Shown here in pieces: positions 1 to 64,000 of a stretch of 64,000 bases of DNA. The stretch spans positions 3,866,439 through 3,930,438 of the forward strand of contig NZ_CP007595.1 of NCBI RefSeq assembly GCF_000785535.1, read 5' to 3'. Within the stretch, counting starts at the first letter, position 1. Each line of letters opens with the position of its first letter. Below the pieces are notes generated by a model, which saw only the letters and a list, made by a program, of their open reading frames with translations, was not told the origin of the DNA and ran no database searches. The position numbers were made by a program, and so were the translations under genes. The DNA comes from Arthrobacter sp. PAMC 25486 (GTDB lineage: Bacteria > Actinomycetota > Actinomycetes > Actinomycetales > Micrococcaceae).

Positions 1-1
1 T

Positions 2-2164
2 CCGACGATTGGATTGAAGGACTTCACCAATCAGATGTTTGAGGTGGCCTCGGCCTACGACTCGACGAAGGACGCAGCTCTGCAGAGCAGCTTGGCCGAT
101 CTGTACCTCCGGTTGCTCGACTACTTCCATGATCAAGGATGGACCGAAGGCAGCGTCCAAGGGACCATTCACCACCTCGGCTACCAGAATCGGGGCTTCT
201 ACGACTCGGTGTGGCTGATGCGGGAGCTGCTGGCGTCGCGGGGCAGGCTCGACGAAGTGCGGGAAACCCTGCACTGGATGGTGGGCGTGGGCAGGATCCG
301 GATGGGGACGGAGCATGCCGACGTGTTCTACAGCGGCGTTTTCGACATCCTCAACACGACACTGCTGGCCTTGCTGGGCAGTGTCTTGCTCACCGACGGG
401 GAGGCATCCCAAGTGGCTCACCTGAGTTTGCTGCAGCAGTGGCTAAACCACGCCATCAGCCCATCACCGGGGATCCAAGGCGGATTCAAGCCCGACTCCG
501 CAACCTTCCACCACATGGGCCACTATCCGGCATACGCGCGAGACGGGCTGAGCAAAGGGGCACCGGCGCTGGCCGTGCTCTCGGGCACCAGCTTCGCGAT
601 CTCCCCGGAATCGCACGAGCGCTGGAACCAGGCCCTGCTGGCGATGCGTTTCTACTCCAACAAGAACAACTTTCCGATCAGCCTGTCCAACAGGCACCCC
701 AAGGGTGGCGAATCGCTGACGCTGGACGCCTACCGGGTGATGACACTGGCCGGAAGCCCGGATGGCAAACAGGCGCTGGACCCGGTCATGGGGGCTGCGT
801 TCCTGCGGCTTCTGCCGGCAAAGCCCTCTTCGGCGCAACGTGAATTGGCGGATCAGCTGGCGGGTGCAGGCGTGCTCGCGGAACCAGACCCGACTGGGTG
901 CCAGGTCATGAACCATGCCGCGCTTGTTTCGCAGCGGCGGGATGGCTGGCTCGTCTCCGTGCGAGGGCACAACCGCCACCTGTGGTCCACTGAGATCTAC
1001 GGTGGTTCCAACGAATATGGTCGCTACGTCACCTATGGCCAAGTGCAGGTGATGAGTGGTGGGGACCCGGTGAGCAATGCTGGCTCGGGCTTTGTCCAAC
1101 CCGGTTGGGACTGGAACAGGTTCCCGGGGACGACCGCGATCCAGCTGCCATTTGAGAAGTTGGCCGCTGCCATCAACCCCTTGGGTGAGGAGATGCTGCT
1201 GACAGACCAGCGTTTGGGCGGTGGCGGTGTGATTGGCGGCAAGAACGGCGCGTTCCTGATGAGCCTGCATGAAAGTGAGGTGTACGACGGTTCGTTTTAT
1301 GCCCGCAAGTCAGTGTTCCTTTTTGACAACAGGGTGGTGGCCCTGGGCAGCGGGATTGAGAACCGCGACCGTAAGAACAGCACGCAAACAACCCTGTTCC
1401 AATGCCATTTGGCCGACGCTTCCGTGCCGACGCAGGATTCGCGGGTGGGCGCGATCACCTCGCTTCCCTACAGTAACGGCGGCGAGCTTGAGGATCCGGT
1501 GTGGCTCCTTGATCCACAAAATGTCGGCTACTACGTGCCCCGCCGCCAGCGTCTGGAGGTGTCCCGGTCGGTGCAAACAGCGCCGGACCAGAGCGGCAAG
1601 ACCGAGGGTGCGCTGCCGTATGCGACAGCAGTCCTTGATCACGGGAGCAGGCCGAAGCGCGAAAAATACGAGTACGCCATGGTGGTGGGTGCCACGGCGG
1701 AAGCCATGACGTCCTTCACGGAGGAGATGGGCCGGCGGGACGGTGCCCCCTACAAGGTGCTCCGGCACGACGACACCGCGCATGTGGTGCAGGACCGGGA
1801 CACCGGAATCACTGCGTACGCAGTGTTCGAAGCCACCAAAAAGCTCACCGACGGTGTGGTGAAGGCGGTTGACACCCCGTCAGTGGTGCTGGTCCAGCCC
1901 GACGGCGCGGAACTGATTGTCTCGGTGACCGACCCCGACCTGCGCTTCTACAATGGCAAGGACAAGTCCGACCCGCTGCAGTCCCCGTATGGGGCACCGT
2001 GGCGCCAATTGCCCAGCCAGGGAAGCCAGATCACAGTGGAATTGGAAGGGCAGTGGACATCCAGCTCGCCGGGAGTCTCGGTTCGTTCCGGGCGCCGCAC
2101 CACAACGATCCTCGTGTCCTGCGCGGGCGGCATGACGAATGAACTGCGGCTGACGAGGTCCTAG
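2..2164 (+). CDS. Chondroitinase ABC-type polysaccharide lyase, family PL8 (5' partial)
   Basis: The frame is open at the window edge, so the N-terminal part (probably several hundred residues) lies outside; about 720 residues are visible. The family cleaves chondroitin/dermatan sulfate or hyaluronan by beta-elimination, usually outside the cell. Numbering from the TTG at position 14, the catalytic set known from Proteus chondroitinase ABC (His501, Tyr508, Arg560, Glu653) is matched by His167 and Tyr174 (HHMGHYPAY), Arg227 (SNRHP) and Glu327 (WSTEIY) with similar spacing. GWDWNRFPGTT and the TTLFQ segment also fit this family. The His-Tyr gap of seven residues favours the ABC-type subgroup over classical hyaluronate or AC lyases. 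It converges on a sulfatase and is close to a second one, which supports a sulfated glycosaminoglycan substrate. Substrate specificity is inferred. Confidence 0.85.
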   Translation, partial: PTIGLKDFTNQMFEVASAYDSTKDAALQSSLADLYLRLLDYFHDQGWTEGSVQGTIHHLGYQNRGFYDSVWLMRELLASRGRLDEVRETLHWMVGVGRIRMGTEHADVFYSGVFDILNTTLLALLGSVLLTDGEASQVAHLSLLQQWLNHAISPSPGIQGGFKPDSATFHHMGHYPAYARDGLSKGAPALAVLSGTSFAISPESHERWNQALLAMRFYSNKNNFPISLSNRHPKGGESLTLDAYRVMTLAGSPDGKQALDPVMGAAFLRLLPAKPSSAQRELADQLAGAGVLAEPDPTGCQVMNHAALVSQRRDGWLVSVRGHNRHLWSTEIYGGSNEYGRYVTYGQVQVMSGGDPVSNAGSGFVQPGWDWNRFPGTTAIQLPFEKLAAAINPLGEEMLLTDQRLGGGGVIGGKNGAFLMSLHESEVYDGSFYARKSVFLFDNRVVALGSGIENRDRKNSTQTTLFQCHLADASVPTQDSRVGAITSLPYSNGGELEDPVWLLDPQNVGYYVPRRQRLEVSRSVQTAPDQSGKTEGALPYATAVLDHGSRPKREKYEYAMVVGATAEAMTSFTEEMGRRDGAPYKVLRHDDTAHVVQDRDTGITAYAVFEATKKLTDGVVKAVDTPSVVLVQPDGAELIVSVTDPDLRFYNGKDKSDPLQSPYGAPWRQLPSQGSQITVELEGQWTSSSPGVSVRSGRRTTTILVSCAGGMTNELRLTRS

Positions 2165-2185
2165 AGCGGCAACGAGGCAGGAAGC

Positions 2186-2218
2186 GCGGCACCCGCTGGC
2201 CACCACAGCCGGTGCCGC
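2186..2218. terminator. Possible hairpin between convergent lyase and sulfatase genes
   Basis: GCGGCACC (2186-2193) and GGTGCCGC (2211-2218) form an 8-bp perfect stem in the 107-bp gap between the two convergent genes. There is no T-tract on either side, so it is at best a weak or Rho-assisted terminator. Confidence 0.3.
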
Positions 2219-2271
2219 CGCCAGGCGCGGACTGTGCGGCGACGGCGGCCTCCGGGTGCCCGGCTCTGCCG

Positions 2272-3837
2272 CTAAATACCGTCCCAGTTCGGCCCCGTGA
2301 ACGCGCCCAGCGGGTCGGAGATGTTGCCGGGTCCGCCGATCGGGCTGTGCTGTCCCGCGCCGGCAACGGGCAGCGCAGCACCATCAAACTCAGGCACGCC
2401 GTGTTGCGCAAACCAGCCGGCCAGCCGCGAACGCAGGCCCGGCAGCGAGGGGTGCGGAACGGCGTCGTGCATCAAGTTCACGCGCTCACCAGGGTCGGCC
2501 ACCAGGTCATACAGCTCATGCGGGCCGTGCGGGTAGCGGTGGACATACTTGAAGTCACGGGTGCGGATCATGCGGACGGGCCCGTATTCGTCATAAACCA
2601 CGACGGCGCCTCCCGCCCTTTCAGCTGCCGGTCCGCCGTCCGCCTGCGTGCCGTCGGCGTGGCGCAGGAGCGGGGCAAAGGATGTGCCCGGGCCCGTCTC
2701 GAAGGGGGCGGGGTCGAGGCCGGCGAGGTCCAGGATGGTGGCGGCGACGTCATAGGCCGAGAGCAGTTCCTGGCGGACCTGGTCGCGGGTGATGCGGCCT
2801 GGCCAGTGGAAGATGGCGGGGACCTTGACGGAGGAGTCGTACATGTTTTGCGGGAAGGTGCCGTTGCCCTTGCCCCAGACACCGTGGTGGCCGCAATTGA
2901 AGCCGTTGTCGCTGCTGAAGATGACCAGCGTGTTCTCACGCAGGCCCAGGTGCTCCAGCTGGTCCATGATCCGCCCGATCGCGGCATCCATGGCGCTGAC
3001 CGCGGCGAAGTAGCCAACGAGTGCGGCCCGCACATCCGGCTCGCCGCCGATCGCCACCCCGTCAACGGTTGGCTGCCAGGGATGCGGTTCCTCCTGCGGG
3101 CAGCTCTCGAACGCGCAGTCCTTGTAGAGGTCCTCGAATTCCTTGGGGTGCTGGCCCTTCCATGGCTTGTGCGGGGCTGTGTAGTTGACGGCGAGGAAGA
3201 ACGGCTCGGCACCGGGACCCGCACCCCCTCCGGGGCCCGCACCCCCGGCGGGCGCCCAGCCCTGCCGCGCGGCCTCCCGATCAAGGAATGCCTGTGCATC
3301 CTCCGTGATGGCGTCGGTCAGGTACGTGGTGGTTTCCTCGCGCTCGCCGTTGCGGTACATCGTGGCACCGGTGTACGGGCTGCCTCCGCCCTCGAGCCCG
3401 TACCAGTGGACGAAGCCCTTGCGCGGGGCGTCGTTGGCGCCCATGTGCCACTTGCCGGACAGGCCCATCCGGTAGCCGTTCTCGGCCAGGACGTCGGTGA
3501 ATATCTGCTGCCCGGCCAGGTAGTCGGGGGCGCCGGCGCCCACCTCGACGCCTGTCAGGTAGTCGTGCACACCATGCCGGGACGGGATCTGCCCTGTCAT
3601 CAGGCTGGCCCGTGCGGGGGAGCAGACGGGGGAGACGCAGAAAAAGTTTTCCAGGCGGGTGCCGTCGGCGGCAAGCCGGTCAAGGACGGGGGTGTGAATG
3701 TCCTCATTGCCGGCGCAGCCCAAGGCCCACGGCCCCTGGTCGTCGCTGAGGATGAACACAATGTTGGGCAGTTCCGGTGCGCCAGGCTGGGTGGAATTGT
3801 TGCTGGTGGCGGGGGTGGGGTGTGCCGGGCGGGTCAT
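2272..3837 (-). CDS. Sulfatase (formylglycine-dependent, family S1)
   Basis: A 521-residue arylsulfatase-like enzyme that hydrolyses sulfate esters, here probably on glycosaminoglycan fragments. The metal-binding SDD is at residues 31-33, the CSPAR formylglycine motif at Cys72-Arg76, and SGKWHMG follows in the usual place. The Cys must be oxidised by a formylglycine-generating enzyme not found in this window. A glycine/proline-rich insert lies near the middle. Two ATG codons are adjacent at 3840 and 3837; AAGGAG is five bases before the second, which I chose. No clear signal peptide is visible, so it is probably cytoplasmic. It is divergent from the isomerase/sulfatase operon, with a shared regulatory region. 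Confidence 0.9.
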   Translation of the reverse strand: MTRPAHPTPATSNNSTQPGAPELPNIVFILSDDQGPWALGCAGNEDIHTPVLDRLAADGTRLENFFCVSPVCSPARASLMTGQIPSRHGVHDYLTGVEVGAGAPDYLAGQQIFTDVLAENGYRMGLSGKWHMGANDAPRKGFVHWYGLEGGGSPYTGATMYRNGEREETTTYLTDAITEDAQAFLDREAARQGWAPAGGAGPGGGAGPGAEPFFLAVNYTAPHKPWKGQHPKEFEDLYKDCAFESCPQEEPHPWQPTVDGVAIGGEPDVRAALVGYFAAVSAMDAAIGRIMDQLEHLGLRENTLVIFSSDNGFNCGHHGVWGKGNGTFPQNMYDSSVKVPAIFHWPGRITRDQVRQELLSAYDVAATILDLAGLDPAPFETGPGTSFAPLLRHADGTQADGGPAAERAGGAVVVYDEYGPVRMIRTRDFKYVHRYPHGPHELYDLVADPGERVNLMHDAVPHPSLPGLRSRLAGWFAQHGVPEFDGAALPVAGAGQHSPIGGPGNISDPLGAFTGPNWDGI

Positions 3838-3926
3838 CATTGCTCCTTGAAAGGGTGGAATCACCAGAAATACCAGTGTTGCACGAGAGGAATAAAGGAG
3901 TACTTGAAAGGGGGTCGAACATTGAT

Positions 3927-3940
3927 GGAAAGCGGTTTCC
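3927..3940. promoter_or_regulatory. LacI-family-type operator in divergent promoter
   Basis: GGAAAGCGGTTTCC is an inverted repeat (GGAAA-N4-TTTCC) centred on a CpG, the usual architecture of LacI/GalR-family operators. It lies 46 bp before the isomerase start and 89 bp before the sulfatase start, so one repressor could control both directions. No LacI-type gene is in the window; it may lie upstream of the lyase. Confidence 0.6.
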
Positions 3941-3986
3941 GCATTAGTGTTGAGGAACACCAACGATTGCTGTAGAAAGGGCCATC

Positions 3987-4952
3987 ATGCCTTTGGCGTT
4001 CTCCACCCTGGGTTGCCCGGGGGACACACTTGCCCAGGTCATCGACACCGCCCGCGACGCCGGGGCCACGGGACTCGAGATCCGCGTTGCCGACGGGCAG
4101 TTCGCCCACCCCGGCATGGACAAGGCCGCCCGCGCCACGATCGCCTCGGCGCTCGCCGACGCCCGTCTCACGCTGGTGACGCTGGCCAGCTACGTCCGCG
4201 TGTGTGCCCCGCTGGAGCAGGAGAATTCCGACGGCGGTTCCCCCACCTTGGGTGCGGCGGCCGCTGCCGCGGCGACCACCGCGGTGACCGCCGCCGGTGC
4301 CGGCGACGCCCATGGTGAGCCCGGCGCAAACGATCCGGTACTCGCGGACTTGTTGGCCGCCGTCGAACTTGCCGCTGATCTGTCGGCAGGAAATGCCGGG
4401 GCCGGTGCGCAGTTGCGGGTGTTTCCGGGTGCCGGCATCGAACCGTGCGAATCGGGGGCCGAGCCGTCCCCGGAGTTGCTGGCCGCGGACCGGCTGGGGG
4501 CGCGCAGGCTCAATGCCGCGGGGCAGCGTGCCAGGGAGCTGGGCGTGACCATCCTGCTGGAAACCCACGACTCGCACCCGCGGGCCTGCGACATTGTGCG
4601 AATTCTGGCGCATGTTGCTGCCGACGCGCCGGTCAAGGTTATTTGGGACCTGATGCATCCGTGGCGTCACGACGAGGCGCCCGAACACACGGCGGAACTG
4701 CTGGCCGATTCGCTGGCGTATGCACAATATAAGGACGGCGTGCGGAATCCGGGAACGAACACCGTGACGCTCACGCTACCGGGCGAGGGGGAGCTGCCGC
4801 TGCTTGCGATGCGGGAATTGGTGGCGGGCATTTCTGCGGCGCACGGGATTACGGATCCGTGGATTTCGCTGGAATGGGAGCGGGCCTGGCATCCGCACCT
4901 GCCGCCGGTTGCCGTCGCGCTGGAATCCCTGAAGTCTGTCCTGTCCCTCTAG
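3987..4952 (+). CDS. Sugar phosphate isomerase/epimerase family protein (TIM barrel)
   Basis: A 321-residue protein of the AP-endonuclease-2-like TIM-barrel family, which contains metal-dependent sugar isomerases and epimerases. Likely metal ligands are in ETHDSH, WDLMHP and SLEWERAW near the C terminus; the N terminus carries the typical GLEIR strand. A long alanine/glycine-rich insert sits around residues 85-115. GAAAGG precedes the ATG. It is followed after 33 bp by the second sulfatase and so is probably co-transcribed, which suggests a role in processing a monosaccharide released from the glycosaminoglycan. The exact substrate is not readable from sequence. Confidence 0.75.
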   Translation: MPLAFSTLGCPGDTLAQVIDTARDAGATGLEIRVADGQFAHPGMDKAARATIASALADARLTLVTLASYVRVCAPLEQENSDGGSPTLGAAAAAAATTAVTAAGAGDAHGEPGANDPVLADLLAAVELAADLSAGNAGAGAQLRVFPGAGIEPCESGAEPSPELLAADRLGARRLNAAGQRARELGVTILLETHDSHPRACDIVRILAHVAADAPVKVIWDLMHPWRHDEAPEHTAELLADSLAYAQYKDGVRNPGTNTVTLTLPGEGELPLLAMRELVAGISAAHGITDPWISLEWERAWHPHLPPVAVALESLKSVLSL

Positions 4953-4985
4953 GCCTGAATTACGTCCTTATATATAGGAGAAGCA

Positions 4986-6404
4986 ATGTCCGCTGCCGCA
5001 ACGAAGAGCCAACCCAACATCGTCGTCATCATTTCCGATGACCACGGTTACGCCGACCGGTCCATCCTGGGTGTCCAGGATGATGTGAACACGCCCGCCA
5101 TGGACCGCCTGGCACAGGAGGGCGCGTCCTACACCAACGCATATGTGACGGCGCCCATTTGCTCCCCGTCGAGGGCGGGCCTGGCAGCAGGCAGCTACCA
5201 GCAGCGGTGGGGTGCGCGCTGGTTTACCGACTCGGAAATCGGGCCCGAAGACGTGCCCACCATGGCGGAGCTGCTGCGCGGGGAGGGTTACACCACCGGC
5301 TACTTCGGCAAGGTCCACTACGGCACCGAGCACCACGGGGACCGAGGCACGCCGCCGCAGCACGGCTACGATGAATCGTTCTACGGGCTGGCCGGGGAAT
5401 CCATGGGCCGGCTCAACTACCTCCACCATTCCGAAGAGTCAGTGGAGGAGTATGGCGAGGCAGCATTTCCCATGGCGGTGCAGCCGCTGTGGAATGGCGA
5501 AGAGCCGCAGGAACTGGAAGGCTTCCTGACAGACGCCATCGGCGAGCGGACGCGGGCGTTCGTGGCCGAACATGCGGACAAGCCGTTCCTGGCCACCGTG
5601 GCGTTCAACGCCGTGCATAACTTTTGCTGGCAGCTGCCTGCGGAGGAGCTCGCCAAGCGCGGACTCCCGGCCTATGAGGACTGGAACCCCGGTGCCAGCG
5701 AATACATTGACTGGTACGACGGCGCCATCAGCCCCCACCTGGAGAACGGCCGTGCCTATTACCTGGCTCAGCTGGAGCTCATGGATGCGCAGATCGGGCT
5801 CATCCTCGACCAGCTCGACGAACTTGGTCTGGCGGAGGACACCATCGTCGTCTACCTGACGGACAACGGCGGTTCCACCTGCAACTATGGGGTCAACCTG
5901 CCCCTGCGCGGCACCAAATACACGCTCTGGGAGGGCGGCGTGCGCGTGCCGTTCCTGCTGCGCTGGCCGGGCCGGGTCCCCGCCGGTGCCGTCCACGAGG
6001 GGCTGACGAGTTCCCTGGACATCCTGCCCACCGCCATGGCTGCCGCCGGTGCGGACCCTGCCGCCTACGCGCACAGCGACGGCCGGGACCTGCTCGCCAC
6101 CGACGGCCACGAGGCCCTGCACTGGGATTGCGGCTGGCAGTGGTCGGTGCGCCGCGGCGACTGGAAGTTACACTGGGTGGAGCCCGGCTCGCCCGTGGCG
6201 GAGGCCATCAGGGACGTGGAGCACGCCGAGCCCGGCAGCGGCTACTTCCTGTGCAACCTGGCTGCGGATCCTGCCGAGACCACAAACCTGTACGACGCCG
6301 AACCAACAGTCGCGGCTGAGCTCACCGCCTTGCGTGGGGCCTGGCTGGCAGACGTGGGGAGTACCGGGCAAGGTGCCTTGCCGGAGCCTGCAACCGTTTC
6401 CTAA
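4986..6404 (+). CDS. Sulfatase (formylglycine-dependent, family S1)
   Basis: A 472-residue sulfatase, clearly different from the one at 2272-3837. SDDHG is at residues 17-21 and the formylglycine motif CSPSR starts at Cys59, followed by AGLAAGSYQQRWG; GYFGKVHYG and LTDNGG match further active-site and metal segments. AGGAG lies six bases before the ATG. The gene is second in an operon with the isomerase. Two non-redundant sulfatases next to one lyase would suit removal of sulfate from different ring positions of unsaturated disaccharides; this is inferred. No signal peptide is evident. Confidence 0.9.
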   Translation: MSAAATKSQPNIVVIISDDHGYADRSILGVQDDVNTPAMDRLAQEGASYTNAYVTAPICSPSRAGLAAGSYQQRWGARWFTDSEIGPEDVPTMAELLRGEGYTTGYFGKVHYGTEHHGDRGTPPQHGYDESFYGLAGESMGRLNYLHHSEESVEEYGEAAFPMAVQPLWNGEEPQELEGFLTDAIGERTRAFVAEHADKPFLATVAFNAVHNFCWQLPAEELAKRGLPAYEDWNPGASEYIDWYDGAISPHLENGRAYYLAQLELMDAQIGLILDQLDELGLAEDTIVVYLTDNGGSTCNYGVNLPLRGTKYTLWEGGVRVPFLLRWPGRVPAGAVHEGLTSSLDILPTAMAAAGADPAAYAHSDGRDLLATDGHEALHWDCGWQWSVRRGDWKLHWVEPGSPVAEAIRDVEHAEPGSGYFLCNLAADPAETTNLYDAEPTVAAELTALRGAWLADVGSTGQGALPEPATVS

Positions 6405-6418
6405 CAACCCCTTGTTTT

Positions 6419-6433
6419 CCTAATGGTGTTAGG
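6419..6433. promoter_or_regulatory. Possible TetR operator upstream of the TetR gene
   Basis: CCTAA-N5-TTAGG is a perfect 5-bp-arm inverted repeat 15 bp before the TetR start. A similar TTCCTAA half site overlaps the sulfatase stop. The position suits autorepression, but the arms are short. Confidence 0.35.
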
Positions 6434-6447
6434 CGCACACTGGGGGC

Positions 6448-7146
6448 ATGGAGATTCTCCAGAACGGGGCCCCGGGCGGGCCCCGAAACGTTACTCAGGA
6501 CAGGAGCCGGACCGCTCCCCAGAACGGGCCCCCGGACAGGCGCCAGCTCCGCCGGCAGGCCACGATCGAGGAAATCCTCGCCGCGGCCATACACCTGATG
6601 GCGTGCGACGGGGTGGCTGGCATGTCTCTCTCGGCCGTGGCCCGTGCCGTGGGCATGAAGCCGCCGTCGCTCTATGAGTACTTTCCATCCAAGCTGGCAC
6701 TCTACGATGCCCTCTTTGCGCACGGTGCCGCGCAGCTGTTAGCCGCCGTGAACACGGCCGGCAACCACCCCCGCCACATGGATGACCCGGTTGCTGCCCT
6801 GTTTGCCGGTGCCCGCGCGTATGTGGCGTGGTCGCTGGCGCATCCCGTCAGCGCGCAGCTGCTCAACTGGCGCCCGGTCCCCGGCTTCCAACCCTCGGCC
6901 GGGGCCTTCGCGCCAAGTCTCGCCATGGTCGCCCAGACCCGGGCGCTGCTAGCGCTCGCTGTCGGGCGGGGCCGGCTCACCCCGGCCGCCACCACCGACG
7001 AGGCACTGCTGCTGTTCACCTCGGTGATTGCCGGCGTCGTCTCCCAACAATTGGCCAATGAGCCGCACGCCAACCCCGCCGAAGGCCGGTACTCACGTCT
7101 GCTCGAGCCCGCACTGACAATGTGGCTGGCCTACTACACGCCCTGA
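6448..7146 (+). CDS. TetR/AcrR family transcriptional regulator
   Basis: A 232-residue repressor. The helix-turn-helix (about residues 35-85) reads TIEEILAAAIHLMACDGVAGMSLSAVARAVGMKPP in overlapping parts, followed by SLYEYFPSK, the standard TetR recognition helix. The N terminus is an odd proline/glycine-rich extension encoded by a repeated CAGAACGGG sequence. The C-terminal ligand domain is generic. It is followed after 10 bp by a maleylpyruvate isomerase-family gene, which it probably co-regulates. Confidence 0.85.
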   Translation: MEILQNGAPGGPRNVTQDRSRTAPQNGPPDRRQLRRQATIEEILAAAIHLMACDGVAGMSLSAVARAVGMKPPSLYEYFPSKLALYDALFAHGAAQLLAAVNTAGNHPRHMDDPVAALFAGARAYVAWSLAHPVSAQLLNWRPVPGFQPSAGAFAPSLAMVAQTRALLALAVGRGRLTPAATTDEALLLFTSVIAGVVSQQLANEPHANPAEGRYSRLLEPALTMWLAYYTP

Positions 7147-7156
7147 GGAGGGCACC

Positions 7157-7954
7157 ATGAATTCCACCGTCAATGCCACCACCATCGCCCCAACCGACAA
7201 GGGGGCCGCCGGGGACGCCTACCCATCCGTCATGAACGCCGTGGCCACTTCCTTCGAGGCGCTCACCCCGGCACAGTGGGAAACGGGGACCGAATGCACG
7301 GGGTGGACCGTTCGCGACCTGGCCGCTCACCTGCTGGGTGCCCAGGAAGACGCGCTCAGCGTGCCAACCGTGTTGTGGCGCAGGTTAAGGGGACGACGGC
7401 GCTACCCGCACCTCTCGCTGCTGGATGCCGCCAACCAGGTTCAGGTCGATGACCATGCAGCGCTGGAACCGGCGGAGCTGTGCCGGACGTACCGGGAGAA
7501 CATCCCCGGGGTGGCCAAGCGCGTGCGCACCTTTCCCGGGGCGCTTGCCGGGATCGCCGTGGACAAGACCATGGCACCCGGGAATGCGCCGCTGCGGCTG
7601 GGGTACCTGTTCAACGTGATCTATCTGCGGGACGCCTGGATGCACGGCATTGACCTGGCCAGGGCAGCCGGATTCCCGCGCGTTGCCACGGACGCCGACG
7701 CCACGGTGCTGGAACAAATCCTGCGCGACGCCGCCACAGCGTGGGGTGCGGGAGCCGCCGTCGAACTCGTCCTGAGCGGGGAGCTGGCAGGGACGTGGCA
7801 GCTGGGGGACGGCGAGCCGCAGGGGCAGCTGGGCGCGGACGGGATCGAGCTGTGCCGCAGCCTGTCGGGCCGGCTGCCTGAATCGGGGATCAGCACCGCA
7901 TCCGGCAATCCGGTGCTCGCCGCCCGGCTGGCGGAGCTGCGGATCGTGTTCTAA
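7157..7954 (+). CDS. Maleylpyruvate isomerase-family (mycothiol-type/DinB-like) protein
   Basis: A 265-residue protein. WTVRDLAAHLLGA near residue 55 is the characteristic N-terminal metal-binding helix of the mycothiol-dependent maleylpyruvate isomerase family, and RDAWMHGIDL near residue 160 supplies the other predicted metal ligands. Members of this actinobacterial family act in thiol-dependent isomerisation or detoxification, but most are uncharacterised. A GGAGGG ribosome site overlaps the TetR stop, so the two genes are translationally close. The specific substrate is unknown. Confidence 0.75.
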   Translation: MNSTVNATTIAPTDKGAAGDAYPSVMNAVATSFEALTPAQWETGTECTGWTVRDLAAHLLGAQEDALSVPTVLWRRLRGRRRYPHLSLLDAANQVQVDDHAALEPAELCRTYRENIPGVAKRVRTFPGALAGIAVDKTMAPGNAPLRLGYLFNVIYLRDAWMHGIDLARAAGFPRVATDADATVLEQILRDAATAWGAGAAVELVLSGELAGTWQLGDGEPQGQLGADGIELCRSLSGRLPESGISTASGNPVLAARLAELRIVF

Positions 7955-7958
7955 GCAG

Positions 7959-8041
7959 ATCCATGTGGCAGTTGTTGGACGCCGAAAGCGCTTTTCGGGC
8001 GTTTTTCGTCCTGTTTTTCGTCCAACAACTGCAGCATGGAT
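7959..8041. terminator. Long inverted repeat, probable bidirectional terminator
   Basis: Arms of 23 nt (7959-7981 and 8019-8041) match at 21 positions. Between them is a smaller hairpin (CCGAAA...TTTCGG) and the sequence GTTTTTCGTCC occurs twice in direct orientation. It fills the whole gap between two convergent genes and has T-runs on the + strand. Confidence 0.65.
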
Positions 8042-8055
8042 TTCGGGGAGGGGTG

Positions 8056-8847
8056 TCAGGTAAGGCGGGCGTAGATTTCCACCGGAGCCAGCAGCCCCGA
8101 GCGGAATGCCGCCAGCAGGTTGACCATGGCGTCCCGGTCCACTCCGGCGGGGCCGCCGTTTGTTGTTACCCGTTCCAGAAACTCAATGCCCTCGGCCAGC
8201 GGCTTGGCCTCATAATCCACCGTGAAACCTGCCTGGGCCAGGGCGTCGCTGTAGGCCAGGGGCGGCTGCACGAAGGACGTGTCAGCCGTCGCGGCCCACG
8301 GCAGGGGATAGTGCTCAACGTCGCCGCCCATGAGCATGATGTCGTACACGGCAAAGACACTGCCCGGGCGCAGCACGCGCGCGGTCTCGGCAAACGCCGT
8401 GTCCTTGTCCTGGATGTTCATGCCCACATGGACCATGAGCGCCGTATCAAAGGAATCTTCGCCAAAAGGCAGGGAGAGGATGCTGCCCTGACTGAACGTA
8501 ACCTGCCCGGACAAGCCGGTCCGCTCCGTGAGCGAGCGGGCGATGGCAACGAATTGCGGGGTCAGGTCGATGCCGTGGACTGTGGCGCCAAAGTCATGCG
8601 CCACATGGCGGGACACCCCGCCCATGCCCGAACCCAGATCCAGGACGTGGCTGCCGGCGTTGATGCCGGCACGGCCGGCAACGCGGGTTGTGGCGGCGGC
8701 CCCGCCTATGTGCAGCTGGTCCGCGCCACGCAAGTTCGCGGGTGAAAAGCTGTCCGGGGTGCCGCCGTCGGCCTTGACCATCCCCAGTAGTTGTTCCTCA
8801 ATGTTGCCGCGTCCGTAATGTGCGGACACCGTCTCCTCGTAGCCCAT
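8056..8847 (-). CDS. Class I SAM-dependent methyltransferase
   Basis: A 263-residue methyltransferase. The SAM-binding motif VLDLGSGMGG is near residue 70 and the acidic GIDLT follows about 20 residues on. The preceding LRGADQLHIGG and the general layout resemble sarcosine/dimethylglycine or related small-molecule N-methyltransferases, but I would not assign a substrate. The start at 8847 has GGAGG four bases upstream; a longer frame to 8928 has no ribosome site. It is convergent with the upstream neighbour and stands alone. Confidence 0.8.
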   Translation of the reverse strand: MGYEETVSAHYGRGNIEEQLLGMVKADGGTPDSFSPANLRGADQLHIGGAAATTRVAGRAGINAGSHVLDLGSGMGGVSRHVAHDFGATVHGIDLTPQFVAIARSLTERTGLSGQVTFSQGSILSLPFGEDSFDTALMVHVGMNIQDKDTAFAETARVLRPGSVFAVYDIMLMGGDVEHYPLPWAATADTSFVQPPLAYSDALAQAGFTVDYEAKPLAEGIEFLERVTTNGGPAGVDRDAMVNLLAAFRSGLLAPVEIYARLT

Positions 8848-9103
8848 GGCTCCTCCAAGGCAAATGCAAACCATTCGCTGGTGTTCCAGCGATTTTTTGA
8901 TCCTACTCCGACCGGCGGGCGCGGGCACGGGGGAGTTTTTTAAGGAGCACGATTGCGGCAGCGTTGGGAAAAAACAGCCGCAGGGAAGTGGTGCGGTGTT
9001 TCGGAAAAGTGGGCTTTATAGTGGTGCGGAGTTCGGGTTGATGGTACGGGTGTGCCATATCGCAGGCTTGCCCCGAACCGGCCCCCGCTTGCCGGCCTTG
9101 CCG

Positions 9104-9349
9104 TTAAAGTCGACGGCGGATGGTGACCGCGCGCATCACGCTGGCACCCATCATGAGAAACGCTGCGGGGAGGGCGATCATGGCTACCCAGTTGAATCCC
9201 GGCCACGGCGTTCCGCCGGCCCACTTGCTGATCAAGACCACAATGAGTGCAATCAGGGCCAGCACGGCCAACGCCATCGCGGTGTAGTTGAAAATTTGCC
9301 AGGTGCGGCCGACGGTCTGTGGTGCGGAATAGTGCGGGCTCATGTCCAT
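9104..9349 (-). CDS. Small two-helix membrane protein
   Basis: An 81-residue protein with two hydrophobic segments (about 21-43 and 54-72) and a basic tail TIRRRL. No known family is recognised. It is divergent from the cold-shock gene. Neither candidate start (9349 or 9343) has a strong ribosome site, so translation could be leaderless. Confidence 0.55.
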   Translation of the reverse strand: MDMSPHYSAPQTVGRTWQIFNYTAMALAVLALIALIVVLISKWAGGTPWPGFNWVAMIALPAAFLMMGASVMRAVTIRRRL

Positions 9350-9557
9350 AACGCTAACAGCGGACAGGAACAGGGCAAAGCCACAGTAATTTCATCGACG
9401 CGGTAATCTAGACACTAGTAGAGCTGTACCACCTGTCACTGCAGGGATCGCCCGCCAGATTCCCGCCCTCCATACCCGGGCGCAAGGAAACAGCGCAGAG
9501 CAACCGCACCGGCACGGAAAGCAGCTTACGACTTTCGACTTTTAAGGGGTAAAGCAA
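9350..9557 (+). promoter_or_regulatory. Promoter and long 5' leader of the cold-shock gene
   Basis: About 208 bp separates the two divergent starts. A TAATCT hexamer near 9403 could be a -10 element. This would leave a leader of about 145 nt, as is common for cold-shock genes, ending in AAGGGG before the GTG start. Promoter placement is tentative. Confidence 0.35.
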
Positions 9558-9938
9558 GTGCCTATCGGCAAAGTGAAGTGGTACGACAACGAAAAAGGCT
9601 TCGGCATCATCGCAGCCGACGACGGCCGTGAAGTATTCCTGCGCGCCAACGCCCTGCCCGCTGACGCAGGTGACATCAAGCCCGGCATGCGCCTGGAATT
9701 CGGTGTCGCCGACGGACGCAAGGGCGCCCAGGCCATGGCGGCCAAGATTCTTGACCGCAGTGCATCGGTTGTCAAGGCCAAGCGGATGCCCGCCCGTGAC
9801 TTGGCCCCTATTGTGCAGGACCTTGTGTCCCTGCTGGAGCATTCTGTGGGAACCCTGACCAACGGCAAATATCCTGACGGTGACGCGAGCAAAATTGCCG
9901 CAGCGCTGCGCAAGGTAGCCGACAACTTTGACGCGTAA
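9558..9938 (+). CDS. Cold-shock domain protein
   Basis: A 126-residue protein with an N-terminal cold-shock domain (residues 1-65): GKVKWYDNEKGFGII contains RNP1, and EVFLRANAL replaces the usual VFVHF-type RNP2. The family binds single-stranded RNA/DNA and acts as an RNA chaperone. The extra C-terminal 60 residues (VQDLVSLLEHSV...) are typical of the longer actinobacterial form. The GTG start follows AAGGGG. The downstream DUF3027 gene starts within 12 bp and is probably co-transcribed. Confidence 0.9.
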   Translation: MPIGKVKWYDNEKGFGIIAADDGREVFLRANALPADAGDIKPGMRLEFGVADGRKGAQAMAAKILDRSASVVKAKRMPARDLAPIVQDLVSLLEHSVGTLTNGKYPDGDASKIAAALRKVADNFDA

Positions 9939-9949
9939 CGGTGCCCACC

Positions 9950-10543
9950 ATGACTGAACTGCCCGGCGACACAGCCGCCCCTTCCAGCGATGCCGCAATG
10001 TCACGACATGGTGTTCCGGTGTGGCGGGTGGGCAAGCCTGACGCCTTCCTGGCCGCCGACGTGGCGACAGCCCGTGAGGCCATCCGGAGCATTGCCGGCG
10101 ATGCCGAGATTGGTGAGCACCTGGGTGCCCGCAGCGAGGGTGTCCGGTGCGTGACGCACCTGTTCGAGTCGAAGAAGCAAGGGTACGGCGGTTGGGTGTG
10201 GTTTGCCTCGCTGGCCCGTGTTTCCCGCGGCAAGGACTCAACCGTCAACGAGGTGGGCATGCTTCCCACCGACGATTCTGTGCTGGCTCCGCCGTGGGTT
10301 CCGTGGGCCGAACGGGTCCGCCCGGAGGACCAGGAAGCCGCAGCCGCTGCCGAGGCGGCCGCTGAGCAGGCGCGTGCAGGCCATGCCGGTGCGGGTGCTG
10401 CTGAAGACGATCACGACGGCGCAGAGGATGACAGTGCCGGGCACGACGACGCTGAGCACGACGACGCGGACGATGCCAGCGATGCTGACGGCGACGCATC
10501 CGATGACTATGCATCCGATGACGACGGATCCGCAACAGAATAA
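9950..10543 (+). CDS. DUF3027 family protein with acidic tail
   Basis: A 197-residue protein of unknown function. The conserved core (RHGVPVWRVGKPDAFLAADVA to GWVWFASLARVSRGKDSTVNEVGMLP) matches the actinobacterial DUF3027 family. The last 60 residues are a highly acidic Asp/Ala/Glu tail of low complexity. A GTG at 9941 is an alternative start. The adjacent cold-shock gene and the acidic tail may point to nucleic-acid or ribosome-related work, but this is inference. Confidence 0.75.
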   Translation: MTELPGDTAAPSSDAAMSRHGVPVWRVGKPDAFLAADVATAREAIRSIAGDAEIGEHLGARSEGVRCVTHLFESKKQGYGGWVWFASLARVSRGKDSTVNEVGMLPTDDSVLAPPWVPWAERVRPEDQEAAAAAEAAAEQARAGHAGAGAAEDDHDGAEDDSAGHDDAEHDDADDASDADGDASDDYASDDDGSATE

Positions 10544-10550
10544 CGGCACC

Positions 10551-10597
10551 AACCAGTTCAGGCCGCCTCCACACTGTGGAAGCGGCCTGAACTGGTT
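10551..10597. terminator. Strong bidirectional terminator hairpin
   Basis: A 16-bp perfect outer stem (10551-10566 with 10582-10597) and an inner 6-bp stem (TCCACA/TGTGGA) make an almost complete 47-nt palindrome, followed by TTAAAAA. It sits exactly between the convergent DUF3027 and serC genes. Confidence 0.9.
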
Positions 10598-10616
10598 AAA
10601 AACGGGTTCGTGAACC

Positions 10617-11759
<1,143 letters not shown>

Positions 11760-11972
11760 TTAAGCGATGGAAGTTATATGGGTGCCAGGGGCTGTTGCCA
11801 ATTCTGCCGTAGAACTTCGCTGAGAGGAAAAATGCGGCGGGCGCCGAAATAATGTGCGACGGCGTGGGGTTGGCTTAAGAGGGTGCGGTTACCCCCGGGT
11901 ATGGCATTCAGGCTAACGTAGAGACGATGGCGTTTGCCCAAAATTCTTGCCCAATAACAGGAGGATGCTGAC

Positions 11973-12668
11973 GTGGCTGATCTGATTGACACGACGGAAA
12001 TGTATTTGCGAACCATCCTGGAGTTGGAGGAGGAAAACATTGTTGCCTTGCGGGCGCGCATTGCCGAGCGCCTGCACCATTCCGGGCCCACCGTTTCCCA
12101 GACCATCGGTCGGATGGAGCGCGACGGCCTGGTCATCGTCTCAGGTGACCGGCATCTGGAATTGACCCCTACCGGCCGGGACAAGGCCACCAGGGTCATG
12201 CGCAAGCACCGCCTGGCCGAACGGCTGCTCGCCGATGTCATCGGCCTGGACTGGGCCTATGTGCATGAGGAGGCCTGCCGCTGGGAGCACGTCATGAGTG
12301 AGCGGGTGGAGCAGCGCCTCTTTGAGCTGTTGGGCAAGCCCAACGAGTCCCCGTATGGCAACCCGATCCCCGGGCTGGAAGAGCTCGGCGGCGAGGTGGC
12401 CCCTGTCTTTGCGGCGGGGCTCGTGACGCTCGTTGACGCAATGAATACCTATGCTTCAGGCCAAAAGGTGATTATTCACAGGTTGTCCGAGCGCATCCAG
12501 GTTGAACCTGAATTGTTGCAGCAGCTGGATGAAGGCGGCTTGCGCCCCGGTGCGCAGATTTCACTGGCCCAAGTGGGCGAGTACATCTCCGTGCGTGTGC
12601 CGGGGATCGAGGGGGCGCTGGAGCTGCCCCCGGAGGTCGCTTCACATGTTTTTGTTGCCATGAGTTAG
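11973..12668 (+). CDS. DtxR/IdeR-type metal-dependent repressor
   Basis: A 231-residue iron- or manganese-dependent regulator. Both metal sites of DtxR are conserved at the same residue numbers: primary Met10, Cys102, Glu105, His106 and ancillary His79, Glu83, His98. The winged helix-turn-helix is at about 20-65 (SGPTVSQTIGRMERDGLV) and the SH3-like domain at the C terminus. The Cys102 type is the iron-sensing DtxR/IdeR class rather than MntR. The GTG start has AGGAGG upstream. Its regulon probably includes siderophore and iron storage genes elsewhere; the VIT-type iron transporter at 61854 is a possible target but shows no evident box. Confidence 0.92.
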   Translation: MADLIDTTEMYLRTILELEEENIVALRARIAERLHHSGPTVSQTIGRMERDGLVIVSGDRHLELTPTGRDKATRVMRKHRLAERLLADVIGLDWAYVHEEACRWEHVMSERVEQRLFELLGKPNESPYGNPIPGLEELGGEVAPVFAAGLVTLVDAMNTYASGQKVIIHRLSERIQVEPELLQQLDEGGLRPGAQISLAQVGEYISVRVPGIEGALELPPEVASHVFVAMS

Positions 12669-12719
12669 AGTTTCACAGTGCCAACCGCTGAGGTTGACAT
12701 GGCGTTATTGATGATCTTG

Positions 12720-12735
12720 GTAACGAAATTGTTAC
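12720..12735. promoter_or_regulatory. GTAAC-N6-GTTAC operator overlapping -35 region
   Basis: Perfect 5-bp-arm inverted repeat with a 6-bp spacer. It overlaps a plausible -35 (TTGTTA, 12729-12734). A second copy with identical spacing is 53 bp away. GTAAC-like motifs are known for MtrA of actinobacteria, which controls cell-wall hydrolase genes; assignment to MtrA is inference. Confidence 0.5.
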
Positions 12736-12758
12736 GTTTACCGCTTGTACCGTATAGT
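12729..12758 (+). promoter_or_regulatory. Putative promoter of the M23 peptidase transcript
   Basis: TTGTTA (12729-12734), an 18-bp spacer and TATAGT (12753-12758) form a sigma-70-like promoter, placing transcription start about 65-70 nt before the riboswitch core. Confidence 0.5.
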
Positions 12759-12772
12759 AATAACCTGGCGCT

Positions 12773-12788
12773 GTAACCAAAGCGTTAC
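12773..12788. promoter_or_regulatory. Second GTAAC-N6-GTTAC operator
   Basis: Same arms and same 6-bp spacer as the copy at 12720, lying just downstream of the predicted transcription start. The centre-to-centre distance of 53 bp is five helical turns, compatible with cooperative binding on one DNA face. Confidence 0.5.
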
Positions 12789-12827
12789 CATCCTGCGACA
12801 CCGAACCTTGCCTTCGCAGCATGGACA

Positions 12828-13024
12828 GTAACCAATGAGGCAGGGGCGGGGGAACCACTTTTGATAGGCAATCCAGCCTGTCTTGGGGTGAAGCCCATCC
12901 ACAGTACAACTCATTTCTGACGCAATCCGTTGGGTTGCGTCATGACCTGAGCTGTGCCAAAAGCGTGGGCCGGATCAACTGCATGACTCTCTGATCCGAA
13001 TCCGACAGCTAACTTCGCAGGTGC
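12828..13024 (+). ncRNA. c-di-AMP riboswitch (ydaO/yuaA type)
   Basis: Conserved blocks occur in order: GGGGGAACCAC (12849), TTGGGGTGAAGCC (12882), then GATCCGAATCCGACAGCTAACTTCGCAGG (from 12993, quoted in part as GAATCCGACAGCTAAC and TTCGCAGG). These are the hallmark segments of the ydaO motif. The GTG of the M23 peptidase gene follows about 20 nt later, so control by c-di-AMP of the cell-wall hydrolase is expected. Confidence 0.9.
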
Positions 13025-13042
13025 TTTATAGAGAGGTTTTTT

Positions 13043-13852
13043 GTGTCAGATGTTAAACAGCGGGGACGCCGCCGTGCGTCGTCGCCAGTAACGCATGATC
13101 TTGCTTCCATCCCCGGAAGCCGCCGTGAAGCAATTGCTGCGGAACGTGCAAATGCACCCTCAGGTATTTCCATGGCTCAGCTGCTGCGTGCCGGTGTTGC
13201 CAGCGGTGCCGGGCAAAAAGTTGGTGTAGCCATGGCTGCCACCGGCTTGGTCCTGGCCGTCACGCTGCCTTCCGTGCAGGGCGTTGACACCGTTCAAGCC
13301 GCCCCGGAAAAGGCCGCCGCCGTTGAGATAGTTGTCACGGCCGGCGCCGAGATCCCCATTACTTTTGCCGCACCCGCCGTCACCAGCGCGTTGAACCCTG
13401 ACGGTCAGCTCAAGGAGACCCTGAAGGTCAACGCCTCCAACGTCACCCCCCAGGCTTCCAAGGGCACGCTCTCCGGGCCGTTGGAGAACCTGGTGACCAG
13501 CTCACCGTTCGGTGGACGCATCAACCCCATCACCGGCCAGATGGGCGAGCAGCACACAGGCCAGGACTTCGCCATTGCCTGCGGCAACCAGGTACTTGCT
13601 GCAGCAGGCGGCGTTGTGACGTTCGCCGGCTGGCACCAATACGGCGGAGGCAACCGCGTGGTCGTGGACCACGGCAACGGCCTCTCAACGTCCTACAACC
13701 ACATGAGCAGCATTGATGTGAAGGTCGGCCAGGAACTCCAGCGCGGGGGCAATGTGGGCCTCAGTGGCACCACGGGAGCCTCCACCGGCTGCCACCTGCA
13801 CTTTGAAGTCATCGTCAACGACGAGACCGTCGATCCCATGGGCTGGCTTTAA
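13043..13852 (+). CDS. Secreted M23 (LytM-type) metallopeptidase
   Basis: A 269-residue peptidoglycan endopeptidase. A long basic N terminus is followed by a hydrophobic export segment (GQKVGVAMAATGLVLAVTLP, about residues 57-76). The C-terminal M23 domain has the zinc ligands HTGQD and HLHFE with SYNHMS between them. It would cleave peptide cross-links in the cell wall. The GTG start has GAGAGG upstream. Expression is predicted to be under the c-di-AMP riboswitch directly upstream. Confidence 0.9.
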   Translation: MSDVKQRGRRRASSPVTHDLASIPGSRREAIAAERANAPSGISMAQLLRAGVASGAGQKVGVAMAATGLVLAVTLPSVQGVDTVQAAPEKAAAVEIVVTAGAEIPITFAAPAVTSALNPDGQLKETLKVNASNVTPQASKGTLSGPLENLVTSSPFGGRINPITGQMGEQHTGQDFAIACGNQVLAAAGGVVTFAGWHQYGGGNRVVVDHGNGLSTSYNHMSSIDVKVGQELQRGGNVGLSGTTGASTGCHLHFEVIVNDETVDPMGWL

Positions 13853-13942
13853 TTCCTCCACAGGTCACTTTTAGTTACGACTTAGACACATGACCGTGAC
13901 CGTAACGTGACATTGGGAAAAATCTGTTGTACCGTCGTAATC

Positions 13943-13967
13943 GCGCCAACTCGAATAAAGTTGGCGC
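13943..13967. terminator. Hairpin between the two cell-wall hydrolase genes
   Basis: GCGCCAACT/AGTTGGCGC is a perfect 9-bp stem with a 7-nt loop, 91 bp after the M23 stop. No T-run follows, so it may be a Rho-assisted terminator, an mRNA-stability element or an operator. Confidence 0.4.
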
Positions 13968-14017
13968 CCACGAGTAGATTGCCTAGCTCTGCCACTGCTC
14001 ATGGTCCGTTCGTATCA

Positions 14018-14192
14018 ATCGTCTGGCAGGGGCGGGGGAACCAATAATCGGATCTTGCACCATGTGCAAAGTCCTTGGGGTGAAGCCGCGAAGCGTTTAT
14101 ACTCTCCAAGAGGAAACTCTTGCAGTGTGCCAACGTGGAGCGGCCGGGTGACTCCCATCCGAATCCGACAGCTTACCTCGCAGGCATTGGGA
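14018..14192 (+). ncRNA. c-di-AMP riboswitch (ydaO/yuaA type), second copy
   Basis: GGGGGAACCAAT (14035), TTGGGGTGAAGCC (14075) and CCGAATCCGACAGC plus TTACCTCGCAGGC (14159-14184) repeat the conserved blocks of the ydaO motif. It precedes the NlpC/P60 gene. The ATG-initiated frame that begins inside it at 14001 is not the real start. Confidence 0.9.
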
Positions 14193-14204
14193 GAGGAAAC
14201 CTTC

Positions 14205-15047
14205 TTGGCTTCAAATACTGTCCTCGGGCGCCATCGCGCCGAGGTTGTTAAGACCGGCACGATGTCCACCCTCACGAAGACCGTTAGCTTGAACATCGGT
14301 GGAGTTGGACGTCAGGCCGCTGTTATCGCAGCAGCATCTGGACTTGTATTGACATCCGGCATCGCAGCAAATGCAGCTACTCCCACCGTGGAGCGCGCAT
14401 CTGACGGTGCAACTACGCTGAACCTGAACACGGAACTTGCTTCCGCCATCACGGCAGCATCCACGGTGAAGATTTCGTTCGCCACCCCCGCAATCACCTC
14501 CACCCCGGCTCCTGTTGTTGAGGCACCGGCAGTTGTAGAGGTCAAGAGCAACGATGTTGTAGCAGTAGCAGAAGCCCCGGCCGCACCGGCCGCCGCTCTG
14601 GAGGCTCCGGCAGCCGCCCCCGTGGCAGCCCCCGAAGCCCCGGTAGAAGCTCCCGCCGCACCCGCACCGGTTGTAGAAGTAGTTCCTGAAGCAGCTCCGG
14701 CTCCTGTTGCCCAGAGCGGAATTGGTGCAACCATCGCCAGCGCCGCCTTGGCACAGCTTGGTGTTGCCCAGGATTGCACCGCACTGGTCAGGAACTCCCT
14801 GTCGGCTGTTGGAATATCCAACCCAGGCTGGCCTGCTGACTTCCTGCACCTGGGCCGGACAGTATCCGCTGCCGAAGCCCAGCCCGGTGACTTGATTTAC
14901 TACGCAGACGGTGGCGCGGGCCTTGCCCACATCGCTGTTTACATTGGCAACGGCCAGGCCGTACACGGTGGATGGGACGGCTTCACAACAGCCGTATTCT
15001 CCGCCAACGTCGGTTCAGGTCCCGTTTTCATTGCGATGGGTCACTAA
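14205..15047 (+). CDS. Secreted NlpC/P60 family cell-wall hydrolase
   Basis: A 280-residue protein. The TTG start is preceded by GAGAGG, in the same layout as the M23 gene; ATG at 14262 is an alternative. A hydrophobic export segment (AAVIAAASGLVLTSGIAANAA) is near residue 40, then an Ala/Pro/Val-rich linker of about 80 residues, then a C-terminal NlpC/P60 domain. The domain has the catalytic Cys in AQDCTALV, His in LAHIAVYIG and a following HGG. It probably cleaves peptidoglycan stem peptides. c-di-AMP control through the upstream riboswitch is predicted. Confidence 0.88.
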   Translation: MASNTVLGRHRAEVVKTGTMSTLTKTVSLNIGGVGRQAAVIAAASGLVLTSGIAANAATPTVERASDGATTLNLNTELASAITAASTVKISFATPAITSTPAPVVEAPAVVEVKSNDVVAVAEAPAAPAAALEAPAAAPVAAPEAPVEAPAAPAPVVEVVPEAAPAPVAQSGIGATIASAALAQLGVAQDCTALVRNSLSAVGISNPGWPADFLHLGRTVSAAEAQPGDLIYYADGGAGLAHIAVYIGNGQAVHGGWDGFTTAVFSANVGSGPVFIAMGH

Positions 15048-15061
15048 AGAACATTTTTACC

Positions 15062-15097
15062 CAATGAACCCCGTCTACGGACGGGGTTCATTGTTTT
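15062..15097 (+). terminator. Rho-independent terminator of the NlpC/P60 gene
   Basis: A 14-bp perfect stem (15062-15075 with 15080-15093), tetraloop TACG and a TTTT run. Confidence 0.93.
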
Positions 15098-15209
15098 AAG
15101 CAGCCCGTCCGCTGCTCGTGAGCTGCCGGGGATTCGACGGCTGTGGAGGCGCGTGCCGTGCGAGTGTGGAGGCGCGTCCGGCGCGTTGAGTCCGGCCATC
15201 CGCAAGTTC

Positions 15210-15278
15210 TGACACCGATCCCGCGGTCTGATCCCGCCAATCCCGGAATCCCGGGATCAGAAAGCGGGATCGGTGTCA
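15210..15278. repeat. Palindromic intergenic repeat, family 'GATCCCGCTTTCTGA' (copy 1)
   Basis: 27-nt arms (15210-15236 and 15252-15278) match at 24 positions around a 15-nt loop. A relative with the same core (CCGCTTTCTGA / TCAGAAAGCGGGATCGG) is at 61760-61818. Both sit between convergent genes. The rest of the 300-bp gap here (15098-15347) shows no gene. Confidence 0.8.
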
Positions 15279-15347
15279 TTTTCGCCGGTGAACCGGGTTC
15301 GGCATCGGGAAAGGGCTCCCGCCCAGCGAATGGAGGGTCCAGCGTCG

Positions 15348-16997
15348 CTAATCCTCGGAACGCGCCCGCGATTCGGCGCCTGTAGCAGTTGCTGGCTCCC
15401 GCGTCTGAGCCGAACCGTCTTCGGCACCGTGCCCGTCTCCACGTTCATGCTCGGGTCGCAGAGGCTGGCGGTCGATGCTGGTTGCCAGCGGGATCTCTTT
15501 GACGAACAGCAGCAGGATGCCCGCCACGAGCAGCAGCGGCACCATATAGACGAAGATCGGTGTCAGGGCGTCGTTGTAGGCGCCGATGACAATGGTCCGC
15601 ACCTGCTCGGGCAGTTGACGCACGATTTCAGGGGTGAGCGAATTGATGCCCCCGGTGCCTTGCCCGCCTCCGCTGCCGGCCATGCGTGTGGTGAGGATGT
15701 CGGCCAGGCGGTGTGCAAACAAGCTGCCCACGACGGCGGACCCCAGCGACGCGCCGATTTGCCGGAAGTAGTTGTTGGATGCCGTGGCCATGCCCACCTG
15801 TGAATTGGGGAACTGGTTTTGCACAATCAACACCAGGATCTGCATCGAGGTGCCCAGCCCGATGCCCATGATGGCCAGATAGGCGCAGATGACCCAGATC
15901 GGCATGGTGGGCGTCATGGTCGAGAGCAGCACCAACGCACCGGCCACGATGAACATGCCGGTGATGGGCAGCCACTTGTACCGGCCCGTCCTGCTGACCA
16001 GCTGTCCGGAGCCGATCGAGGTTACGAGCAGTCCTGCCATCATGGGGATCATGAGGAAGCCGGCCTGGGTGGCGTTGGCGCCGGTGACCATCTGCAGATA
16101 GGTGGGCAGGTAGGCGAGGGTGCCAAACATGGCGATGCCTGTGATCAGCCCGGCAGCAGTGGTCAGGTTGAAGTTGCGATCCTTGAACAGATGCAACGAC
16201 ATGATGGGGTGCGCGGCCTTGTGCTCCACCCAGACAAACAACAGCGCAGCCAGCACAGTGCCCACACCCATGCCAATGATCTGCGGGGAGTTCCAGTCGT
16301 ACTTCGTCCCGCCCCAGGTGCTGACCAACACCAACAGCGTTGAGGTGATGCCCAGCAACGCCATGCCGGCCACATCCACGCGTGCCTTCACCCGCGGATG
16401 GGCAGGCAGCCGCAGGAAGAACACGGCCGAAATGATGGCCAGGATGCCCAGCGGAATGTTCATCCACAGCCCCCAGCGCCAGCCGATCCCGTCGGTGAAC
16501 CAGCCGCCCAGCAGCGGTCCGGCCACCGACGACAGCGCAAACACGCCGCCCATGATGCCCATGTAGCGGCCACGTTCACGGGCCGGCACGACGTCGGCAA
16601 TGATGGCCTGTGAGAGCAGCATCAAGCCGCCGCCGCCGAGCCCCTGGACACCGCGGCCAATGATCAGCCACGTCATGTCCTGGGCGAAACCACCAATGAT
16701 CGATCCGAGAATGAACACCGAAATGGCGCCAATGAACAACCCCTTGCGGCCCATGAGGTCGCCCAACTTGCCATAGATGGGCAGCATGATGGTGGAGGCC
16801 AGAATATAGATCGTAATGACCCACAGCATCTCGTTTACGCCGTTCAGCTCGCCAACAATGGTGGGCAGCGCGGTGCTGAAAATGGTCTGGTCGAGCGAGG
16901 CGAGCAGCATGGTGAGCATGAGCCCGGCAAACACCAGCAGAATGCTTCGGCGGTCGCTCTCGGTGGGTGGGTGGACTGTTTGAGTGGTTGCGCTCAT
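15348..16997 (-). CDS. DHA2-family MFS drug/proton antiporter (EmrB/QacA type)
   Basis: A 549-residue membrane protein with about 14 hydrophobic helices. LDQTIFSTALPTIVGEL in helix 1 and the loop GKLGDLMGRKGLFIG are typical of DHA2 multidrug exporters. The C-terminal 40 residues are hydrophilic and charged. The start has AGGAA upstream. The TetR gene directly upstream on the same strand is its likely regulator; a 147-bp gap with a repeat fragment separates them. Substrate unknown. Confidence 0.9.
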   Translation of the reverse strand: MSATTQTVHPPTESDRRSILLVFAGLMLTMLLASLDQTIFSTALPTIVGELNGVNEMLWVITIYILASTIMLPIYGKLGDLMGRKGLFIGAISVFILGSIIGGFAQDMTWLIIGRGVQGLGGGGLMLLSQAIIADVVPARERGRYMGIMGGVFALSSVAGPLLGGWFTDGIGWRWGLWMNIPLGILAIISAVFFLRLPAHPRVKARVDVAGMALLGITSTLLVLVSTWGGTKYDWNSPQIIGMGVGTVLAALLFVWVEHKAAHPIMSLHLFKDRNFNLTTAAGLITGIAMFGTLAYLPTYLQMVTGANATQAGFLMIPMMAGLLVTSIGSGQLVSRTGRYKWLPITGMFIVAGALVLLSTMTPTMPIWVICAYLAIMGIGLGTSMQILVLIVQNQFPNSQVGMATASNNYFRQIGASLGSAVVGSLFAHRLADILTTRMAGSGGGQGTGGINSLTPEIVRQLPEQVRTIVIGAYNDALTPIFVYMVPLLLVAGILLLFVKEIPLATSIDRQPLRPEHERGDGHGAEDGSAQTREPATATGAESRARSED

Positions 16998-17048
16998 GAC
17001 AAATTCCTAGCGCCGGATGGTTTGGAGGCGGCTGTGGGTTCGGTGATG

Positions 17049-17063
17049 AAGTACGACGGCGTG
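17049..17063. repeat. Partial copy of the AAGTACGACG repeat
   Basis: AAGTACGACGGCGTG is identical to 54588-54602 and matches the end of the full elements at 37665 and 32705. It lies between the TetR gene and its MFS partner, followed by a GC-rich hairpin-prone stretch (GGCGCCGG...GGCGCC). Confidence 0.5.
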
Positions 17064-17144
17064 CTGCCGCAGGCTTGGCCATGCGGCGCCGGCTTGCGCC
17101 GGGGGCGCCTCAGCGACGCCGGAAATCAGTGTGTCAAGGCGGGC

Positions 17145-17855
17145 TTAAGGCCAGTGTTCGTTGGCGGTGATGCGCTTGATGAGCTCGGAGGCGGTGCGGA
17201 CCAGAACTTCGCGGGAGTCGGTGAAATTTCCCGCCACCCACTTTTGCAGGGCAAAGCGCAGAGCGCCGGAGACCAGGGCCACGATCATGCGGGCCTCGTC
17301 CTCAAGGTCCGGGGTGGCCTGGATGCTGCGGCCGTCCCGGCGGAAGCGGTCCATAACGTAGCCCACAAAGAGGTCTTCCGTCTCGCTGATTCTGGCCTTT
17401 TCCTTGTCCAGGAGCTCCGGTGTCCGGTGGATGAGCTGGTGCCGGGCCTGGAACAATTCCAGGTTGCTTTCCGCCTCCACGAACGTCCCGGCGATCAAGT
17501 CGAACAGGCCGGCAAAAACGCTCGAGCCGCCGCCTGCCACGAACGCCTCGAGTACTTCCCGGCCGGGCAGCGGCTTGCGGGGGCTGATGTAAACGCCTTC
17601 CTTGCTGCCGAAATAGTTGAAGAAGGTGCGTGCAGAGACGTCGCTCGCGGCACAGATCAAGTCCACCGTGACGTTTTCATAGCCGTGCTCCAGGCCCAAC
17701 TCGATAGCAGCGCGGCGGATGGCTAGGCGCGTGGCTGCGCGCTTTCTTTCCCGCAGGGTCTCGCCGGCTGGTGCGGGCGGGGCAGGCATGCCTGACGTTT
17801 CGGCGGCCGGTGTTGGCGGCAGGGCCGGTGTTGCCGGGGATGCGGTGACGCTCAT
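17145..17855 (-). CDS. TetR family transcriptional regulator
   Basis: A 236-residue repressor with a Pro/Ala-rich N-terminal extension of about 30 residues. The helix-turn-helix (about 38-85) contains LICAASDVSARTFFNYFGSKEGV. The C-terminal part resembles MftR-like TetR members. It precedes a DHA2 exporter on the same strand, and a palindrome upstream fits autoregulation. Confidence 0.88.
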   Translation of the reverse strand: MSVTASPATPALPPTPAAETSGMPAPPAPAGETLRERKRAATRLAIRRAAIELGLEHGYENVTVDLICAASDVSARTFFNYFGSKEGVYISPRKPLPGREVLEAFVAGGGSSVFAGLFDLIAGTFVEAESNLELFQARHQLIHRTPELLDKEKARISETEDLFVGYVMDRFRRDGRSIQATPDLEDEARMIVALVSGALRFALQKWVAGNFTDSREVLVRTASELIKRITANEHWP

Positions 17856-17919
17856 TGCGGCTCCAAAGGGTGCAGCGTGTGCCGCATATTTCCTATCGGC
17901 ACAAACACCAGCATAAGTT

Positions 17920-17945
17920 CACTTTCTGCAAATATGCAGTGAGTG
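17920..17945. promoter_or_regulatory. Probable TetR operator
   Basis: CACT-N2-CTGCA-AATA-TGCAG-N2-AGTG is a 26-bp imperfect palindrome 65 bp before the TetR start, the usual size for this family. Confidence 0.55.
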
Positions 17946-18021
17946 CACAATTATTTTCCGGTGAACTGCCACCGCCGCTTCATCCAACGCCCCCACGGTC
18001 CTTCGCCGCTACGATGGGCAC

Positions 18022-19113
18022 ATGACTGAGCATGAACAGCCTCCCCTGCAGGCGCTGATCCTGGCCGGCGGCAAGTCCCGGCGCCTTGGCGGGGTGCCCA
18101 AGGCCGGGCTCATGGTGGAGGGCAGGACGCTGCTGGCCCGCACCGTGGATGCTGCGGCACGCGTGCTCGCCGGACAGCTGCAAATGGCGCAGACGCGCGC
18201 ATCCCGGATGCCAACTGCCCAGGCGGCCACAGCGCAGGGCGGGGGAGGAGTGGAAGGGGGGATCGTCGTCGTGGGTCCCGTGGTCTGCATCGCAGAGTGG
18301 CTGGAAGGATCCGCGGCTCGCCAACACGCCACGGCGGTGCAGGAGGACCCGCCGTTTTCGGGCCCTGCGGCCGGCATCGCCGCCGGTCTTGAAGCGCTGG
18401 CGGCAACGGCTGGGTACGTGCTGGTCCTGGCATGCGACATGCCGCGGGCAGGGGAAGTGGCGCGGCTTTTGGTGGCGGAATTGGTCAATTGCGCGCCGGG
18501 GCAGGGCGTCATGGCGGTGGCCGACGGGCGCAAACAGCCCCTCGCAGCGATCTATCCGCTGGCGGAGCTGCGCAAAGAGGTGGCTGCGGCGCGGGCGGCA
18601 CACCGGCTGGAGAATGCCTCGGTTTTCTCCTTGGTTGCTAGTGTGAACATGAAAGAATGTGCCGTGCCGTCCGGGCTGGCGGCCGACATTGACACCTGGG
18701 AGGACGCCCGCGCGCAGGGTATTGGCGCGGCGCCGACCACCGCGGAAGGACAGCAGTTGGAGAACCACGACGAGCTCTTGCAGGCATGGACGCAAAAGTT
18801 GCTGGCGGCATTCGAGCTGGCCGACCTTGACGTCGACATCCACGCGGTGCTGAACCTGGCAGGAGTGGCAGCCCACTCGATCGTGCGCCCCGCTGCACCG
18901 CTGACCACCTTTGTGGCCGGCATGGCCGCGGGCATGGCCGCGGGATCGGGCCAGACGGATGAGGCAACGGCCATGAAGGCCGCCCTGAGACTGGCGAAAA
19001 AGCTCTCCGCTGCAGAGGCCCCGGTGGCTGCAAGTGCGCCGGAGGGACCGGCTGCAAGTGCGCCAGCTGCTGCGGCGCCGGACGCCGCCGGCGAAGTTCC
19101 CGCCGCGGAATAA
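18022..19113 (+). CDS. MobA-like molybdenum cofactor guanylyltransferase fused to DUF6457-like domain
   Basis: A 363-residue protein. The N-terminal domain (1-235) is a nucleotidyltransferase: LILAGGKSRRLGG at residues 12-24, PKAGL next, and VLACDMP as the metal-binding strand. MobA adds GMP to molybdopterin. The C-terminal part (about 250-325, LLQAWTQKLLAAFELADLDVDIHAVLNLAG) matches the small helical DUF6457 domain, and an Ala/Pro tail ends the protein. moeA follows after 7 bp, supporting the cofactor role. An insertion after residue 55 (LQMAQTRASRMPTAQ) makes it longer than E. coli MobA. Confidence 0.8.
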   Translation: MTEHEQPPLQALILAGGKSRRLGGVPKAGLMVEGRTLLARTVDAAARVLAGQLQMAQTRASRMPTAQAATAQGGGGVEGGIVVVGPVVCIAEWLEGSAARQHATAVQEDPPFSGPAAGIAAGLEALAATAGYVLVLACDMPRAGEVARLLVAELVNCAPGQGVMAVADGRKQPLAAIYPLAELRKEVAAARAAHRLENASVFSLVASVNMKECAVPSGLAADIDTWEDARAQGIGAAPTTAEGQQLENHDELLQAWTQKLLAAFELADLDVDIHAVLNLAGVAAHSIVRPAAPLTTFVAGMAAGMAAGSGQTDEATAMKAALRLAKKLSAAEAPVAASAPEGPAASAPAAAAPDAAGEVPAAE

Positions 19114-19120
19114 TTCCTCC

Positions 19121-20431
19121 ATGGCTGAACAGGAAAGCAGGCCTGCACCCGGGGTGCCTGGCGTAGTGCCCACCGCCGCGGAGGGGACAGCCGCGCCTGA
19201 CTCGGCCGAAGCGCCAGCCGCGCCCGGCGCAGCTGGCGAGGTGTCCGGCGTCGTGCTTCCCCACACCTGGGAAGAAGCGCGCGAGATTGCCTGGGATGTG
19301 ACGTCCCCGCTGCCCGCCCACACGGTTGCGCTGGGCACAGCGTTGGGGCGGATTCTCGCCGCCGACGTGCACTCGCTGCACGCCATGCCGCACTATGCGT
19401 CGTCGGCCATGGACGGGTGGGCCGTGGCCGGCAGCCCGCCGTGGATTCTGGCCGAGCCGGGCGCGCGGCTGGCCCCGGGGCAGGCGGTGCCGATCGTGAC
19501 CGGCGGGCTGATTCCCACCGGTGCGAAGGCTGTTTTGCGCAGTGAATCGGGGCTGTTGTCAACGGATGCGGAAGGCCTGCCGGTTGTAGTCCTTGGCGGT
19601 GGCGCGCGCCCCGGCGAACCAAAAAACGGCCAGCACATCCGGCCTGGCGGCCAGGAAGCGTCGGCGCAGGAACTGCTGATCACGGCCGGCACCACCTTGA
19701 ACCCGGCCCACATTTCCCTCGCGGCCCTGGGCGGGCACGACGAACTACCGGTATTGGGCCGGCCCGCCGTGAAGATTGTTTTGACGGGGGATGAAGTGGT
19801 TGCCCAGGGCATCCCCGATCCGGGGTTTGTGCGCGACGCCTTTTCGCCGCAGCTGGGCGCCGTGGTGGGCATGCTTGGCGGCGCTGTTGTGGGCCTGCAG
19901 CGGGCGGCGGACAACTTGGCCTCCATGCTCGACGCGCTGGCCGACGACGAGGATGATCCCGCCGACATCGTCATCACGACCGGGGCCACCGGGCATTCCA
20001 CGGCCGATTTCCTGCGCGAGGCCATCCTGGCCTTGGACGGCACGTTCCATGTTCCGCACATCGCCATGCGGCCAGGACACCCCACGCTGCTGGCCGAACT
20101 GCCCGACGGCCGCTTCATTGTTGGCCTGCCCGGCAACCCGTTGGCGGCCATGGTGGGGCTGCTGACACTCGGCGCCCCGCTGCTGGCCAAGATGGGGAGC
20201 CTGCCGTGCCCGGAGGTCGGCGAGGTGGCGTGCGGTTCGCCCATCAAGGCGTACCACGGGCCCACGCGGCTCATGCCCTACCGCCTCGTCTACGGCCTGG
20301 CCTCGCCGTGCGCCCACACGGATTCGGCCATGATGCGCGGGCTCGCGTCGGCCGACGGCATCATGGTTGTCCCGCCGCACGGGGCAAAAATGGGTGAATC
20401 CCTGCCTGCAATTCCGCTGCCGTGGAACTGA
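19121..20431 (+). CDS. moeA: Molybdopterin molybdotransferase
   Basis: A 436-residue MoeA, which inserts molybdate into adenylated molybdopterin. HYASSAMDGWAV, the PTGAKAV segment, ITTGATGHSTADF and VGLPGNPLAAMVGLLTL are MoeA landmarks. The first 40 residues are a low-complexity Ala/Pro/Gly extension. Note ATGHSTADF where E. coli MoeA has the GGVSVGDxD signature, so this is a divergent MoeA-like form. It is 7 bp after the MobA-like gene and overlaps the next gene by 10 nt. Confidence 0.85.
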   Translation: MAEQESRPAPGVPGVVPTAAEGTAAPDSAEAPAAPGAAGEVSGVVLPHTWEEAREIAWDVTSPLPAHTVALGTALGRILAADVHSLHAMPHYASSAMDGWAVAGSPPWILAEPGARLAPGQAVPIVTGGLIPTGAKAVLRSESGLLSTDAEGLPVVVLGGGARPGEPKNGQHIRPGGQEASAQELLITAGTTLNPAHISLAALGGHDELPVLGRPAVKIVLTGDEVVAQGIPDPGFVRDAFSPQLGAVVGMLGGAVVGLQRAADNLASMLDALADDEDDPADIVITTGATGHSTADFLREAILALDGTFHVPHIAMRPGHPTLLAELPDGRFIVGLPGNPLAAMVGLLTLGAPLLAKMGSLPCPEVGEVACGSPIKAYHGPTRLMPYRLVYGLASPCAHTDSAMMRGLASADGIMVVPPHGAKMGESLPAIPLPWN

Positions 20432-21300
20432 CGCCCCGGGTGGAGCTGGCGTTCACCTGCCCCGACGGGCGGGAACTGCAGGGCACGCTGTTTCAGGTGC
20501 CCGACGGCGTCGAACGGCTGGGCACGGTGGTCATCGGCTGCGCCACCGCCGTGAAGGCCAACTACTACCAGCGCTATGCCGCGTTTTTGGCCACCGCCGG
20601 ATTCACCGCCATCACCTTCGACTACCGGGGGATCGGGGAGTCCCGGGGCGGATCATTGCGCGGGCAGACGATTCGCTGGTACGAGTGGGGCTCGCTGGAC
20701 ATCGACACGGTGCTCGCTTGGGCTTTTGCGCACGACGGCGGCCTGCCGGTGAATTTCGTGGGCCACAGCTTTGGCGGCTTCGGCGTGGGACTGGCCGAAC
20801 GTGCAGATTCCCTGGGCCGGATCCTCACCGTCGGTGCCCAGCATGCGTATTGGCGCGACCTCACCCTCCGGCACCAGGCCGGACACTGGGGCCGGGCCGC
20901 ACTCATGCTGCCGCTAATCCCGATTTTTGGATATTTCCCGGCGAAGCGGCTGGGCCTCATGGAGGACCTGCCCGCCGGCGTGGCCCTTGACTGGGCCCGT
21001 TCCCGCAAGGATTTTACGACGGCGGCCCGTGGCCCCCAGCGCACCGCCCTGCTCGCGCACCAGGCTTCCGTGACGGCGCCGATCCTCGCCCTTGCCCCGG
21101 ACGATGACTCCTACGCAACCCTCCCCGCCATGGAACGCGCCGTCGCCTCCACACCCAACAGTCCGTCCCGGGTCATCCACCTACATCCTGAGGACTACGG
21201 CGAAACATCGCTGGGCCACTTCGCCCTGTTCCACAGCCGCTACAAGGACACATTTTGGGAGCAGAGCCTGGCCTGGCTGAAGGGCGGCGACTGGGTTTAG
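20422..21300 (+). CDS. Alpha/beta hydrolase
   Basis: A 292-residue hydrolase. FDYRGIGESRGG and the nucleophile elbow GHSFGG are clear; the acid is likely in the segment APDDDSYATLP and the catalytic His near LGHFALF. The GTG start overlaps the last codons of moeA, so translation is coupled. Its role in cofactor synthesis, if any, is unknown; it resembles the YheT/serine aminopeptidase-like alpha/beta group. Confidence 0.75.
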   Translation: MELTPRVELAFTCPDGRELQGTLFQVPDGVERLGTVVIGCATAVKANYYQRYAAFLATAGFTAITFDYRGIGESRGGSLRGQTIRWYEWGSLDIDTVLAWAFAHDGGLPVNFVGHSFGGFGVGLAERADSLGRILTVGAQHAYWRDLTLRHQAGHWGRAALMLPLIPIFGYFPAKRLGLMEDLPAGVALDWARSRKDFTTAARGPQRTALLAHQASVTAPILALAPDDDSYATLPAMERAVASTPNSPSRVIHLHPEDYGETSLGHFALFHSRYKDTFWEQSLAWLKGGDWV

Positions 21301-21429
21301 CGGGGACGCGGGTCAGGCTGAGCTGAATCCATTGGGCAGGAACAGGGGGTGCAGGCGGCAAACACCCCCGTTACCTGCTGTTTCAACCCGCCGGGCTGCG
21401 GGCAGGACCCCGACTGCCGCTCGGGTGAG

Positions 21430-22878
21430 TCAGGCGCTAACTGTTGGGGACAGCGGAACTGGTGTGCCGCCGTCGTGCGCGTCATCTGGAACAGCGGCGG
21501 CGAGCTCCCGGGCCCGGTCCCTGGATGGCAGCCAGAACGCTGAGATGGTCGCGAGCACCAGGACCGCGGCACCCACAAAGATCGCGGGGATGGCGGCGTC
21601 AACATAGCCGGTGGGTGTGAGCTGCCCGCCCGCGCCGGTGAACACGGCGGTCAGGACGGCGACGCCCAAGGCAACGCCGACTTCACGCAAGGTGGCATTG
21701 GCGCCGGACGCCTTGGCATGGTCGTCCTGGTGCATGTTGGCGAGAATGGCCGTGGACATGGGGGCGAAGACCAGGCCCATGCCGATGCCGGCGGCCAGGA
21801 ATCCGGGAATCATCATGGGGTAGGAGACGGTGGCGCTGAGGGCCGCGGCGAGCCAGAACATGCCGGCGGTCAGCAGGGCCAGGCCGGTGAGCATGAGCGT
21901 GCGGGTGCCCAGACGCGGTGCAAGCAGGCCGGCCAGCGGCGCCACGACCATGGGGGCCAGGGTCCACGGCATGGTCAGGACGCCGGCCTCGAGCGGACTG
22001 TAGCCCTGGACCACCTGCAGGAACTGGATCAGGATGAACACCGAGCCGAAGATCCCGAAGCTGAACGTGAGTCCCACGATGTTGGCAACGGTGAAGCTGC
22101 GGTCGCGGAACAGGCGCAGGGGCAGCAGCGGTGCCTGTGTGCGGGACTCCCAGAGGACGAACGCCACCAACAGGACGCTGCCGCCGATCAAGGTGAACAA
22201 GACCTGCGGGCTGGTCCAGCCAGCCGTGTTGCCGCGCACGATGCCGAATACTAGTCCGAGCAGGCCGAGCCCTGAGAGCGTCAGGCCGATGACGTCGGTC
22301 CGCACGCGGGCGCCGAAGCTGTTGGGCAGGCCGAGCAATACCAGGGGAACGGCGATGATGCCGAGCGGGACGTTGAGCCAGAAGATGGCTTCCCAGTTCC
22401 AGCCCTCCACGACGGCCCCGCCAACCAGCGGTCCCAGGGCTACGCCGAGCCCGGAGACGCCGCCCCAAATGCCGATGGCCAGCGGGCGCCGCGCCCGGCT
22501 GACCGATCCGGCCAGTAGTGTGAGGGACAGTGGCATGATGGCGGCAGCTCCGATTCCCTGGACGGCGCGGGCGGCGATGAGTTGCGTGGGGTCGTGGCTC
22601 AGGGCGGCTGCGGCGGAGGCGAGCGTGAAGACGGTGAGCCCGGCCAGGAAGACGCGGCGCCTCCCGAGCCTGTCGCCGAGCCCCACGGCCAGCAGCATGA
22701 ACGTGGCGAACGCCAGGGCGTAAGCGTTGACCACCCACTGCAGTTCCTCGACGCCGGCGCCCAGCTTTTCGTGGATGACCGGCAGGGCGTTGGTAACCAC
22801 CAAGTTGTCCAGGGTGGCCATGAAGACAGGCAGGGACGCGGCCGCAATGGCCAGCCAGGCGGGGATGTGGCGTTTCAT
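21430..22878 (-). CDS. DHA2-family MFS drug exporter
   Basis: A 482-residue, 14-helix transporter. MATLDNLVVTNALPVIHEKLG is the helix-1 signature and GLGDRLGRRRVFLAG the helix 2-3 loop. I start at ATG 22878; an upstream TTG at 22911 would add 11 residues and neither has a strong ribosome site. It is divergent from a TetR gene with palindromes between them, a standard efflux pair. Confidence 0.88.
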   Translation of the reverse strand: MKRHIPAWLAIAAASLPVFMATLDNLVVTNALPVIHEKLGAGVEELQWVVNAYALAFATFMLLAVGLGDRLGRRRVFLAGLTVFTLASAAAALSHDPTQLIAARAVQGIGAAAIMPLSLTLLAGSVSRARRPLAIGIWGGVSGLGVALGPLVGGAVVEGWNWEAIFWLNVPLGIIAVPLVLLGLPNSFGARVRTDVIGLTLSGLGLLGLVFGIVRGNTAGWTSPQVLFTLIGGSVLLVAFVLWESRTQAPLLPLRLFRDRSFTVANIVGLTFSFGIFGSVFILIQFLQVVQGYSPLEAGVLTMPWTLAPMVVAPLAGLLAPRLGTRTLMLTGLALLTAGMFWLAAALSATVSYPMMIPGFLAAGIGMGLVFAPMSTAILANMHQDDHAKASGANATLREVGVALGVAVLTAVFTGAGGQLTPTGYVDAAIPAIFVGAAVLVLATISAFWLPSRDRARELAAAVPDDAHDGGTPVPLSPTVSA

Positions 22879-22909
22879 GGGCTTCGATTCTTGAGGGAGC
22901 TGCTTCGCC

Positions 22910-22929
22910 AAGTAATTGCTTGATTACTT
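22910..22929. promoter_or_regulatory. Inverted repeat in divergent efflux promoter
   Basis: AAGTAAT-N6-ATTACTT, perfect 7-bp arms, 31 bp before the exporter start. Likely a TetR operator or part of the promoter. Confidence 0.5.
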
Positions 22930-22943
22930 AAAAATCCCCGGTA

Positions 22944-22959
22944 GTTATCAGCTGATAAC
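22944..22959. promoter_or_regulatory. Perfect 16-bp palindrome abutting the TetR start codon
   Basis: GTTATCAGCTGATAAC ends at the base before the ATG at 22960, leaving no room for a ribosome site. It is a strong candidate operator for autorepression and suggests a leaderless transcript or use of the ATG at 22969. Confidence 0.65.
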
Positions 22960-23652
22960 ATGTCAAGCATGGATACGAACTCAGCTCTGGACCCTGCCGC
23001 CCGGCTGGTGCGCATGCCTGCGCAGGAGCGCCGCGAGCTGATCCTGGAAGCCGCCACGGCCGTGTTTGCCGAGCGAGGCTACGCCGGTGCCACCACGGCG
23101 CAGGTCGCGAAGGCCGCCGACATCAGCCAGCCCTACGTGGTGCGGATGTTCGGCACCAAGGAGAAGCTGTTCCTTGAGGCGCTCGACCGGGCCCTGGGCA
23201 AACTGCTGGACAGCTTCCGTTCCGTGATCGCTGATTACGACGCCGGACGGCTCGCCGAGAAGGTGGCCGCGCTCGGCCCTGCGCCGGGACTGTCCTTGGG
23301 TGCCGCGCGGCAGGCGCATCTGAAGTCGTTGATGTCTTTCGCCTATGCGGACCTGATCCAGGACCGCGGCATCCTGTTGATGATGATGCAGTCGTTCATC
23401 GCCGGGCACGAACCCGTGATCGGCGCCCGCGCCCGGGAGGGCTTCGTGGGCATTTATCGGCTGCTGCGCGACGAGGCCGGCATGGGCGAGGAAACCACAC
23501 GCGACTTCCTGGCGCACGGCATGCTCATGAACACGCTCATCAGCCTGCGCCTGACGGACCTTTACGGCCAGGATGCCGCCGTCGGTGAACTGCTCGAGTG
23601 CACCATGGGCGCCAAACTGCCCCTGCTCCTGGCCCACGAGCCGTTGGCCTGA
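22960..23652 (+). CDS. TetR family transcriptional regulator
   Basis: A 230-residue repressor. The helix-turn-helix (about 20-70) reads RRELILEAATAVFAERG then TTAQVAKAADISQPYVVRMFGTKEKLF. It is divergent from the DHA2 exporter and is its likely regulator through the two palindromes in the 81-bp gap. ATG at 22969 is an alternative start. Confidence 0.87.
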   Translation: MSSMDTNSALDPAARLVRMPAQERRELILEAATAVFAERGYAGATTAQVAKAADISQPYVVRMFGTKEKLFLEALDRALGKLLDSFRSVIADYDAGRLAEKVAALGPAPGLSLGAARQAHLKSLMSFAYADLIQDRGILLMMMQSFIAGHEPVIGARAREGFVGIYRLLRDEAGMGEETTRDFLAHGMLMNTLISLRLTDLYGQDAAVGELLECTMGAKLPLLLAHEPLA

Positions 23653-23695
23653 GCCGGGTTGGCGTGGCCGCGAGCGGGGTGGAAGCCGGGTTGGA

Positions 23696-26023
23696 TCAGG
23701 CTACGGGCTCCAATCGGATGACAACCGACTTGGAGGTTGGTGTTCCGCTGACATCGGCCTTGGAGTCCAGTGGGACCAGGACGTTGGTTTCCGGGTAGTA
23801 CGCGGCGGCGCAGCCCACGGGGGTGGAGTAGGCCACGACGCGGAAGTTGGGCGCGCGGCGGTCCACGCCGTCCTTCCATTCGGAGACCAGATCCACCATG
23901 GTGCCGTCGGGGATGCCGAAGGAGTCCAGGTCCTTTTGGTTGACGAAGACCACGCGGCGACCATTCTTGATGCCGCGGTAGCGGTCGTCCTTGCCGTAGA
24001 TGGTGGTGTTGTACTGGTCGTGGGACCGCAGCGTCTGCAGCAGCAAACGTCCCTCGGGCACCTTTGGGTATTCCAACTCGTTGGCCGTGAAGTGGGCCAG
24101 CCCGGAATCCGTGGTGAACGTGCGGGAGTCCCTGGGCCCGTGCGGCAGGACGAAGCCGCCGGGCTTGTCGATCTTCGCCTCGAACTCCTCAAATCCCGGA
24201 ACTACCGCGGCGATGTGGGAGCGGATCAGGCTGTAGTCGCCGGCCAGGGCATCCCAGTCGGCGGCGGGGGCACCTGGGCGGGTGCCGCCGTCGTCCGTTT
24301 CAAACAACAGCTTGGCCAGGCGGCACACAATGGCCACCTCGGAGAGCAAATTGTCCGACGCCGGGGCGAGCCGCCCGCGCGAGGCATGCACGGCGCTCAT
24401 GGAATCCTCGACCGTGACGCGCTGGTCACCGGTGGCCTGGCTGTCGCGTTCGGTGCGGCCGAGGGTGGGCAGGATGAGTGCCGAGCGCCCTGTCACGAGG
24501 TGCGATTTGTTCAGCTTGGTGGAGATCTGCGCTGTCAACGACAGCTTGTTCAGGGCCGCCTCCGTGACGTTCGAGTCCGGGGTGGCGCGGACAAAGTTGC
24601 CTCCCATGCCCAGGAACACGCCCGCTTTGCCGTCCCGCATGGCCTCGATCGCGGCGACCGTGTCGAAGCCGTCGGGGCGCGGGGAGGCGAAGGAGAACTC
24701 GGCATCCAGGGCGTCGTGGAAGGCGGCCGGCATGCGTTCAAAGATGCCCATGGTGCGGTCGCCCTGGACGTTGGAGTGGCCGCGGACCGGGCAGACGCCG
24801 GCGCCGGGCTTGCCGATGTTGCCCTGCAGCAGCAGCACGTTGACGATGTCGCGCAGCATGGCCACCGAGTGCTTGTGCTGTGTCAGGCCCATGGCCCAGC
24901 AGACGACAGTGGCCTTGGATGCAAGAAGGCGTTCGCCGGTGGCCCGGATCTGCGCCTGGGTTAGTCCGGAGCCGGTGACAATGTCATCCCAGCTGATGTG
25001 GTCCAGCTGTGCTAAATACTCTTCGAGGCCTGTGGTGTGGCCGTCGATGAACGCGCTGTCAAAGACGCGGCCGGCATGCGGGGAGCCGGGGCGGCGCTGC
25101 TCTTCGAGCAGGAATTTTCCGAGGCCCTGGAACAGCGCCTGGTCGCCGCCGAGCTTGATTTGCAGGAAATCGTCGGCGAGAGCCGTGCCGCCGCCCACGA
25201 GTCCGCGGATGGTCTGCGGGTTCTCAAAGCGCATCAGCCCGGCCTCGGGCAGCGGGTTGATCCCCACGATCACGGCCCCGTTTTTCTTCGCCTTCTCCAG
25301 GGCGGTGAGCATGCGGGGATGGTTGGTGCCGGGGTTCTGCCCGGCGATCAGGATCAGTTCCGAGCCGTAAATGTCCTCGAGCGACACCGAGCCCTTGCCG
25401 ATGCCGATGGTCTCGGTCAGCGCCGAGCCGCTCGACTCGTGGCACATGTTGGAACAGTCGGGCAGGTTGTTCGTGCCCAGCCCGCGCACCATGAGCTGGT
25501 ACAGGAACGCCGCCTCGTTGGACGTGCGGCCAGAGGTGTAGAAGATCGCCTCCTTGGGGTCCTTGAGAGCCTTGAGCTCGTCCGCCAGAATCCCCAGCGC
25601 ACGTTCCCACGTCACCGGTACGTAATGGTCGCTGCCGTCGGCCAGGTACATGGGATCGGTCAGGCGGCCCTGCTGGCCGAGGCGGTAGTCGTCCCATTCG
25701 CGCAGCTCGTTGACGCTGTGTTCTGCAAAGAACGACGGCGGCACGCGCCTTTTGGTGGCTTCCTCGGCGACAGCCTTGGCACCGTTTTCGCAGAACTCTG
25801 CCTTGTGCCGCTTGTCGGATTCCGGCCAGGCACAGCCCATGCAGTCAAAGCCGTCTTTCTGGTTGATCTGCAGCAGGGTTTGGGCTGACCGCAGCGGTCC
25901 CATCTGCTTGAGTGCGACCTCCATGGCGTGCACGATGCCGGGAATCCCCACCGCCTTTTTCTGCACACTGCCAACGGAGAGCTGCTGCTCATCAATGTTT
26001 TCCTGTGGCGCCTTGCCAGCCAT
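23696..26023 (-). CDS. Molybdopterin oxidoreductase, FdhF/YdeP (Fdhalpha-like) family
   Basis: A 775-residue large subunit of the DMSO-reductase superfamily, in the Fdhalpha-like subfamily. Cys61, Cys64 (DCMGCAWPE) and Cys78 (FCENGAKA) form the reduced N-terminal Cys cluster of this family. SNMCHESSG near residue 180 carries the expected metal-ligand Cys. GQNPGTNHPRML and the C-terminal molybdopterin-binding domain (EGRLLLQTLRSHDQYNT) are clear. The start at 26023 has AAGGGA seven bases upstream. The actual substrate is unproven: YdeP-type members are not established formate dehydrogenases. It is divergent from fdhD and needs the molybdenum cofactor made by the genes at 18022-20431. Confidence 0.88.
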   Translation of the reverse strand: MAGKAPQENIDEQQLSVGSVQKKAVGIPGIVHAMEVALKQMGPLRSAQTLLQINQKDGFDCMGCAWPESDKRHKAEFCENGAKAVAEEATKRRVPPSFFAEHSVNELREWDDYRLGQQGRLTDPMYLADGSDHYVPVTWERALGILADELKALKDPKEAIFYTSGRTSNEAAFLYQLMVRGLGTNNLPDCSNMCHESSGSALTETIGIGKGSVSLEDIYGSELILIAGQNPGTNHPRMLTALEKAKKNGAVIVGINPLPEAGLMRFENPQTIRGLVGGGTALADDFLQIKLGGDQALFQGLGKFLLEEQRRPGSPHAGRVFDSAFIDGHTTGLEEYLAQLDHISWDDIVTGSGLTQAQIRATGERLLASKATVVCWAMGLTQHKHSVAMLRDIVNVLLLQGNIGKPGAGVCPVRGHSNVQGDRTMGIFERMPAAFHDALDAEFSFASPRPDGFDTVAAIEAMRDGKAGVFLGMGGNFVRATPDSNVTEAALNKLSLTAQISTKLNKSHLVTGRSALILPTLGRTERDSQATGDQRVTVEDSMSAVHASRGRLAPASDNLLSEVAIVCRLAKLLFETDDGGTRPGAPAADWDALAGDYSLIRSHIAAVVPGFEEFEAKIDKPGGFVLPHGPRDSRTFTTDSGLAHFTANELEYPKVPEGRLLLQTLRSHDQYNTTIYGKDDRYRGIKNGRRVVFVNQKDLDSFGIPDGTMVDLVSEWKDGVDRRAPNFRVVAYSTPVGCAAAYYPETNVLVPLDSKADVSGTPTSKSVVIRLEPVA

Positions 26024-26088
26024 GATGGGTCCCTTCATCGTGGAGCATCTAGTCTGATCTTAGACGCTTTAGTTTTTTGGAGGATTTC

Positions 26089-26922
26089 ATGGGACGACTC
26101 ATTCGCAGGGTCAAGGCCACCAGGATTGATGTGGGTGGGGACCGCAGGGTTGTGCGCGAGGAGGCATTGGCGGTGGAGGAACCCCTGGAAATACGGCTGG
26201 GGCACGATTCCTTCACCGTCACGATGCGCACGCCCGGCGACGACTTCGACCTCGTGGCGGGTTTTCTGCTCTCGGAGGGCCTCATCTTTGAACCCGAGCA
26301 GCTGATTTCCCTGCGCTTTTGCGCGGGGGAGGATGAAAACGGGCAGCAGACCTTCAACGTGGTTGAGGCGCAGCTGCGCCCGGATGTGGCGATGCCGCTA
26401 CCGGCCGCCCAGCGCCATGTCACCACCTCCAGCGCCTGTGGGATTTGCGGCACCGCCTCCATTGACGCCGTGCACAAGGCCTCCCACTTTGCCATCGCCG
26501 CCCCTTTGCAGGAGGTCTTGATTTCCGCTGCAGTGCTGGCGGCGTTGCCCGACACCCTGCGAGAGCAGCAAAAGCTCTTTAGCAAGACCGGCGGGGTCCA
26601 TGCGGCGGGCCTGTTTGCCCCGGACGGCGAACTGCTGATGCTGCGGGAGGACGTGGGACGGCACAACGCCGTGGACAAGGTCGTCGGTGCCTCATTCCGG
26701 GAGCGGCGGCTGCCCCTGGCCAACACGGTCCTGCAGGTTTCCGGGCGGGCCTCTTTCGAGCTCGTTCAAAAGGCCGCGATGGCAGGGGTGCCGATGCTCG
26801 CGGCCGTGAGTGCGCCGTCGTCCCTGGCCGTTGAACTGGCGGACACCGCAGGAATCACCTTGGTGGGCTTCAGCAGGGGTGAAACCCTGAACATTTACAC
26901 CCACCCGGGCCGAGTCGCCTAG
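26089..26922 (+). CDS. fdhD: Formate dehydrogenase accessory sulfurtransferase
   Basis: A 277-residue FdhD, which passes sulfur from a cysteine desulfurase to the molybdenum cofactor of formate dehydrogenases. The conserved Cys pair is in SACGICGTASID, and LREDVGRHNAVDK and SGRASFELVQKAA are family signatures. GGAGG is five bases before the ATG. The divergent arrangement with the Fdhalpha-like enzyme suggests that this enzyme is its client. Confidence 0.93.
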   Translation: MGRLIRRVKATRIDVGGDRRVVREEALAVEEPLEIRLGHDSFTVTMRTPGDDFDLVAGFLLSEGLIFEPEQLISLRFCAGEDENGQQTFNVVEAQLRPDVAMPLPAAQRHVTTSSACGICGTASIDAVHKASHFAIAAPLQEVLISAAVLAALPDTLREQQKLFSKTGGVHAAGLFAPDGELLMLREDVGRHNAVDKVVGASFRERRLPLANTVLQVSGRASFELVQKAAMAGVPMLAAVSAPSSLAVELADTAGITLVGFSRGETLNIYTHPGRVA

Positions 26923-26936
26923 CCTCTCCCGTCCCA

Positions 26937-27008
26937 ACGCGGCAGCACCGTCTGGGGTGTTTTTCTCGACGCGGCAGCACCGTCTGGGGTGTTTTGGTGA
27001 ACGCGGCA
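26937..27008. repeat. 32-nt tandem repeat array, left of DUF559-like gene
   Basis: Two full units and a partial third start at 26937, 26969 and 27001 with an exact 32-nt period. Each contains GCGGCAGCACCGTCTGGGGT followed by a T-run. The array is inverted relative to that at 28008 and covers the gap between fdhD and the converging DUF559-like gene. The CACC/GGTG pair plus T-run may also terminate fdhD. Confidence 0.85.
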
Positions 27009-27959
27009 TCAGCTTCCGGAAACAAAACCGGAAGCGATGGTCGGATCAATCACGGCCCGCCGCAATGCACTTTTTATGCGACGGACGGCATCCTGAAAAC
27101 CGTCGCTGACGTCGGGCTCGGTAAACTTCAGCACCGTCCAGCCGGCCGCCTCGAAGGCCCGGTCCCGGCGCCCGTCCTTGCGGCGCTGCACCTCATCGAG
27201 ATGATGGGCGCCGTCGTACTGGAGAGCGATGCGCCGGGAACGATAACCGGCATCGGCCGACGGCGAGTTGGGACGGTTATGGAGATTCAGCTGCAGCTCG
27301 GGTTCGGGCAAATTGGCATCGGCCATGGCCAGGCGCAGTAGGGTCTCCGGTGGCGAATCTGCGCCGACACGCATCAGATCAAGGGCCTCGCGGGCACGAA
27401 TGATGCCCTGCATATTCCTATGCGAACCCACCATCCTGTGCAGGGAATCAAGTGTGGCGAAGGGTTCGCTGCGGTCCTCATACTCCTGCCGGGGGATTCG
27501 GATCAGCTGGTCGCCCATGCATACCAAATCGCGCAGCGGCAGGATGCGGGCAAGGTCCAGCCACGTCCGTGCTTTCGAGCTCGTTCGCAGGTCGCCAACG
27601 GTTTCCACTTCATCTCGCAAGGCAATGACATTATGCGGTGTGATGCCCTTTCTGCGCATTTGGGCCAACTTCCGTGGTGTGCTCAGATGCAGTTCGTCGG
27701 AGTTGGCCAACCATGGCGGCAGGACGAGCCCATGCAGTCGTGCGGCTGTGGAATGCGAGATCCAGGCACCTGGTGACGCCGCGGAGAGTGCGCGTGCAGC
27801 CTCATGCAGGTCAAATTCCCACTCGGCCGGGCGGTAGAGGGATTGGCTGACATGGGCCACCTGTTTGGATCTCAGCTGATCCGGTGAAAGGCCCCTGTTG
27901 AGAGCCTCCTGGTAAGTGAAGGGGGCGTTCATCCTGGGGAGTTCGTCCTTGGGCTCCAT
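27009..27959 (-). CDS. DUF559/Vsr-like nuclease-fold protein (AbiEi-like N terminus)
   Basis: A 316-residue protein of the common actinobacterial type with an N-terminal region like type IV antitoxin/AbiEi proteins (HSTAARLHGL, LPPWLANSDELHLSTP) and a C-terminal DUF559 domain (about 215-300). The latter shows SADAGYRSRRIALQYDGAHH and a later RRDRAFEAAGWTVLKF. In many DUF559 proteins the strand before DG ends in Glu; here it is Gln, so nuclease activity is uncertain. No toxin partner is next to it. The gene is bracketed by inverted 32-nt repeat arrays. The start lacks a good ribosome site. Confidence 0.7.
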   Translation of the reverse strand: MEPKDELPRMNAPFTYQEALNRGLSPDQLRSKQVAHVSQSLYRPAEWEFDLHEAARALSAASPGAWISHSTAARLHGLVLPPWLANSDELHLSTPRKLAQMRRKGITPHNVIALRDEVETVGDLRTSSKARTWLDLARILPLRDLVCMGDQLIRIPRQEYEDRSEPFATLDSLHRMVGSHRNMQGIIRAREALDLMRVGADSPPETLLRLAMADANLPEPELQLNLHNRPNSPSADAGYRSRRIALQYDGAHHLDEVQRRKDGRRDRAFEAAGWTVLKFTEPDVSDGFQDAVRRIKSALRRAVIDPTIASGFVSGS

Positions 27960-28007
27960 GCATTAAATTGTGACCCAAAGTCAGAATTCCTGCAGAAGTT
28001 ATCCACA

Positions 28008-28116
28008 GGTGCTGCCGCGTCAAGAGATATGCCCCGGAAGGTGCTGCCGCGTCAGGAAAAACGCCCCAGAAGGTGCTGCCGCGTCAGGAAAAACGCCCCA
28101 GAAGGTGCTGCCGCGT
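28008..28116. repeat. 32-nt tandem repeat array, right of DUF559-like gene
   Basis: Four units start at 28008, 28040, 28072 and 28104, an exact 32-nt period, each beginning GGTGCTGCCGCGT. Two inner units are nearly identical. They are the reverse complement of the units at 26937, so the pair forms inverted flanks around 27009-27959. Confidence 0.88.
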
Positions 28117-28126
28117 CTGAAGGGGG

Positions 28127-28927
28127 CTAGGTTTCGTGGAGGAGGCGGCGGACAAAGGCCTGGGTGCGTTCTTCCTTGGGGTTGCGCAGCACCTGGCTGG
28201 CCGGTCCGCGTTCCACCACGACGCCGCCGGCCATGAACACCACTTCATCCGCGGTCTGCCGGGCGAAGGCCAGCTCGTGCGTGACGATGACCATGGTCCA
28301 TCCCTCGTCGGCAAGCTCGTTGATGACGGTCAAAACATCGTCCACCAGTTCAGGGTCAAGCGACGAGGTCGGCTCGTCAAACAACAGCAGCTGCGGCTTC
28401 AGGGCCAACGCCCGAACAATGCCCACCCGCTGCTGCTGCCCGCCGGAAAGCTCAAAGGGGTGGGAGTCGCGCTTGTCGGCCAGGCCAACCCGCGCCAGCA
28501 GCGCCTCCGCTTCCGCCACCACCTCGGCGCGCGGCCGCTTTTGCACCTGGACGGGCCCCTCAATGACGTTTTGCAGCACCGTCATGTGCGGAAACAAGTT
28601 GTAGTGCTGGAACACCATGGCGCTGCGGTCGCGCAGCGCGGCCACCTCCCCTGCCCGGACTTTCTTGGGCGCGGAGGCGACGTTGAAGTCCACGGTCAGG
28701 GCGGGAAGCCCTGACACATCGGAGGCACCCACGGTGACGGATCCGGCGTCGGGCATTTCAAGGCCGTTCAGGGAACGCAGGACGGTGGTCTTGCCGGAAC
28801 CGGACGGGCCAATCAGCGCCACGACCTTGCCGCGGGGGACGTCGAGGTCTATGCCGCGCAGGACCTTGTTACTGCCGAAGGACTTCGACAGGCCCCGGAC
28901 CTGGAGGACTGAATCAGTGGGCGACAT
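28127..28927 (-). CDS. Polar amino acid (cystine-type) ABC transporter ATPase
   Basis: A 266-residue ATPase. Walker [11 protein letters not shown]-loop region [13 protein letters not shown], signature [12 protein letters not shown], Walker [15 protein letters not shown] and the switch His in VIVTHEL are all present. The [14 protein letters not shown] motif is typical of the polar amino acid family. The start at 28927 overlaps the permease by 14 nt, with AAGAGG upstream. It is the last gene of an importer operon (binding protein, permease, ATPase). Confidence 0.92.
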
Positions 28928-29573
28928 AGCGGTCCAACCTCTTTTCAACGCGGGTCTGGGCAGTGGACAGGGCCAGGCAGATGACCCAGTAAATCAGGGC
29001 CGCCTCAAGATAGAGCAGCATGAACTCCTGGCTGAACGCGGCCACCTGCTGCGCCACCCGGAACATCTCGGTGACAAGGATCAGGGACGCCAGGGACGTG
29101 TCCTTCACCAGCGAGATGAACGTGTTGGACAGCGGTGGGACGGATACCCGGGCGGCCTGGGGCAGGATGATCCGCAGCAGCGTCTGGTTGCGGTTCATGC
29201 CGATCATGTGACCGGCCTCCCACTGGCCCTGCGGCACGGAGAGGATGGCGGCACGGATGACCTCCGCCGCGTAGCCGCCCACATTGAGGGAGAAGGCGAT
29301 GATGGCACTGGGCCAGGGATCGATTTTGACTCCCACCGCGGGCAGCCCGTAAAAGATCACGAACAGCTGCACCAGCAAGGGCGTGCCGCGGATGATCGAG
29401 ATATATACCCGGCCCACGCCGCTGGCCAGCTTGTTGGAGCTGATGCGCATGACGGCGATGACCAGGGCGATCGCCAGGCCGAGTGCGAACGCCGCCAGGG
29501 TGAGCGGGATGGTGCCCTTGATTGCGCCGAGCAGCAGCGGGCCCAGGGAACTCCAAAACAAGTCAAAGTCCAT
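28914..29573 (-). CDS. Amino acid ABC transporter permease (cystine-type)
   Basis: A 219-residue membrane protein with about five helices and the conserved EAA loop ([22 protein letters not shown]), which contacts the ATPase. [19 protein letters not shown] is the hallmark of HisM/TcyB-type permeases. It overlaps the ATPase gene and follows the binding protein after 56 bp. Confidence 0.92.
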
Positions 29574-29629
29574 GTGTGAACTCTAGCCCCCGATCCGGTC
29601 GCTGTCCGAGCAGCCCGGCCGCAGCCGGA

Positions 29630-30457
29630 TTACTTGCTGAAGTCTTCGTCAAAGTACTTTTCACTGAGCTTGGTCAAGGTGCCGTCAGCGGCCAGGTCCT
29701 TCAACGCGGTGTCGACAGCGTCCGTCAACGCGGTTGAACCCTTGCGGAACGCGAAGGCCGAGTCCGAGGATTCCGTGGTGGTGGCAGCAATTTTCAACCC
29801 CGAGTCGGTGTTGGTCTTCAGATAGTCAACGACGGTGAGCTTGTCGTTGACAATCGCATCCACGCGGCCGTCCTTCAAGAGCGAGACTGACTGGGCCCAG
29901 CCCTCAACGGACTCCACCTTGGCGCCGCTGTCAGTTGCCAGCGTGTACCAGTTGCTGGTCAGTGACTGTGCGGTGGTCTTACCCTTGAGGTCCGCGATGC
30001 TGGAGATGTCGGTATTGTCGGCCTTCGTCACGACCACACCGCGGGACACCGTGTAGGGGGTGGACAGGCTGTACTTTTCCTGCCGGGTGGGGTTGATGGT
30101 CACCTGATTGGCGACCGCGTCGAAACGCTGGGCCTCGAGCCCGGCAAAGATGGAATCGAACTGGGTTTCCTCAAACTTGGCCTTCACCCCGAGCCTGTCC
30201 GCGACAGCCTTGGCCACCTCAACGTCGTAGCCGGTCAGCGCCCCGGCGCCGCCTTCGTGGAAGCTGAACGGCTTGTAGGTGCCCTCGGTGGCGAAAACGA
30301 TTTCCCCGGCGTCCTTGACGCTGCTCAAGGAGGTGTCCCCGCCCGACGCCGGGCTGCCGCCACTGCCGCTGTCCCCGCCTGTTCCGGCGCCGCAGGCGGC
30401 CAGGGCCAATGAGGCTGCTGCGAGTATGCCAACGAGTCCAAGGCTGCGACGGTTCAT
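29630..30457 (-). CDS. Amino acid-binding lipoprotein (cystine-type)
   Basis: A 275-residue extracellular binding protein. The signal peptide ends in a lipobox, LALAAC, followed by a Gly/Ser linker. The mature part fits SBP family 3: GEIVFATEGTYKPFSFHE, GYDVEVAKAVADRLG, and the KGKTTAQSLTSNW segment. The start at 30457 has AAAGGAA upstream. Sequence character is closest to TcyA/FliY cystine-binding proteins; ligand identity is inferred. Confidence 0.9.
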   Translation of the reverse strand: MNRRSLGLVGILAAASLALAACGAGTGGDSGSGGSPASGGDTSLSSVKDAGEIVFATEGTYKPFSFHEGGAGALTGYDVEVAKAVADRLGVKAKFEETQFDSIFAGLEAQRFDAVANQVTINPTRQEKYSLSTPYTVSRGVVVTKADNTDISSIADLKGKTTAQSLTSNWYTLATDSGAKVESVEGWAQSVSLLKDGRVDAIVNDKLTVVDYLKTNTDSGLKIAATTTESSDSAFAFRKGSTALTDAVDTALKDLAADGTLTKLSEKYFDEDFSK

Positions 30458-30796
30458 GGTGGGGTTCCTTTGTTTCAAATATATTGTGTGTGCCGTGAAT
30501 CGGTGGGGTCACGGCGGCCCATTACTGGACGGTATCACCGCTGAGGCCGAAACGAAGAGGTAATATTTCCCATTGTTACGTCATTGTGAAGCAAGTGATT
30601 TGACTCACGCGCAAAGGATGGGTTAACGGCGGCAAGCCACGGCGGTTCGCCGTCGTGCGTGGAAAGGGTGCCAGGGCGGCGAAAGGCGCGCCGGCAGCGG
30701 AATTGGGTCCGTGGAATTCCCCCCGGGGGGCGGGAGGAATAGGCTTGTAGCTTGCCCTCTTAAAGAGCTGGCATCTAATGATTAAGGAACACACGC
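30458..30796. other. Intergenic region between divergent ABC systems
   Basis: A 339-bp gap with no supported gene. AATATATT near 30478 could be part of the importer promoter, and TTGCCC with TAATGA about 18 bp later (near 30754 and 30776) could serve the exporter. No clear operator palindrome was seen. Confidence 0.4.
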
Positions 30797-32698
30797 ATGA
30801 GTATGGAAGGCGCGGCCTGGAGTTCACTTTGGAGCACCATGCGCTCGGACAAGTCCAACGGCGGAATTTCCAAGGACACCCTGCGCCGCACTGTTCGGTT
30901 TGCGAAGCCGTACAGCCGCAAACTGCTGATTTTTGTGGTGCTATCGGTGATTTCCGCGGCGCTGGCCGTGGCGACTCCCGTTCTGGCCGGGCAGGTGATT
31001 GACGCCATCGTGGCGAAAACCGCCCTCGATGTGGTGGTGCGCCTGGCCGTGCTGATCGCGATTGTGGCCGTGCTGGACGCCGGACTGTCGCTGGTGATCC
31101 GCTGGATTTCGGCGAACCTGGGCGAGGGCGTCATCCTCGACCTGCGCACGGCCGTGTTTGACCATGTGCAGCGCATGCCGATCGCCTTCTTTACCCGGAC
31201 CCGCACCGGCGCGCTCGTCAGCCGGCTCAACAATGATGTCATCGGGGCCCAGCAGGCGTTTTCCGGCACCCTTTCGGGCATTGTGTCCAACTCCGTCCAG
31301 CTGGTTTTGACGCTGATCGTCATGCTGAACACCTCGTGGCTGGTGACGGTGCTGGCCCTGGTGCTGCTGCCGATCTTCCTCATGCCCGCCCGCCGTTTTG
31401 GTTCGCGGCTGGCCGGTTTGCGGCGTGAGGCTGCGGATTTGAACGCGGACATGAGCACGCAGATGACCGAGCGTTTCTCCGCACCCGGGGCCACCCTGGT
31501 CAAGCTGTTTGGCCGCCCCGCCGAGGAATCCCGCGAGTTCGCCTCCCGCGCCAACCGCGTCCGCGACATCGGCGTGCGCACCGCCATCATGCAGTTTGTG
31601 TTCTTTACGGCGCTGATGCTGGTCTCCTCCCTCGCGCTGGCGCTCGTGTATGGCCTGGGTGGCGCGCTGGCCATCGGGGGGACGCTCAACGCGGGCGACG
31701 TCGTCGTGCTGGCCCTGCTGTTGACCCGCCTGTACGCCCCGCTCACCGCCCTGGCCAACGCCCGCGTGGACATCATGAGCGCCCTGGTTAGCTTTGACCG
31801 GGTGTTTGAAATCTTGGACTTGAAGCCGCTGATTGCTGAGAAGTCGACCACAGTTTCCCTGCCGGACGGCCCGCTGGCCGTTGAATTCACCGACGTCCGC
31901 TTCGGCTACCCCTCGGCCGACAAGGTCTCGCTCGCCTCGCTCGAAGATGTTGCAGTGCTGGACACCCGCGGCGGCGAGGACGTGCTGCACGGGATTTCCT
32001 TCCGCGCCGAGCCTGGCCAGACCATTGCGCTGGTCGGGTCCTCCGGTGCGGGCAAGTCCACCATTGCCCAGCTGCTGTCAAGACTGTACGACGTCGATTC
32101 CGGCACCGTGAGCTTGGGCGGCGTGGACGTGCGGGACCTCACCTTCGACGGTCTTCGCGCCGGTGTTGGCATGGTTACCCAGGACGGGCACCTGTTCCAC
32201 GAGTCCATCCGCTCCAACCTGCGCCTGGCCAAGCCCACCGCCACGGACGCCGAGATCTGGGATGTGCTGAACCGGGCCCGCCTGTCGGCGTTCGCGGAGG
32301 CGCTGCCCGACGGTCTCGACACGGTGGTGGGGGAGCGCGGCTACCGGCTTTCCGGTGGTGAGCGCCAGCGCCTGACGATCGCGCGGCTGCTGCTGGTGCA
32401 GCCCGCCGTGGTGATTTTGGATGAGGCCACGGCCGCCCTCGACTCCACGAACGAGGCGGCCGTCCAGGCTGCCTTGGGTGAGGCCCTCGAGGGGCGCACC
32501 GCGTTGGTCATCGCACACCGGCTCTCCACCATCCGCTCCGCCGACATGATCCTGGTGCTCGAAGCTGGGCGCATCGTGGAACGCGGCACGCACGACGAGC
32601 TCATCGTCCGCGGCGGACGCTACGCAGAACTGCACGACACCCAGTTCGCCCAGGCAGTCGCCGCGGTTGCGGACGCCGAGGTGCCGGAGGGCAACTAG
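30797..32698 (+). CDS. ABC exporter, fused transmembrane and ATPase domains
   Basis: A 633-residue half-transporter of the MsbA/LmrA/MdlB type. Six helices lie in residues 35-330 with the coupling segment RIGVRTAIM region; the ATPase domain has Walker A GSSGAGKST near 417, signature RLSGGERQRL, Walker B VVILDEATAALD and H-loop VIAHRLSTI. An insert of about 20 residues (SLASLEDVAVLDTRGGED) precedes Walker A. Probably a homodimer exporting a lipid or drug. AAGGA lies upstream of the ATG. Confidence 0.92.
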   Translation: MSMEGAAWSSLWSTMRSDKSNGGISKDTLRRTVRFAKPYSRKLLIFVVLSVISAALAVATPVLAGQVIDAIVAKTALDVVVRLAVLIAIVAVLDAGLSLVIRWISANLGEGVILDLRTAVFDHVQRMPIAFFTRTRTGALVSRLNNDVIGAQQAFSGTLSGIVSNSVQLVLTLIVMLNTSWLVTVLALVLLPIFLMPARRFGSRLAGLRREAADLNADMSTQMTERFSAPGATLVKLFGRPAEESREFASRANRVRDIGVRTAIMQFVFFTALMLVSSLALALVYGLGGALAIGGTLNAGDVVVLALLLTRLYAPLTALANARVDIMSALVSFDRVFEILDLKPLIAEKSTTVSLPDGPLAVEFTDVRFGYPSADKVSLASLEDVAVLDTRGGEDVLHGISFRAEPGQTIALVGSSGAGKSTIAQLLSRLYDVDSGTVSLGGVDVRDLTFDGLRAGVGMVTQDGHLFHESIRSNLRLAKPTATDAEIWDVLNRARLSAFAEALPDGLDTVVGERGYRLSGGERQRLTIARLLLVQPAVVILDEATAALDSTNEAAVQAALGEALEGRTALVIAHRLSTIRSADMILVLEAGRIVERGTHDELIVRGGRYAELHDTQFAQAVAAVADAEVPEGN

Positions 32699-32704
32699 CT
32701 GGGG

Positions 32705-32788
32705 AAGTTCGACGCCGGGTCCCTATCCCCGGCAGTTGGCCCATCTGGGGGCCGGTCAGCGGGGGACGTGACTCCCGCCGTGGTACTT
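32705..32788. repeat. 84-nt palindromic intergenic repeat (AAGTACGACG family), copy 1
   Basis: Begins AAGTTCGACGCCGG and ends CGCCGTGGTACTT, with GTTGGCCCATCT inside. The element at 37665-37749 has nearly the same length, the same ends and the same internal GTTGGCCCA motif in the same orientation. It lies just after the ABC exporter stop. Confidence 0.8.
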
Positions 32789-32924
32789 CTTCCGAACTGG
32801 CGCGGCAAAGCCGCCCACACGCTGGCCCGCAGAAAATGCCGAAAATCACGTGAAAATCGTGAACTTTCGACGTTTTCCGCGGGTCAGTTGGCGTCTCACA
32901 CGGAGCGGTCTGGTCTCGTTACGA

Positions 32925-32940
32925 TACGAACCGTTTCATA
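32925..32940. promoter_or_regulatory. Possible TetR operator
   Basis: TACGAACCGTTTCATA is an imperfect palindrome (two mismatched pairs) centred on CpG, 30 bp before the TetR start; flanking ACGATACGAA adds a further half-site-like repeat. Confidence 0.4.
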
Positions 32941-32969
32941 ATTGCCCAATGTGTGCCATACTTCACAAT

Positions 32970-33572
32970 GTGACCCACGTTATTCCCAAAAGTTCCGGCC
33001 GCCCGCAGGACGACAAACTCACCGAGCAGATCCTCGCTGAGACCCTGCGTCTTGTCCAGACGGCCGGATACATGGAGCTGCGCATCGAACAGATTGCCGC
33101 AGCTGTTGGCTGTGGCAAGAGCACCATCTACCGGCGCTGGGCCAACAAGGACGAGCTCATGGCGGCAGCCCTGGTCAGGAACTCAAAAATGGGTGCAATC
33201 CTGAACAGCGGAAGCGTGGTGGAAGATCTCATTGACCATGCATGGCAGAACGCTGAAAACCAGCTGCCCGGTCCAAACCATGTAGCTCCACATGCCCTGT
33301 GGGCGGCGCTCGTGGTGCCCGAGGTGCGGGAAATCTTTGCCAGGGATTTTTTGCGCTCGCGGCGGGGGATGGGCCTGCAGATATTGCAGGCAGCCATTGA
33401 ACACGGGCAGCTTGCGCCCGAAGCAGACCCGAACGCCATCTTGGACCTGCTGGCCGGCTTCACACTTCAGCGCATGGTCATCAGCAGCATCGGCGTGCGC
33501 AAAACAGACTATCGACCAATTGTGGAAGCCTTGGTGGCGAACCCGCCGCTGCGTGCCAACGACGGCCCGTAG
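32970..33572 (+). CDS. TetR family transcriptional regulator
   Basis: About 200 residues from the GTG at 32970 (upstream in-frame starts are less likely because the TetR domain begins here). The helix-turn-helix includes MELRIEQIAAAVGCGKSTIYRRWANKDEL. It is the first gene before an MFS transporter, an amidohydrolase and an M20 peptidase on the same strand and is the likely local regulator. Its ligand may be the imported substrate. Confidence 0.85.
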   Translation: MTHVIPKSSGRPQDDKLTEQILAETLRLVQTAGYMELRIEQIAAAVGCGKSTIYRRWANKDELMAAALVRNSKMGAILNSGSVVEDLIDHAWQNAENQLPGPNHVAPHALWAALVVPEVREIFARDFLRSRRGMGLQILQAAIEHGQLAPEADPNAILDLLAGFTLQRMVISSIGVRKTDYRPIVEALVANPPLRANDGP

Positions 33573-33625
33573 CGGCGGATCCAGCCCCGGACTTTTTACA
33601 CCTAAGCACTTTGCAGGAGACAACT

Positions 33626-35080
33626 ATGTCCAGTATCAGCACCGGCGGGAAGGGAACCACCGGTATTCCACTGAAAGTGTCAGTGGTTGTGGGGTTCCTT
33701 GTTTTTGTTGAATTGACCAGCGGGTTCATTCAGGGCTTTTACATGCCGCTCTTTGGCGCCATCGCCAAGCACTTCAACGTATCCGACGCCGACATCACGT
33801 GGTTCAACACGCTCCAGACCCTGGCGGCCGGCGTCTGTGTGCCCATCCTGGCCAAGTTGGGCGACATCTTCGGGCACCGCCGCATCCTTCGCCTGGCCAT
33901 CATCTCCGTCCTGATCGGCGGGTTGCTTGTTGCGCTTTCGCCAACGTTTGAGCTGGCGCTCGTGGGCCGCATCCTGACCGGGCCGCTGGCCGTCTGGCTG
34001 CCGCTGGAAATTGCCCTGGTGCACAACAAGATCACCGGAGATTCAGCACGCAAGTCCATTGGACTGTTGGTGTCGGCGCTGACGATCGGTGCGGTGATCG
34101 GCACGCTCGCATCCGGCGGCATAGCCAGCATTGTTTCCAACATGACGGTGCTGCTGCTGGTCCCCGTGGTCATCACTGCCGTCTGCACCGTCATCGTGTA
34201 CACGAAGGTGCCCGAATCGGACATCCGCACCAACCCCAAGATCGACTACGTGGGCTTCACCGGGCTGGCCGTCTTCATGATGGCGCTGCTCTGGGGGCTG
34301 CGCTCAGCCCAGGGGTCCGGCTTCGCCTCGGCCGGTGTGATCATCCCGCTGGTGATCGCCGCCGTCGTGCTCGTTGCCTGGATCACCTACGAATTGCGTG
34401 TTGACGTCCCCGCCATCCACGTCCGTCTGATCGCCTCCCGTGCGCTCTGGCCCGTCTATGCCACCTCGTTCCTGTTCGGCATGGTCCTGTTCGGGACCCA
34501 GACCATCACCACCACTTTCCTGGCCGGAAACCCGGACCTGGTGGGCTACGGATTCGCCTTCAAACCCGGCACCATCGCCCTGTTCAGCGCCGGCGGGGCC
34601 CTGCTGGCAGCCGTGGGCGCCTCCACGTTCGCCTACCTGGCCAAGCCGCTGGGCATGCGCGGGGTTCTGGTGGTGGCAACAGTCCTGGGGGCTGCGGCGA
34701 ACCTGGTCCTGCTCTTCGGGCATGCCTCCATCGCCCTGGTGATCCTGAGCACCGTCATGAGCGGCCTGGCCGGCGGCTTCCTGCTCGGAACACTGCCAGC
34801 ACTGGTTGCCGAGCTGTCACCCAGGGACCAGACGGGCATCGCAACGGGCGTCTACAATTCGCTGAAGACTCTGGGCGGCTCCGCGGCGGGGGCCGTGTTT
34901 GGTGTGATTCTCTCCAGCTTCGCCCTTGCCGGGACCAAGTCGGCCAGCCTGGGCGGCTACCAAACCATTTGGATATTTTGCATCGTGGCGTTCATCATCT
35001 GCCCCGTTGCCCTGATGTTCAAGCCCAAGTCCGGCTCCGGGGCTGATGAGCCGCTGGAGGAAAACGTGGAGGTGAAGTGA
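33626..35080 (+). CDS. MFS transporter (DHA2-like)
   Basis: A 484-residue transporter with 12-14 helices. PILAKLGDIFGHRRILRLA is the conserved helix 2-3 loop and VAELSPRDQTGIATGVYNSLKTLGGS the later helix. AGGAG is seven bases before the ATG. The stop codon overlaps the start of the amidohydrolase, so the two are coupled. The context with two hydrolases suggests uptake (or export) of an N-acyl amino acid or peptide-like compound; the substrate is unknown. Confidence 0.85.
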   Translation: MSSISTGGKGTTGIPLKVSVVVGFLVFVELTSGFIQGFYMPLFGAIAKHFNVSDADITWFNTLQTLAAGVCVPILAKLGDIFGHRRILRLAIISVLIGGLLVALSPTFELALVGRILTGPLAVWLPLEIALVHNKITGDSARKSIGLLVSALTIGAVIGTLASGGIASIVSNMTVLLLVPVVITAVCTVIVYTKVPESDIRTNPKIDYVGFTGLAVFMMALLWGLRSAQGSGFASAGVIIPLVIAAVVLVAWITYELRVDVPAIHVRLIASRALWPVYATSFLFGMVLFGTQTITTTFLAGNPDLVGYGFAFKPGTIALFSAGGALLAAVGASTFAYLAKPLGMRGVLVVATVLGAAANLVLLFGHASIALVILSTVMSGLAGGFLLGTLPALVAELSPRDQTGIATGVYNSLKTLGGSAAGAVFGVILSSFALAGTKSASLGGYQTIWIFCIVAFIICPVALMFKPKSGSGADEPLEENVEVK

Positions 35081-36387
35081 TGCACCAGGCCAGGCTGCCC
35101 GCGGTTCCAGCATCAACCGACAGCTACCGGCTGCTCGGCGCAACATTGATCGACGGCACCGGTGCCGCGGCGGTAACTGACAGTGAAGTGGTGGTGGTGA
35201 ACGGGCGGATCTCCTATGCCGGGCCGCGCAGGCGTGGCTGGTCGGCACCCGAGGGGATGGCCGCCGTCGAACTTCCCGGCAAGACCATCCTGCCAGGGTT
35301 CATCGACACCCATGTGCACCTGGCCGCCAGCGTTGAAACGAACCCTGCACAGATGCTGGCCCGGTTCCCGTCGGAGCACACCTTTGAGGCGGCGTCGATC
35401 ATGCGGCGCACACTCAAGGCCGGAGTGACGACGGCGCGTGACCTGGCCGGGCTCGACGCCGGCTACCGCAATGCCGTGGCTGCCGGGACCATTCTGGGCC
35501 CGCGCCTGCACCTGGCCATTTCCGCCTTGTCGCCAACCGGCGGGCACTCCGATTTCCATCTGCCCAACGGCGCCAAGACGGGGCTGGGGATGTTCCAGGA
35601 CTTCAACCCGATCATTGACACGGACGACGACGTGCGGCTGGCGGTCCGCCTGTTGGTGCGCTCCGGGGCGGATGTCATCAAGGTGTGCACCACCGGCGGG
35701 GTCTCCAGCCCATCCGACTCACCCCATGATTTGGGTGTCCCGGAACGGCATGTGCAAATGATCGTGGAAGAGACTGCACGGCGGCAGGGACAACCCGTCG
35801 CAGCCCACGCCCAAGGGGCCCAGGGCATCAAGGAAGCCATCCGAGGTGGCGTGGCCAGCGTGGAACACGGCTACGAGATCGACCGTGAAGGCATTGAGCT
35901 GATGCTGGAGCGGGGCACCTTCCTCGTCCCCACCTTGAGCTCTGCGCTGCGGGTGCCCCGGCCGGCGGATGTGCCCGGGTACCTGTATGAAAAGAAGGTG
36001 CGCTGGTCCGAGATTGCCCGCGAGCATGTGGCCAAGGCGCTGGCGGCCGGCGTCCGGGTTGCCATGGGCACCGACGCCGCCATCTGCCCGCACGGGGTGA
36101 ACCTGAAGGAACTGGGGCACCTGGTGGAACTGGGCATGAGCCCCATGGACGCGATTGTGGCCGGGACATTGAACGCGGCCGAACTTATGCGCCTGCAGGA
36201 ACACGTGGGATCCGTGGAAAGCGGCAAGCTGGCCGATTTGGTCATTACCGCTAGTGATCCGTTGGCCAATATTGGGGCGCTGGGGGACCCCGCCAACATT
36301 GCCGTTGTGGTGCAGGGAGGCAACGTCGTCAAGGACTTGCACGGCTGGATGCCCTGGGCCCCCGCGCCGAGCCTCCTGGAAGTTTAA
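35080..36387 (+). CDS. Metal-dependent amidohydrolase
   Basis: A 435-residue amidohydrolase-superfamily enzyme with a TIM barrel and a binuclear metal site: His78 and His80 (DTHVH), Lys201 (VIKVCTTGG, bridging carboxylated lysine), His243, His263 and Asp332 (MGTDA). The TTGGVSSPSDSP segment is typical of the imidazolonepropionase/Xaa-Pro dipeptidase-like branch, whose members cleave N-acylated amino acids and dipeptides, including ochratoxin-type amides. GGAGG precedes the ATG, which overlaps the MFS stop. Substrate is inferred from context only. Confidence 0.85.
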   Translation: MHQARLPAVPASTDSYRLLGATLIDGTGAAAVTDSEVVVVNGRISYAGPRRRGWSAPEGMAAVELPGKTILPGFIDTHVHLAASVETNPAQMLARFPSEHTFEAASIMRRTLKAGVTTARDLAGLDAGYRNAVAAGTILGPRLHLAISALSPTGGHSDFHLPNGAKTGLGMFQDFNPIIDTDDDVRLAVRLLVRSGADVIKVCTTGGVSSPSDSPHDLGVPERHVQMIVEETARRQGQPVAAHAQGAQGIKEAIRGGVASVEHGYEIDREGIELMLERGTFLVPTLSSALRVPRPADVPGYLYEKKVRWSEIAREHVAKALAAGVRVAMGTDAAICPHGVNLKELGHLVELGMSPMDAIVAGTLNAAELMRLQEHVGSVESGKLADLVITASDPLANIGALGDPANIAVVVQGGNVVKDLHGWMPWAPAPSLLEV

Positions 36388-36458
36388 GAACTGAACTCTA
36401 AGAACTGAATCTTGCGGGCCACAGTAGTGGTGCCCGCTCATTGTGAAAGGAACAAAGA

Positions 36459-37649
36459 ATGTCATTCATTGCAGCCGGAGCTGAAATTCTCGAAGACTTG
36501 GTGGCCCTGCGCCGGGATCTCCACGCCGAACCGGAAATTGGGCTGGACCTGCCCCTCACACAGGCCAAGGTCCTCGCCGCCATTGACGGTCTGGGCCTGG
36601 AGATCACGCTCGGAAAGGAAACCACCTCTGTTGTTGCGGTCCTGCGCGGCGCCAAGGCAGGCCCCACCGTACTTCTGCGCGGGGACATGGATGCACTGCC
36701 GGTCAAGGAATTGACCGGCCTGGACTACGCCTCCACCAACGGCAACATGCACGCCTGCGGACACGATCTGCACACCGCCGGGCTGGTTGGTGCCGCACGT
36801 CTGCTCGCCGCCCGGCGCGGGGAACTGGCCGGCAACGTCCTTTTCATGTTCCAGCCCGGCGAAGAAGGCCACAACGGGGCCGGGGTCATGCTGGGTGAGG
36901 GGCTGCTGGATGCCACAGGTGAGGAGCCGGTGGCCGCCTACGCCATCCATGTCGGTCCAGGCCCCATGGGCGTGTTCATGACCAAGCCCGGTCCGGTGCT
37001 TGCCGGATCCAACGAGTTGCATGTGACTGTCCGCGGCGTCGGCGGCCACGGCTCACAGCCACACCTGACCAAGGACCCCGTCCCGGCGCTGTTGGAAATT
37101 GGCACGGCACTGCAGACCATGGCCACGCGGAAGTTCAACGCCTTTGACCCGATCATCGTTACGGTGACGCAGCTGTCGGGCGGCGAGGCCCTCAACGTCA
37201 TCCCCGAGTCCGCTTCGTTGGGTGCCACGGTGCGCACCCTGTCCGTGGCATCCACCGAGAAATTCGCCGCCGAGTCCAAGCAGCTGGCCGAGGGCATTGC
37301 CGCCGCCCATGGGTGCACCGCAACAGTGGAATTTGTTGTCACCTACCCGGTCACACACAACGATCCCGCCGCCACGGCAAACACCCTTGAGGTGCTCCGA
37401 GGCCAGTTTGGCGAGGAGCGTGTGGTCCAAATGGAGACCGCCATGATGGGCTCCGAGGATTTCTCCCTGGTGCTGGCGGAAGTGCCCGGAACATTCATTT
37501 CCCTCAGCTGCTCACCCGACGGCCTGGACCTGTCCACCGCCGAATTCAACCACTCGCCCCGCGTGCTTTTCGATGACAGCGTCCTCGGCGACCAGGCCGC
37601 CGCCTTGGCCCAGCTCGCCTTCAGCCACCTCGGCCCGCAGGAGGCGTAG
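36459..37649 (+). CDS. M20D family amidohydrolase/peptidase
   Basis: A 396-residue metal-dependent hydrolase of the hippurate/IAA-amino acid hydrolase type. The metal site residues are Cys100 and His102 (HACGHDLH), Glu135/Glu136 (GEEGHNGA) and His near AIHVGPG; RGDMDALP and GGHGSQPH are also conserved. AAAGGA is upstream of the ATG. Following an amidohydrolase and a transporter, it probably acts second in removing acyl groups from amino acids. Confidence 0.9.
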   Translation: MSFIAAGAEILEDLVALRRDLHAEPEIGLDLPLTQAKVLAAIDGLGLEITLGKETTSVVAVLRGAKAGPTVLLRGDMDALPVKELTGLDYASTNGNMHACGHDLHTAGLVGAARLLAARRGELAGNVLFMFQPGEEGHNGAGVMLGEGLLDATGEEPVAAYAIHVGPGPMGVFMTKPGPVLAGSNELHVTVRGVGGHGSQPHLTKDPVPALLEIGTALQTMATRKFNAFDPIIVTVTQLSGGEALNVIPESASLGATVRTLSVASTEKFAAESKQLAEGIAAAHGCTATVEFVVTYPVTHNDPAATANTLEVLRGQFGEERVVQMETAMMGSEDFSLVLAEVPGTFISLSCSPDGLDLSTAEFNHSPRVLFDDSVLGDQAAALAQLAFSHLGPQEA

Positions 37650-37664
37650 CTTCTCCTTTTACTG

Positions 37665-37749
37665 AAGTACGACGCCGAGTTCCCGGCTCCCAGCTGTTGG
37701 CCCACCTAGGTGCCGACCGCTGCAGGAGGGGAGCGCCGGCGTCGTACTT
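37665..37749. repeat. 85-nt palindromic intergenic repeat (AAGTACGACG family), copy 2
   Basis: Perfect 13-bp ends AAGTACGACGCCG / CGGCGTCGTACTT bracket an internal part with GTTGGCCCACCT and GC-rich hairpins. It exactly fills the gap between the M20 gene and the convergent Nudix gene. Its partner at 32705 lies on the other side of the TetR-MFS-hydrolase set. Confidence 0.85.
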
Positions 37750-38178
37750 TTAAGGCTTGCTTTTAAGCTTTGGTGAGCGTAGACGAGGGAGGACGAACTC
37801 CGTCAGCAGCGGGGCGAGGTCCTCAAAGTCCTCGGCCGCCTCCACATGCATCCAGCGAATTTCGGCGATCTCTGCGGCCGGAACCACCGACCCTGCGTCC
37901 CAGCGCCCCGGTGCCGTGAACACCGTGGCTTCGATGTCGGTATTGGCTTCATTGGCGGCGGTGCCGTGCCACACACCCATGAGTTCAAGGTCTGCGGCGG
38001 CGATGTTCAGACCCACTTCCTCGGACAGCTCCCGGGAGCCGGCCTCGGCGGCGGATTCACCCAGTTCAGGTTTGCCGCCGGGGTGCATGAATTTTGTGGT
38101 GCCTTGTTTGCGGACAGTCAGGAGCCTGCCGTCGTGGTCGTAGATGCACACGGCAGAGACCCGGAGAATGTTTTTCAC
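37750..38178 (-). CDS. Nudix hydrolase
   Basis: A 142-residue protein with a complete Nudix box, GKPELGE...REL.EEVGL (GX5EX7REUXEEXGU), beginning near residue 34. It probably cleaves a nucleoside diphosphate derivative; substrate unknown. GTG at 38178 has AGGA upstream. It is not adjacent to the NrtR system but lies on the same strand downstream of it, after a 400-bp gap. Confidence 0.88.
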   Translation of the reverse strand: MKNILRVSAVCIYDHDGRLLTVRKQGTTKFMHPGGKPELGESAAEAGSRELSEEVGLNIAAADLELMGVWHGTAANEANTDIEATVFTAPGRWDAGSVVPAAEIAEIRWMHVEAAEDFEDLAPLLTEFVLPRLRSPKLKSKP

Positions 38179-38582
38179 GCCTTCGATCCTACCGGCGAGC
38201 CGCATGTACCGCTGCCGGTCCGCTGCGGCCTATCCCGCCGTCGGACGCGCGGGGCGGCTTGGCGTGTTGCTGGGAAATGTGTGGAGTGGCACTGTTTGGT
38301 CCGGAAATCTCGCCGAGATGGAGGCCAAGCCGCATTGTGCGCCGCGCACTTTGCCGAGGATGGGCCCGGCCCGCAATATGCCGTCAAAGTTGCGGCCTCC
38401 TCGCGGGTACGGCCCATTTTCTCCAATGCGGCTGACGGATCGGTGGGTTTGCACCATTTTCGATGGCCGGGATCGCGGGTTTACCCATTCCCGAGGGTCG
38501 GACGGACGCATTGGCCCCCGGCGCCAGGCCCAGACCCGGGGCCGATGGTCCCGGGGTACCGGACGGATCAGGCTGCCGGCGG
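38179..38582. other. Non-coding gap between Nudix and NAD-kinase-like genes
   Basis: 404 bp with no supported gene. It is GC-rich with several short hairpins (for example around CCCCGGCGCC and CCCGGGGCC near 38517-38540). Open frames here run into the antisense of neighbours and have no ribosome sites. Confidence 0.5.
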
Positions 38583-39473
38583 TTAAATGAGCCGCAGCGG
38601 CCGGGTGCCCAGTTGGACGGTAAGTTCCTGGCCCCACGAAGCGGTAAGCCGGTCGCCTTCCATGCCGTCCCCAAAAATGACTAGCTGGTCGGAGGCGGCC
38701 GTGATGCGCAGCGGCTCTCCGGCTGACAAGAAGCCCTCGGTCAGGGTGGCGCCCGTGGCCGGCGACGGCCAAGCCTCGCGGACAAACCAGGCGAGCCGGG
38801 GGTCGGATGGTGCCGGGAGAGGCCGTCCGCCGCGTTCCAAGGCAATGGATGCACACCAGCCGGTGGCGCCCGTCCCGGTGGACACAATCAACCCCGACGA
38901 CGATTGGCGCTCAACCCGGCCATCCGGCGTCGTAATTTGGTAGCGGGCCGATTGGTGTGAGGAGTGGCCAATGAAGATTTCATTCAGGGCGGAGAGTTCC
39001 TGCCCGTCGTCGAGCCGTGCCGTGACCATGGCCAGGTTTTCGCATTGCATGGCGGACAGGCCCGCGGCTGCCCTGGCGAGCAGTGCGGCGGCGGCTGCGG
39101 GGGAGTGCCTGACCAGGATTCCCGCGTTCACACCGGGCTCCGGGTCGATGCCGAGGACGGGCTGGCCGCTGAGATATTTTGCCGTGTTGGCCACGAGTCC
39201 GTCCTGGCCGACGACGGCGATGACGTCATCCTGGGTGAACATGAACCGGCTCAGGTCGGTGCGTTCCACGTCGGCGAGGCGCCATCCGGCGGGCACCGAG
39301 GCGCGCACCTGGGCCAGGGCGGCCATGATGAAATTGTGCCGTTCCTGGACGGGCGCCAGGGCTCGGCCCCTGGTGCGGAGAAAGAATTCTGCCTGGCCGG
39401 CGGTGGCATGCCGGTCGAGGAGTTCCTGAAATTCGGTGCGCCGGTGGACGACCACGAGGCGGGGAGTTCCCAT
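38583..39473 (-). CDS. NAD-kinase-like protein
   Basis: A 296-residue protein with the NAD/diacylglycerol kinase fold. GQDG (89-92) replaces the canonical GGDG, NE at 164-165 matches the NAD-binding pair, and STGTGATGW (198-206) replaces the usual PTGSTAY glycine-rich segment. These changes mean it may bind NAD or a related nucleotide without classic NAD kinase activity. It starts 4 bp after the SPFH gene with AAAGG inside the SPFH end, so they are an operon. It lies under NrtR-type boxes, which supports a link to NAD or ADP-ribose. Confidence 0.75.
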   Translation of the reverse strand: MGTPRLVVVHRRTEFQELLDRHATAGQAEFFLRTRGRALAPVQERHNFIMAALAQVRASVPAGWRLADVERTDLSRFMFTQDDVIAVVGQDGLVANTAKYLSGQPVLGIDPEPGVNAGILVRHSPAAAAALLARAAAGLSAMQCENLAMVTARLDDGQELSALNEIFIGHSSHQSARYQITTPDGRVERQSSSGLIVSTGTGATGWCASIALERGGRPLPAPSDPRLAWFVREAWPSPATGATLTEGFLSAGEPLRITAASDQLVIFGDGMEGDRLTASWGQELTVQLGTRPLRLI

Positions 39474-39477
39474 GGCC

Positions 39478-40512
39478 TTACCTTTCTGTTGCGGGCAGGA
39501 CGGCCTGACCAGCGGCTGCCGGGGCTTGGAACAATCCTGCCAGTGCGCCGCTCAGCAGGTCCGGGGTGATGGTCAGGTTGTTGATGTTGGGCAGCGAGGC
39601 GGCGGCTTCACGGAAGGCCAAGGCCAGCAGCGTGGCCTGGTCCATGCCCTTGTAGACCTCCATGGCAGCGGCTTCGCGGGCGGCGGCCGCCTCGCCGACC
39701 AGCTTGAGCTGATGGGCCTCGGACGTGGCGCCGATGCCCTGGCGTTCAGCCTCGGCCTGGGCCCGGATGAGTCCGGCAGCGGCCTGCTCCCCGGCTTCCC
39801 GCCGGGCGTTGGCACCTTCCTGGGCAACAAGGTTTTCCCGGCGGGCGGCCAGCTCAATCTTGCTCGCCATCTCATTCTCCGAGATGGTCCTTTCCCGCTC
39901 CACGGCCACTGCCCTGCGCTCGTAAACAGCCCTGTCCGCCTCGGCCTGGAGCTGTTCGCGGACCGGTGTCTGCAGTGCCCTTTCAACGTCAGCCTCCGGC
40001 CGGACGGCCAGGACCTGCACGCCGAGGATTTCAATGCCGGTTGACAGGAGCCGGCCGTCGGCCTGCAAGGCGCCCGTCAGCAGGCCGCGCAATTCACTGA
40101 CCCCGCGCTCCAGTGACTGGGCAAGAGTTGTGGCGGCAATCTGGTCGATCGCGTGGCTTTGGCACAGCTGCCCGATGATGGTTGCCACTTGTTCGCGCCC
40201 GGCCGTTGTTGCGCCGCCGCCCGGCTGAAGTGCAAAGTCGAGGCGGCTGGCAACCGATACAGGATCGTTGAAACGGTAGGTGACATTGGCCTGGACGCTG
40301 ACGTCCTGGTGGTCGCGGGTGATGGCGTGGAAGAGTGTGGGCAACTCCTGGTCGTCCATGGGAACCTCGCTCAATACCGATGCCGCGGGCCGGAACCAGA
40401 ATGCCTGGCCCACGCCCTGGTGGCGGACATCGCCCTTCTGCAGGTGGACGACGTATCCCGTGGGGCTGCCCAGGAAGTGATTGATCCAGGGGTAGCGCTT
40501 GATGGTGGCCAT
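39478..40512 (-). CDS. SPFH/band 7 domain protein
   Basis: A 344-residue SPFH protein. The band 7 region is about residues 20-200 (TRDHQDVSVQANVTYRFNDP, GIEILGVQVLAVRPEADVERAL), followed by an Ala/Glu/Arg-rich coiled coil (about 200-290) as in stomatin/flotillin scaffolds. There is no clear N-terminal transmembrane helix; peripheral membrane binding is likely. GAGGAGA precedes the ATG. It is the first gene of the operon with the NAD-kinase-like protein and faces NrtR across 101 bp. Confidence 0.88.
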   Translation of the reverse strand: MATIKRYPWINHFLGSPTGYVVHLQKGDVRHQGVGQAFWFRPAASVLSEVPMDDQELPTLFHAITRDHQDVSVQANVTYRFNDPVSVASRLDFALQPGGGATTAGREQVATIIGQLCQSHAIDQIAATTLAQSLERGVSELRGLLTGALQADGRLLSTGIEILGVQVLAVRPEADVERALQTPVREQLQAEADRAVYERRAVAVERERTISENEMASKIELAARRENLVAQEGANARREAGEQAAAGLIRAQAEAERQGIGATSEAHQLKLVGEAAAAREAAAMEVYKGMDQATLLALAFREAAASLPNINNLTITPDLLSGALAGLFQAPAAAGQAVLPATER

Positions 40513-40530
40513 GGGGCTCTCCTCACGTTG

Positions 40531-40551
40531 TTATCGTCATTGTGACGATAA
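40531..40551. promoter_or_regulatory. NrtR-type operator, box 1
   Basis: Perfect 9-bp arms TTATCGTCA / TGACGATAA around a 3-bp centre, 18 bp before the SPFH start. It has the same arms as box 2, 45 bp away. Confidence 0.8.
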
Positions 40552-40575
40552 TAAAAGCCTAGGGCCTGCGCACCT

Positions 40576-40596
40576 TTATTGTCAACATGACGATAA
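40576..40596. promoter_or_regulatory. NrtR-type operator, box 2
   Basis: Arms TTATTGTCA / TGACGATAA (one mismatch) around a 3-bp centre, 17 bp before the NrtR start. Each divergent gene has a box in front of it, which fits autoregulation plus control of the SPFH operon. Confidence 0.8.
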
Positions 40597-40613
40597 GTGT
40601 TTAGGGTTGAGTT

Positions 40614-41354
40614 ATGCCTGATGCCTACCCCGAGCCCGCCCGCTTTCCGGTGACGGTCGACGTCGTTGCCCTCACGGTCAGCGGTGGCGCCCTCCAAGTC
40701 TTGTTGGTCACCCGCCTGATTGCGCCCTTTCAAGGCGGTCTGGCACTGCCTGGCGGGTTTGTGCTGCCGGGGGAGGATCTGGTGGAAGCTGCCGGACGTG
40801 AATTGGCGGAGGAAACCGGGGTGGCACAGCTGCCGGGATATTTGGAACAGCTGCAAAGCTATGGGCCACAGGGCCGTGACCCGAGAGGTGACGTGCTGAC
40901 CGTGGCACACCTGCTGCTGGCACCGAACTTCCCGGTCCTGGCCGCCGGCAGTGACGCCGCCCATGCCGGCTGGTATCCGGTCAGTCAGGTTCTGGAGGGT
41001 GACCTTGAGCTGGCCTTTGACCACCAACGGATACTGGCCGACGCCGTGGAGCGGGCCAAGTCCAAGCTGGAGTACTCACCCCTGGGAGCCGCCTTTTGCG
41101 GGCCGGAATTCACCGTCGCGCAACTGCGGGCTGTCTATGACGCGGTGTGGGACACGAAGCTGGATCCCCGGAACTTCCATCGGAAAGCCACTGGAACCCC
41201 GGGGTTTCTGGAAGACACGGGAAAGCTGAGCACCGGTGAGGCAGGGCGCCCGGCGGCATTGTTCCGGCTTGCCCCGGAAGCACTGCCAGTTGCGGGTGAA
41301 GCTGCACAAGCCGTCCTCAACCCGCCGATCATGCGGCCCTCGGAGCGAACATGA
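40614..41354 (+). CDS. NrtR-type Nudix-winged-helix transcriptional regulator
   Basis: A 246-residue protein with an N-terminal Nudix domain and a C-terminal winged helix (about 150-215, [32 protein letters not shown]). This is the NrtR architecture; NrtR represses NAD metabolism genes and is released by ADP-ribose. The Nudix box is intact (GFVLPGE...REL.EETGV), whereas many NrtR proteins have lost catalysis. Palindromic boxes lie in the divergent gap. The 3' end overlaps the YnfA gene by 26 bp on the opposite strand. Confidence 0.88.
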
Positions 41355-41664
41355 TCACACTGACCCCGGCCAACGCAATGAGGGCGCCGATCACGTCCCA
41401 GCGGTCGGGCGAGAACTTGTCGAAGATCATGCCCCACACCAGCGAGCCGGCAATAAACACGCCACCGTACGCTGCCAGGACGCGGCCAAAGTTGGCGTCG
41501 GCCTGCATGGCAGCGATGAACCCGTAGGCACCCAGGGCCACAATTCCCAGTCCGGCCCACCACCACGCCCTGTCTTCACGCACTGCCTGCCAGATGAGCC
41601 AGGCGCCGCCGATTTCAGCCACTGCGGCCAGTGCGAACAAGATGATGGTTTTGGCAATGCTCAT
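41329..41664 (-). CDS. YnfA/UPF0060 family small membrane protein
   Basis: A 111-residue, four-helix protein. [30 protein letters not shown] and [23 protein letters not shown] match the UPF0060 family, related to small multidrug resistance proteins. Function is not firmly established. Start 41664 gives the family length; a longer frame to 41736 is unlikely. It converges on and overlaps the NrtR gene end. Confidence 0.9.
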
Positions 41665-41710
41665 GGCCCCATCATCCCTTGTCGGCGAGGGGCATTCGGT
41701 CCGGAATCTC

Positions 41711-42208
41711 TCAACGCCCAAACCAGGGGACAGCATCGTGTATCACTGGTGCCGCATTGTCAGCCGGGCGAATTTCAAGTTCGAATGCCGGTTCCACACC
41801 GGAAAACTCACGCAGTGACAACCGGTACACGCCAGGGGCGCAGGGCAGGCGCAGGCTATTTCGGGGATCGGCGGCGGCCTCGTCGGGAAATTGTGCCGCC
41901 ATGGTCAGCTGTGTGTAGCTCGTCAGGCGCAATCCGGCGTCGCCCACCCGGAGCATGCCCGACGCCTCCCGGATTACCCTGCCCGCTCCGTGCTGGTCCA
42001 CAAGATGGAACGGTTCATCGGCAAAGTCATCGCCAGGATAGGCGACAAAGGCATTCTCCAAGTTCATTTGCTCAACGAACCGGTCCATGAGTTGGGCCAG
42101 GGTCCAGTCCGGCGCAACGAATCCGCTGTAGTGATCCGGAGCAACCAAGGCGAGGAAACCATCCTCATCAAAAGGGAAAAACAGGTTGAACGTCACAGGC
42201 TGGTTCAT
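41711..42208 (-). CDS. Protein of unknown function
   Basis: A 165-residue soluble protein starting at ATG 42208, without a visible ribosome site. It begins [30 protein letters not shown]. No family is recognised; alternating hydrophobic strands and acidic loops suggest a beta-rich fold. It has no signal peptide or membrane segment. Its neighbour on the same strand is YnfA. Confidence 0.6.
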
Positions 42209-42277
42209 AGTGTTGAGTGTAGCGCTGCCAAAGTTTTCAATGCCCGGCACAGAGTGTGGGATGGCTGATAGTGGACA

Positions 42278-42397
42278 GAGGGCGCGAACGCACATCTCGG
42301 CGGTGTGGGTTGGCGGCAGAGAGGGCGCGAACGCACATCTCGGCGGTGTGGGTTAGTGGGTCGTGGAACAGGGGGCGCGAAGTCACATCTCGGCGGG
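42278..42397. repeat. Tandem repeats overlapping the 3' end of the RarD-like gene
   Basis: Three degenerate copies begin at 42278, 42321 and 42371. The first two share GAGGGCGCGAACGCACATCT and CGGCGGTGTGGGTT and are almost identical over about 36 nt. The third, GGGGGCGCGAAGTCACATCTCGGCGG in two parts, contains the last codons and stop of the permease gene. Confidence 0.8.
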
Positions 42398-43303
42398 AGG
42401 CGGGGTGCGGCGGCGGCCATCCAGGCCCATGAACAGCAGCGCCAGAAGAATGGGACCGTAGGTGAACATGGCGGACCAGCCCAGAGTCTCGCCCAGGAAC
42501 ACGGAAACGCCCACAAGCAGGATGGGTTCAACGTAGCCGAGCAGGCCGAACAGTGACAGCGGCAGCCACTTGCTCGCCAACAAATACAGCGCCATGGCGA
42601 CGCCGCCGAGGATGCCGATGGACCACGCCGCCCACAGCCCCTCGAGGCCGCCGCCGGACCCCCAACCGTGCGGGCCGGCCAGGATGAACCACACTCCCAC
42701 TGGCAGCAAGACGAGAAGTTCGGCGGCAAACGCCGGCAGGCTGTCGAAGCCGATCTTGCGCCGCAGCACAAAATAAATCGGGTAGCCCAGGCACACCACA
42801 AGTGTGGGCCAGGCCAGGCCGGCGGCGGAAAAGGTCTCGTGGGCAACACCGACGGCTGCGGCACCCACGGCGAGGCGGCGCAGGGGACTGAGCGTGTCGG
42901 CAAAGAACACCCGCCCGGCCAGCACCATGGTCAGCGGCAGCAGGAAATAGCCAAAAGACACCGACAGGGCCATGTTGTTCAAAGGCGCCCACATGAACAG
43001 CCACAGCTGCACGCCCACAATCCCGGCCGCCAGCACCCCGGGCACAAGGAGGGCCGGGCGCCGTCGGACTCTGCCCAAAAGTGCCCTGGCTTCGGCGCGG
43101 GCCGATGGAAGAAACGGCAAAATGGCGCCCAGCGTAGCCAGTGTCAGCACCACTCGCCAGCCAAAGATCTCCTCGGCACCCCACCCAGGCAGGAGTCCGG
43201 CGATCAGGAAAATGACGGCGAACAGGACCGAAGCAATGAGGGAGACAGCCACGCCGCGCCCGGCATGGATGTGGGCGGCGGCAGGGACGGGGCCTGAAGT
43301 CAT
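42383..43303 (-). CDS. EamA/RarD-family permease
   Basis: A 306-residue membrane protein with about ten helices in two repeated halves (drug/metabolite transporter superfamily). LNNMALSVSFGYFLLPLTMVLAG and GYVEPILLVGVSVFLGE are typical of RarD. Start 43303 is preceded by GTGGGACC. Substrate unknown. Its 3' end lies inside a tandem repeat region. Confidence 0.85.
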   Translation of the reverse strand: MTSGPVPAAAHIHAGRGVAVSLIASVLFAVIFLIAGLLPGWGAEEIFGWRVVLTLATLGAILPFLPSARAEARALLGRVRRRPALLVPGVLAAGIVGVQLWLFMWAPLNNMALSVSFGYFLLPLTMVLAGRVFFADTLSPLRRLAVGAAAVGVAHETFSAAGLAWPTLVVCLGYPIYFVLRRKIGFDSLPAFAAELLVLLPVGVWFILAGPHGWGSGGGLEGLWAAWSIGILGGVAMALYLLASKWLPLSLFGLLGYVEPILLVGVSVFLGETLGWSAMFTYGPILLALLFMGLDGRRRTPPPAEM

Positions 43304-43423
43304 CGACGGTCCCACTTTCTCAACAGCACCAGAGGCATCCACAAGCACAAGAACGCCCGGCGAGGCCGCACAAGCAACGCACAAGCAACGCCCACAAACC
43401 ATCCAGAATGCGGGCATGAAAAG

Positions 43424-43495
43424 TGCCCCCGCCGGGGATCGAACCCGGATCTGCCCTTTAGGAGAGGGCTGTCTTATCCATTGGACTACAGAGGC
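43424..43495 (-). tRNA. tRNA-Arg (anticodon CCU)
   Basis: 72 nt folding as a cloverleaf. The acceptor GCCTCTG pairs with CGGGGGC (two G-U), the anticodon stem is GCCCT/AGGGC with loop CTCCTAA, and the T arm is CCGGG-TTCGATC-CCCGG. The discriminator is A and CCA is not encoded. Confidence 0.95.
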
Positions 43496-43543
43496 GCGTC
43501 ACCAAGCCTAGCGGAACAGGCAGGCAAGCAAAAAACGAGGAGT

Positions 43544-44170
43544 CTAGACCTCGGCCGGAGCGGTTTTCTTCCTGCGCCCCAGGAACAACGCCACACCGAG
43601 CGCCAGCAGCGATGCAATCAGCAGCATCCACGACGCCGTGACCAGCCCCGAGGCCAGCGACACCGCGCCTGCGTCCAGGGTTTCGGCGCCCAGCATTGAG
43701 TCCACGGCGGCATTGGCCCACAAGGAAATCGCGGCAAAGGCCAGCGGCAGCGCCCACATGGCCCAGCGCAGCGGCTTCTTGGCCACATTGGCGGCGATCA
43801 GCGTCAACGCCGTGATGGCAAAAATCAGCGGGAACAGTGTCCCGGCGGTCTTGCCCACATAATTCAACTGGCCCAAAGCGTCGGCATCCATGGCCGCCCG
43901 CAACGCCTCAACATGGGCCGTATCAAAGCCCAAAACAAACGATTGCGGCATGGCCAGGCCGTTGGACAGGTCCGTCATCTGGTTCAGCGTCATCAGGTGG
44001 AAGTACGTGAACAGGAACAGGCTGGCCGCCGCCCCAGCAATCAGGATCAGGTTCGCGTTGCCCTGCGCCTTCGCCGGAGTGCGCTGAGTGCTCGTGTTGA
44101 CGGCGGGTGTGATCGGAGGAGTTGCGGCCGTGCCGTGCTTGGCAGCACGCTGGGCGGGAGTCTTAGCCAT
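43544..44170 (-). CDS. Integral membrane protein of unknown function
   Basis: A 208-residue protein with a hydrophilic Ala/Thr/Pro-rich N terminus (40 residues) and four transmembrane helices (about 42-60, 115-135, 140-162, 180-200), ending RRKKTAPAEV. No family recognised. It is divergent from the inositol phosphatase-family gene by 32 bp and sits next to tRNA-Arg. Confidence 0.65.
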   Translation of the reverse strand: MAKTPAQRAAKHGTAATPPITPAVNTSTQRTPAKAQGNANLILIAGAAASLFLFTYFHLMTLNQMTDLSNGLAMPQSFVLGFDTAHVEALRAAMDADALGQLNYVGKTAGTLFPLIFAITALTLIAANVAKKPLRWAMWALPLAFAAISLWANAAVDSMLGAETLDAGAVSLASGLVTASWMLLIASLLALGVALFLGRRKKTAPAEV

Positions 44171-44202
44171 GGAACCATTATCGCCCAGATTAGGCTTGTC
44201 CC

Positions 44203-45081
44203 ATGGCACACCCTGACTCCCTTGCGACCAGCGACAGCGAATTGGCGTCGAAACTCCTGCGCCACGCCGGCGCCCTGGCCAGCTCCATCCGTTCCGAAGG
44301 CCTCTCCACCCTGCGTGCCGGCAGCCACGTCAAAAGCGATGCTTCCGACTTTGCCACCGCCGCCGATCTGGCCGCCGAACGCTACATCTTCGATGCCCTG
44401 CGCGCCGCCCGCCCCGATGACTCCATCCTCGGTGAGGAGGGCGCCGGACACGTCGGTTCCTCCAGCCGCTGCTGGGTGATCGACCCCGTTGACGGCACCT
44501 TCAACTTCGCCAGCGGCTCCGCTTATTGGTGCACGGCGCTGGCTCTGGTCCGTCCCTCCCCTTTTCCTGCCTCAGCCGATGAAGGCACGACGCCGGATCC
44601 GCTCACCAATGCTGAGGTGCTGCTCGGCGCCATCCACCAGCCTGAAGAAGACAAGCTCTGGCTGGGCGGCGCCGCCGTCCCGGCCACGCTGAACGGGCAG
44701 CCGCTCCGCATGGAGTCGCGGACTGAATTGGGGGAGCCGGCGCTGAGGGAGTTGGCCGCCAGTACCTACATCCACCCGGGATGGCTGGCCCAGCCCCGGG
44801 CCGCCGTCCCGTGGCAGCGGGCTGCTGAGTTGCCGGCCACGCTGCGAATGCTGGGGTCCGGATCCTGCGATCTCGCCCGGGTGGCCCAAGGCGAGCTGGG
44901 TGTGTGGTTCCAGCACAGTGTGCCGTCCTGGGACTGGCTCCCCGGCAAAGGCATCGTTGAAGCGGCGGGCGGGGACACCGCCGTCGTACGCGTCAATGGA
45001 CTTGACTGGTTTGTGGCCGGGCCGGCGGGGGCCGTGGCGGAACTGCGCGCCGCGTTGGAATCCGGGGAGTTGCCGCACTGA
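44203..45081 (+). CDS. Inositol monophosphatase-family enzyme
   Basis: A 292-residue Mg-dependent phosphatase. Glu78/Glu79 (ILGEEG), Asp94 and Asp97 (WVIDPVDGTFNF) and the C-terminal SWDWLPG form the metal site; GSGSCDLARVAQGELG is also conserved. The family covers inositol-1-phosphatase and histidinol-phosphatase (HisN); I cannot separate these here. An insert near 125-140 is longer than usual. Confidence 0.88.
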   Translation: MAHPDSLATSDSELASKLLRHAGALASSIRSEGLSTLRAGSHVKSDASDFATAADLAAERYIFDALRAARPDDSILGEEGAGHVGSSSRCWVIDPVDGTFNFASGSAYWCTALALVRPSPFPASADEGTTPDPLTNAEVLLGAIHQPEEDKLWLGGAAVPATLNGQPLRMESRTELGEPALRELAASTYIHPGWLAQPRAAVPWQRAAELPATLRMLGSGSCDLARVAQGELGVWFQHSVPSWDWLPGKGIVEAAGGDTAVVRVNGLDWFVAGPAGAVAELRAALESGELPH

Positions 45082-45190
45082 CCCGCAGCTTCGGGGCTGT
45101 GGCGCTGCGTCCGCGAGGGACCCGCGCTGAGCGGGCGATTCGGGGTAGCGGGACTGGTTGTCAGTGGGGCGAACTACACTGGATGGCACC

Positions 45191-47728
45191 ATGGATATGT
45201 TGTTTGACCCTTACCCCCAGAAGCCCAAGCCCACGCTCAGCGCAGGAGCCGGAGTGCCCGTGTGGCAGCCCTTTGAGCAGGACGATCCCGGCGCCGACAT
45301 GCCCGAATTCGGTGAGGGCGGCCCGGTGCCGGTCAGCGCCGCGGGTGCCGGTGCCGCGTCGGGGACCGGAGCCACGAGCCGTTGGCCGGATGCGGGCAGC
45401 CTGTTGCAGGGGATGAACCCGCAACAGGAAGAGGCCGTGGTGCACACCGGCGGGCCGCTGCTGATTGTGGCAGGTGCCGGGTCCGGAAAGACGCGGGTGC
45501 TCAGCCACCGGATCGCATACCTGCTGGCCACCGGTCAGGCCCATCCGGGTCAGATCCTGGCCATCACCTTCACGAACAAGGCCGCCGCTGAAATGCGTGA
45601 GCGGATTGAAGCGTTGATCGGTGATGCGGCGAAGAGCATGTGGATTTCCACGTTCCACTCGTCGTGCGTGCGGATTTTGCGCCGTGAGGCGAAGGTCATT
45701 GGCTTGAACACAAACTTCTCCATCTATGACTCGGCCGATTCGCTGCGCCTGATCACGCTGGTGGTCAAGGGGCTGGACATTGACCCGAAGAAGTTCACGC
45801 CGAAGTCCATCATGCACAAGATTTCAGCGTTGAAGAATGAGCTCATCGACGACGATGAAAACTCCATGAACACGAACTTCAAGGACCCCTTCGCCGCAGC
45901 TGTGGCCGAGGTGTACAAGGGGTACACGCAGCGGCTGCGCCAGGCCAACGCCATGGACTTTGACGACCTGATCGCCCAGACCGTGTACCTGTTCCGGGCC
46001 TTCCCCGGCGTGGCCGACTACTACCGGCGCCGTTTCCGGCACGTCCTTGTCGACGAATACCAGGACACCAACCACGCCCAGTACGCACTGGTCAAGGAAA
46101 TCGTGGGGACCGACGCCGGGGAGACCGGGATTGAGCCCGCCCAGCTGACGGTTGTGGGCGACTCCGACCAGTCCATTTATGCCTTCCGTGGCGCGGACAT
46201 TCGCAACATCGTGGAGTTTGAGCAGGATTATCCCAGCGCGGCAACCATCAAACTGGAGCAGAACTACCGCTCCACCCAGAACATTCTCAGCGCCGCCAAC
46301 GCCGTCATCTCCCGCAACCCCAACCGCCGTGAAAAGCGCTTGTGGACGGCCGAGGGTGATGGAGAAAGGATCATTGGTTACGTTGCCGAGTCCGAGCACG
46401 ATGAGGCCAGCTTCATCGCCAAGGAGATTGACCGGCTGCAGGATGAAAGCGACATCCGCCCCGGCGACGTTGCCATTTTCTACCGCACCAACGCGCAGTC
46501 GCGTGCCATTGAGGACATCCTTGTCCGTGTTGGCCTGCCGTACCGCGTGGTGGGCGGCACCCGATTCTACGAGCGCAAGGAAATCAAGGACGCTCTGGCC
46601 TACCTGCGCGCCTTGGTCAACCCGGACGACGACGTCAACCTGCGCCGGATTCTCAACGAACCCAAGCGCGGCATCGGCGACCGTGCCGAAGGCGCCGTGG
46701 CAGCCCTGGCCGAGCGCGAGCGAATCTCCTTCTCCGGCGCCCTGGCCCGCGCCGACGAGGCGCCGGGCATTGCCTCACGCTCATTGAACGCCGTCAACGC
46801 CTTTGCAAAAATGATGGGTGATTTGGGCGAGATTGCGGCCACCGAGAGCCCAGCCACGGCGCTTGAAGCCGTCCTGGAACAGTCGGGATACCTGGAAGCG
46901 CTGCGTACCTCAACGGATCCACAGGATGAGTCGCGCGTGGAAAACCTGGCGGAACTGGTCGCCGTCGTGCGTGAATTCGGCCAGGACAATCCGGAAGGGA
47001 CGCTGGGGGAGTTCCTGGAACAGGTCTCGCTCGTGGCCGATGCCGACCAGATCCCGGACGCACCCGGCGGCTCGGAAGCCGAGGCTGCCGCGGCGGTGGC
47101 CGAGGCCAAGCGCCTGGGCGTGGTGACGTTGATGACGCTGCACACCGCCAAGGGACTGGAATTCCCTGCGGTGTTCCTGACCGGCATGGAGCAGGGATTG
47201 TTCCCGCATTCGCGCTCCGCCACGGATCCCAAGGAGCTGGCCGAGGAACGTCGGCTGGCCTATGTGGGGCTCACGCGTGCCCGCGAACGGCTCTACATCA
47301 CCCGCTCCGAGGTGCGCAGCATGTGGGGGCAAAGCCAGTACAACCCCGCCAGCCAGTTCATTGACGAAGTGCCGGAAGAGCTGATCGACTGGAGGCGTGA
47401 AGGCACCGCCCGGATGGCTCCTGCGGCAGGAGGCTTTGGCACCAGCCGCTACTCGGGCTCGTCCTGGGGAGCCGGGACTGCCGTGGGCGGGCGCGATGCG
47501 GGCCTGCTGCCGCCCAGCATTTCCACTCGCAACACCGCGGGCCGGGTGCAGCCCCAGAAGGAAGTCATTTCCGTTGCTGTTGGCGACCGGGTCAACCACA
47601 CGAGCTTCGGAAGCGGAACGGTGCTGGAAATTACCGGCGCGGGGGACAAATCCGTGGCCAAGGTGCGTTTTGAGATTGGTGAGAAGCGGCTGCTGCTGCG
47701 GTATGCGCCGCTGGTCAAAGAAGAGTAG
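45191..47728 (+). CDS. pcrA: ATP-dependent DNA helicase PcrA/UvrD
   Basis: An 845-residue superfamily 1 helicase for repair and replication restart. Walker A AGAGSGKT is at 94-101, TFTNKAAAEM next, Walker B VDEYQDTN, motif III GDSDQSIYAFRGAD, motif IV LEQNYRST and motifs V/VI LMTLHTAKGLEF and AYVGLTRARERLYIT. The first 70 residues are a poorly conserved extension and the last 70 include the Tudor-like C-terminal domain (GDRVNHTSFGSGTVLEI) seen in PcrA. Confidence 0.95.
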   Translation: MDMLFDPYPQKPKPTLSAGAGVPVWQPFEQDDPGADMPEFGEGGPVPVSAAGAGAASGTGATSRWPDAGSLLQGMNPQQEEAVVHTGGPLLIVAGAGSGKTRVLSHRIAYLLATGQAHPGQILAITFTNKAAAEMRERIEALIGDAAKSMWISTFHSSCVRILRREAKVIGLNTNFSIYDSADSLRLITLVVKGLDIDPKKFTPKSIMHKISALKNELIDDDENSMNTNFKDPFAAAVAEVYKGYTQRLRQANAMDFDDLIAQTVYLFRAFPGVADYYRRRFRHVLVDEYQDTNHAQYALVKEIVGTDAGETGIEPAQLTVVGDSDQSIYAFRGADIRNIVEFEQDYPSAATIKLEQNYRSTQNILSAANAVISRNPNRREKRLWTAEGDGERIIGYVAESEHDEASFIAKEIDRLQDESDIRPGDVAIFYRTNAQSRAIEDILVRVGLPYRVVGGTRFYERKEIKDALAYLRALVNPDDDVNLRRILNEPKRGIGDRAEGAVAALAERERISFSGALARADEAPGIASRSLNAVNAFAKMMGDLGEIAATESPATALEAVLEQSGYLEALRTSTDPQDESRVENLAELVAVVREFGQDNPEGTLGEFLEQVSLVADADQIPDAPGGSEAEAAAAVAEAKRLGVVTLMTLHTAKGLEFPAVFLTGMEQGLFPHSRSATDPKELAEERRLAYVGLTRARERLYITRSEVRSMWGQSQYNPASQFIDEVPEELIDWRREGTARMAPAAGGFGTSRYSGSSWGAGTAVGGRDAGLLPPSISTRNTAGRVQPQKEVISVAVGDRVNHTSFGSGTVLEITGAGDKSVAKVRFEIGEKRLLLRYAPLVKEE

Positions 47729-47739
47729 AGCCGAGAATA

Positions 47740-47752
47740 CGTAATAATTACG
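47740..47752. promoter_or_regulatory. Small AT-rich palindrome upstream of surface protein gene
   Basis: CGTAA-TAA-TTACG lies in an AT-rich 93-bp gap after pcrA. TATTAT (near 47777) and TAATAT (near 47790) are candidate -10 elements. It could be an operator; no T-run follows directly. Confidence 0.35.
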
Positions 47753-47821
47753 GATGGCTTTTGTAGTGAGTCACACTATTATTCTGAGGTAATATACAAC
47801 CGCATACTTTTGAGGAACGTC

Positions 47822-50800
47822 ATGGCCTCGCGTCTCCGCTCCACCTTTGTCATGGGCATTTTACTTGCCCTCGTTTTCAGCCTGGCATCGGTGGGGGTGG
47901 TGATACCGCAAGCCCGGGCCGCCACCGCGGCGGTAGAAGTGACAACCGACTTGGGCACCGTCGTCGTCGAGGATGCACCAGCCCCCATCGTGCTGTCGCC
48001 GTCGAGACTTCCGAATCCACAGGTTGGTGTTGCCTACTCGCAAGAAATCAGTGCCACAGGCGGTACACCGCCCTACAGCTACGCCCTCAGCGCGGGTGCC
48101 CTTCCTCCCGGCCTTAACTTCAGCGGCTCAGGCACCCTTTCTGGCATGCCCACGCAGAGCGGCTCGTTCAATGTCAGTTTCACCGCCACCGATTCCACCG
48201 GGGCGACGGCGACGGGCAGCTATGATGCGTGGGTGTACCCACGGGTCATTGAGATTAGACCCACCGCATTGCCGCCGCTGCAAGTTGGTTCGTTCTTTTC
48301 GGCAACCGTTTCCGCCTCCGGCGGAACCGCTCCGTACACCTACCGCATGGTTAACTCGAATGACGGTGGCTTGGGGCCACCCGGGCTGTCGATATCCGCA
48401 GGCGGGGTGCTTTCCGGCACTCCCACCACAGCCGGACCCTACGACTTCACGGTCTGGGTTGATGATTCCAGCACGGGGAACGCGAGCGACACGGAGTTCG
48501 GTAGGATCTACAAGGGTACCGTGGCTCCCGTCCCCGCCCCCGTCCTGGTGATGGAGACGGCAACAGTTCCTGGCGGCACCGTGGGCGTCGCCTACAGCAG
48601 CACGGTGACTGCCGCAGGCGGAACCCCGCCCTACACCTACTCCGTCTTTGCAGGCCCCCTGCCCGCAGGACTGGCCCTCAACACCTCAACCGGCGTCATC
48701 TCCGGCACACCCACCAACGCGGGCACGTCCGGCTTTGGCATCCAAGTGGCTGACGGCGCCGGCGCAACGGCCGCGTCACCGATCTACTCGGTGGCATTCG
48801 CCGCGCCCTTCGTGGGCGTTGACCCGTTCACGCTTCCCCGGCCGCAGGTCGGCGCGGCTTATTCGGTGCAGCTAACCGCCAACGGCGGCACGGCCCCCTA
48901 CTCCTTTACATCGCCGGACTTGCCGGCCGGCCTGACACTATCCCCTGCCGGGCTGCTTGCAGGGACGCCCACCACCTCCGGCAGATATAGCACTGCCATC
49001 ACGGCCACGGATTCCAGCACCGGCCAGAGAGCCCCGTTCAGCGGCAGCCGGATGTACTCCGGAACCATCGCCGACGCGACCTCGCTGACGGTCTCCCCGG
49101 ATTCGCTGCCGGCTGGCACTGCCTACGTGGACTACCAGCAGACACTGGCGGCGTCGGGCGGGACGGCCCCCTACACGTACTCCGTCTCGCCCGGCCTGCC
49201 GGCAGGCATATCGTTGTCCACCGATGGAGTCCTGTCCGGCACGCCAACAGAGGTCGGGTCGTTTGACTTCAGTGTCACGGCACGGGACAGCAGCATTGCC
49301 TTGCAACTCACTGCCGCCAGGAACTACACCCTTGTTATCGCCGCGCCCGCTATTGTTCTCACCAGGCCCTCGCTATCTGGAGCCACTGCAGGCGTGGGCT
49401 ACACGAGCGAGCTGGCGGCAAGCGGTGGCGCAGCCCCCTATACGTACGCGGTTTCCTCGGGCAGCCTGCCCGCCGGGCTCCAGCTCCGTAGTGACGGTCA
49501 AATCTCCGGAACCCCGTCGGCCCACGGCACATCCGGGTTCACTGTCACCGCCACGGACAGCAATGGCTTCACCGGCTCAAAGTCCTTCACGCTCCTGGTC
49601 ATGCCCGTCCCGCTCTCGGTCCTGCCGTCCGCCCTGCCGATTCCCACCTCAGGGGAGGCCTATGCAGGGCAGCTGAATGCGAGCGGCGGAATTCCTCCGT
49701 ACTTGTGGACGCTGACGCAGGGTGCGCTACCCGATGGCCTGTCACTGGACGGCGCCACGGGAGCCATTTTTGGAACCCCGACGGCGGTGGGCAGCTTCAC
49801 ATTCACCGCCACCGTTGACGACGCCGGAGCCTCCCCTTTCCATGGCACCGCCAGCGCCGATTACATCTTGGTGATTCCGTCAGTTCCGTTGGAACTGAGT
49901 GGCTCGCTGCCACAGGCCCACTTGGGCGAAGCCTATACCGGCGCCCTCGCGGGAACCGGCGGAACAGGCCCCTACACCTTTGCACTGCAGCCAGGTGCCA
50001 CCCTGCCGGCAGGACTGTCGCTCGCCGGCAATGGCCTGCTGACGGGAACCCCGGAAGTTGCCGGAACCTTCGGGCTGCCGTTGGTCCTGACCGACGCCTA
50101 CGGCTCTGCCAGCAATGCCACCGGGCAGCTCATCGTGGCGCCGGCCATCGGAATTTCCCCGACCATACTTCCGGACGGCACCACCGGCACTGCCTATGAA
50201 CAGCAGCTCACGGCCGATGGCGGGACCGCACCGTACACCTTTGCGGTCACTTTGGGGATCCTGCCGACAGACCTCGAACTTTCTGCCGACGGTCTGTTGT
50301 CTGGAACCCCTGTAACGCATGGCAGCGCATCCTTCACCGTTACGGCGACTGATGCGGATGGTTTCCCTGGCGTCATGAGCTACACGCTTTCTGTTGCTCC
50401 GGCAGACCTGGTATTGGGTCCGGAGCAGCTGTCTGTTCCGGCGGCCGGGGAGCCTTACTCCGCACAGCTTTCAACGAGCGGCGGCATCGGCCCGTTCAGC
50501 TATGCGCTCACCTCCGGTGCGTTGCCCACGGGCTTGTCCCTTGACGCTGCCAACGGGCTCATTACGGGAACTCCGACGGTGGTGGGCAGCTTTGACTTCA
50601 CGGTAACGTCCACCGACACTGCCACGGCGGGTCTGGAAGCTGTGACCATCAGCCGTGAGTACGCCCTGGTGGTGCCGTCGGTGCCCCTGAACCTGGTCGG
50701 CACCCTTCCACAGGCCCACGTGGGGGATGCCTACACGGGTGCACTCGCGGCCGAGGGCGGCATGGGCCCGTATACCTTCGCCCGGCAGCCCGGCGCGGCA

Positions 50801-52108
50801 CTGCCGGACGGGCTGTCACTGGCCGACAACGGCCTGCTGACAGGTATTCCCGAAGGTGCCGGGGACTTCGAGCTGTACGTAATACTGACCGATGTCTACG
50901 GTTCCCAGAGCAACGCCACGGCTTCACTGGCCATTGCACCCATGGTGGTCCTTGACCCCGGCACCCTCCCGGGCGGCCAGGCCGGCACGTCCTATTCACA
51001 GCAGCTCTCAGCCGCCGGCGGCACGGGGCCGTACACCTTTGCCGTTACCTCAGGGGAACTGCCGGCAGGCCTTGAACTATCTGCCGACGGCCTGTTGTCT
51101 GGAACCCCTGTATCCCATGGCAGCGCATCCTTCACCGTCACGGCGACTGATGCGGACGGTTTCCCTGGCACCATAAGCTACACGCTTTCGGTTACTCCGG
51201 CAGACCTGGTGCTGGGTCCTGACCAGCTTCCTGTTCCCACTGCGGGCACCCCCTATTCGGCACAGTTGTCCATGGCCGGCGGCATCGGCCCGTTCACCTT
51301 CGCGCTCACGGCAGGCTCCCTGCCCACGGGACTGTCCCTTGACTCGGCCACCGGGCTCATTTCGGGAACTCCGACGGCGGTGGGCAGCTTTGACTTCACG
51401 CTCACCACCACGGACGACGGCAGCATGGCTGCAGGTGTTCCCGACCCGTCGGGGCCCGCCACTTTCAAGGCCGACCCCGCAGCAGCCAAGGCATCCCTGG
51501 TTGTCCTGGCAGATGCCGCATCTGTCAGCAAAAGCTACACAGTTGCTGTGCAATCTGCAGCGCTGGGATTGGAAAGCGAACTGCCCGACGGTCAGGTGGG
51601 TGAAGGCTACTCGACGCAGCTGGCAGCAACTGGCGGAGTGGGACCATACACCTACACCCTCAGCCCAGATGCCATTTTGCCCCGTGGACTTGCGCTGGGC
51701 AACAACGGGATCTTGAGCGGGGAACCGGAAGCTTCCGGTGCCAGCACATTTGAGGTCATCGTTGCAGATTCGCAGGGTTCCACAAGCACAGTTTCCGCTG
51801 CGTTGCGCATCGCACCGGCAGCAGTGGCGCCAACACCAAAGCCGTTGCCCAAGCCGACGGGAACGCCGACTCCCACACCCACACCCACAGGGGCGCCCAG
51901 CGCGAGCGCCATGCCGGCGCCGACAACTCCAGCATCAGCGACTACCACCGCAGCTGTGAGTGCAACCGCCACTGCGCCGGCAAGTTCCGGAGCCGGACTG
52001 GCCCGGACGGGCGCCAACGGCACCACGTGGCTGCTGGCGGTCGGCGGCATTGCCGTGCTGGGAGGTCTGGCGACCACGTTCCTAGTGCGTCGGCGCAACA
52101 AGCACTGA
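47822..52108 (+). CDS. Large cell-wall-anchored surface protein with 14 Ig-like (He_PIG) repeats
   Basis: A 1428-residue protein. A signal peptide (about 1-34, ending ARAA) is followed by about 14 putative Ig domains of 85-95 residues with the consensus GTAYSxxLxAxGGTxPYTYxxxxGxLPxGLxLxxxGxLSGTPTxxG in short pieces. Domains 8-10 and 11-13 form a duplicated three-domain block, nearly identical at DNA level near 50280-50410 and 51070-51200. A Pro/Thr-rich linker (about 1340-1390) leads to LARTG, a transmembrane helix and RRRNKH, i.e. an LAxTG sorting signal as used by class E sortases. GAGG precedes the ATG. Probable role: adhesion or a cell-surface stalk. Confidence 0.92.
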   Translation: MASRLRSTFVMGILLALVFSLASVGVVIPQARAATAAVEVTTDLGTVVVEDAPAPIVLSPSRLPNPQVGVAYSQEISATGGTPPYSYALSAGALPPGLNFSGSGTLSGMPTQSGSFNVSFTATDSTGATATGSYDAWVYPRVIEIRPTALPPLQVGSFFSATVSASGGTAPYTYRMVNSNDGGLGPPGLSISAGGVLSGTPTTAGPYDFTVWVDDSSTGNASDTEFGRIYKGTVAPVPAPVLVMETATVPGGTVGVAYSSTVTAAGGTPPYTYSVFAGPLPAGLALNTSTGVISGTPTNAGTSGFGIQVADGAGATAASPIYSVAFAAPFVGVDPFTLPRPQVGAAYSVQLTANGGTAPYSFTSPDLPAGLTLSPAGLLAGTPTTSGRYSTAITATDSSTGQRAPFSGSRMYSGTIADATSLTVSPDSLPAGTAYVDYQQTLAASGGTAPYTYSVSPGLPAGISLSTDGVLSGTPTEVGSFDFSVTARDSSIALQLTAARNYTLVIAAPAIVLTRPSLSGATAGVGYTSELAASGGAAPYTYAVSSGSLPAGLQLRSDGQISGTPSAHGTSGFTVTATDSNGFTGSKSFTLLVMPVPLSVLPSALPIPTSGEAYAGQLNASGGIPPYLWTLTQGALPDGLSLDGATGAIFGTPTAVGSFTFTATVDDAGASPFHGTASADYILVIPSVPLELSGSLPQAHLGEAYTGALAGTGGTGPYTFALQPGATLPAGLSLAGNGLLTGTPEVAGTFGLPLVLTDAYGSASNATGQLIVAPAIGISPTILPDGTTGTAYEQQLTADGGTAPYTFAVTLGILPTDLELSADGLLSGTPVTHGSASFTVTATDADGFPGVMSYTLSVAPADLVLGPEQLSVPAAGEPYSAQLSTSGGIGPFSYALTSGALPTGLSLDAANGLITGTPTVVGSFDFTVTSTDTATAGLEAVTISREYALVVPSVPLNLVGTLPQAHVGDAYTGALAAEGGMGPYTFARQPGAALPDGLSLADNGLLTGIPEGAGDFELYVILTDVYGSQSNATASLAIAPMVVLDPGTLPGGQAGTSYSQQLSAAGGTGPYTFAVTSGELPAGLELSADGLLSGTPVSHGSASFTVTATDADGFPGTISYTLSVTPADLVLGPDQLPVPTAGTPYSAQLSMAGGIGPFTFALTAGSLPTGLSLDSATGLISGTPTAVGSFDFTLTTTDDGSMAAGVPDPSGPATFKADPAAAKASLVVLADAASVSKSYTVAVQSAALGLESELPDGQVGEGYSTQLAATGGVGPYTYTLSPDAILPRGLALGNNGILSGEPEASGASTFEVIVADSQGSTSTVSAALRIAPAAVAPTPKPLPKPTGTPTPTPTPTGAPSASAMPAPTTPASATTTAAVSATATAPASSGAGLARTGANGTTWLLAVGGIAVLGGLATTFLVRRRNKH

Positions 52109-52127
52109 CGGGCGAAGCATCTGATCG

Positions 52128-52172
52128 TTTGGGTATGCGCTGCACCGGAACCCGGTGCGGCGCATGCCCAAA
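52128..52172 (+). terminator. 20-bp hairpin after surface protein gene
   Basis: Left arm 52128-52147 pairs fully with 52153-52172 (two G-U pairs) around a 5-nt loop. It starts 20 bp after the stop. It has no T-run, but its strength suggests termination or mRNA protection. The rest of the gap to sucC (52173-52419) holds no gene. Confidence 0.75.
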
Positions 52173-52419
52173 GCGCCGCAGCAGGCTGGCCACGCGGGTG
52201 GCGGCGGGACGTCCGCCCGGGCGAGGAACCACCCACGGCAGGCCAATAATGCAAGGCCGGTCACGCCGTCGTGCGTTCAAAGAGGCGGAGTGTGAGGCGA
52301 ATAACCGGACATTACTGTGGTGAATGGGCCAAGTATGTGCTTCACCTGTGAGACGGTAATGTGTGGAAGGGGTCAACGCCCCTCACAATCACTACTTCGA
52401 CGTAGAAGGACACAAACCC

Positions 52420-53589
52420 GTGGACCTGTTTGAATACCAGGCGCGCGACATGTTTGAGGCTCACGGAGTTCCCGTGTTGGCCGGCATCGTGGCGCACACC
52501 CCTGAAGAAGCAAAGGCAGCAGCCGAGAAGATTGGCGGCGTAACAGTCGTCAAGGCACAGGTAAAGGTCGGTGGCCGCGGCAAGGCCGGCGGCGTCAAGG
52601 TAGCAAAGAATGCCGATGAGGCATTCAAGTACGCTTCTGACATCCTCGGCATGGACATCAAGGGCCACACCGTGAACACGGTCATGATCGCCCAGGGTGC
52701 AGACATCGCCGAGGAGTTCTACTTCTCCGTGCTGCTGGACCGTGCCAACCGCAACTACCTGGCCATGTGCTCGGTAGAAGGCGGCATGGAGATCGAGGAA
52801 CTTGCAGTCGAGCGCCCCGAGGCACTGGCACGCGTTGCCGTTGACCCCGCGGTTGGCATCGACGCTGCAAAGGCCGATGAAATCGTGGCAACTGCAGGCT
52901 TCAACGCCGAGCTCGCCCCGAAGGTTGCCGCAACCATCATCAAGCTGTGGGACGTCTTCAAGAACGAAGACGCCACCCTGGTTGAGGTCAACCCGCTGGT
53001 TCTCACCGGCGCCGGTGACATCGTGGCCCTGGACGGCAAGGTCTCACTCGATGAGAACGCCGACTTCCGTCACCCGCATCACCTGGAGCTCGAAGATGCT
53101 GCAGCAGCTGACCCGTTGGAGGCCAAGGCCAAGGCCGCGGACTTGAACTACGTCAAGCTCGACGGCGAAGTTGGCGTCATCGGCAACGGTGCCGGCCTGG
53201 TCATGTCCACCCTGGACGTTGTTGCCTATGCAGGCGAAAACCATGGCGGCGTCAAGCCCGCCAACTTCCTGGACATCGGCGGTGGAGCATCCGCAGAGGT
53301 CATGGCCGCTGGTTTGGACGTCATCCTCAACGACCCCCAGGTCAAGAGCGTGTTCGTGAACGTCTTCGGCGGCATCACCGCCTGTGACGCCGTTGCCAAG
53401 GGCATCGTCGGCGCGCTGGCCGAGCTCGGTTCAGCTGCCAACAAGCCGCTGGTTGTCCGCCTCGACGGCAACAACGTTGAAGAAGGCCGCCGCATCCTCA
53501 ACGAAGCCAACCACCCGTTGGTCACCCTGGCCGCCACGATGGACGAGGGCGCCGACAAGGCTGCCGAACTCGCCCACGCTGCAAAGTAG
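52420..53589 (+). CDS. sucC: Succinyl-CoA synthetase, beta subunit
   Basis: A 389-residue ADP-forming subunit of the TCA-cycle enzyme, which makes ATP/GTP from succinyl-Co[20 protein letters not shown], the ATP-grasp [23 protein letters not shown], and [11 protein letters not shown] with [10 protein letters not shown] are hallmarks. GTG at 52420 has AGAAGGA upstream. sucD follows after 14 bp. Confidence 0.97.
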
Positions 53590-53603
53590 AGGTTTAGAAA
53601 CTT

Positions 53604-54506
53604 ATGTCTATCTTCTTGACTAAAGACTCAAAGGTCATCGTCCAGGGCATCACCGGCGGCGAAGGCACCAAGCACACCGCCCTGATGCTCAAGGCCGGCA
53701 CCCAGGTAGTTGGCGGCGTGAACGCACGCAAGGCCGGCACCACGGTTGTCCACGGCGACGTTGAACTGCCCGTATACGGCACCGTTGCAGAAGCTGTTGC
53801 CGAGACCGGCGCAGACGTCTCCATCGTGTTCGTTCCCCCGGCATTCACCAAGGATGCCGTCGTTGAAGCCATCGAAGCCGGCGTTCCGCTGGTCGTTGTC
53901 ATCACCGAAGGCGTGCCGGTTCAGGACGCTGCCGAGTTCTGGGCGCTGGCCCAGTCCAAGGTTGACGCTTCCGGCAACCAGGTCACCCGCATCATCGGCC
54001 CGAACTGCCCCGGCATCATCACTCCCGGCGAAGCACTGGTTGGCATCACCCCGAACAACATCACGCAGAAGGGGCCGATCGGCTTGGTTTCCAAGTCCGG
54101 CACCCTGACCTACCAGATGATGTTCGAACTGCGCGACCTGGGCTTCTCCACCGCGATCGGCATCGGTGGCGACCCCGTCATCGGCACCACCCACATCGAC
54201 GCACTTGCTGCGTTCGAGGCGGACCCGGAGACCAAGGCCATCGTCATGATTGGTGAAATTGGTGGCGACGCTGAGGAGCGCGCAGCCGAGTACATCAAGG
54301 CCCACGTCACGAAGCCCGTTGTTGGCTACGTTGCCGGCTTCACCGCTCCTGAGGGCAAGACCATGGGCCACGCCGGCGCCATCGTCTCCGGCTCCGCAGG
54401 CACGGCCCAGGCCAAGAAGGAAGCCCTCGAGGCTGCCGGTGTCAAGGTTGGCAAGACGCCTTCCGAGACCGCAACGCTGCTGCGCGAAGTTTACGCAGCA
54501 CTGTAA
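53604..54506 (+). CDS. sucD: Succinyl-CoA synthetase, alpha subunit
   Basis: A 300-residue CoA-binding subunit. [26 protein letters not shown] and the phosphohistidine region (the family's His near 245; here [13 protein letters not shown]) are intact. It forms an operon with sucC and ends at a strong terminator. Confidence 0.97.
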
Positions 54507-54530
54507 GGCTCTTCTCGCTTTAGGCTTTAG

Positions 54531-54575
54531 GCGCGGCCGCCCCCCCATTTTTGGTTGGGGCGGCCGCGCTTTTTG
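54531..54575 (+). terminator. Rho-independent terminator of sucCD
   Basis: A perfect 13-bp GC stem (54531-54543 with 54557-54569) and a run of TTTTT. Confidence 0.95.
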
Positions 54576-54587
54576 CTTCCGGTTGAC

Positions 54588-54602
54588 AAGTACGACGGCG
54601 TG
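54588..54602. repeat. Partial copy of the AAGTACGACG repeat
   Basis: AAGTACGACGGCGTG, identical to 17049-17063, followed by GGCGGCGCCTCA, which is also similar there. It lies between sucD's terminator and the convergent flavoprotein gene. Confidence 0.5.
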
Positions 54603-54648
54603 TCCCGGCCGCCGCTGATGGCGGCGCCTCAACAGCTCGGGTAGCTGC

Positions 54649-56019
54649 TCAGCTCAGCCGGGCCAGTCCCTCAAGCCCACGGGGGACCTGGGCCTTCAGA
54701 CGGTCGAGTACGTCACGCAGGGCCGGGGACCTGTCCCGTTCAGACGGAATTCCCGCGGGATTGATGGCAACGCCGTCGGCCCAGGCCTTGATGTCGGGTT
54801 CGGACCCGAAGGACATCGAGGCACGGGCTCCCAGGAGGTTCATGGACGCCCAGTCCGCCAGGGTGTTCGGATACGGAGTAGGAGGGCAGAGCCGATTCTT
54901 CTCCGAGTCGTCGCTGCGGGTGGCCTCCACGAACCCTGCGAGTGCCGCCCCGAAGCAGGGGAATCCCGCCCGGATGGGCTGCAAGGTGATGGCTGTTCGG
55001 CCCCAAATGGGTATGGTGGGCGGGTACTTCAGGCCTGACGCCGCACAGTGGACAATGACGGCATCCTTAGCTGCCGCAAGCGAGCCATCGTGGAGCGTGA
55101 TGCGCCCGGGCTCAACCCGGCTGACATGCCCCAGTCGGACCACGTGCTCGATGGTGCGCAGTTGTTCGAGTTCCCAGGTTGCCAGGGTGGGCGTTTTTGC
55201 CATGGTTGGCGCCACCGAGCGGTCGATGCGAAGCATGATGCCGGCGTCTTCCAGCCGCAGGAACAACTCCTCGAGCGATGCAGCTGCCACGGCCGACTCC
55301 ATGATGTCGGCGGCCGTGCCGAGGAATACTGCTGGATCCGGCTGAACCACTGCCCGGTTGAGCATCCAGGGTTCTCGCGGCCTGACCCAGCAAATATCTC
55401 CGGGGTCCACGCCGCGTGCCAAGAGCCAGATGCAGGCATCGGTCGCCGTCTTGCCCGAACCGACGACCACGTACTGGCTGGGCGCCTCCTCGAGGCGGGC
55501 GAGGCTGTTGACGGGAATGACGCGGGTGCCGGCCGCGACGTCGAACGGCGGTGGCGTATCGGCCGGAATGCTGGGGGAGAGGTATCGGGCGTCAACGATC
55601 CGGCACGCCGGCGGCACCTCATATCGCAGGCCCGAGATGCGGGAAAAAAATTGACGGGCCGCCGTGTACTCGCAATTGGAGAAGAACTCGACCCTGTCGG
55701 ACTCCAACATCCGCTCACTCAGGACATGGCCGTAATAGGCGCAGATCTCGGCGACGTCCGCTCGCTCGTGCAGGCCGGCCTCGGGGCCGTGGCGCTGCAC
55801 ACGGCCTCCGCCCAGCAGTGTGGATGCAACACCGTAGAACGCTGATGCCTGGTGCAGTCGGACGAATGGATAGTCCTCGAGCCAGTGCCCGCCAACCCAG
55901 TGGCGCCGGTCCACCAGGGCTACACGGATGTTGGAGTGGTCGATCAGCGCATCGGTGAACGCCATGCCCGTGGCACCTGCCCCGACCACGAGGTAGTCAG
56001 CCTGCACCACACGCGTCAT
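54649..56019 (-). CDS. FAD/NAD(P)-binding flavoprotein of unknown substrate
   Basis: A 456-residue protein. The FAD-binding Rossmann motif VVGAGATGMAFTDAL is at residues 11-25, with a second nucleotide-binding motif VVVGSGKTATDACIW near 190, as in FAD-dependent monooxygenases. DRRHWVGGHW follows the first motif. The BVMO fingerprint is not clear, so I leave it as a flavoprotein. It stands alone, convergent with sucD and divergent from the DUF4253 gene. Confidence 0.75.
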   Translation of the reverse strand: MTRVVQADYLVVGAGATGMAFTDALIDHSNIRVALVDRRHWVGGHWLEDYPFVRLHQASAFYGVASTLLGGGRVQRHGPEAGLHERADVAEICAYYGHVLSERMLESDRVEFFSNCEYTAARQFFSRISGLRYEVPPACRIVDARYLSPSIPADTPPPFDVAAGTRVIPVNSLARLEEAPSQYVVVGSGKTATDACIWLLARGVDPGDICWVRPREPWMLNRAVVQPDPAVFLGTAADIMESAVAAASLEELFLRLEDAGIMLRIDRSVAPTMAKTPTLATWELEQLRTIEHVVRLGHVSRVEPGRITLHDGSLAAAKDAVIVHCAASGLKYPPTIPIWGRTAITLQPIRAGFPCFGAALAGFVEATRSDDSEKNRLCPPTPYPNTLADWASMNLLGARASMSFGSEPDIKAWADGVAINPAGIPSERDRSPALRDVLDRLKAQVPRGLEGLARLS

Positions 56020-56208
56020 GAACTAATCCAAGCACCGGGACGGCGGGTGAACAATGGTTTGCGGGGTATTTGTTCAACGGAAAGTGCGACGGTGCCCGGG
56101 CGGTGTCGAATCTTGGGAATTCCTCCACAGCTGGCTGCACCGTCCGAGTTATCCACAATCCCGGGTTAGGGGCTGGTACGTGTTGCAGGGCGGGTCCACG
56201 ATCGATGC

Positions 56209-57141
56209 ATGGACATTTTCGGAGACAGCATATGGGGTGCTCCCTCTTGGGGAACCCCAGGCAATGCGGAGACAGTTGACATCGCCATCAGGGCCAAGCG
56301 GCCCGGCGAGTTCCCAGCGGACGGTGAAACTAACGTTGGTGGGGTAGAACTGCCTGCCGGCCTTGCCCTCAGGCCGGAACGGTACACGATCTGGGAAAGG
56401 GAGGGCATTACAACGTTGAGTGACGAGTTGCCACACATTGGCTGGTACGCGCCCACGGATTGGGGAACTACCCCTGACGCCTGGTTAGGTCTGGCGACAG
56501 CATTCAAACGCACAGGACTGTGGCCGGTCGTGGGTGGCCCAGGAAACCGCTGTAGTGATCCGGAACGCGAATATTCCGTGGAGCGGCCGAGCCGGGACCA
56601 TGGTAACGAAGCTGCCAATGTGCTGCAAGGCTGCTGGGATGGCATGAGGCTGGTGAACCGTGAAACGGGTGAACCTGTGCCGGAGACAAGACCACTATTT
56701 CCAGGAGTACCTCAGGGCACGGCACCTGTGGTCTTCGTTGAAAAGGTGCCGCTTGCCAAGTCGACGCATTGGGGCGCAGGATATGCCGGAGCCGAGGCAG
56801 GCCTGTTGCTGGTCCCGGCGACTCGGCCGGCAGATGTGCCACGGCTCGTAGGGTGGAGCGGAGCAGGTAACTACGATCTCGACGGGCACGAGATTTCTGC
56901 CGTTCTCAGATCTTGGGAGGAGAGATTTGGTGCCGTGCTGTACCAACTCGGTGGCACCACAATCACGTTGCGGGTTGCCCGTCCGCCAACCACCCTGTCC
57001 GCAGCCCAAGTGATCATGGAGGAACACTACCTGCTGTACCAGGACAATTTCTGTCCCCAGGACGACCGGCCGGCCGTCAGTCACGAAGACTATGCGAAGC
57101 GTCTCGTCAATGCCCCAGTTTGGGACTTCTGGTGGGATTGA
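56209..57141 (+). CDS. DUF4253 domain protein
   Basis: A 310-residue protein. The C-terminal third (about 205-310) fits DUF4253: SAVLRSWEERFGAVLYQLG, RPPTTLSAAQVIMEEHYLL and the ending VWDFWWD. Function unknown; relatives occur near polymorphic-toxin immunity genes and in many actinobacteria. The N-terminal 200 residues are not recognised. The start lacks a ribosome site. No partner gene is visible. Confidence 0.75.
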   Translation: MDIFGDSIWGAPSWGTPGNAETVDIAIRAKRPGEFPADGETNVGGVELPAGLALRPERYTIWEREGITTLSDELPHIGWYAPTDWGTTPDAWLGLATAFKRTGLWPVVGGPGNRCSDPEREYSVERPSRDHGNEAANVLQGCWDGMRLVNRETGEPVPETRPLFPGVPQGTAPVVFVEKVPLAKSTHWGAGYAGAEAGLLLVPATRPADVPRLVGWSGAGNYDLDGHEISAVLRSWEERFGAVLYQLGGTTITLRVARPPTTLSAAQVIMEEHYLLYQDNFCPQDDRPAVSHEDYAKRLVNAPVWDFWWD

Positions 57142-57162
57142 GCCGCATGAAGCGGCCCAAAA

Positions 57163-57248
57163 ATGCCCGACTTGTGGAAAATGCCGCCACTTGACGTTGT
57201 TGTCCCTGTTTGAGCGGGGGAAATAACGTCAAACGGCGGCATTCTTGT
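57163..57248. repeat. Palindromic intergenic repeat (AATGCCGCCGTTTGACG family), copy 1
   Basis: AATGCCGCCACTTGACG (57180-57196) pairs with CGTCAAACGGCGGCATT (57227-57243), two mismatches, preceded by a further AATGCC half copy. The whole block aligns in the same orientation with 60012-60102. It fills the gap between convergent genes and probably also terminates both. Confidence 0.85.
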
Positions 57249-57249
57249 T

Positions 57250-57708
57250 TTAGCTGGCAGGAACCACGGCGTGGAGCTGGGGGAGCGCCTCGACCAGCGG
57301 CGCCAGCTCGGGCAGCAAAGCCGCCTCGTCAAGTGCGCACTCCAACGCTTCGTCGTGGACTGGGCGGGCGCTGTCCAGCAGTTCCGATCCTGCTGCCGTG
57401 AGCTCGGTGTAGATGCCGCGGCGGTCGTCGGCGCACAGGATCCGCGTCAGCAGCCCGCGGTCCTCCAGCCGGTTGACCAGGCGCGTGGTGGCGCTGGGGC
57501 TCAGGGCTGTGGCGCGGCCCAGCTGCTGCATGCGCATGTGCCAGCCATCCTGCCTGGCCAACGCGTCAATGACCGTGAACTCAACGACTGACAGCTGGGC
57601 GGCGCTTTGCAGTGCCTTCTCCATGCTCGTTTCAATCAGGCCGTGAAGAGCGGCCAGTGTCCGCCACCCCTGGGCGCGAATTTCAACGGCGTCGTCCCTG
57701 ATGCCCAT
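57250..57708 (-). CDS. MarR family transcriptional regulator
   Basis: A 152-residue winged-helix regulator. SVVEFTVIDALARQDG, MQQLGRATALSPSATTRLVNRLEDRGLLTR and DDRRGIYTELTAAG are the classic MarR recognition helix and wing. GGAAGG precedes the ATG at 57708. It is divergent from an MFS exporter and an aldo/keto reductase and is their likely repressor. Confidence 0.92.
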   Translation of the reverse strand: MGIRDDAVEIRAQGWRTLAALHGLIETSMEKALQSAAQLSVVEFTVIDALARQDGWHMRMQQLGRATALSPSATTRLVNRLEDRGLLTRILCADDRRGIYTELTAAGSELLDSARPVHDEALECALDEAALLPELAPLVEALPQLHAVVPAS

Positions 57709-57772
57709 GGTAAATCCTTCCCGGAAAGATGTGCGGTGCAGCACAAATGCATTTAGTTGCTTGCGCGGCATA

Positions 57773-57786
57773 GTTGCGTGTGCAAC
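57773..57786. promoter_or_regulatory. Probable MarR operator
   Basis: GTTGC-N4-GCAAC, perfect arms. Extra half sites TTAGTTGC (57753) and GCAACTA (57803) flank it in the divergent gap. Confidence 0.5.
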
Positions 57787-57858
57787 AATTTATGAAGCGC
57801 CTGCAACTACTACCTTACGCTTCTTATTTCCCGGTCCCAAGTCTTTAGAAGGAGAGTC

Positions 57859-59088
57859 ATGCCCCTCGGCCTGATAGCCCTCGCCATCGGAGGGTTCGGC
57901 ATCGGACTCACCGAGTTCATCATCATGGGGCTGCTCCCCGAGGTTGCCACGGATTTCAATGTCAGCGAAGCCACCGCAGCCTGGTTCATCACAGGCTACG
58001 CACTCAGCGTGGTCGTCGGTGCGCTGCTTCTGACAGCGGCTGTTACCCGGCTGCCCCGCAAGCCCGTCCTTGCCAGCCTGATGATCCTGTTCATTGTGGG
58101 CAACTTGCTCTGCGCAGTCTCACCCGACTACCTCACCATGATGATCGGGCGCGTAATCGCGGCACTTTGTCACGGCGCGTTCTTTGGCATTGGCGCCGTT
58201 GTGGCCGCCGACATGGTGGCCCCCAGCAAGAAGGCCGGAGCCATCGCCATCATGTTCACCGGCCTGACGGCTGCAAACGTGTTGGGTGTCCCGTTCGGCA
58301 CCTTCCTGGGACAGCAGGCCGGATGGCGTGCAACGTTCTGGGCCATCACCGTCATCGGCGTGATCGCGCTGATCGGCATTCTGGCTTTGGTGCCCAACTT
58401 GGCCAATGAACAAAGGGCCGCCGGGCTGCGCGGAGAGCTGCGGGCGTTCAAATCCCGTCAGGTCTGGCTGTCAATCACCGTCACGGTGCTCGGCTATGGC
58501 GGCATGTTTGGTGCTTTCACCTACATTGCGTACACGTTGACGGACGTCTCGGGCTTCGCGAGCTCCACCGTGCCGTGGCTGCTCGTCCTGTTTGGCGGGG
58601 GCCTGTTTGTTGGCAACACGCTCGGTGGCAAGGCTGCTGACAAAAACGTCGACAAGACGCTGCTCGTGGTTTTGTCGATGCTGATGCTGATCCTGGTTCT
58701 GTTCGCACTGACGGCCACCAACCAAATCACGACCATCGCCTCCCTGTTCCTGATGGGCGGGTTTGGTTTCGCCACTGTCCCCGGACTGCAAATGCGGGTC
58801 ATGAAATATGCGACGGCGGCCCCCACCCTCGCATCCGGCGCCAACATTGGTGCGTTCAACATAGGCAACGCGTTGGGAGCCTGGCTCGGCGGCGTGACCA
58901 TCACGGCCGGGCTTGGCTATACGTCACCGATTTGGGCAGGTGCCGGGCTGACAGTGCTTGCCATCATCGTCATGGCCTTCGCGGCCGCCAATGGCAGGAA
59001 GCTTGCCGCGTCAGAACCCCGGCCGGCAGGTGCCGTCGAACCCGAGCCGGCCCACGCCGTCGTCCCTTCAAAAGTTCCAGCACTCTAG
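57859..59088 (+). CDS. DHA1-family MFS exporter (AraJ-like)
   Basis: A 409-residue, 12-helix transporter. GLTEFIIMGLLPEVATDFNVS in helix 1 and GRVIAALCHGAFFGIGAVVAADMV in helix 4 are typical of the AraJ/sugar efflux/chloramphenicol-type DHA1 family. AGAAGGAG is upstream. The AKR gene follows after 25 bp, so they are co-transcribed. Confidence 0.9.
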   Translation: MPLGLIALAIGGFGIGLTEFIIMGLLPEVATDFNVSEATAAWFITGYALSVVVGALLLTAAVTRLPRKPVLASLMILFIVGNLLCAVSPDYLTMMIGRVIAALCHGAFFGIGAVVAADMVAPSKKAGAIAIMFTGLTAANVLGVPFGTFLGQQAGWRATFWAITVIGVIALIGILALVPNLANEQRAAGLRGELRAFKSRQVWLSITVTVLGYGGMFGAFTYIAYTLTDVSGFASSTVPWLLVLFGGGLFVGNTLGGKAADKNVDKTLLVVLSMLMLILVLFALTATNQITTIASLFLMGGFGFATVPGLQMRVMKYATAAPTLASGANIGAFNIGNALGAWLGGVTITAGLGYTSPIWAGAGLTVLAIIVMAFAAANGRKLAASEPRPAGAVEPEPAHAVVPSKVPAL

Positions 59089-59113
59089 CTTTTCGACCAA
59101 TTAGGAGAACAAC

Positions 59114-59941
59114 ATGACAGTCATTCCCACCATCACGCTGAACAACGGCGTGGCCATGCCGCAGATCGGCTTTGGCGTCTTCCAGGTGCCCAACGACGAA
59201 ACCGAGCAAGCTGTTGTGGCGGCGCTGGCTGCCGGGTACCGCAGCATCGACACGGCCGCGATCTACGGGAACGAGGAGGGCGTTGGCCGGGCGATCGCAG
59301 CGTCCGGACTGGCGCGCGAGGAACTGTTCATCACCTCCAAGGTGTGGATCTCCGATCTTGGCCGTGAGGAAACCCTGGCCGCGTATGATGCGAGCCTGGC
59401 CAAGCTGGGCCTCGACTACCTTGATCTGTACCTGATCCATTGGCCCGCACCGGCAACGGACGCGTTCCTGGCATCGTGGCAGGCGCTGGAGGAACTGCTG
59501 GCGGCGGGCCGCCTGCGGGCGATCGGCGTCTCCAACTTCCTGCCGGAACACCTTGAAAAGCTCATCGCCGTGGGCGGAACCGTCCCGGCCGTGAACCAGG
59601 TAGAGGTCCACCCCGCCCTGCAGCAGCGCGACATCCAGGCCGCCGATGCCGCACATGGCATCGCCACCGAGGCGTGGAGCCCGCTTGCCCAGGGCACCGT
59701 CCTAGGAGATTCGGCTGTCCTTGACGCTGCCGCAGCGCACGGGCGCACACCCGCACAAGTTGTTCTGCGCTGGCACCTACAGCAGGGGCGCATCATCATT
59801 CCGAAGTCGGTCACCCCGGCACGCATGGGCGAAAACCTGGACATCCTGGACTTTGAACTCAGTGATTCGGAAATGGCATCCATCGACGCCCTGGAGCGCG
59901 ACGGCCGCACCGGCCCCAACCCTGCCACCTTCAACGGATGA
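59114..59941 (+). CDS. Aldo/keto reductase
   Basis: A 275-residue NADPH-dependent reductase. The catalytic tetrad is visible: Asp in SIDTAAIYGNE with Tyr, Lys in ITSKVW and His in LIHWP; IPKSVTPARM binds NADP. The AKR5-type 2,5-diketogluconate reductase-like group is the best fit. AGGAG is upstream. With MarR and the MFS exporter it probably deals with reactive carbonyls. Confidence 0.93.
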   Translation: MTVIPTITLNNGVAMPQIGFGVFQVPNDETEQAVVAALAAGYRSIDTAAIYGNEEGVGRAIAASGLAREELFITSKVWISDLGREETLAAYDASLAKLGLDYLDLYLIHWPAPATDAFLASWQALEELLAAGRLRAIGVSNFLPEHLEKLIAVGGTVPAVNQVEVHPALQQRDIQAADAAHGIATEAWSPLAQGTVLGDSAVLDAAAAHGRTPAQVVLRWHLQQGRIIIPKSVTPARMGENLDILDFELSDSEMASIDALERDGRTGPNPATFNG

Positions 59942-60011
59942 ACCGGCTGAGCTGGTGCAAGCCTGTCGGCTGGGCTGAATGGTGCAGCCGGGCGATGTGA
60001 AGGTCGCGTCG

Positions 60012-60102
60012 CAAGAATGCCGCCGTTTGTGAGAAATGCCGCCGTTTGACGCAATTGCCATGGTTTGAACTAGGGCAATAACGTCAAACGGCGGCATTTT
60101 TC
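60012..60102. repeat. Palindromic intergenic repeat (AATGCCGCCGTTTGACG family), copy 2
   Basis: Perfect 17-bp arms (60035-60051 and 60082-60098) plus an extra half copy AATGCCGCCGTTTG at 60016. It is direct-repeat related to 57163-57248 and also lies between convergent genes. Confidence 0.88.
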
Positions 60103-60145
60103 GTTCGGGCCGGTGGGACTCGCAGTGCGGTCACCGGAACCGGGG

Positions 60146-60454
60146 CTACGCCTCCGGAGACACCATGGGCAGCTCTTCGGCCTCCCAGCCGCTCATGCCA
60201 CCAATCAAGGTGTCGGCGGTGTAGCCAAGTTCGGTCAGCGCCTCGGCAACCCGGCCACTTCGACCGCCGCCGTGGCACACGGCAATGATGCGCCGTGACT
60301 TGTCCAGCTCGGCCACGCGGGCCAGGATTTCGCCGGAGGGAATGTGGACGGCATCCTCGATCATGCCTGTGGCCAGTTCGGCGGCTTCGCGGACGTCGAT
60401 AATCTGGACGTCGGGGTCTGCTGCCAAAATGTCAGCGGTCGTGACTTCCTGCAT
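60146..60454 (-). CDS. Single-domain rhodanese
   Basis: A 102-residue rhodanese. QIIDVREAAELATGMIEDAVHIPSG in pieces and the active-site loop VCHGGGRS with its Cys are clear. It transfers or senses sulfane sulfur. AGGAG precedes the ATG at 60454. It is a stand-alone gene; the partner is unknown. Confidence 0.92.
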   Translation of the reverse strand: MQEVTTADILAADPDVQIIDVREAAELATGMIEDAVHIPSGEILARVAELDKSRRIIAVCHGGGRSGRVAEALTELGYTADTLIGGMSGWEAEELPMVSPEA

Positions 60455-60645
60455 GTGTGCTCCTAAAGGTGGGGTGGGTGCGGTGCCAAGGTCCGGCGTC
60501 GTGCATCCATGAAGTCCCTCCAGCCTATGCCGGATTGGACGGGCCCTGGTGCCCGCAAACTGCCCGTCCCTCGGCCGCTGGCGCCCACCGTCCTCCCCGC
60601 TGCTCGCACGCTCGCCCGGAGCCCCACGGCCGCTAGGCTGTACAC

Positions 60646-61761
60646 GTGAACGCACCTCTCGCCCCACAGGCCCGCACGATTGAAATCGAAGCGCTCGACC
60701 GTTTTGACGCACTGGTTTCAGGCGGCGCCAAGTCCATGGCCGGCTGGCACTTCCAATCGGTGGACCTGCGCCTGCGCTCCAGCGCACTCGTGGAATTGCA
60801 CGCCTCGGGCGCCATTTTCATGGGCTGCACCTTCGATGGCGGTGTGGAGGAGCTACTGCGGGGCCGCGGTGCGCTGGTCTTCCCCGCCCTGCCGCACATT
60901 CCTTTCAACGCCTACAGAGGCCACTTGTACACGGGCGCCGAGCTTTTTGACGGTATTTTCACCGGTGAATACGAAGCCGTGCCGGACGCTAAAATCTACC
61001 AGTGGAGCCTGCAAACCGGCCCTGCCCTGCACTCCACACTCGCCACCGCGATGCACGACCACGCCATCTCCGACGCGCTTGACGACTTTCTGGCGCTGCA
61101 GTCGGCGCCGGTAGTTGGCGTGATGGGCGGGCATGCGGCGGCGCGCGGCAGCGAACAGTACGCGCAGGCGGCCCAGTTGGGACGGGCCCTGAGTCGGGCC
61201 GGGTTCCTGGTCGCAACGGGCGGCGGTCCCGGTGCCATGGAGGCCGCAAACTTGGGTGCCTACCTTTCAATGTACGACGCCGGGACCTTGGACTGCGCAC
61301 TGCTGACCCTGGCTGCCGTCCCCGGCTTCCGCCCCTCGGTCACCGAGTGGGCCAGGGCGGCATTTGGGGTGACTGCCGCCTATCCGGAGGGTGCGCCAAG
61401 TCTGGGCATTCCCACCTGGTTTTACGGGCATGAGCCGCCGAATGTCTTTGCCAGTTCCATCGCGAAGTACTTCACCAATGCCCTGCGTGAGGCGATTCTG
61501 CTGGAGCGCTCACGCGGCGGAATCGTGTTCCTGCCGGGGGCTGCCGGCACCGTGCAGGAAGTTTTCCAAGACGCCTGCGAGAACTATTACGCTGCCGAGG
61601 GAGCCGTTGCGCCCATGGTGTTGGTGGGCCGGAAGTACTGGGAAGTCGAGGTCCCTGTGATGCCGTTGTTGAAGACGCTGGCACAGGCGCGGATCATGGA
61701 GGACTTTGTTTTCGTGGTGGACACCGTGGAAGAGGCCTGCGACGTGCTCGCCCGAAAATGA
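60646..61761 (+). CDS. LOG/TIGR00725-like Rossmann-fold nucleotide-binding protein
   Basis: A 371-residue protein. The C-terminal 240 residues carry GGGPGAMEAANLG and PGAAGTVQE, variants of the LOG-family GGGxxGxMGA and PGGxGTxxE motifs, linked to nucleoside-5'-monophosphate phosphoribohydrolase activity. The N-terminal 130 residues are an additional domain as in longer bacterial LOG homologues. The GTG start lacks a strong ribosome site. The stop overlaps the next palindromic repeat. Confidence 0.8.
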   Translation: MNAPLAPQARTIEIEALDRFDALVSGGAKSMAGWHFQSVDLRLRSSALVELHASGAIFMGCTFDGGVEELLRGRGALVFPALPHIPFNAYRGHLYTGAELFDGIFTGEYEAVPDAKIYQWSLQTGPALHSTLATAMHDHAISDALDDFLALQSAPVVGVMGGHAAARGSEQYAQAAQLGRALSRAGFLVATGGGPGAMEAANLGAYLSMYDAGTLDCALLTLAAVPGFRPSVTEWARAAFGVTAAYPEGAPSLGIPTWFYGHEPPNVFASSIAKYFTNALREAILLERSRGGIVFLPGAAGTVQEVFQDACENYYAAEGAVAPMVLVGRKYWEVEVPVMPLLKTLAQARIMEDFVFVVDTVEEACDVLARK

Positions 61762-61818
61762 TGCCGACCCCGCTTTCTGAGCCCGGAATGGGCGAGTTCA
61801 GAAAGCGGGATCGGCATC
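61760..61818. repeat. Palindromic intergenic repeat, family 'GATCCCGCTTTCTGA' (copy 2)
   Basis: 21-nt arms (61760-61780 and 61798-61818) with one mismatch around an inner GCCC/GGGC stem. Related to 15210-15278. It begins inside the stop codon of the LOG-type gene and lies between convergent genes, so it probably acts as a bidirectional terminator too. Confidence 0.8.
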
Positions 61819-61853
61819 GAAAATGCGGCAAGGCTGACTGTCGGTCCGGGGTG

Positions 61854-62945
61854 CTAGCCGACCAAGCCGCCAAAGAGCAGGCCCAGCAGGTACGTGGCGG
61901 CGGCTGCACCCATGCCGATGGCCAGCTGGCGCAGGCCGCGCCACAGCGGGGACGCGCCGGAGAGCAGCCCCACCACGGCGCCGGTTCCCATGAGTGTGAT
62001 GCCCACCAGAACGCAGGAAAGTAGCAGCGCGCCGATGCCTGTCATCCCGAAGAGGAACGGAATGATGGGGATGATGGCGCCGGATGCGAAGAAACAAAAA
62101 CTGGAACTTGCCGCTCCCCAGGCCGTGCCGAGGGTTTCGTGCTCGCTGGCTTCCTCAAACTTCTCCGGCGTCAGCGAGAGGCTGGGGTCGCAGTCGCAGG
62201 TGAACTGGCCCATCCGTTCTGCTGCCCGGTGTTCCGCGGCTTCCCGGGACATGCCCCGGGCGAGGTAGACCAACACCAGCTCATTATTTTCAAGGTCCAG
62301 CGAGGGGGCTGCCGACAGGGTGACCTGAGTGGGCTGGGAGGCGTCGAGGAGTTCGCGTTGTGAGCGGACGGAGACGAATTCGCCGGCGCCCATGGACAAC
62401 GCGCCAGCGAGAAGACCTGCAATGCCGCTAAACAGCACCACCGAGCTGCCCACGCCGGTGGCGGCCATCCCCACCACAAGGGACAGGTTGCTGACCAGCC
62501 CGTCATTCGCACCGAATACGGCCGCACGGAAGGAGCCGGAGAGTCGGATTCGTCCCCGGGTTGCCAAGCCCCTGACAACCTCCTCATGGATGGCTTCGTC
62601 GGCCGCCATTGCATCGGTTGCATCGGCATCGGTGGCGTAGGGCGACCGGGATTCCGAACGCTGGGCCAGGGCCAGGACAAACACGGAACCAAAGCGGCGA
62701 GCAAGCATGCCCAGGAACTGGTTGTGCAAGGACGCACGGACGGGCTGAGCGGCGTGCTCGCCCAACAAGTCCAACCAGTGTTGTTCGTGCCGCCCCTCGG
62801 CTGCTGCCAGCGCCATGAGGATGGTGTGCTCTTCCCCTTCGCGGCGCTTGGCAAGGTCGCGATACACAGCTGCCTCGGCGCGCTCATCGGCCAAATACTG
62901 GCGCCAGCGCTTAATTTCAGCGGTGGTAAGAATTCGTTCAGGCAT
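61854..62945 (-). CDS. Ferritin-like/VIT1 fusion iron (manganese) transporter
   Basis: A 363-residue fusion. The N-terminal ferritin-like domain (about 1-140) has ADERAEAAVYRDLA and EGRHEQHW with predicted metal ligands Glu21/24, Glu50 and His53. The C-terminal VIT1/CCC1 part (about 145-363) has FGANDGLVSNLSLVVGMA, SMGAGEFVSVRSQ and three to four more helices. This resembles MbfA/Er-VIT1 exporters that remove iron from the cytoplasm. GAGGAG precedes the ATG at 62945. Confidence 0.9.
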   Translation of the reverse strand: MPERILTTAEIKRWRQYLADERAEAAVYRDLAKRREGEEHTILMALAAAEGRHEQHWLDLLGEHAAQPVRASLHNQFLGMLARRFGSVFVLALAQRSESRSPYATDADATDAMAADEAIHEEVVRGLATRGRIRLSGSFRAAVFGANDGLVSNLSLVVGMAATGVGSSVVLFSGIAGLLAGALSMGAGEFVSVRSQRELLDASQPTQVTLSAAPSLDLENNELVLVYLARGMSREAAEHRAAERMGQFTCDCDPSLSLTPEKFEEASEHETLGTAWGAASSSFCFFASGAIIPIIPFLFGMTGIGALLLSCVLVGITLMGTGAVVGLLSGASPLWRGLRQLAIGMGAAAATYLLGLLFGGLVG

Positions 62946-63069
62946 GGTGAAGCTCCTCAAAGTCAGCCCTCACTGTAGCCCGGATTCTAGCGGTTTTTCG
63001 GCCGGGATACCTAGCGGGAAGGTTTCGGCGCACCGGAAAATCCTGCGTAAAGATGTATTCAGAAAGTAC

Positions 63070-63107
63070 TTGACACAATGGAAAGTACTTTCGTAGAGTT
63101 GTGTCAA
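63070..63107 (+). promoter_or_regulatory. Promoter with nested palindromes
   Basis: TTGACA (63070-63075), an 18-bp spacer and TAGAGT (63094-63099) form a good promoter. Perfect 9-bp arms TTGACACAA (63070-63078) and TTGTGTCAA (63099-63107) surround it, and a 10-bp palindrome AAAGTACTTT (63082-63091) fills the spacer. GAAAGTACTT is also repeated at 63062 and 63081. Confidence 0.7.
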
Positions 63108-63147
63108 CGCTTCAGTCCAACAAGATGTTTCAACCGAGGAGAATCTC

Positions 63148-63384
63148 ATGACCAGTACCCAGCAGACCAAGACCCACGACTACTACGCCACCCGCGTCAT
63201 GCGGATCGGGATGGCCATGGGCCTGGCCTGCATGGCGGCATTGTTCATCGCAGGTCTCGTCAAGGGAAACGCAGGGATGCTGGTCATGGCCGCCAGCTCC
63301 GCTGCGGTCCTTGGCGCCACGTGGGCTTCCATCAGTGCGGCAGCCGGGAACAAGGCAGCCAAGGCGCAGGCCGCCAACAGCTGA
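63148..63384 (+). CDS. Small two-helix membrane protein
   Basis: A 78-residue protein with helices at about 21-38 and 42-65 and a basic/Ala tail GNKAAKAQAANS. AGGAG is seven bases before the ATG. Its strong promoter with nested palindromes suggests tight regulation. No family recognised. Confidence 0.7.
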   Translation: MTSTQQTKTHDYYATRVMRIGMAMGLACMAALFIAGLVKGNAGMLVMAASSAAVLGATWASISAAAGNKAAKAQAANS

Positions 63385-63473
63385 GCCGACCATTCCCTGC
63401 ACCCCGGAACTGGAATATGCTGTGGGCCAACGGCCGTGTGCAAGGCGGCCGCGATCCGGACGGTGGCCACTAC

Positions 63474-63707
63474 ATGAGTGAAGTTCTGTTCCCCATAATG
63501 ACGGGAGACCCGTCCGAACCGGGAGTCCTGCTGCAATGGCGTGCCCCCAACGGCAGTGCAGTCGTCGCCTATCAAATCATCGCCGAGGTTACGATTGACA
63601 AGTTCGACGCCGAGGTCAACACCCCGGTCTCCGGCACCTTGAACTGGGCGGTACAAGAAGGCGACGAGGTGGCACAGGGTGCGGTGATTGCCGTCATCGA
63701 GCCCTAA
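63474..63707 (+). CDS. Stand-alone lipoyl/biotinyl-attachment domain protein
   Basis: A 77-residue single domain. MSEVLFPIMTGD, then VTIDKFDAEVNTPVSGTLNW with the attachment Lys in the DK turn, then VQEGDEVAQGAVIAVIEP, fit the lipoyl/biotinyl fold. No acyltransferase domain follows, so it is a free carrier domain or a remnant of an E2 gene. No strong ribosome site was seen. Confidence 0.7.
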   Translation: MSEVLFPIMTGDPSEPGVLLQWRAPNGSAVVAYQIIAEVTIDKFDAEVNTPVSGTLNWAVQEGDEVAQGAVIAVIEP

Positions 63708-63758
63708 CTTCTCCGTGAGCCGAGCCTCTGGTGAGTCTCGGTCCGGAGGCCCTCGGAG

Positions 63759-63986
63759 TTGTGCGCCTGGTCGGTCGACATTCAGATGCAGCACTACGCG
63801 TTGCGGGTGGACGACGGGCACTTCGACAGGGCACTCGTGCGCCCCATCGAAGCGCAGCTCGAGTACTGGACCAACCCGCAAATGACACGTTCGGGCGAGA
63901 CGACCACCGAGCACGGCGGACGCGGCGTCTACTTCAGGGACCCCGCAGGGCATGGCCTCGAACTCATTACCCAGCCATATTTCTAG
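63759..63986 (+). pseudogene. 5'-truncated VOC/glyoxalase-family gene
   Basis: Only the C-terminal half of a vicinal oxygen chelate protein is coded: QHYALRVDDGHFDRAL, HGGRGVYFRDPAGHGLELIT, ending QPYF. The usual first 50-60 residues, including the first metal ligand, are missing, an in-frame stop lies just upstream (near 63733) and there is no ribosome site. It is probably a degraded gene. Confidence 0.7.
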
Positions 63987-64000
63987 GCCCAAGGGATCGT

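Follow-up and report, generated by a model that had tools for sequence, protein, structure and literature searches.

The window analysed here is a 64,000-nucleotide stretch of the genome of Arthrobacter sp. PAMC 25486, in which three open reading frames occupy positions 38583-41354, exactly where the initial annotation had placed them. Two of them are read from the minus strand, namely the gene of a 344-residue SPFH/Band 7 protein (39478..40512) and, separated from it by 4 bp, the gene of a 296-residue protein with a predicted NADK2-like NAD-kinase fold (38583..39473). The third is divergent from both and encodes, on the plus strand, a 246-residue NrtR-type regulator composed of a Nudix domain and an NrtR winged helix (40614..41354). 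The initial annotation had described this set as an NrtR regulator with an intact Nudix box facing an SPFH gene and a gene with an altered NAD kinase fold. The regulator is confirmed by its position, by its Pfam matches and by its motif, and the gene pair by the Pfam match of the SPFH protein, by the location of the altered motifs and by structural matches. The set had also been called undescribed, and the literature searches that were made, in open-licence PMC articles (the founding papers, Rodionov 2008 and Huang 2009, lie outside this collection), returned, among the papers listed and as judged from titles and opening lines of abstracts, no description of an NrtR-type regulator combined with an SPFH and a kinase-like gene. 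Overall, that annotation is partly supported, being right in what it observed and half right in how this was interpreted.

The SPFH protein matches PF01145 with 55.1 bits (cut-off 23.6), and its structural model, which is of moderate confidence (pLDDT 82.2, pTM 0.49), contains a continuous helix at residues 174-288. The arrangement of a PF01145 domain and then a long helix is shared with HflK-type SPFH/Band 7 proteins, and a weak profile match to HflK was obtained (E 6.4e-4). An N-terminal membrane anchor is typical of many, albeit not all, SPFH/Band 7 members, and SPFH genes elsewhere are accompanied by FtsH or NfeD genes. Unlike proteins such as HflK, the protein encoded here has a NAD-kinase-fold protein as its operon partner and lacks any transmembrane-like segment by hydropathy, the best 19-residue Kyte-Doolittle mean being 1.15 for a threshold of 1.6. 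The same mean exceeds 1.6 in 1 of the 80 SPFH homologues from the best 80 of at least 574 loci. The proposal that the system is membrane-linked is therefore unsupported, and an integral membrane nature of the SPFH protein was rejected on the basis of hydropathy, a result with which a peripheral association would be compatible.

With regard to the regulator, both PF00293 (60.1 bits) and PF21906, the NrtR_WHD model (50.6 bits), are matched above their cut-offs, and the protein also matches PDB 3gz5. The Nudix box (nt 40755-40823, plus strand), read from the sequence, is complete and follows the pattern G48-x5-E54-x7-REUxEExGU, which, when relaxed at three positions, is found in 62/62 NrtR-linked homologues among the best 80 of at least 574 relatives. 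Inspection by eye found no canonical Nudix box in the NrtR paralogue linked to nadA elsewhere in this genome or in the regulators of the Rhizobium etli and Methylomonas plasmids; given these two plasmid regulators, ligand hydrolysis would not be a universal feature of the module. The NCBIfam equivalog for the ADPR-responsive repressor, NF050029, scores 109.6 bits on the regulator, below its cut-off of 400, which is also missed by the nadA-linked paralogue (128.1 bits) and by the R. etli plasmid regulator (221.7 bits).

The combination of Nudix domain and NrtR winged helix is shared with NrtR of Mycobacterium smegmatis (nrtR-nadABC) and with SoNrtR (PMC6800001, in the accessible part of its text; PDB 3gz5), as is the position beside an operon with palindromic operators, and a repressor would also be expected here (PMC6800001, same part). 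The target differs, however, being here an SPFH-kinase pair instead of NAD biosynthesis, and so does the box, which is TTATCGTCA-N3-TGACGATAA in this system and GTTTTCGA-N7-TCGAAAAC in the M. smegmatis NrtR and SoNrtR comparison. Furthermore, MsNrtR is described in the accessible text of PMC6800001 as having no detectable hydrolase activity, whereas the Nudix box is intact in the regulator studied here. AraR of Bacteroides is likewise an NrtR-family regulator of genes outside NAD synthesis; its targets are different and, according to the excerpted text of PMC4666351, it has lost the Nudix catalytic residues, which are complete in the present regulator. Since the motif is kept in all 62 linked homologues, as opposed to an MsNrtR devoid of activity and an AraR devoid of catalytic residues, a regulator that consumes its own inducer is a natural, albeit unproven, proposal for the Actinomycetota form.

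The 101-bp region between the divergent genes contains two palindromes, the starts of which are 45 bp apart: TTATCGTCATTGTGACGATAA at 40531-40551, matching in 18/20 positions, and TTATTGTCAACATGACGATAA at 40576-40596, matching in 16/20. The former is the putative operator box 2, proximal to the SPFH gene and lying over the expected start region, and the latter is the putative operator box 1, lying over the -35. A single palindrome of this kind is unremarkable, with 63 positions in the window reaching 16/20 or more, 5 of which reach 18. A 101-bp region contained two separate palindromes in 0.02% of 20,000 first-order Markov sequences, and one in 3.1%. When up to three mismatches are allowed, the box consensus is found at three places of the 4.6-Mb genome, namely the two boxes and, 25 bp ahead of a second NrtR gene adjacent to nadA, one further site, and the control pattern (the consensus read backwards) at one place. 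On the minus strand, box 1 includes a predicted -35 element, TTGACA (40580..40585), followed after 18 bp by a predicted -10 element, TAGGCT (40556..40561). The two 21-bp palindromes of the initial annotation thus stand, with 18/20 and 16/20 positions, but its assignment of one palindrome to each direction was rejected, as both boxes overlie a single predicted SPFH promoter, an arrangement that would fit a repressor of the SPFH operon.

The 6 intact relatives with which the comparison began all have the same pair of boxes. It is also found in 62/62 NrtR-linked loci among the best 80 of at least 574 relatives with at least 14/18 consensus positions in each box, the pair being in every case the two best-scoring 21-mers of the region (14-18 of 18), counted without a shuffled control. 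In this set of linked loci, TTGAC occurs at the same place of box 1 in all 62 and is followed 16-19 bp later by TANNNT in 61. The -10 coincides with the TATCGT of box 2 in 46 of these 61 loci and lies outside box 2 in 15; as it belongs to the box 2 consensus in the 46, the 15 alone give evidence independent of the box. Base 12 of box 1, the first T of TTGAC, is a T in 62/62 loci, whereas the equivalent base in box 2 is evenly spread (A18 C16 T15 G13); box 1 thus appears to serve as the -35 as well. The spacing of the boxes is almost fixed in the 61 loci with a recognisable -10 (34 bp in 39, 33 in 7, 45 in 9, 44 in 3, 42 in 2 and 51 in 1), measures 36 bp in the remaining linked locus (L087), and may be set by the geometry of the promoter. 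At the locus studied here, box 2 covers the expected start, its distance being one helical turn greater than in the majority of the loci.

A linked NrtR gene is missing from 18 of the best 80 of at least 574 loci, 12 of which still bear a box (at least 14/18, no more than 300 bp before the SPFH gene); a box is missing from 5, and 1 locus is truncated by the contig end. Rough gene calls pointed to no obvious substitute regulator in these 18 loci. In the genus g60 (inferred to be Streptomyces), the regulator is unlinked from the operon in 8/8 genomes submitted to both searches, and in 8/8 a further box, besides the operon box or boxes, lies at a distance of 37-43 bp from where the best NrtR homologue matches the profile. 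Some of these genomes carry additional matches. Within a class-wide sample, NrtR homologues at E<=1e-40 were detected in 144/394 genomes, corresponding to 62/65 genomes with the SPFH and kinase-like pair versus 82/329 of the others, counts that carry no correction for kinship. Three genomes (G082, G168 and G397) contain the pair and have neither an NrtR at E<=1e-40 nor an operon box within 2 mismatches. In the five Pseudomonadota intergenic regions read, no box in common with Actinomycetota was found, and palindrome scans yielded a strong palindrome in R. etli only. The pairing of NrtR with the boxes seen in the genome comparison supports the view that the predicted regulator and its candidate operators belong together.

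The second NrtR gene of this genome has a degenerate Nudix box and adjoins nadA, the identity of which was confirmed by Pfam; the gene after nadA matches FAD_binding_2 and is called nadB from its place. For the regulator of the SPFH operon, control of NAD biosynthesis or salvage genes was not borne out: with up to three mismatches, the genome has just the two intergenic boxes and the site before the nadA-adjacent NrtR, on which this regulator may also act. The initial annotation had argued that NrtR governs NAD biosynthesis and that NAD or ADP-ribose sensing would follow. The assignment to the NrtR type holds, but the argument is weakened by the presence of a separate NrtR beside nadA and by L-arabinose sensing within a family whose ligands comprise ADP-ribose, NAD and L-arabinose (the last of these for AraR, in the excerpted text of PMC4666351). 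The unit is, on sequence grounds, an NrtR-family regulon with new targets.

The kinase-like protein is hardly recognised by family profiles: no Pfam match was obtained at E<=1, which places it below the PF01513 cut-off, no Pfam model matched in the four members scanned, and the best NCBIfam score was 32.8 bits for an equivalog cut-off of 316. Its AF2 model has a pLDDT of 94.8 and, among the matches listed in the structural comparison, all 50 entries are NAD kinases except 2an1, a 'putative kinase', human NADK2 being the nearest with a lead of approximately 3 Z units over the remaining NAD kinases. The modelled protein is accordingly assigned an NAD-kinase fold of the NADK2 type. It carries STGTGATG at residues 198-205, and its residues 89-92 (nt 39198-39209) read GQDG, whereas GGDG is described for all NAD kinases in the accessible part of PMC8553519. 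The protein shares about 22% identity with human mitochondrial NADK2, from which it differs by GQDG instead of GGDG, by Thr204, which is a Lys in NADK2, and by its operon with an SPFH gene. A canonical NadK with GGDG is encoded elsewhere in this genome, making it unlikely that the kinase-like protein is the essential NAD kinase of the host.

In the sample of 394 genomes from the class, 66 match the kinase-like profile, 66 the SPFH profile and 65 both, and the two genes are neighbours, 20-377 bp apart, in 65/65 of the latter, so the expected linkage of the genes is borne out; the exceptions are G418, with a weak match (E 9.7e-4), and G356, in which the SPFH gene lies at the end of a contig. Among the best 80 of at least 574 GTDB loci, the SPFH gene is upstream in 80/80 and a divergent NrtR gene is present in 62/80. 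No constant extra neighbour was found, and a constant fourth gene was rejected, as the biggest neighbour cluster covers 12/80 of these best 80 of at least 574 loci. Searching a plasmid collection with the two R. etli proteins gave 71 matching records for the kinase-like one and 58 for the SPFH one. Of nine plasmids inspected, four (Rhizobium etli, Methylomonas, Providencia and Moraxella) carry NUDIX, SPFH and kinase genes in the same order, the NUDIX proteins being NrtR_WHD proteins by Pfam, and four (S. yangpuensis, Kitasatospora, Roseomonas and Treponema) carry the SPFH and kinase-like genes with no annotated NUDIX neighbour. The region is unannotated in the ninth, from Cupriavidus, where both proteins were matched side by side. 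Rhizobium, Methylomonas, Providencia and Treponema cluster in both proteins and Roseomonas is closer to Actinomycetota; because the grouping is the same in both, the pair seems to travel and evolve jointly.

Our preferred reading, to which we would give an even chance, is a repressor-controlled two-protein module in which a derepressible NADK2-like kinase and an SPFH scaffold are switched by a ligand derived from NAD and possibly hydrolysed by the regulator. The NrtR-type regulator would occupy the two 21-bp operators, over the -35 (box 1) and over the -10 or start region (box 2), and, judging from the layout, would block the promoter of spfh-nadkL when bound. By analogy with the family, a small NAD-derived metabolite, such as ADP-ribose or a close relative, would free the regulator from its operators. 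As the complete Nudix catalytic motif is retained in Actinomycetota, the regulator of this phylum probably destroys its own inducer and would thereby reset the switch. The operon would then yield an SPFH protein expected to build a ring or scaffold and, held on it, an NADK2-like kinase whose probable reaction is phosphorylation of the 2'-OH of NAD(H) or of a related dinucleotide. A bolder version, which strikes us as rather improbable, is a signalling or repair module that spans phyla: an NADK2-like kinase, its phosphate loop rebuilt, would be carried by an SPFH ring and would produce or remove an NAD-type nucleotide in phosphorylated form, and a dedicated Nudix regulator would both sense and hydrolyse the same compound. 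Actinomycetota and Pseudomonadota both keep the genes of this set together, and a Spirochaetota plasmid carries the pair with no NUDIX gene annotated next to it; this recurrence in distant bacteria points to a so far unexplored branch of NAD-related metabolism. The set also offers a bacterial and genetically tractable relative of mitochondrial NADK2 with a testable SPFH partner, as well as a regulator of the NrtR family in which, in contrast to MsNrtR and AraR, the Nudix catalytic motif is retained.

The altered phosphate loop could alternatively indicate a pseudokinase or sensor that binds NAD(P)(H) without phosphorylation and gates SPFH assembly. The second glycine of the motif is replaced by Q in 26 of 29 profile-found loci and by P (GPDG) in 3; these loci provide a fairer count than the 80/80 GQDG obtained in the best 80 of at least 574 loci, which is biased because a GQDG peptide seeded that search. 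A Q is also found at this position in the compared Pseudomonadota and Spirochaetota plasmid members and, by alignment mapping, the position of D189 of M. tuberculosis Ppnk is a Ser. On the other hand, 52 aligned sequences show no variation at the Asp of the motif, the Asn of the NE/D motif and the region II Thr, an invariance that is partly inflated, given that the kinase-like sequences of this alignment (A4, covering 51 of the 80 loci, best 80 of at least 574) came from a scan seeded with the GQDGLVAN or TxGQAEFF peptide. NE or ND is present in 80/80 loci (best 80 of at least 574). Of the five Ppnk residues named as vital in the accessible part of PMC8553519 (D85, N159, E160, T200 and Y202), four are retained by our mapping (D91, N164, E165 and T204) and the Tyr is W206, a Trp as in NADK2. 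In conserved region II, the Thr is kept and both replacements, Asp by Ser and Tyr by Trp, are as in human NADK2, which has the Ser, TGTG and Trp changes in common with the kinase-like protein and is described as active in the same text. A pseudokinase seems doubtful to us.

The presence of GQDG instead of GGDG suggests that the substrate or the phosphoryl donor may differ from those of NAD kinases, and a kinase for a non-NAD substrate, for instance a sugar or another nucleotide, could be sensed by an NrtR-type regulator in the way that AraR responds to arabinose, L-arabinose being one of the family ligands (PMC4666351, as excerpted). Plasmid records label the kinase-like members 'sugar kinase' or 'hypothetical', and the regulator matches AraR_C with 25.7 bits, barely above the cut-off of 23.8. 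However, the NrtR_WHD score of the regulator is higher (50.6 vs 25.7 bits), the NE/D motif and region II Thr of NAD kinases are retained, and human NADK2 stands above the other NAD kinases by the margin given for the matches listed. We regard a non-NAD substrate as an unlikely explanation, of about the same standing as the pseudokinase.

A derepressible kinase acting on an NAD-type dinucleotide is also preferred to an anti-phage or ADP-ribosylation conflict module, which we consider very improbable: NrtR-related Nudix-HTH regulators do appear in predicted ADP-ribose conflict systems (PMC9503650, in the part available), the kinase-like gene is patchy (8/58 relatives including its own genome, one copy being decayed) and plasmids carry it, but no match was found in 50,697 phage records, none of 40 IMG/VR pattern matches was confirmed as a relative, no third neighbour is constant, and PADLOC identified no defence protein in the trio, the sole match among the 6 proteins scanned being a weak one between the SPFH protein and the model for a helical effector (E 0.0055). 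A phage-borne module was rejected on the same phage and IMG/VR results. With regard to the integrity of the genes, an in-frame stop lies within the analysed span at two of the 80 loci, in the SPFH gene of L057 and in the NrtR gene of L084.

The same genome carries a second NrtR gene on the reverse strand (L104:6995-7765; genome positions 1439994-1440764), which adjoins nadA and whose Nudix box is degenerate. The operator at this second gene, TATAGTCA-N3-TGACTA, is related to the palindromic boxes found between the divergent regulator and SPFH genes of the module. Additional NrtR-like boxes, distant from both the module and the regulator, are present in some genomes (loci L143, L144, L146 and L147); these could represent further members of the regulon, or have arisen by chance.

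With regard to the surroundings of the module, a stand-alone Nudix hydrolase gene lies close to it (window 37750-38205); 4 of 7 relatives retain this proximity, as do 2 of the 80 GTDB loci that represent the best 80 of 574 relatives. A decayed copy of the module was found on contig 47 of G004, a relative that shares its genus with the window (locus L018). What remains there is the C-terminal portion of the kinase-like gene together with a small fragment that matches the regulator; an SPFH match is absent, and several of the window's flanking neighbours are retained.

The module in a record named Sporosarcina beigongshangi (L033) is the same as that on contig C34 of G013, a genome of the window's own genus, and the species name on this record appears to be wrong. 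As for plasmids, on pNP7-1 of Moraxella osloensis (L163) tetR(H)-tet(H) directly adjoins the trio, and fragments from the C-terminal region of the kinase-like gene have matches on plasmids of several genera.

Follow-up and report, generated by a model that had tools for sequence, protein, structure and literature searches.

The closest described systems are the NrtR/NdnR regulons of NAD synthesis (SoNrtR, MsNrtR and that of C. glutamicum), in which a regulator with a Nudix and a winged-helix domain goes together with a palindromic box between divergent genes. The locus described here has the same type of regulator and the same arrangement of the box, but its neighbours differ: instead of NAD-synthesis genes it has a gene for an SPFH protein and a gene for a relative of human mitochondrial NADK2. 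Another point of comparison is offered by the ARG-centred ADP-ribose conflict systems, for which, in the available text of PMC9503650, a Nudix-HTH regulator is proposed to sense ADP-ribose, as it is here; those systems centre on an ADP-ribosylglycohydrolase. But is the pairing of a sensor with a scaffold and an NADK2-like enzyme new? The sequence-only reading of this DNA had called it undescribed, and this fits the literature matches listed, among which neither the pairing nor the cassette is described; the founding NrtR paper (Rodionov 2008) and Huang 2009 lie outside that coverage and may mention SPFH or kinase-like targets.

The window, that is, the whole stretch of 64,000 nucleotides from Arthrobacter sp. 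PAMC 25486 that was analysed, carries all three open reading frames, with nrtR divergent from an operon of the SPFH and kinase-like genes (Table 1). The SPFH stop lies 4 bases away from the start codon of the kinase-like gene. The anatomy of the system and the layout of its sites can be read directly from the locus. An NrtR with an intact Nudix box facing an operon of an SPFH and an altered NAD kinase gene is what the sequence-only reading had described, and the open reading frames, Pfam domains, exact Nudix signature and GQDGL loop bear it out. Its assignment of one palindrome to each direction stood in part: the two boxes are real and not due to chance, but both lie in a single shared intergenic region of 101 bp and the nrtR-side box covers the TTGACA of the presumed SPFH promoter. 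The end that it set at 41354 is indeed the nrtR stop, but nrtR overlaps there with a ynfA-like gene (41329-41736).

Table 1. Coordinates of the genes, boxes and predicted promoter elements of the cassette, as positions of the window
Feature	Position	Strand	Sequence	Remark
NADK2-like protein gene, 296 aa	38583..39473	-		GQDGLVAN where GGDGT is expected
SPFH/Band 7 protein gene, 344 aa	39478..40512	-		without transmembrane-like stretch; residues 174-287 a long helix in the predicted structure
NrtR-box 1, SPFH-proximal	40531..40551	.	TTATCGTCACAATGACGATAA (as read on the - strand)	would lie over the predicted SPFH transcription start
Predicted weak -10	40556..40561	-	TAGGCT	18 bases past TTGACA; from sequence
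NrtR-box 2, nrtR-proximal	40576..40596	.	TTATCGTCATGTTGACAATAA (as read on the - strand)	17 bases 5' of the nrtR ATG
Predicted -35 of the SPFH promoter	40580..40585	-	TTGACA	within NrtR-box 2; from sequence and TTGAC[AG] conservation
nrtR (NrtR-type regulator)	40614..41354	+		Nudix domain with intact box, winged helix

The identity of the regulator is given by its Pfam domains (NUDIX PF00293, E 2.9e-16; NrtR_WHD PF21906, 50.6 bits against a cut-off of 27) and by its match to PDB 3gz5 (E 3.4e-25), which we take to be SoNrtR and which the regulator of a Providencia cassette matches across its full length (365 bits). Its score against the ADPR responsive repressor equivalog of NCBIfam, NF050029, is 109.6 bits, below the curated cut-off of 400. 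An exact Nudix signature (G-x5-E-x7-RE-x2-EE-x-G) begins at residue 48. In the alignment the Nudix box is intact in 81 of the 86 actinobacterial relatives of the window NrtR, which departs from the family statement in the accessible part of PMC4666351 and sets these proteins apart from MsNrtR, whose box is degenerate and whose activity was not detected according to the portion of PMC6800001 at hand. Degenerate boxes are found in all five proteobacterial NrtRs read and in three distant actinobacterial ones (L061, L215 and L216), so that a reset of the switch by hydrolysis would not be general.

What is the ligand? Arg34, Arg88, Arg91 and His137, matched by our own alignment to SoNrtR/BtAraR ligand residues named in the available text of PMC4666351, are kept in 85, 87, 86 and 87 of 87 NrtR rows; these four include the equivalents of SoNrtR Arg41 and Arg98, at 85 and 86 rows. 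In the arabinose sensor BtAraR a Gly stands at the Arg98 equivalent (same portion of PMC4666351). Since the cassette NrtRs keep the Arg, their pocket looks to be of the ADP-ribose type, although the place of Tyr10 is not conserved and the N-terminal positions counted hold no conserved Tyr in the 87 rows. For the ADP-ribose sensing of the sequence-only reading the support lies in residues (the Arg41 and Arg98 equivalents and the nearby Arg and His), the Tyr10 place excepted. NrtR-family ligands also include arabinose and NAD, for one member each (PMC4666351, same part), so that ADP-ribose is not certain as the ligand. A role of the window NrtR in regulating NAD synthesis was considered and rejected: a second NrtR in the genome, which has a diverged box of its own (TTATAGTC-N5-GACTAGAA), stands ahead of a gene that by eye is nadA-like. 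A tree of 60 NrtR rows places the window protein inside a supported group of 44 (96/93), made up of SPFH-linked actinobacterial genes, Streptomyces-like genes and some unlinked paralogues, and the nadA-side NrtR belongs to a separate supported group of 8 (100/99). The branches are long and 42 rows around the window form an open fork, so that it is no more than a lead that several NrtR lineages were recruited separately.

The boxes pair 9 of 10 arm positions in the SPFH-proximal palindrome and 8 of 10 in the nrtR-proximal one. In the chromosome of 4.59 Mb, the box pattern with no more than one mismatch finds these two sites and nothing else, the box of the second NrtR having two mismatches; allowing three gives nine matches at six places against five for the reversed control pattern, which puts matches of that quality at chance level. 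Among relatives, at least one box lies within 125 bases 5' of SPFH in 94 of 96 rows (95 loci and the window) and two boxes in 90, at a threshold of 12 of the 16 fixed letters or better and with a consensus derived from the same 96-row set that was scored; dinucleotide shuffles, 20 per row, give 0.95 rows with one box and 0.0 with two. The rows without a box are L053 and L126, and those with a single one L061, L113, L116 and L120. By its sequence, then, a palindromic operator that appears to be cognate stands in front of nrtR and of its target alike.

The spacing of the boxes from start to start falls in two main classes, 33-34 bases in 47 of the 90 two-box rows and 44-45 in 41 (51-52 in the remaining two). 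These classes are one helical turn apart, which is what a need for the two dimers to sit on one side of the DNA would predict. In 87 of the 90 rows the end of the far box is TTGACA (44) or TTGACG (43), and TANNNT follows TTGAC[AG] 72 times at a distance of 18 bases and 16 times at 17, counts taken without a control; because of this ending and the downstream TANNNT, the far box would also serve as the -35 element of SPFH. A sigma-70 scan of 40450-40700 gave no promoter at its threshold. Boxes are also found at regulators that lie away from the pair: seven Streptomyces-like genomes have SPFH-kinase without nrtR beside it, and their nrtR, immediately preceded by a box, is on another contig (three) or some 90-150 kb off (four). 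One genome (G264) shows regulator and box and no SPFH or kinase-like match, and another (G119, locus L206) has two boxes elsewhere in the genome without a clear target. In G304 two palindromes 57 bases apart, seen by eye, have 6 of 10 arm pairs and TGGGC replacing TCGTC, and score no better than other places in that stretch; proteobacterial boxes resemble, again by eye, TTAGTGTC-N5-GACACTAA. These differences suggest, but do not prove, that the box changes along with its regulator.

The kinase-like protein matches no Pfam family, and the same is true of four distant copies. Its matches to the NCBIfam NAD-kinase models reach 19-33 bits where the cut-offs are 211-316, and PF20143 matches two other places in the genome and not this gene. 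Its best PDB sequence match is human NADK2 (E 3e-10), and in the predicted structure a NAD-kinase fold covers the whole chain, with NAD kinases as the closest folds. The N-terminal region, the NE motif, SSG and TGTG..W align with NADK2, at 22% identity in the structural alignment, but GQDGL stands in place of GGDGT and the gene is part of a cassette. The loop GGDG[ST] marks the NAD kinase family. In 100 of 101 kinase-like rows it reads G-[QP]-D-G-L, which means that phosphorylation of NAD may be lost or changed; in eight of nine distant relatives read the second Gly is Gln, Pro or Thr, and in one distant relative, P0135, Asn replaces the Asp. Asp91, Asn164 and Glu/Asp165, that is, the loop Asp and the Asn-Glu/Asp motif, are kept in the kinase-like rows and in the copies read from actinobacteria, proteobacteria and a spirochaete, save for the change in P0135, and REAWPS and F-x-DG-x-E-x-D are kept within the 101 rows. 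As judged from these letters, the altered loop would leave substrate and phosphate donor undecided. The protein as the main NAD kinase of the cell was rejected, as a canonical housekeeping enzyme with GGDGT exists.

What could such an enzyme be doing? It might be a kinase for ADP-ribose, NMN or nicotinamide riboside, or a sugar phosphate, or one working with another donor, detoxifying or salvaging NAD fragments and not making NADP. This somewhat unlikely reading draws on the fixed way in which the loop is altered while the other residues are kept, on the NAD kinase already present in the genome, and on the name 'sugar kinase', an automatic one, that several plasmid copies carry. Against it, the fold is nearest to NAD kinases along its whole length, and human NADK2 shares the SSG and TGTG...W pattern and likewise has no canonical aspartate at the position aligned with Ser193; these particular changes are therefore compatible with NAD as substrate. 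The protein could also be a pseudoenzyme that binds NAD, NADP or ADP-ribose and signals its level to the SPFH assembly. The loss of the loop's second Gly and Thr in nearly all copies, the Asn of P0135 and the tight spacing to SPFH would suit such a role, which is nevertheless unlikely: a mere binder would hardly need Asp91 and Asn164-Glu/Asp165, which are otherwise kept. The reading tentatively favoured here is that of an enzyme acting on NAD or a nucleotide derived from it.

The SPFH protein has a Band_7 domain (Pfam, E 1.3e-14), found also in the Rhizobium etli member of the cassette. Its predicted structure (mean pLDDT 82.7, pTM 0.54, with a low-confidence tail) has a long helix besides its SPFH domain, features shared with HflK/C, erlin, stomatin, flotillin, prohibitin and the major vault protein, all of them fold matches and none decisive; by profile the match is to HflK alone (E 1.3e-5). 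Is it a membrane protein, as the 'membrane-linked' response of the sequence-only reading would have it? No transmembrane-like stretch is found in the SPFH protein of the window (best 19-residue hydropathy 1.15) or in the kinase-like protein (1.29), and that part of the claim finds no support here. Among 98 SPFH members the hydropathy reaches at least 1.6 anywhere in three and has a maximum of 1.3 over the first 80 residues, so by hydropathy these members do without the N-terminal transmembrane anchor typical of most SPFH subfamilies according to the available part of PMC2636767. The soluble SPFH8/9 groups of the same source likewise have no transmembrane segment, the trait by which they resemble the cassette protein. 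A peripheral contact with the membrane is possible. The SPFH structure alignment left out L056, for a stop in its read-out, and L045 with it.

The three-gene set recurs as one unit in unrelated bacteria. Among 97 distinct loci, two of them with a partial kinase gene, SPFH is present in 95 and nrtR in 83 (82 real and the remnant of L050). Three duplicate genomes (L042, L044, L048) were removed from the locus, neighbour, box and gap counts and retained in the 101-, 99- and 87-row alignments; L050 and L098, with partial kinase genes, are counted among 100 kinase rows. Of the 14 loci without nrtR, eight are L052-L055 and L057-L060, two (L118, L125) are truncated by the end of their contig, one (L098) is incomplete, and three (L113, L126 and L141) show no nrtR. 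At L113 and L141 the SPFH-kinase pair has no nrtR nearby, and at L053 and L126 neither a nearby NrtR nor a box; the sole NrtR match in the genome of L053 (G307) sits, by eye, among NAD-synthesis-like genes. The SPFH-kinase pair can thus function under a different control. Any fourth gene recurs in 14 of the 97 loci at most, as counted with a simple GC-position gene caller that makes neighbour counts lower bounds, and only the kinase and NrtR genes recur as partners of this SPFH/Band 7 protein. Two candidates for further membership were dropped: the arginine-deiminase and carbamoyltransferase genes (by eye) near Streptomyces-like copies, present in only 5 of the 97 loci, and the MutT/Nudix gene at 37750-38205, which adjoins ynfA in 13 of the 16 genomes of the genus that lack the cassette.

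A sample of 396 genomes of the phylum has the kinase-like gene in 13 and SPFH in 14, the extra one at a contig end, with five or six first-look candidates scored per genome and absences accordingly less sure than presences. The kinase-like gene is linked to SPFH in all 13. In one genome (G350) nrtR, SPFH and kinase genes, at 31-40% identity, run in one direction; in the taxonomic order to which it belongs it is the one carrier among 39 genomes. Of 72,556 plasmid records, 64 match the kinase-like query, 57 of them over at least 80% of its length, and 42 of these 57 are from Rhizobium. Eight annotated plasmid regions hold the NUDIX-SPFH-kinase cassette in Rhizobium (two, with plasmid p42f of Rhizobium etli CFN 42 a carrier), Methylomonas and Providencia, NUDIX and kinase genes with a broken SPFH in Acinetobacter, the SPFH-kinase pair with no gene annotated NUDIX directly adjacent in Treponema and Roseomonas, and a kinase-gene remnant in Psychrobacter. 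The record of a ninth region, from Cupriavidus, is without annotation. A DNA search with the Providencia cassette found no E. coli carriers, though copies below about 65% identity would escape it. The pair is thus present in actinobacteria, proteobacteria and a spirochaete, and the adjoining regulator in the first two; linkage in relatives, the test set beforehand for the sequence-only reading, held there. Could the kinase-like gene be an ordinary spare NAD-kinase gene that stands beside SPFH by chance? Some sources do name it NAD kinase, but its linkage in 13 of 13 phylum-sample genomes and in other phyla, the dedicated operators and the similar trees make this very improbable.

Within the genus the cassette gene is present in 7 of 23 genomes, counting the present one and a remnant. 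In the 16 cassette-free genomes mutT and ynfA are close neighbours in 13, and in three mutT or ynfA was not found there. Sister genomes with the cassette have it on the other side of ynfA (three) or elsewhere (two), and in L237, one with the cassette elsewhere, mutT, ynfA and eamA are contiguous. In G004 only pieces of nrtR and of the kinase gene are left at the site. The cassette looks to have been gained, lost and decayed as a unit. Such sporadic presence with empty sites in sister genomes, the plasmid carriage, a regulator family with ADP-ribose-sensing members and the Nudix regulators proposed for the conflict systems above might point to an immune or counter-toxin module, in which ADP-ribose would go up under a NADase or ADP-ribosylating attack and the SPFH-kinase pair, once induced, would protect NAD or limit it. 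This is quite unlikely: the three proteins have no PADLOC match, the kinase-like protein is in no phage record at E 1e-5, and a recurring fourth gene is missing, which also sets the cassette apart from the ARG-centred systems. Membership of a known defence family was rejected for want of PADLOC and phage matches.

The best explanation, favoured tentatively and at a little less than an even chance, is a self-regulated mobile three-gene cassette in which NAD breakdown, through ADP-ribose, releases NrtR and lets the SPFH protein and the NADK2-like enzyme be made, the latter phosphorylating NAD or a nucleotide derived from it. Its inducer, chemistry and assembly may be pictured as follows. Two NrtR dimers would sit on the two boxes, on the same face of the DNA, one of them covering the -35 element of the SPFH promoter and the other its start, and would thereby repress the SPFH-kinase operon; to judge from the site layout, the nrtR-proximal box would also let NrtR repress its own gene. 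When NAD is split, ADP-ribose would rise, bind the Nudix pocket and release NrtR, as the family members and contact residues suggest, and the intact Nudix box of the actinobacterial proteins hints that they would also hydrolyse the ligand and reset the switch. The SPFH protein, its domain fold predicted by the model, would then probably form a ring or cage without a transmembrane helix of its own, at which the NADK2-like enzyme may phosphorylate its substrate. Contact between the two proteins is a proposal from gene coupling. This would supplement the housekeeping NAD kinase with an accessory route, in use during NAD breakdown.

More broadly, it is possible but doubtful that this is a widespread mobile system in which an ADP-ribose signal leads to a transmembrane-less SPFH assembly and a re-tooled enzyme of the NAD-kinase fold by which the NAD pool is protected, diverted or remade. 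Were this so, a scaffold protein and an enzyme related to NADK2 would be connected to a sensor of NAD breakdown, by a switch whose operator layout yields clear predictions. SPFH proteins that lack a membrane anchor would then have a role, and human mitochondrial NADK2 a bacterial relative open to study.

Could the two NrtR paralogues of this genome operate apart from each other? The Nudix box of the second NrtR is degenerate, and its predicted operator reads TTATAGTC-N5-GACTAGAA, in which one letter per arm differs. Judged from these sequences, it is possible that this paralogue and the cassette NrtR are insulated from each other. In a cassette-free relative (L214), a further NrtR paralogue adjoins genes that by eye are pnuC-like and NMN adenylyltransferase-like. 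In genome G119 the NrtR box occurs twice more, distant from the cassette, and the 8-base arms of both copies are perfect.

In Streptomyces-like genomes (L054, L057-L060), arginine deiminase-like and ornithine carbamoyltransferase-like genes are divergent from the SPFH-kinase pair, and the same boxes separate the two groups of genes. In three sister genomes ynfA occupies the opposite side of the cassette. At one locus (L065) the kinase-like gene is followed by another copy of itself, which is partial.

Coordinates of the accessory features
Feature	Location	Remark
Second NrtR (L012)	G000:C1:1440075-1440810	upstream of nadA-like gene
Extra boxes (L206, G119)	5070 and 11509	upstream of genes with role unassigned
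Partial kinase-like copy	L065 9358-9714	about 2.5 kb past the first copy
YnfA/UPF0060 gene	window 41329-41736	convergent with nrtR, overlapping its 3' end by 26 bases
L223 and L226	plasmids pALWED1.1, pKLH80	complete kinase-like gene or a remnant of its C-terminal part, next to tetR(H)-tet(H)

What accompanies the cassette on plasmids? Part of it seems to travel together with the tetR(H)-tet(H) resistance pair, because in both plasmid loci that pair directly adjoins the kinase-like gene or what is left of it.
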